Shown here piece after piece: positions 1 through 9,711 of a DNA stretch of 9,711 nucleotides. The stretch is taken from contig DAHWHV010000164.1 of the NCBI GenBank assembly GCA_027335545.1, positions 1-9,711 on the forward strand. The letters run 5' to 3'. The notes under the pieces are model-generated. The model was not told the origin of the DNA. It was given only the letters and a program-made list of their open reading frames with translations, and did not search any database. A program made the position numbers and the translations under genes. Every line of letters starts with the position of its first letter. The first letter of the stretch is position 1. The DNA is from Clostridia bacterium. GTDB taxonomy: Bacteria; Bacillota_E; RBS10-35; JAJYVN01.

Positions 1-1245
1 CTGAACCAACAATTCATCGACGCCAACTACAACGCCAAGAACCGCGGCGTCTACGTGCGGGTGAATGCCCCGGTCCAGGGGGGCGCCCAGGGGCAGATCG
101 CCGCCGCGATCGCCGGGGCTGGTTACATGGACGTCTTCCAGGACTGCTGCAGCGACATCGCCGTCCTGGAGGCCAGCGGCTACCTGACCCCGTTGAACAG
201 CTACCTGAAGCAGGACAACATCAACACCTCCATCTGGAACCAGCGGCACCTCCAGGTGCTGACCTACGGGGGCGAACTCAAGGCGCTGCCGGCCTACGAC
301 GGTCCGGTCACCGTGTTCTACCGGCAGGACCTGTTGGATCAGATGGGCCTGTCCTACCCGCAGCCGGACTGGACCTACCAGGAGGCGCAGGCCATCTGGC
401 AGTCCTCCACCCGCACCGTGACCCAAGGCGGCAAGCCCGCCCACCAGTATGGCGTGCAGCTGTTCAACACCAGCTACGACTCGCAGCTGGACTGGTGGTT
501 GCAGGGCTGGGGCACCACCAAGATGAACGCCGCGGGGACGGCGGTCACGGCGGACAACTCCAAGGGTTGGGCCTGTCTGACCTTCCTGCAGGACCTGGCC
601 AAGGCCGGGGTCGCCCAGCAGCGCTCTACCGTGACGCCCATGGCCAACGGGCAGTGCGTCTTCAAACAGGCCGGCGGCTGGGAGCTGTTGCCGGCCGCCC
701 AACAGTTGGGCAACAAGGTCAAGTGGAACATCCTGCCCAACCCCGTCTGGCCGGCGGGCCGCTCGACGTTCAACAACATCGACTACTACGTGATGAACCA
801 CGCCACCAAGCACCCGGAGCATGCCTGGAACCTGTTGAAGTGGGTCTGCGCGGAGCCGGCCTATCAGACCTTCCAGATGCAGGCGACCCTCGTGCAGCCA
901 TGCCTGAACAGCCTGTGGTCGAAGTGGCAGACCATCGTGCTGCAGGCCGCGCCGCCCCTGCACGGCAAGGACATCCAGTGGATCGCCGACGCCGCCACCG
1001 GGGGCTACGCTTGGCCGAACCGCTACTTCACCTACGCCCCGACCCAGGCGGCCGCGGTCGTCAACACCTGGGGCGGGCAGATCTGGGCGGGCACGGTCTC
1101 GCCGGAACTCGGCCTCAAGCAGATGGCGGCCCAGGTCGACTCCCTGGAGGCATCGAGCCGCCAGGTCAGCAACGCCGCCGCAACGGTCCAGAAGGCCTTC
1201 CCGACCAAGGGGGCGGCGATCGCCTCCGTCCAGCCGGGGCTCTGA
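1..1245 (+). CDS. ABC transporter sugar-type substrate-binding protein, 5' truncated
   Basis: This is the extracellular solute-binding component (SBP_bac_1 / COG1653 type) of an ABC importer. It captures a sugar or glycerol-phosphate-like ligand outside the membrane. The reading frame is open from base 1 and gives 414 visible residues ending in TGA. The true start and any signal peptide or lipobox lie upstream of the window; the GTG at 55 is internal. Family-like features are the early D-V-F-Q-D and S-G-Y-L-T-P-L stretch, the Y-R-Q-D-L-L-D-Q-M-G-L block (a very common SBP_bac_1 signature), the W-x-x-A-Q-x-I-W region after it, and a tryptophan/tyrosine-rich C-terminal half. The protein is rich in Asn, Gln, Tyr and Trp, which suits a secreted sugar binder. 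The gene downstream is on the opposite strand, so any partner permeases must be upstream or elsewhere. The family is fairly certain, the ligand unknown. The DNA here is visibly less GC-rich than the rest of the window. Confidence 0.88.
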   Translation: MNQQFIDANYNAKNRGVYVRVNAPVQGGAQGQIAAAIAGAGYMDVFQDCCSDIAVLEASGYLTPLNSYLKQDNINTSIWNQRHLQVLTYGGELKALPAYDGPVTVFYRQDLLDQMGLSYPQPDWTYQEAQAIWQSSTRTVTQGGKPAHQYGVQLFNTSYDSQLDWWLQGWGTTKMNAAGTAVTADNSKGWACLTFLQDLAKAGVAQQRSTVTPMANGQCVFKQAGGWELLPAAQQLGNKVKWNILPNPVWPAGRSTFNNIDYYVMNHATKHPEHAWNLLKWVCAEPAYQTFQMQATLVQPCLNSLWSKWQTIVLQAAPPLHGKDIQWIADAATGGYAWPNRYFTYAPTQAAAVVNTWGGQIWAGTVSPELGLKQMAAQVDSLEASSRQVSNAAATVQKAFPTKGAAIASVQPGL

Positions 1246-1246
1246 C

Positions 1247-1282
1247 GGGCCGCGTCTCTGCAAGAGGCGCGTGGGGCGGCCC
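1247..1282 (+). terminator. Stem-loop directly after the substrate-binding protein gene
   Basis: A hairpin starts two bases after the stop codon. An inner 7-bp stem pairs 1252-1258 with 1264-1270 (one G-T wobble, 5-base loop TGCAA), and an outer GGGCC/GGCCC pairing joins 1247-1251 with 1278-1282. No T-run follows, so it is not a textbook intrinsic terminator. It could act as a 3' stabiliser or a Rho-dependent pause site. Confidence 0.4.
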
Positions 1283-1444
1283 GCCTGCGCTGGCGGCCGC
1301 CCCGCCCGGTCCGGGCCCGGTGGTGGAGCGCCGCGCGCAGGGGGCCAGGCGCTCGGATGGTGCTGCGAGAGTTCGGTCTTGCAGCACCGTCCCCGGCCGC
1401 CCAGGCCCGAGTTCCTCTTCACCCACCACCCCTTGTGGTTGAGG

Positions 1445-1461
1445 GGCCGCCTGCGGCCTTT
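1445..1461. terminator. Short hairpin with TTT between convergent genes
   Basis: GGCCG (1445-1449) pairs with CGGCC (1454-1458) around a 4-base loop and is followed by TTT on the + strand. It sits between two convergent genes, where a terminator is expected. The stem is short and the T-run is only three bases, so the call is weak. The segment just upstream (1429-1446) forms a second possible hairpin. Confidence 0.3.
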
Positions 1462-1472
1462 CGCCGCGGCCG

Positions 1473-1685
1473 CTAGTCCGCCACCGGGCGGAAGCGGTGG
1501 GCCACCTCCGCCTCCGCCTGCCGGTCCAGCTGCAGGGACTTGGCCCGGACCTCGGCGGCCGTCACGACGCCCTTGGCGATGAGCAGTTCCAGCAGGCTGG
1601 CGATCGCCAGCGTGTTGCGGTACTCCACCTCCTTCAAATCCGCCAGTTGAGCCCCGAACTGCACCTCATGCCACCGCCCCGCCAC
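1473..1685 (-). CDS. Small hypothetical protein, 70 aa
   Basis: I do not recognise this gene. The reading frame is open much further upstream on the - strand, but that part is Gly/Ala/Arg low-complexity sequence produced by the GC-rich repeat DNA. Only the last ~65 residues look like a real protein: soluble, helical and charged, with the core L-K-E-V-E-Y-R-N-T-L-A-I-A-S-L-L-E-L-L-I-A-K-G-V-V-T-A-A-E-V. That core resembles a short helical hairpin of the 'leader helix, then K-G-V-(I/V)-T-x-x-E-(L/V)' type seen in many small Bacillota proteins. No membrane segment or signal is visible. Two GTG codons can serve as the start: 1685 (70 aa, preceded by a G-rich stretch) and 1664 (63 aa). Neither has a clear Shine-Dalgarno. 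The gene converges on the substrate-binding protein gene. That it is coding is inferred from its non-repetitive amino-acid pattern; its function is unknown. Confidence 0.6.
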   Translation of the reverse strand: MAGRWHEVQFGAQLADLKEVEYRNTLAIASLLELLIAKGVVTAAEVRAKSLQLDRQAEAEVAHRFRPVAD

Positions 1686-1810
1686 TCCCCCACCCCCACT
1701 TTCCGGGCCCCAGTCCCCGCGCGGCCTCCCCGCAGCCGGCGGCCGGCCGAGGTACCGCCGTCCTGCCGCCGGGCACCTGGTAGAGCGGTCGCGGTCGCCG
1801 CCCGTTCCCC

Positions 1811-1895
1811 GCTGCGTTTCCCCGCCGCGTTTCCCCGCCGCGTTTCCCGCCGCGGTTCCCGCCGCGTTTCCCGCCGCGTTTCCCGCCGCGTTTCC
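1811..1895. repeat. Tandem repeat, seven units of 12-13 bp
   Basis: Seven head-to-tail copies of GCCGCGTTTCCC occupy this stretch. The first two are 13 bp (an extra C), the next four are 12 bp, and the last is cut to 11 bp. Unit 1 has GCTGCG and unit 4 has GCGGTTCCC; the others are identical apart from length. The array ends directly at the promoter-like sequence before tsaE, and the last unit supplies its -35 region. On the - strand the 12-bp period keeps a frame open (a Gly-Asn-Ala-Ala pattern), but this is most likely not a real protein. Confidence 0.92.
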
Positions 1896-1920
1896 AAATG
1901 AAGGCCCCATCTGCTATCTT
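1891..1920 (+). promoter_or_regulatory. Extended -10 promoter candidate for the tsaE-tsaB transcript
   Basis: TGC-TATCTT (1912-1920) gives an extended -10 element with a TATCTT hexamer. TTTCCA at 1891-1896, 18 bp upstream, matches four of six bases of the vegetative -35 consensus. It is among the most AT-rich spots in a very GC-rich region and is correctly oriented for tsaE. Transcription would begin near 1926-1928. Confidence 0.5.
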
Positions 1921-1940
1921 GGGCACCACGGGGGGCGATC

Positions 1941-1991
1941 ATGCGGGCCGCTTGGCACCAAGAGCCGGGCGTGGTCGCTGCATGTTCTTGA
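1941..1991 (+). CDS. Possible 16-aa leader peptide ORF upstream of tsaE
   Basis: An ATG at 1941 opens a 16-codon frame (MRAAWHQEPGVVAACS) ending in TGA. It lies just after the proposed transcription start and has a G-rich stretch (1930-1935) five bases before the ATG. Its coding sequence overlaps the 5' arm and loop of the 1959-2006 hairpin, which is the arrangement of a translated leader. No run of regulatory codons is seen. Many such short frames occur by chance, so this is speculative. Confidence 0.15.
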   Translation: MRAAWHQEPGVVAACS

Positions 1992-2166
1992 GGACGCGGG
2001 CTCTTGCCCCGACCACTGGGGGGATGCCGGTGCAGGCCCCGGAGGGCTCCCGGGAGGACGCCGCCAAGGGCGGGCGGCATCACCCCGACCACAAGGGGCG
2101 ATCCCGGCGTGCCAGCTACCAGCTCCGGAAGGGGGCGCGGCAAGCGGGGACTGTTGCCGCGCCCCC
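1959..2166 (+). promoter_or_regulatory. Highly structured 5' leader of tsaE (three stem-loops)
   Basis: Three strong inverted repeats follow the promoter. Stem A pairs CAAGAGCC (1959-1966) with GGCTCTTG (1999-2006), with a further GCGT/ACGC pairing inside. Stem B pairs 2019-2029 with 2075-2086 (11 bp with one bulged A). Stem C is a perfect 13-bp stem, 2131-2143 with 2154-2166, around a 10-base loop. An alternative short hairpin at 1951-1962 would compete with stem A. I tested by eye against T-box, TPP, SAM, glycine, cobalamin, RNase P and SRP signatures and found none. No T-run follows any stem. It may be a regulatory leader, an unclassified small RNA, or a GC-rich non-autonomous repeat. Stems B and C overlap the longest possible tsaE frame. 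Confidence 0.4.
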
Positions 2167-2668
2167 CTGGGGCCTGAGCACGCGCGGTCCCGGGGAGACG
2201 GCCGCGTTCGGGCGCCTGTTGGGGGCGACGGCCCCGCCGGGGGCGGTCGCCCTGCTCGCCGGTCCCGTCGGGGCCGGCAAGACCGTCCTGGCGGGGGGCC
2301 TGCTGGAGGGTCTGGGCGTTGCCGGTCCCCACCCCAGCCCCACCTTTCCCCTGGTGCGGGCCTACCAGGGTCGGCTGGGGGCCGCGCATCTGGACCTGTA
2401 TCGGGTCGAGCCGGCCCCCGCCGCGGCGCTCGATCCCGACCCCTGGGGGATCGGGCTGGCGGAGCTCCTGGACGGAGGGGCGGTCGTGGTGGTGGAGTGG
2501 CCCGATCGCCTGGGGCCCTGGGCGCCAAGCGACGCGCTGCGCATCCGGCTCTCCGGCCCGGGGGGCGAGGAGCGGCGGGAGCTGCGCCTGGTAGCGGGGG
2601 GGCCGGTGGCGCGGGCCTGGCTCGGCGGGGCGCGGCGGGCCGCCCGGGAGAGGGGCCTCTGGCCGTGA
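2024..2668 (+). CDS. tsaE: tRNA t6A modification ATPase TsaE
   Basis: TsaE is the P-loop ATPase that cycles the TsaB-TsaD complex during threonylcarbamoyl transfer to A37 of ANN-decoding tRNAs; it acts in the cytoplasm. Numbering from the ATG at 2024 (214 aa), the Walker A motif GPVGAGKT is at 80-87, the family SPTF at 105-108, HLDLYR at 122-127 and VEWPDRL at 157-163. All are diagnostic for TsaE. The conserved domain begins only around residue 55, with G-P-G-E-T-A-A-F-G-R-L-L-G, whereas TsaE proteins are usually about 150 aa. The first ~50 residues are therefore doubtful and coincide with leader hairpins. Possible starts are ATG 2024, GTG 2030 (better spaced from the G-run at 2018-2023), or a non-standard CTG at 2174. 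There is no other ATG, GTG or TTG before the domain. The stop overlaps the tsaB start (GTGA), so the two are translationally coupled. Confidence 0.9.
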   Translation: MPVQAPEGSREDAAKGGRHHPDHKGRSRRASYQLRKGARQAGTVAAPPWGLSTRGPGETAAFGRLLGATAPPGAVALLAGPVGAGKTVLAGGLLEGLGVAGPHPSPTFPLVRAYQGRLGAAHLDLYRVEPAPAAALDPDPWGIGLAELLDGGAVVVVEWPDRLGPWAPSDALRIRLSGPGGEERRELRLVAGGPVARAWLGGARRAARERGLWP

Positions 2669-3393
2669 TTGTCCTCGGCCTGGACGGTTCGCTTGGCGGC
2701 CCCGGCGTCGCGCTCGCGGACGAGGCCGGGTTGCGCGCCGCCTGCTGGGCCGGACCCGGGTCGCGGCCGGCCGGGACCCTGCTGGCCTTGGCCGAGGGGG
2801 CCCTGACCACCGAGGGGCTGTGCCCCCGGGACATCGGTGGGGTGGCCGTCGCCGTGGGCCCGGGCTCCTACGCGGGCGTGCGCGCCGCCGTGATGACGGC
2901 CAAGTGCCTCGGGCACGCGGCCGGCTGGCCGCTGGTGGCGATCGGCTCCCTGGAGGCCCTGGCCCGGGGCGTGGGTCCCTGGCCGGGTCCCGTGTGGACC
3001 GCCCTGGACGCCCGACGGGACCGGTGTTACGCGGCCGCGTTCCGCTGGGGCGCGGGCGGTGGACTCCTCCCAGAGGGCGAGCCGACGCTGTGGGCGCGCG
3101 ACGCCCTGCGCCGGGCTGCGGCGGCCGCCTCCGGGGGGCCCCTGCTCCTGGTCGGGACGGGCTGGGACGAAGGCGACCGCTGTGCCCTGGCCGCGGAGCG
3201 GGCGGAGGGGGCCTGGCTCAGCCCAGCGACCGCCGCCACGGCGCTGGCCCCGGCGGTGGCCCTGCGGGGGCGGCAACTGCTGCTGGGGGGCGTGACGACG
3301 GACCCCCTCGCGCTTGTCCCGCTGTATGTCGGGGAGCCCGTCATCGGCCGCCCGGCCGCGGACGGGCGGGCCGGCCGACCTCGCCCAGGTTGA
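2665..3393 (+). CDS. tsaB: tRNA t6A modification scaffold protein TsaB
   Basis: TsaB is the catalytically inactive TsaD paralogue that dimerises with TsaD and recruits TsaE in the t6A37 complex. The 242-residue product has the family's ASKHA-fold start M-I-V-L-G-L-D-G-S at its first residues, the hallmark GPGSYAGVR (65-73; usually GPGS-F/Y-T-G-L/V-R), the A-L-D-A-R-R-D-R-x-Y-A-A segment (113-124), and the closing P-L-Y-V-G-E-P motif that corresponds to P-x-Y-L-R in relatives. Length is normal for the family. The GTG at 2665 is chosen because it overlaps the tsaE stop (GTGA) and places the conserved V-L-G-L-D strand right at the N-terminus. The last ~20 residues are a Gly/Arg/Pro-rich tail with no conserved features. 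Confidence 0.93.
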   Translation: MIVLGLDGSLGGPGVALADEAGLRAACWAGPGSRPAGTLLALAEGALTTEGLCPRDIGGVAVAVGPGSYAGVRAAVMTAKCLGHAAGWPLVAIGSLEALARGVGPWPGPVWTALDARRDRCYAAAFRWGAGGGLLPEGEPTLWARDALRRAAAAASGGPLLLVGTGWDEGDRCALAAERAEGAWLSPATAATALAPAVALRGRQLLLGGVTTDPLALVPLYVGEPVIGRPAADGRAGRPRPG

Positions 3394-3419
3394 GACGGGC
3401 CGGCGGGGTGGCGTAGACT
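3390..3419 (+). promoter_or_regulatory. Promoter candidate for rimI
   Basis: TTGAGA (3390-3395) and TAGACT (3414-3419) are separated by 18 bp. They match the vegetative consensus at five of six and four of six positions. The -35 overlaps the tsaB stop codon, and the pair lies about 75 bp before the rimI start. TAGACT-type -10 boxes are common in very GC-rich genomes. This would allow rimI, and perhaps tsaD, to be transcribed apart from tsaE-tsaB. Confidence 0.45.
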
Positions 3420-3492
3420 GGGCGCACCCGCACCGATCGGCGCGGGGCGGCCGCGCGGGCGGCGGGCCGCCCCGGGGAGGGGCACGACACCG

Positions 3493-3981
3493 ATGGCGGT
3501 GCAGCAGGTTCCCCTGCCCGTGCGCTTCCGTGACATGGATCTGCGCGCCCTCTCGGGGGTCCTGGACATCGAGCGCCGCTCCTTCGCCACCCCGTGGTCG
3601 GAGCGGGCCTTCATCTCAGAGTTGACGCAGAACGCCTACGCCCATTACGTCGTGGCCCTGCGGGGCCACCAGGTGGTGGGCTATGCCGGGATGTGGCTGA
3701 TCCTCGACGAGGCCCACCTGACCAACATCGCCGTGCACCCCGCCGAGCGCGGACGCGGGTTGGGGGACGCCCTGCTGACGGAGATGGAGCGCCGGGCCGT
3801 GGCCGAGGGCTGCCTGCGCATGACGTTGGAGGTGCGGCCCAGCAACCCCGCGGCCCAGGCCCTCTACCGCAAGCACGGGTTCCTGGTGCGAGGGCGCCGC
3901 CCGGGGTACTACGCCGATACGCACGAGGACGCGCTGATCATGTGGAAGGATGACCTGGGCCCGCAGACCCCTGCGCCGTAA
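3493..3981 (+). CDS. rimI: Ribosomal-protein-alanine N-acetyltransferase RimI-like (GNAT)
   Basis: This GNAT-fold enzyme transfers acetyl from acetyl-CoA to a protein N-terminus; the model substrate is ribosomal protein S18. The gene is very often embedded among the t6A genes, as here. The 162-residue product carries I-E-R-R-S-F-x-x-P-W (26-35), E-A-H-L-T-N-I-A-V-H-P (73-83), the acetyl-CoA-binding RGRGLG (86-91), L-E-V-R-P-S-N-P-A-A-Q-A-L-Y-R-K-x-G-F (112-130), and the C-terminal Y-Y-A-D-T-H-E-D-A-L-I-M-W (139-151). All of these are typical of RimI. Glu113 and Tyr125 fall in conserved family positions. The ATG at 3493 is preceded by GGGGAGGGG about 10 bases upstream. The first ~10 residues are extra relative to many homologues. 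In some lineages RimI has broader specificity, so the exact substrate is not established. Confidence 0.9.
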   Translation: MAVQQVPLPVRFRDMDLRALSGVLDIERRSFATPWSERAFISELTQNAYAHYVVALRGHQVVGYAGMWLILDEAHLTNIAVHPAERGRGLGDALLTEMERRAVAEGCLRMTLEVRPSNPAAQALYRKHGFLVRGRRPGYYADTHEDALIMWKDDLGPQTPAP

Positions 3982-4284
3982 GGGTTTCGCTACTGGCGGC
4001 GGGCCTTGGGCACCGTGGCGGCCAGGGTGCGCCCTGGGCCACGCCGCCCCCGGTTGCGCATGGGTGGTGGTGCGTGTGACTGGTATGGGACCCCAGCGCC
4101 CACCCCGCCACGCTGCCGCACCTGCTCCCCCGAGGCCGCGCCAGTAAGGGGCAACGGGCCGGGCGCAGGTGCGGGCAGACAGTTGCGCCGCGCGGGACCG
4201 CCCGGCCGGCGCGAAGGCCGAGTCCGAACGGGCGGCGCTTCGATGTGGGGCAGATGTGGGGGAGATGTGGGGGCAGGAGGGGCG
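3982..4284. other. Gene-free spacer between rimI and the IS remnant
   Basis: I see no supported gene here in any frame. Open frames exist, but their translations are Arg/Pro/Gly low-complexity products of the GC-rich DNA. No left end or N-terminal tnpB homology of the downstream IS element could be recognised, so the border of the insertion, or of a later deletion, is somewhere in this stretch. A weak cysteine pair (C-R-T-C) in one frame is not enough to call a second transposase. Confidence 0.6.
4242..4274. repeat. Tandem repeat, three 11-bp units
   Basis: GATGTGGGGCA, GATGTGGGGGA and GATGTGGGGGC follow each other with exact 11-bp spacing at 4242, 4253 and 4264. The array ends eleven bases before recognisable tnpB homology begins, so it marks, or formed at, the truncation point of the IS remnant. 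Confidence 0.85.
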
Positions 4285-4659
4285 GTGACGGGTATGCTGG
4301 CGCAGTCGACGCTGGCCAAGAGCATCGCCGCCGTGGGCTGGGGAGAAGCCCTGCGGCCACTGGAATACAAGGCGCGGGGGCCTGGCCGCCCCTTCGTCCA
4401 GATCGATCGCTTGTACCCGAGCGGGAGGCGGTGCCATGCCTGCGCCCCTGCCGCGGCCCACGCCCCGCTTGACGTGCGGCACTGGGACGGTTCCGCGTGC
4501 GGCGCGGCCCTGGACCGGGACGCGAACGCGGCACAGAACGTCAGGGATGCGGCACTTGCGGAACTGGCCGCCGGGCTGGCGGTGTCTGCCTGTGGAGGGG
4601 ACGGAAGACCCGCGCGGAAACGCGTGGGCGGACCCCGACGAAGCAGGAAGCCCCGATGA
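4285..4659 (+). pseudogene. tnpB: tnpB C-terminal fragment (RNA-guided nuclease remnant)
   Basis: TnpB is the RNA-guided RuvC-like endonuclease of IS200/IS605 elements, normally about 400 aa. Only the last 124 residues remain. Recognisable parts are V-T-G-M-L-A-Q-S-T-L-A-K-S-I (1-14), V-G-W-G-E with L-E-Y-K (17-29), the D-R-L-Y-P-S with C-x-x-C half of the zinc ribbon (41-53), the RuvC-III L-D-R-D-A-N-A-A-Q-N-V (76-86), and the tail A-A-G-L-A-V-S-A-C-G-G-D (95-106). RuvC-I and RuvC-II are gone. The second zinc C-x-x-C has lost its first Cys (Gly69 in W-D-G-S-A-C-G; TGT to GGT would explain it). The fragment is nevertheless an open frame: AGGAGG at 4275-4280 sits four bases before the GTG at 4285, and its TGA overlaps the tsaD start as ATGA. 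It cannot be an active nuclease. Whether the stub is translated is unknown. Confidence 0.85.
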
Positions 4660-4721
4660 GCGATCACCGGGAATCCCCCGGCTTTAGCCGTGGGGAGGGG
4701 GTCAAGGACGCTCCCGGGCTC
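4600..4721 (+). ncRNA. Possible orphan omega RNA (reRNA) of the IS remnant
   Basis: In this IS family the guide RNA of TnpB is made from the 3' end of tnpB plus the right end, with its guide being the first ~16 bases of flanking DNA. The right-end hairpin is intact here (4674-4696). The guide-equivalent bases would be 4706-4721, starting GGACGCTCCCGGGCTC, inside tsaD. The 5' limit is arbitrary and transcription is not shown. Without a full TnpB at this locus it could only act with a TnpB encoded elsewhere, or be inert. Confidence 0.3.
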
Positions 4722-5771
4722 TGCCTCGGCATCGAGACCAGTTGCGACGAGACGGCGGCGGCCGTCGTCGCCGCGGACGGTACGGTGCGCAGCAACGTGG
4801 TCGCCAGTCAGGCGGCGCTCCATGCGCGCTACGGGGGCGTCGTGCCGGAACTGGCGGCGCGGCGCCACCTCGAAGGACTCCTGCCCACCGTGGATCTGGC
4901 GCTGGCCGGCGCGGGCGTCTCCTGGGCGGACCTGGGCCTGGTGGCGGTGACGCGTGGTCCAGGCCTTCCGGCGGCCCTGCTGGTGGGCTTGGCCGCCGGC
5001 AAGGCGCTGGCCTTCGCCCGCGGGCTGCCGCTGGTGGGGGTCAACCACCTCGCGGCGCACCTGCATGCCCACGCCCTGGACGTGCAGGCCGCAGCGGGCC
5101 CGGACGGCCTGCCCCGCCCGACCGTGGGGCTGCTGGTCTCCGGCTCGCACACCGACCTCTGCCTGCTCCCGGCCGGTGGCGGCGTGCGCCTGCTGGGGAC
5201 CACCCTCGACGACGCGGCCGGTGAGGCCTTCGACAAGGTGGCTCGCCTGCTGGGCCTGGGGTACCCAGGCGGGCCGGCGTTGGATGCCCTGGCCCGGGCC
5301 GGCGACCCGGTGGCCGTCGCCTTCCCGCGGACGACGGGGCCGCTGGGGGGCGCGCGTCCGGCGGGCCCGCACCTGGTGGGGGGGGCCTACGCCTTCAGCT
5401 TCAGCGGACTGAAGACGGCCGTGGCCGTCCACCTGCAGGGCGGCGCCCCGGCCGGCCGGGCGGACGTCGCCGCCTCGTTCCAGGCCGCTGTCGTCGAGGT
5501 CCTGGTGGCCAAAACCCTGGCTGCGGCCCGCGCCCAAGGGGTGCGCACGATCCTGGTCGCGGGGGGGGTTGCCGCCAATTCCGCCTTGCGGGCCGGGCTC
5601 ACGGCGGCGGCGGGGGCGCGGGGGCTGGAGGTGCGCTTCCCGCCGCCGCGGTACTGCACCGACAACGCGGCGATGGTCGCGGCCGCCGGTTGGGCTGAGT
5701 GGCGCCGGGGGCGGCGGGACGGCTGGGGCCTGGACGCCGACCCCAACCTCCCTTTGGAGTTGGGGGGCTGA
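4656..5771 (+). CDS. tsaD: tRNA N6-adenosine threonylcarbamoyltransferase TsaD
   Basis: TsaD is the catalytic subunit that moves the threonylcarbamoyl group onto A37 of tRNA, with TsaB and TsaE. The 371-residue product has L-G-I-E-T-S-C-D-E-T (24-33), G-V-V-P-E-L-A-A-R-x-H (61-71), the metal-binding His pair in N-H-L-A-A-H (131 and 135; commonly HLEGH), S-G-S-H-T (162-166; usually SGGHT), G-E-A-F-D-K-V-A-R-L-L-G-L-G-Y-P-G-G-P (189-207), F-S-F-S-G-L-K-T-A-V (247-256) and C-T-D-N-A-A-M with the metal ligand Asp336. All key residues are present. Homologues begin one to three residues before L-G-I-E-T-S; here about 20 extra residues precede it. The ATG at 4656 is the only ATG, GTG or TTG available upstream of the domain in that stretch and has AGGAAG five bases before it. 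It lies inside the IS remnant, so residues 1 to about 17 are encoded by the IS right end. The stop codon lies in the first unit of an 18-bp repeat. Confidence 0.94.
   Translation: MSDHRESPGFSRGEGVKDAPGLCLGIETSCDETAAAVVAADGTVRSNVVASQAALHARYGGVVPELAARRHLEGLLPTVDLALAGAGVSWADLGLVAVTRGPGLPAALLVGLAAGKALAFARGLPLVGVNHLAAHLHAHALDVQAAAGPDGLPRPTVGLLVSGSHTDLCLLPAGGGVRLLGTTLDDAAGEAFDKVARLLGLGYPGGPALDALARAGDPVAVAFPRTTGPLGGARPAGPHLVGGAYAFSFSGLKTAVAVHLQGGAPAGRADVAASFQAAVVEVLVAKTLAAARAQGVRTILVAGGVAANSALRAGLTAAAGARGLEVRFPPPRYCTDNAAMVAAAGWAEWRRGRRDGWGLDADPNLPLELGG
4674..4705 (+). other. IS200/IS605 right-end hairpin and terminus
   Basis: TCCCCC-GGC, loop TTTA, GCC-G-T-GGGGA forms a stem with one bulged T (4674-4682 with 4687-4696), followed by GAGGGGGTCAA-type sequence ending at 4705. 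This is the well-known right-end signature of IS1341/IS605-type elements, read here as codons 7-16 of tsaD. Confidence 0.85.
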
Positions 5772-5880
5772 GTGGAGTTGGGTCTCTGGGTGGAGTCGGG
5801 TCTCTGGGTGGAGCCGGGTCTCTGAGTGGAGCCGGGTCTCTGAGTGGAGCCGGGTCCCGGAGTCGAGCCGGGTCGGAGCC
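5755..5880. repeat. Tandem repeat, 18-bp unit, about 6-7 copies
   Basis: The unit TGGAGCCGGGTCTCTGAG recurs every 18 bp from 5755. Copies start at 5755, 5773, 5791, 5809, 5827 and 5845, with a diverged one at 5863. Copies 3 and 4 are identical; the others differ at a few positions. The first copy contains the last codons and the TGA of tsaD, so the array begins in coding sequence and runs into the spacer. Because 18 is a multiple of three, two + frames stay open through it, but nothing suggests these are translated. Confidence 0.92.
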
Positions 5881-6028
5881 GGAGCCGGGGCCGGGAGGCC
5901 TGGCGGCGCCCCCCGGCCTTGGGCAGGCTATCCGGAACAGGAGCCGGGCCGGCGGATGGGGAAGGTTCGCCCTTGGGTATCGAGGGGGCGCCGCGCCCCG
6001 GCCCGGGGGCAGGGGAGGTTGCGTGGGA

Positions 6029-6439
6029 ATGCAGACTCAGGCGATGGACGGTCCCGCGGGCGGCACGGTGACGCTGGAGAAGATCGACCAGGTGCGCGAG
6101 CGCACGGGCGCCGGTTACGGGGAGTGCTACGAGGCCCTGCGGGTCGCCGAGGGCGATGTGGTCCGGGCGCTGATCGCCATCGAGCAGTCGCACCCGGGCC
6201 TGTCGCGGCGCCTCCAGGACAACGGTAGCGCGGCCGCCGAGCGGGTGCGCGACCTCTACCGCGAGGCGGTGCGCACCCGCATCGCGTTGCGCCAGGGGGA
6301 GCGGACGCTGCTGCAGATGCCCGCCGTCGTCGGCGTGGCGGGGTCGCTGGCGCTGCCGGGGCTGGCCGCGGCGGGGGTCATCGCCGCCCTGGCGACGCAT
6401 ACCTCCATCACGGTCGAGCGGGCGTCAACGGGCTTGTGA
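6029..6439 (+). CDS. DUF4342 family protein with UBA-like N-terminal domain
   Basis: The 136-residue product has two parts. Residues ~14-50, [23 protein letters not shown], followed by [11 protein letters not shown], form a UBA/EF-Ts-N-like three-helix domain. Residues ~80-135 hold a short beta-rich stretch, then a hydrophobic segment ([25 protein letters not shown]) ending in T-S-I-T-V-E-R. This is the usual DUF4342 layout; members are widespread in Bacillota and their function is unknown. The hydrophobic part could be a membrane hairpin or a buried core. Start choice: ATG 6029, with GGGGAGG ten bases upstream; GTG 6023 (four-base spacing) and ATG 6044 are alternatives. Its TGA overlaps a GTG in the glyQ frame (GTGA), suggesting one transcript with the synthetase genes. 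Confidence 0.85.
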
Positions 6440-7395
6440 GGCGGCCGTCCCGTTCTCGTTCCCGCGAAAGAGGTGGCACCCTGGACTTTCAAGAGGTCAT
6501 CCTGCGCCTGCACCGCTTCTGGGCGGACCGCGGGTGCCTGTTGGCGCAACCCTATGACGTGGAGAAGGGGGCCGGGACGATGAATCCCGCCACCTTCTTC
6601 CGCTGCCTCGGCCCGGAGCCGTGGCGCGTCGCCTACGTGGAGCCTTCGCGGCGCCCGGCGGACGGGCGCTACGGGGACAACCCGAACCGCCTCTACCAGC
6701 ACTGGCAGTACCAGGTGATGCTCAAGCCGTCCCCGGCCGACGTCCTGGACGTCTACCTCGACTCCCTGCAGGCCATCGGCATCCAGCGCCAGGACCACGA
6801 CATCCGCTTCGTGGAGGACAACTGGGAGTGGCCGACCGGCGGCGCCTGGGGCCTGGGTTGGGAGGTGTGGTGCGACGGCATGGAGATCACCCAGTTCACA
6901 TACTTCCAGCAGGTGGGCGGTCAGGAGGTGCGGCCGGTCGCCGCGGAGATCACCTATGGTCTGGAGCGGTTGGCCAGCTACATCCAGGGCACGCCGGACG
7001 TCTACAGCATCCGCTTCGCCGCCGGCGTGACCTACGGCGACATCTTTCGGAAGGCCGAGTTCGAGCACAGCCGCTTCGCCTTCGAACTCTCCGACCCGAC
7101 CCTGCTGCGGCGGCACTTCGACGACTACGAGGGGGAGGCCCGCCGCCTGCTGGCGGCCGACCTCTGCCTGCCGGCCTACGACTACGTGCTGAAGTGCTCC
7201 CACACCTTCAACCTGCTGGACGCCCGCGGGGCGATCGCCCCCGCGCAGCGCGCCGCCTACATCGGCCGCATGCAGGTCCTGACGCGCCAGGCCGCGACGA
7301 TCTATGCCCGGCAGCGCGAGGGGATGGGTTTCCCCCTCCTGGCGGCGGGGTCCCGGGCCGCCATGGTCGCGACGGGGGAGGGCGCGCATGGCTGA
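6436..7395 (+). CDS. glyQ: Glycine-tRNA ligase, alpha subunit
   Basis: GlyQ is the class II catalytic subunit of the alpha2-beta2 glycyl-tRNA synthetase; it forms glycyl-adenylate and charges tRNA-Gly together with GlyS. Family hallmarks in order are [38 protein letters not shown], and E-I-T-Y-G-L-E-R-L. From GTG 6436 the product is 319 aa, with an Arg/Ser-rich first 15 residues not found in homologues. The family normally begins at about residue 16. A CTG at 6481 sits exactly there, five bases after an AAAGAGGTG Shine-Dalgarno (6467-6475), giving 304 aa. No ATG, GTG or TTG lies between. Identity is certain; the start is not. I see no T-box upstream. Confidence 0.96.
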
Positions 7396-9568
7396 GGAGC
7401 GGCGCACGGTGGGCGGAGGGGCGGGGGGCCGCGAGCCGCGCCCGGGGGACCCGCCCGTGGGGGGGGACCCCACGGAGTCCCCGCTGGAGTTCCTGCTGGA
7501 GATCGGGGCCGAGGAGCTGCCGGCCCGCTTCTGTCCCCTGGCCCTGGAGCAGTTGCGGGCCAAGGGCGAGGCCCTGCTGGCGGCGGCACGCCTCCCCTTC
7601 GCCGCCGCGCGCACCTGCGGGAGCCCACGCCGCCTGGCCTGGCTCGTCTCCGGCCTGCCCGCCCGCCAGGCGGACACCGAGTCCGTCGCGCGGGGCCCGG
7701 CCCGCGCCGCCGCCTTCGACCCGGCCGGGGAGCCCACCGCCGCGGCCCTCGGCTTCGCGCGCTCCCAGGGCGTGTCGGTCGCCGACCTGCGGATCGAGCC
7801 CGTCGGGGGCCGGGAGTACGTCTTCGCCCGCCGCGTCGTGCCGGGCCTGCCGACCGCCGAGGCCCTGGCACGCGACCTCCCCGGGCTGATCGCCGGCCTG
7901 GAGTTCCCGCGCAGCATGCGCTGGGGCACGGGTGATCTCCGCTTCGCCCGCCCGGTGCGCTGGCTGGTGGCCCTGCTGGGGGCCGAGGTCGTGCCCTTCA
8001 CGCTCGAGGGCCTGGAGTCGGGGCGGACGACCCACGGGCACCGGACGCTCCACCCTGGGCCCCACGCCCTGCCCCACGCGACGGGTTACCCGGAGGCGCT
8101 GCGCGCCCTGGGGGTGGAGGTGGACGTGCCGCTCCGCCGCCAGGCCATCTGGTCGGGGGTGCTCGCCGCCGTGGAGGCGATCGGGGGCACGCCCCGGCCC
8201 AACGAGGACCTCCTCGAGGAGGTCACGCACATCAACGAGTGGCCGACGGCCTTCGTCGGCAGCTTCGATGCCGCCGCGCTGGAGGTGCCCGAGGCCGTCC
8301 TGGTGACGGTCATGCGCACGCACCAGCGCTACTTCCCCGTGGAGGGCCCCGACGGCCGGTTGCTGCCCTACTTCGCCGGGGTGCGCAACGGCGGCACGCG
8401 GAACCTCCCCGGCGTCGCCAAGGGGAACGAGAAGGTCCTGGCGGCCCGCTTCGCCGATGCCCGCTTCTTCTATGCGGAGGACCGCGCGGCGACCCTGGCC
8501 TCCCGGCTGCCGCGGCTGGGGTCGGTGGCGTTCGCCGAGGGGCTGGGCACGCTGGCGGAAAAGACGGACCGCCTGGTGGCCCTCGCCGGCGCCCTGGCCC
8601 GCCGGGTCGGCGTGGATGCCGAGGCGACGGTCGCCGCGGCGCAGCTGTGCAAGGCGGACCGGGTCACCCACCTCGTCTATGAGTTCCCCGAACTCGAAGG
8701 CACGATGGGGGCGCACTACGCCGCGGCCGACGGGGAGGCGGCGGCGGTCGCGCAGGCCATCGGCGAGCACGTCTTGCCGCGCGCGGCCGGCGGCGACCTG
8801 CCGCGTTCGCCGGCCGGGCTCCTGCTGGCGCTCGCCGACCGCCTGGACACCCTGGCGGGGCACTTTCTGCTCGGCCGGCAACCCACCGGCAGCACCGACC
8901 CGCTGGGATTGCGTCGGGCGGGGGCGGCCGTGGTCCGCCTCCTGGAGGAGGCGGGCTGGGACCTCGGCTTCACCGAGGCGGTGGAGGCGGCGGAGGCCGG
9001 CTATGCCGACCGGGGCGGCGAGCCCTCCGGGCTGGTCGGCTTCCTGGTGGGCAGGCTGCGCGTGCGTCTGGAGGAGGCGGGGTTTCGCCACGACATCGTC
9101 CTGGCGGTCCTGGCGGCGGGGGCCGAGCGGGTCCCCGACGCGTTCCGGCGCTGCCGCGCCCTCACCGCGGCAGAGGCCGGGGACGGTTGGGAGGACACGC
9201 TGACGGCCTTCAAGCGGGCGGCCAACCTGGCGCGCCAGGGGGGGGAGCCGGCGGGTGCGCCCGACCCGGCGGCCCTCGGGCATCCGACCGGGCGGGCGTT
9301 GTGGCAGGCCCTGGGCGCGGCCCGGCGCGCGGCCGAGCGGGCGAGCGCCGCCGGGGATCACGCGGGGGTCCTCGCCGCCACGGCGGGGTTGCGCCGGCCC
9401 GTCGACGACTTCCTGACGGCGGTCTTGGTGATGGACCCCGATCCCGTCGTGCGCGGGAACCGGTTGGCGCTGCTGGCGGCCGTGGCCGCCCTGCCCGGGT
9501 CGGTGGCGGACCTGCGCCTGGTCCGCGGGGCGGAGCGCACCGGCGCGGACGCGGCCCACCCGGCCTGA
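7388..9568 (+). CDS. glyS: Glycine-tRNA ligase, beta subunit
   Basis: GlyS supplies tRNA-Gly recognition and is required for activity of the alpha2-beta2 enzyme. The 726-residue product is slightly longer than usual (~690) because of a Gly/Pro-rich lead of about 32 residues before [16 protein letters not shown]. Further family segments are P-R-S-M-R-W-G with [13 protein letters not shown], the [12 protein letters not shown] block followed by [20 protein letters not shown] with the following [17 protein letters not shown], and a C-terminal DALR-type anticodon-binding region (R-A-A-N-L-A-R). ATG 7388 overlaps the end of glyQ by 8 bp and has GGGGGAGGG five bases upstream. GTG 7457 is a possible shorter start. 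No frameshift or missing block was seen. Confidence 0.96.
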
Positions 9569-9656
9569 ACCCGCGGCCGGACCGCCGGCACCGCGGGCGC
9601 GGCAGGCCGGGCGCGACGGACGACCCCCAAAGCCGCGGTGGTCCGGCGTATGGAGT

Positions 9657-9699
9657 GGGGGCGGCCGGGGGGGGGGCGGGGCCCCGGCCGGCCGCCCCC
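9657..9699. repeat. GC-only inverted repeat after glyS
   Basis: GGGGGCGGCCGG (9657-9668) pairs perfectly with CCGGCCGCCCCC (9688-9699) around a loop that itself contains GGGGCCCC. A second inverted repeat pairs 9576-9583 (GCCGGACC) with 9640-9647. They may belong to the glyS 3' end. No T-run is seen before the window stops at 9711, so terminator function cannot be judged. Confidence 0.5.
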
Positions 9700-9711
9700 C
9701 CCGGCGCGGGG

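Follow-up and report, generated by a model that had tools for sequence, protein, structure and literature searches.

An IS200/IS605-type right end as the probable translation start of tsaD in a Clostridia bacterium

INTRODUCTION

Insertion sequences can supply promoters to their neighbors, as does the IS found upstream of bgl. In such cases, a mobile element gives a host gene an expression signal. The locus described here is alike in that respect, but the putative signal at tsaD is translational and forms part of the reading frame.

The element involved resembles tnpB-carrying members of the IS200/IS605 group, such as ISDra2, in having a C-terminal TNB domain, a hairpin at the right end, and, as judged from related copies, insertion 3′ of a short motif. 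In one account of ISDra2, TTGAT is both the target and the TAM, and the right end yields a guide RNA with about 16 nt of flanking sequence (PMC8612924). In contrast, the motif of the family studied here is TGAC or TGAT. The copy at tsaD also differs from ISDra2 in being a remnant without a left end and without most of tnpB, whose right end now coincides with the 5′ end of a gene. No tnpA was found in the parts that we read.

Other systems offer partial parallels. One report describes IStrons as insertion sequences that can enter a gene without harming it (PMC4227781). They splice out by means of a group I intron, whereas at tsaD nothing would be removed and the start would be replaced; no Rfam family reached the gathering score in the window. 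Domesticated TnpB proteins, of which TldR is an example described in one source (PMC13418256), similarly represent host reuse of tnpB material. Unlike in TldR, the N-terminal two thirds of TnpB are gone from the window, and no RNA-guided role is proposed. While insertion sequences are known to supply expression signals to host genes, the novelty here would be the capture of the translational start of a core gene through a fixed geometry. A word search of titles and the beginnings of abstracts in the open PMC literature found no description of an IS605-type right end serving as the start of a gene.

RESULTS

The window, a stretch of 9,711 nt, encodes a solute-binding protein gene, tsaE, tsaB (PF00814, 58.2 bits), a rimI-like gene, a tnpB remnant, tsaD, a DUF4342 gene, glyQ, and glyS. 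The remnant (about 4285 to 4705, plus strand) lies 3′ of the rimI-like acetyltransferase gene (3493 to 3981, plus strand; Pfam Acetyltransf_1). It was recognized as the right part of a tnpB element of the IS200/IS605 type by blastn to family copies and by its Cas12f1-like_TNB domain (PF07282, 49.1 bits). The tnpB frame runs on the plus strand from a GTG at 4285 to a TGA at 4657 to 4659, and by eye the zinc ribbon motif present in L155, a family copy with both ends, is without its third Cys here. Positions 4285 to 4706 match a contig of a related genome (G405:C364) at 86% over 422 nt (E = 3e-143). Thirteen loci had long matches to positions 3981 to 4760, of which nine end at 4705 or 4706 (range for all 13, 4698 to 4712) and eight start at 4285. 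Because the match ends and starts cluster in this way, we place the right terminus at GTCAA (4701 to 4705, plus strand), where homology among copies stops, and consider the left part gone. In the same comparison with family loci, the 303 bases between rimI and 4285 were without a match. The right-end hairpin (4674 to 4696, plus strand) was identified by folding, and its sequence is kept in the copies. Compared to shuffled sequences, the fold of the 100-nt right end of the window was unremarkable (z = −1.14), and another right-end fold gave a z of −1.59. The reversed right-end pattern had no matches in 154 genomes.

The tsaD gene (4656 to 5771, plus strand) combines an IS-derived leader with a normal body. 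The leader comprises codons 1 to 17, the final base of codon 17 being host DNA. The gene is full length, its protein scores 368.6 bits against the equivalog model TIGR03723 (cut-off, 296.1), and it retains every residue that is invariant across 40 aligned TsaD proteins. An earlier note on this DNA had proposed that no start codon lies near the conserved N terminus and that the only in-frame ATG, preceded at five bases by AGGAAG, sits inside the IS remnant. Each of these points held. The possible in-frame starts between 4497 and 4800 are GTG at 4497, CTG at 4590, ATG at 4656, ATC at 4731, and GTG at 4785 and 4797, such that ATG 4656 is the sole ATG, GTG, or TTG between GTG 4497 and GTG 4785. 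This candidate start (4656 to 4658, plus strand) overlaps the tnpB stop as ATGA, and the SD-like AGGAAG (4645 to 4650, plus strand) falls within the last tnpB codons, separated from the ATG by CCCCG (4651 to 4655). Initiation at 4785 or beyond would cost L24, E27, S29, C30, D31, E32, and T33, all of which are invariant in the alignment, along with the first strands of the predicted fold. The codon inventory thus points to initiation at ATG 4656 in a gene that is presumably essential in this organism. If so, peptides would be expected from MSDHRESPGFSR.

The same note had placed the hairpin and the GTCAA terminus within the first tsaD codons, as their positions confirm, and had suggested that the hairpin could influence translation. 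A strong block to initiation is not indicated by the local fold, since the hairpin starts at +18 (4674) relative to the ATG and the SD-like stretch is mostly unpaired. Specifically, the unpaired values were 0.77 for the SD-like stretch and 0.34 for the AUG, compared to 0.27 to 0.55 and 0.25 to 0.74, respectively, at five native starts in relatives. The AlphaFold2 model of TsaD had a mean pLDDT of 92.1, with low values for residues 1 to 20 (block means of 46 and 54); the leader is probably a flexible tail on a well-folded core. Between 3300 and 4760, we found no terminator-like sites (0.3 predicted from shuffles) and a single promoter-like site at 3390 to 3419, making read-through from the 5′ genes possible. 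In relative G405, the TGA of rimI overlaps the ATG of tsaD as GGATGATC (loci L092 and L132, by eye). Judging from that one relative, the tnpB remnant and tsaD are now joined by an ATGA similar to the junction that it would have replaced.

The putative translation signals of tsaD pre-exist in the element family. Matches to the tnpB fragment were found in 8 of 13 genomes from the nearest order reached. The best match was at 54% among those listed in a motif-based genome scan and at 73% in a separate genome search, which supplied closer relatives. Family copies of about 1.3 kb carry only tnpB, as far as the copies were read. The TnpB of L155 scored 359.7 bits against NF040570 (guided_TnpB; cut-off, 100) and remained under the cut-off of the IS200_TnpB exception model (381.8 of 425). 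In a typical copy, tnpB ends in AAGCAGGAAGCCCCG[A/G]TGA, followed by the hairpin and GGAGGAGGTCAA; the A of the tsaD ATG is the last base of the final tnpB codon, and its TG opens the tnpB stop. Among 26 distinct right ends, the window included, the position of the tsaD start holds ATG in 9, GTG in 10, and neither in 7; in this sample, L149 and L154 resemble a second subfamily, and L100 is shifted by 1 nt. The frame is open to the element end in 25 of the 26. The base before the tnpB stop was A in 7, G in 10, and C in 1 of the 18 right ends whose stop is in place, out of 29 examined. This wobble-base bias might reflect selection for a start codon, but we base no conclusion on it: nearby Arg codons are also CGA or CGG, and the stretch is presumably guide-RNA scaffold.

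In five intact copies, the shared sequence starts at TGAC or TGAT, and the left ends carried TGAC in 30 of 34 cases and TGAT in 2 of 34, although the search pattern itself contained the motif. Copies with both flanks showed no target duplication. The motif was preceded by an A in 12 of the 34 left ends, compared with 19% (P = 0.02). Within the right end, the stretch that starts with [A/G]TG and ends at the terminus measures 50 nt. The start codon begins 5 nt 5′ of the junction in ATGAY and 2 nt 5′ of it in TGAT|G. Because 50, 5, and 2 are all 2 modulo 3, any gene whose start is interrupted at this motif necessarily falls in frame with the start codon of the element. For tsaD, where the left end is lost and ATGAC is the presumed target, the empty site is predicted to be ATGAC|GGACGCTCCCGGGCTCTG, encoding M-T-D-A-P-G-L-C, a common N-terminal length in this group of TsaD proteins. 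An allele free of the element should then have ATGAC directly joined to GGACGCTCCC.

We propose that the start of tsaD was the insertion site of a tnpB-type IS200/IS605 element, which most likely integrated behind TGAC within ATGAC and thereby parted the start codon from the body of a gene whose native product would have begun M-T-D-A-P-G-L-C-L. The right end would have brought the SD-like AGGAAG and the ATGA formed by the final tnpB codons and stop. Translation from the element ATG would then run in frame into tsaD, since the 50 nt to the end of the element and the 5 nt of ATGAC agree in phase. Later, the left end and most of tnpB would have been deleted and the native start lost with them, with the right end retained because tsaD now depends on it. 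This modifies the earlier view that the insertion removed the native start: the start was probably only separated from the body at first and lost later with the left part. We assign the account as a whole a probability of roughly 80%. The sequences themselves show the element with its terminus, the absence of any other usable start, a leader in a sister TsaD, and the motif and phase in related copies. The in-frame capture most likely follows from the geometry of the element rather than from luck.

Eleven copies of the family have both ends (L155, L156, L157, L158, L162, L163, L165, L166, L182, L197, and L202). The start context of the downstream gene (ATGAC| or TGAT|G) is interrupted in four of them and left alone in the other seven. 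At L158, the interrupted gene is cysteine desulfurase-like (ATGAC|GGAGGAT; M-T-E-D-V-V-S-L-D-C-Y-L-D-N-A). At L155, the ATG of a DUF2249 gene is split (TGAT|GACCGC), and the DUF2249 protein of a relative begins MTSEPLTLDVRD, in agreement with the MTANAREPLTVDVRG inferred for L155. At L163, purM is interrupted (ATGAC|CCGAGCG), but it need not use the element start, since the right end has CTG in place of ATG or GTG and an in-frame ATG follows later. The fourth gene encodes RNase HII at L156 (ATGAC|TGAGCCC), where the first left-end bases are missing and the empty site is less sure; RNase HII starts vary among relatives and did not decide the matter. Because L158 and L156 have in-frame GTG codons further 3′, start capture is possible there but not proven. 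Judged by the codons present, tsaD is the one case that appears to have no usable alternative start. A GNAT gene in genome G401 also lies 3′ of a right end, with about 55 recognizable bases and an in-frame ATG.

The alternative that survives best is that an ordinary insertion at tsaD met a lucky frame, at odds of 1 in 3, and that the start-codon geometry of the family is coincidental. This would accommodate the seven copies that leave starts uninterrupted, as well as right ends such as L100, L126, and L146 that lie just 5′ of genes with their own start in another frame. The enrichment test also leaves room for it. ATGAY or TGATG at the site, followed by at least 100 open codons, was found at 4 of 11 real sites versus 120 of 929 TGAY sites in 108 kb from seven related loci (P = 0.04), a null that also counts internal Met codons and leaves the loss of harmful insertions uncorrected. 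Without the internally deleted L197 and L202, the figure was 4 of 9 (P = 0.02). Survivor bias acts in the same direction as the enrichment, because gene-killing insertions are lost. We therefore regard the geometry as solid and the enrichment for start codons as only suggestive. Nevertheless, the phase match is geometric wherever the motif belongs to ATGAY or TGATG, as in the four cases above (with L156 less certain). Furthermore, a second subfamily with the right end GGAGGATGTCAA (14 loci, nine other genomes) has ATG, GTG, or TTG at the corresponding position in 0 of 13 readable right ends. Frame 1 is open over a long stretch at four of its loci: L205 is cut within an MFS gene, L212 has an ATG beside the junction, and L211 and L215 are without a Pfam match. 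At another locus, L204, an in-frame ATG lies slightly further 5′. The contrast between the two subfamilies is small. Taken with the phase match, it leads us to consider a lucky frame rather unlikely.

The leader itself can be followed in TsaD relatives. Among the 120 matches listed of 7,998, any of four leader words occurred near the N terminus in P0002 only, although three other TsaD proteins of the 120 are N-terminally truncated. The leader of P0002 aligns to that of the window without gaps and with 13 of 21 residues identical, the bodies being identical at 335 of 350 residues, and its leader words are recognizable right-end residues of the element. In the same set of 120, the next relatives are at most 77% identical and mostly have short N termini; those without the element begin, for example, MGAAGAGLCL, MRPVGRGLCL, or MTGLCL, and the records of P0013 and P0014 are among the few with long, unrelated N termini. 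Together with the terminus, SD-like stretch, and start that belong to the element family, these comparisons sustain the claim that an IS end was captured as the N terminus of tsaD, and the same extension was absent from the listed relatives without the IS. The leaders of the window and P0002 may derive from one old insertion or from two separate ones. A protein search with the leader alone (P0001, residues 34 to 73) returned no candidate under a word limit that makes it uninformative.

P0002 also bears on whether tsaD is translated from further 5′, either from GTG 4497 or from another signal, in which case the leader would be longer and ATG 4656 incidental, with the start still inside the element. 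GTG 4497 is in frame, the frame is open, and the database record of P0002 begins 57 residues before its MSHPRESPG. Against this, gene callers often pick the longest frame. Residues ahead of the P0002 leader are poorly conserved, the alignment to the window covering 44 positions at 45% (E = 7e-05), most of them inside the leader, and ATG 4656 has its SD-like stretch at a suitable distance, such that a more distal start seems improbable. Least probable is that the window holds a dying tsaD while a second, intact copy serves the cell, given a body that is intact, exceeds the equivalog cut-off, keeps all alignment-invariant residues, and is nearly identical to that of a sister with a similar leader, and given that none of the 13 nearest-order genomes had more than one match at an E value of 1e-110 or better.

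DISCUSSION

Capture of the element start would mean that a mobile element lends its translation start to a normally essential core gene, and a sister lineage has a matching leader. A broader and still tentative idea is that this IS subfamily swaps start codons: with its motif contained in ATGAY starts or in the stop-start overlap TGATG, and with an SD-like stretch and an ATG or GTG at the right end in the restoring phase, its insertions into the starts of important genes would be tolerated, and old ones, as at tsaD, would become permanent. If this geometric rule is true, the element neutralizes its own insertions with just an in-phase start codon, an effect comparable to IStron splicing. The rule gives simple predictions that are testable by reporters and insertion surveys, and start annotation beside tnpB right ends calls for care.

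Several minor observations concern right ends and junctions. The right ends of L143, L150, L126, L100, and L146 lie shortly 5′ of genes for ftsA, an era-like GTPase, a peroxiredoxin, a dipeptidase, and cation efflux, respectively, all of which are in the same orientation and keep their own starts. At L157 (G401:C24, junction 2443), ctcgATG of an XRE-type regulator (MLTR_LBD) comes after the right end ..GGAAGGAGGTCAA; the regulator gene keeps its own ATG, but its Shine-Dalgarno sequence may be provided by the terminus itself. In the window, positions 4234 to 4290 contain gatgtgggg repeats and a GGAGG ahead of GTG 4285, where the element is truncated. A ribosome-binding site of its own is conceivable for the tnpB fragment, as is coupling to tsaD via ATGA. 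If ISDra2 is taken as a model, the guide segment of a right-end RNA would coincide in position with the tsaD bases that come first after the terminus (4706 to 4725); TnpB is broken here, and we offer this as only a thought.

Other features lie further from the junction. The gene between tsaD and glyQ (6029 to 6439) encodes a DUF4342 domain (PF14242, 52.9 bits), and a similar gene sits 5′ of glyQ in genome G368. Short tandem repeats occur directly 3′ of tsaD (5772 to 5880, with a unit like gagtggagccgggtctct), and repeats with a unit like ccgccgcgtttcc are found 5′ of tsaE (1801 to 1900).
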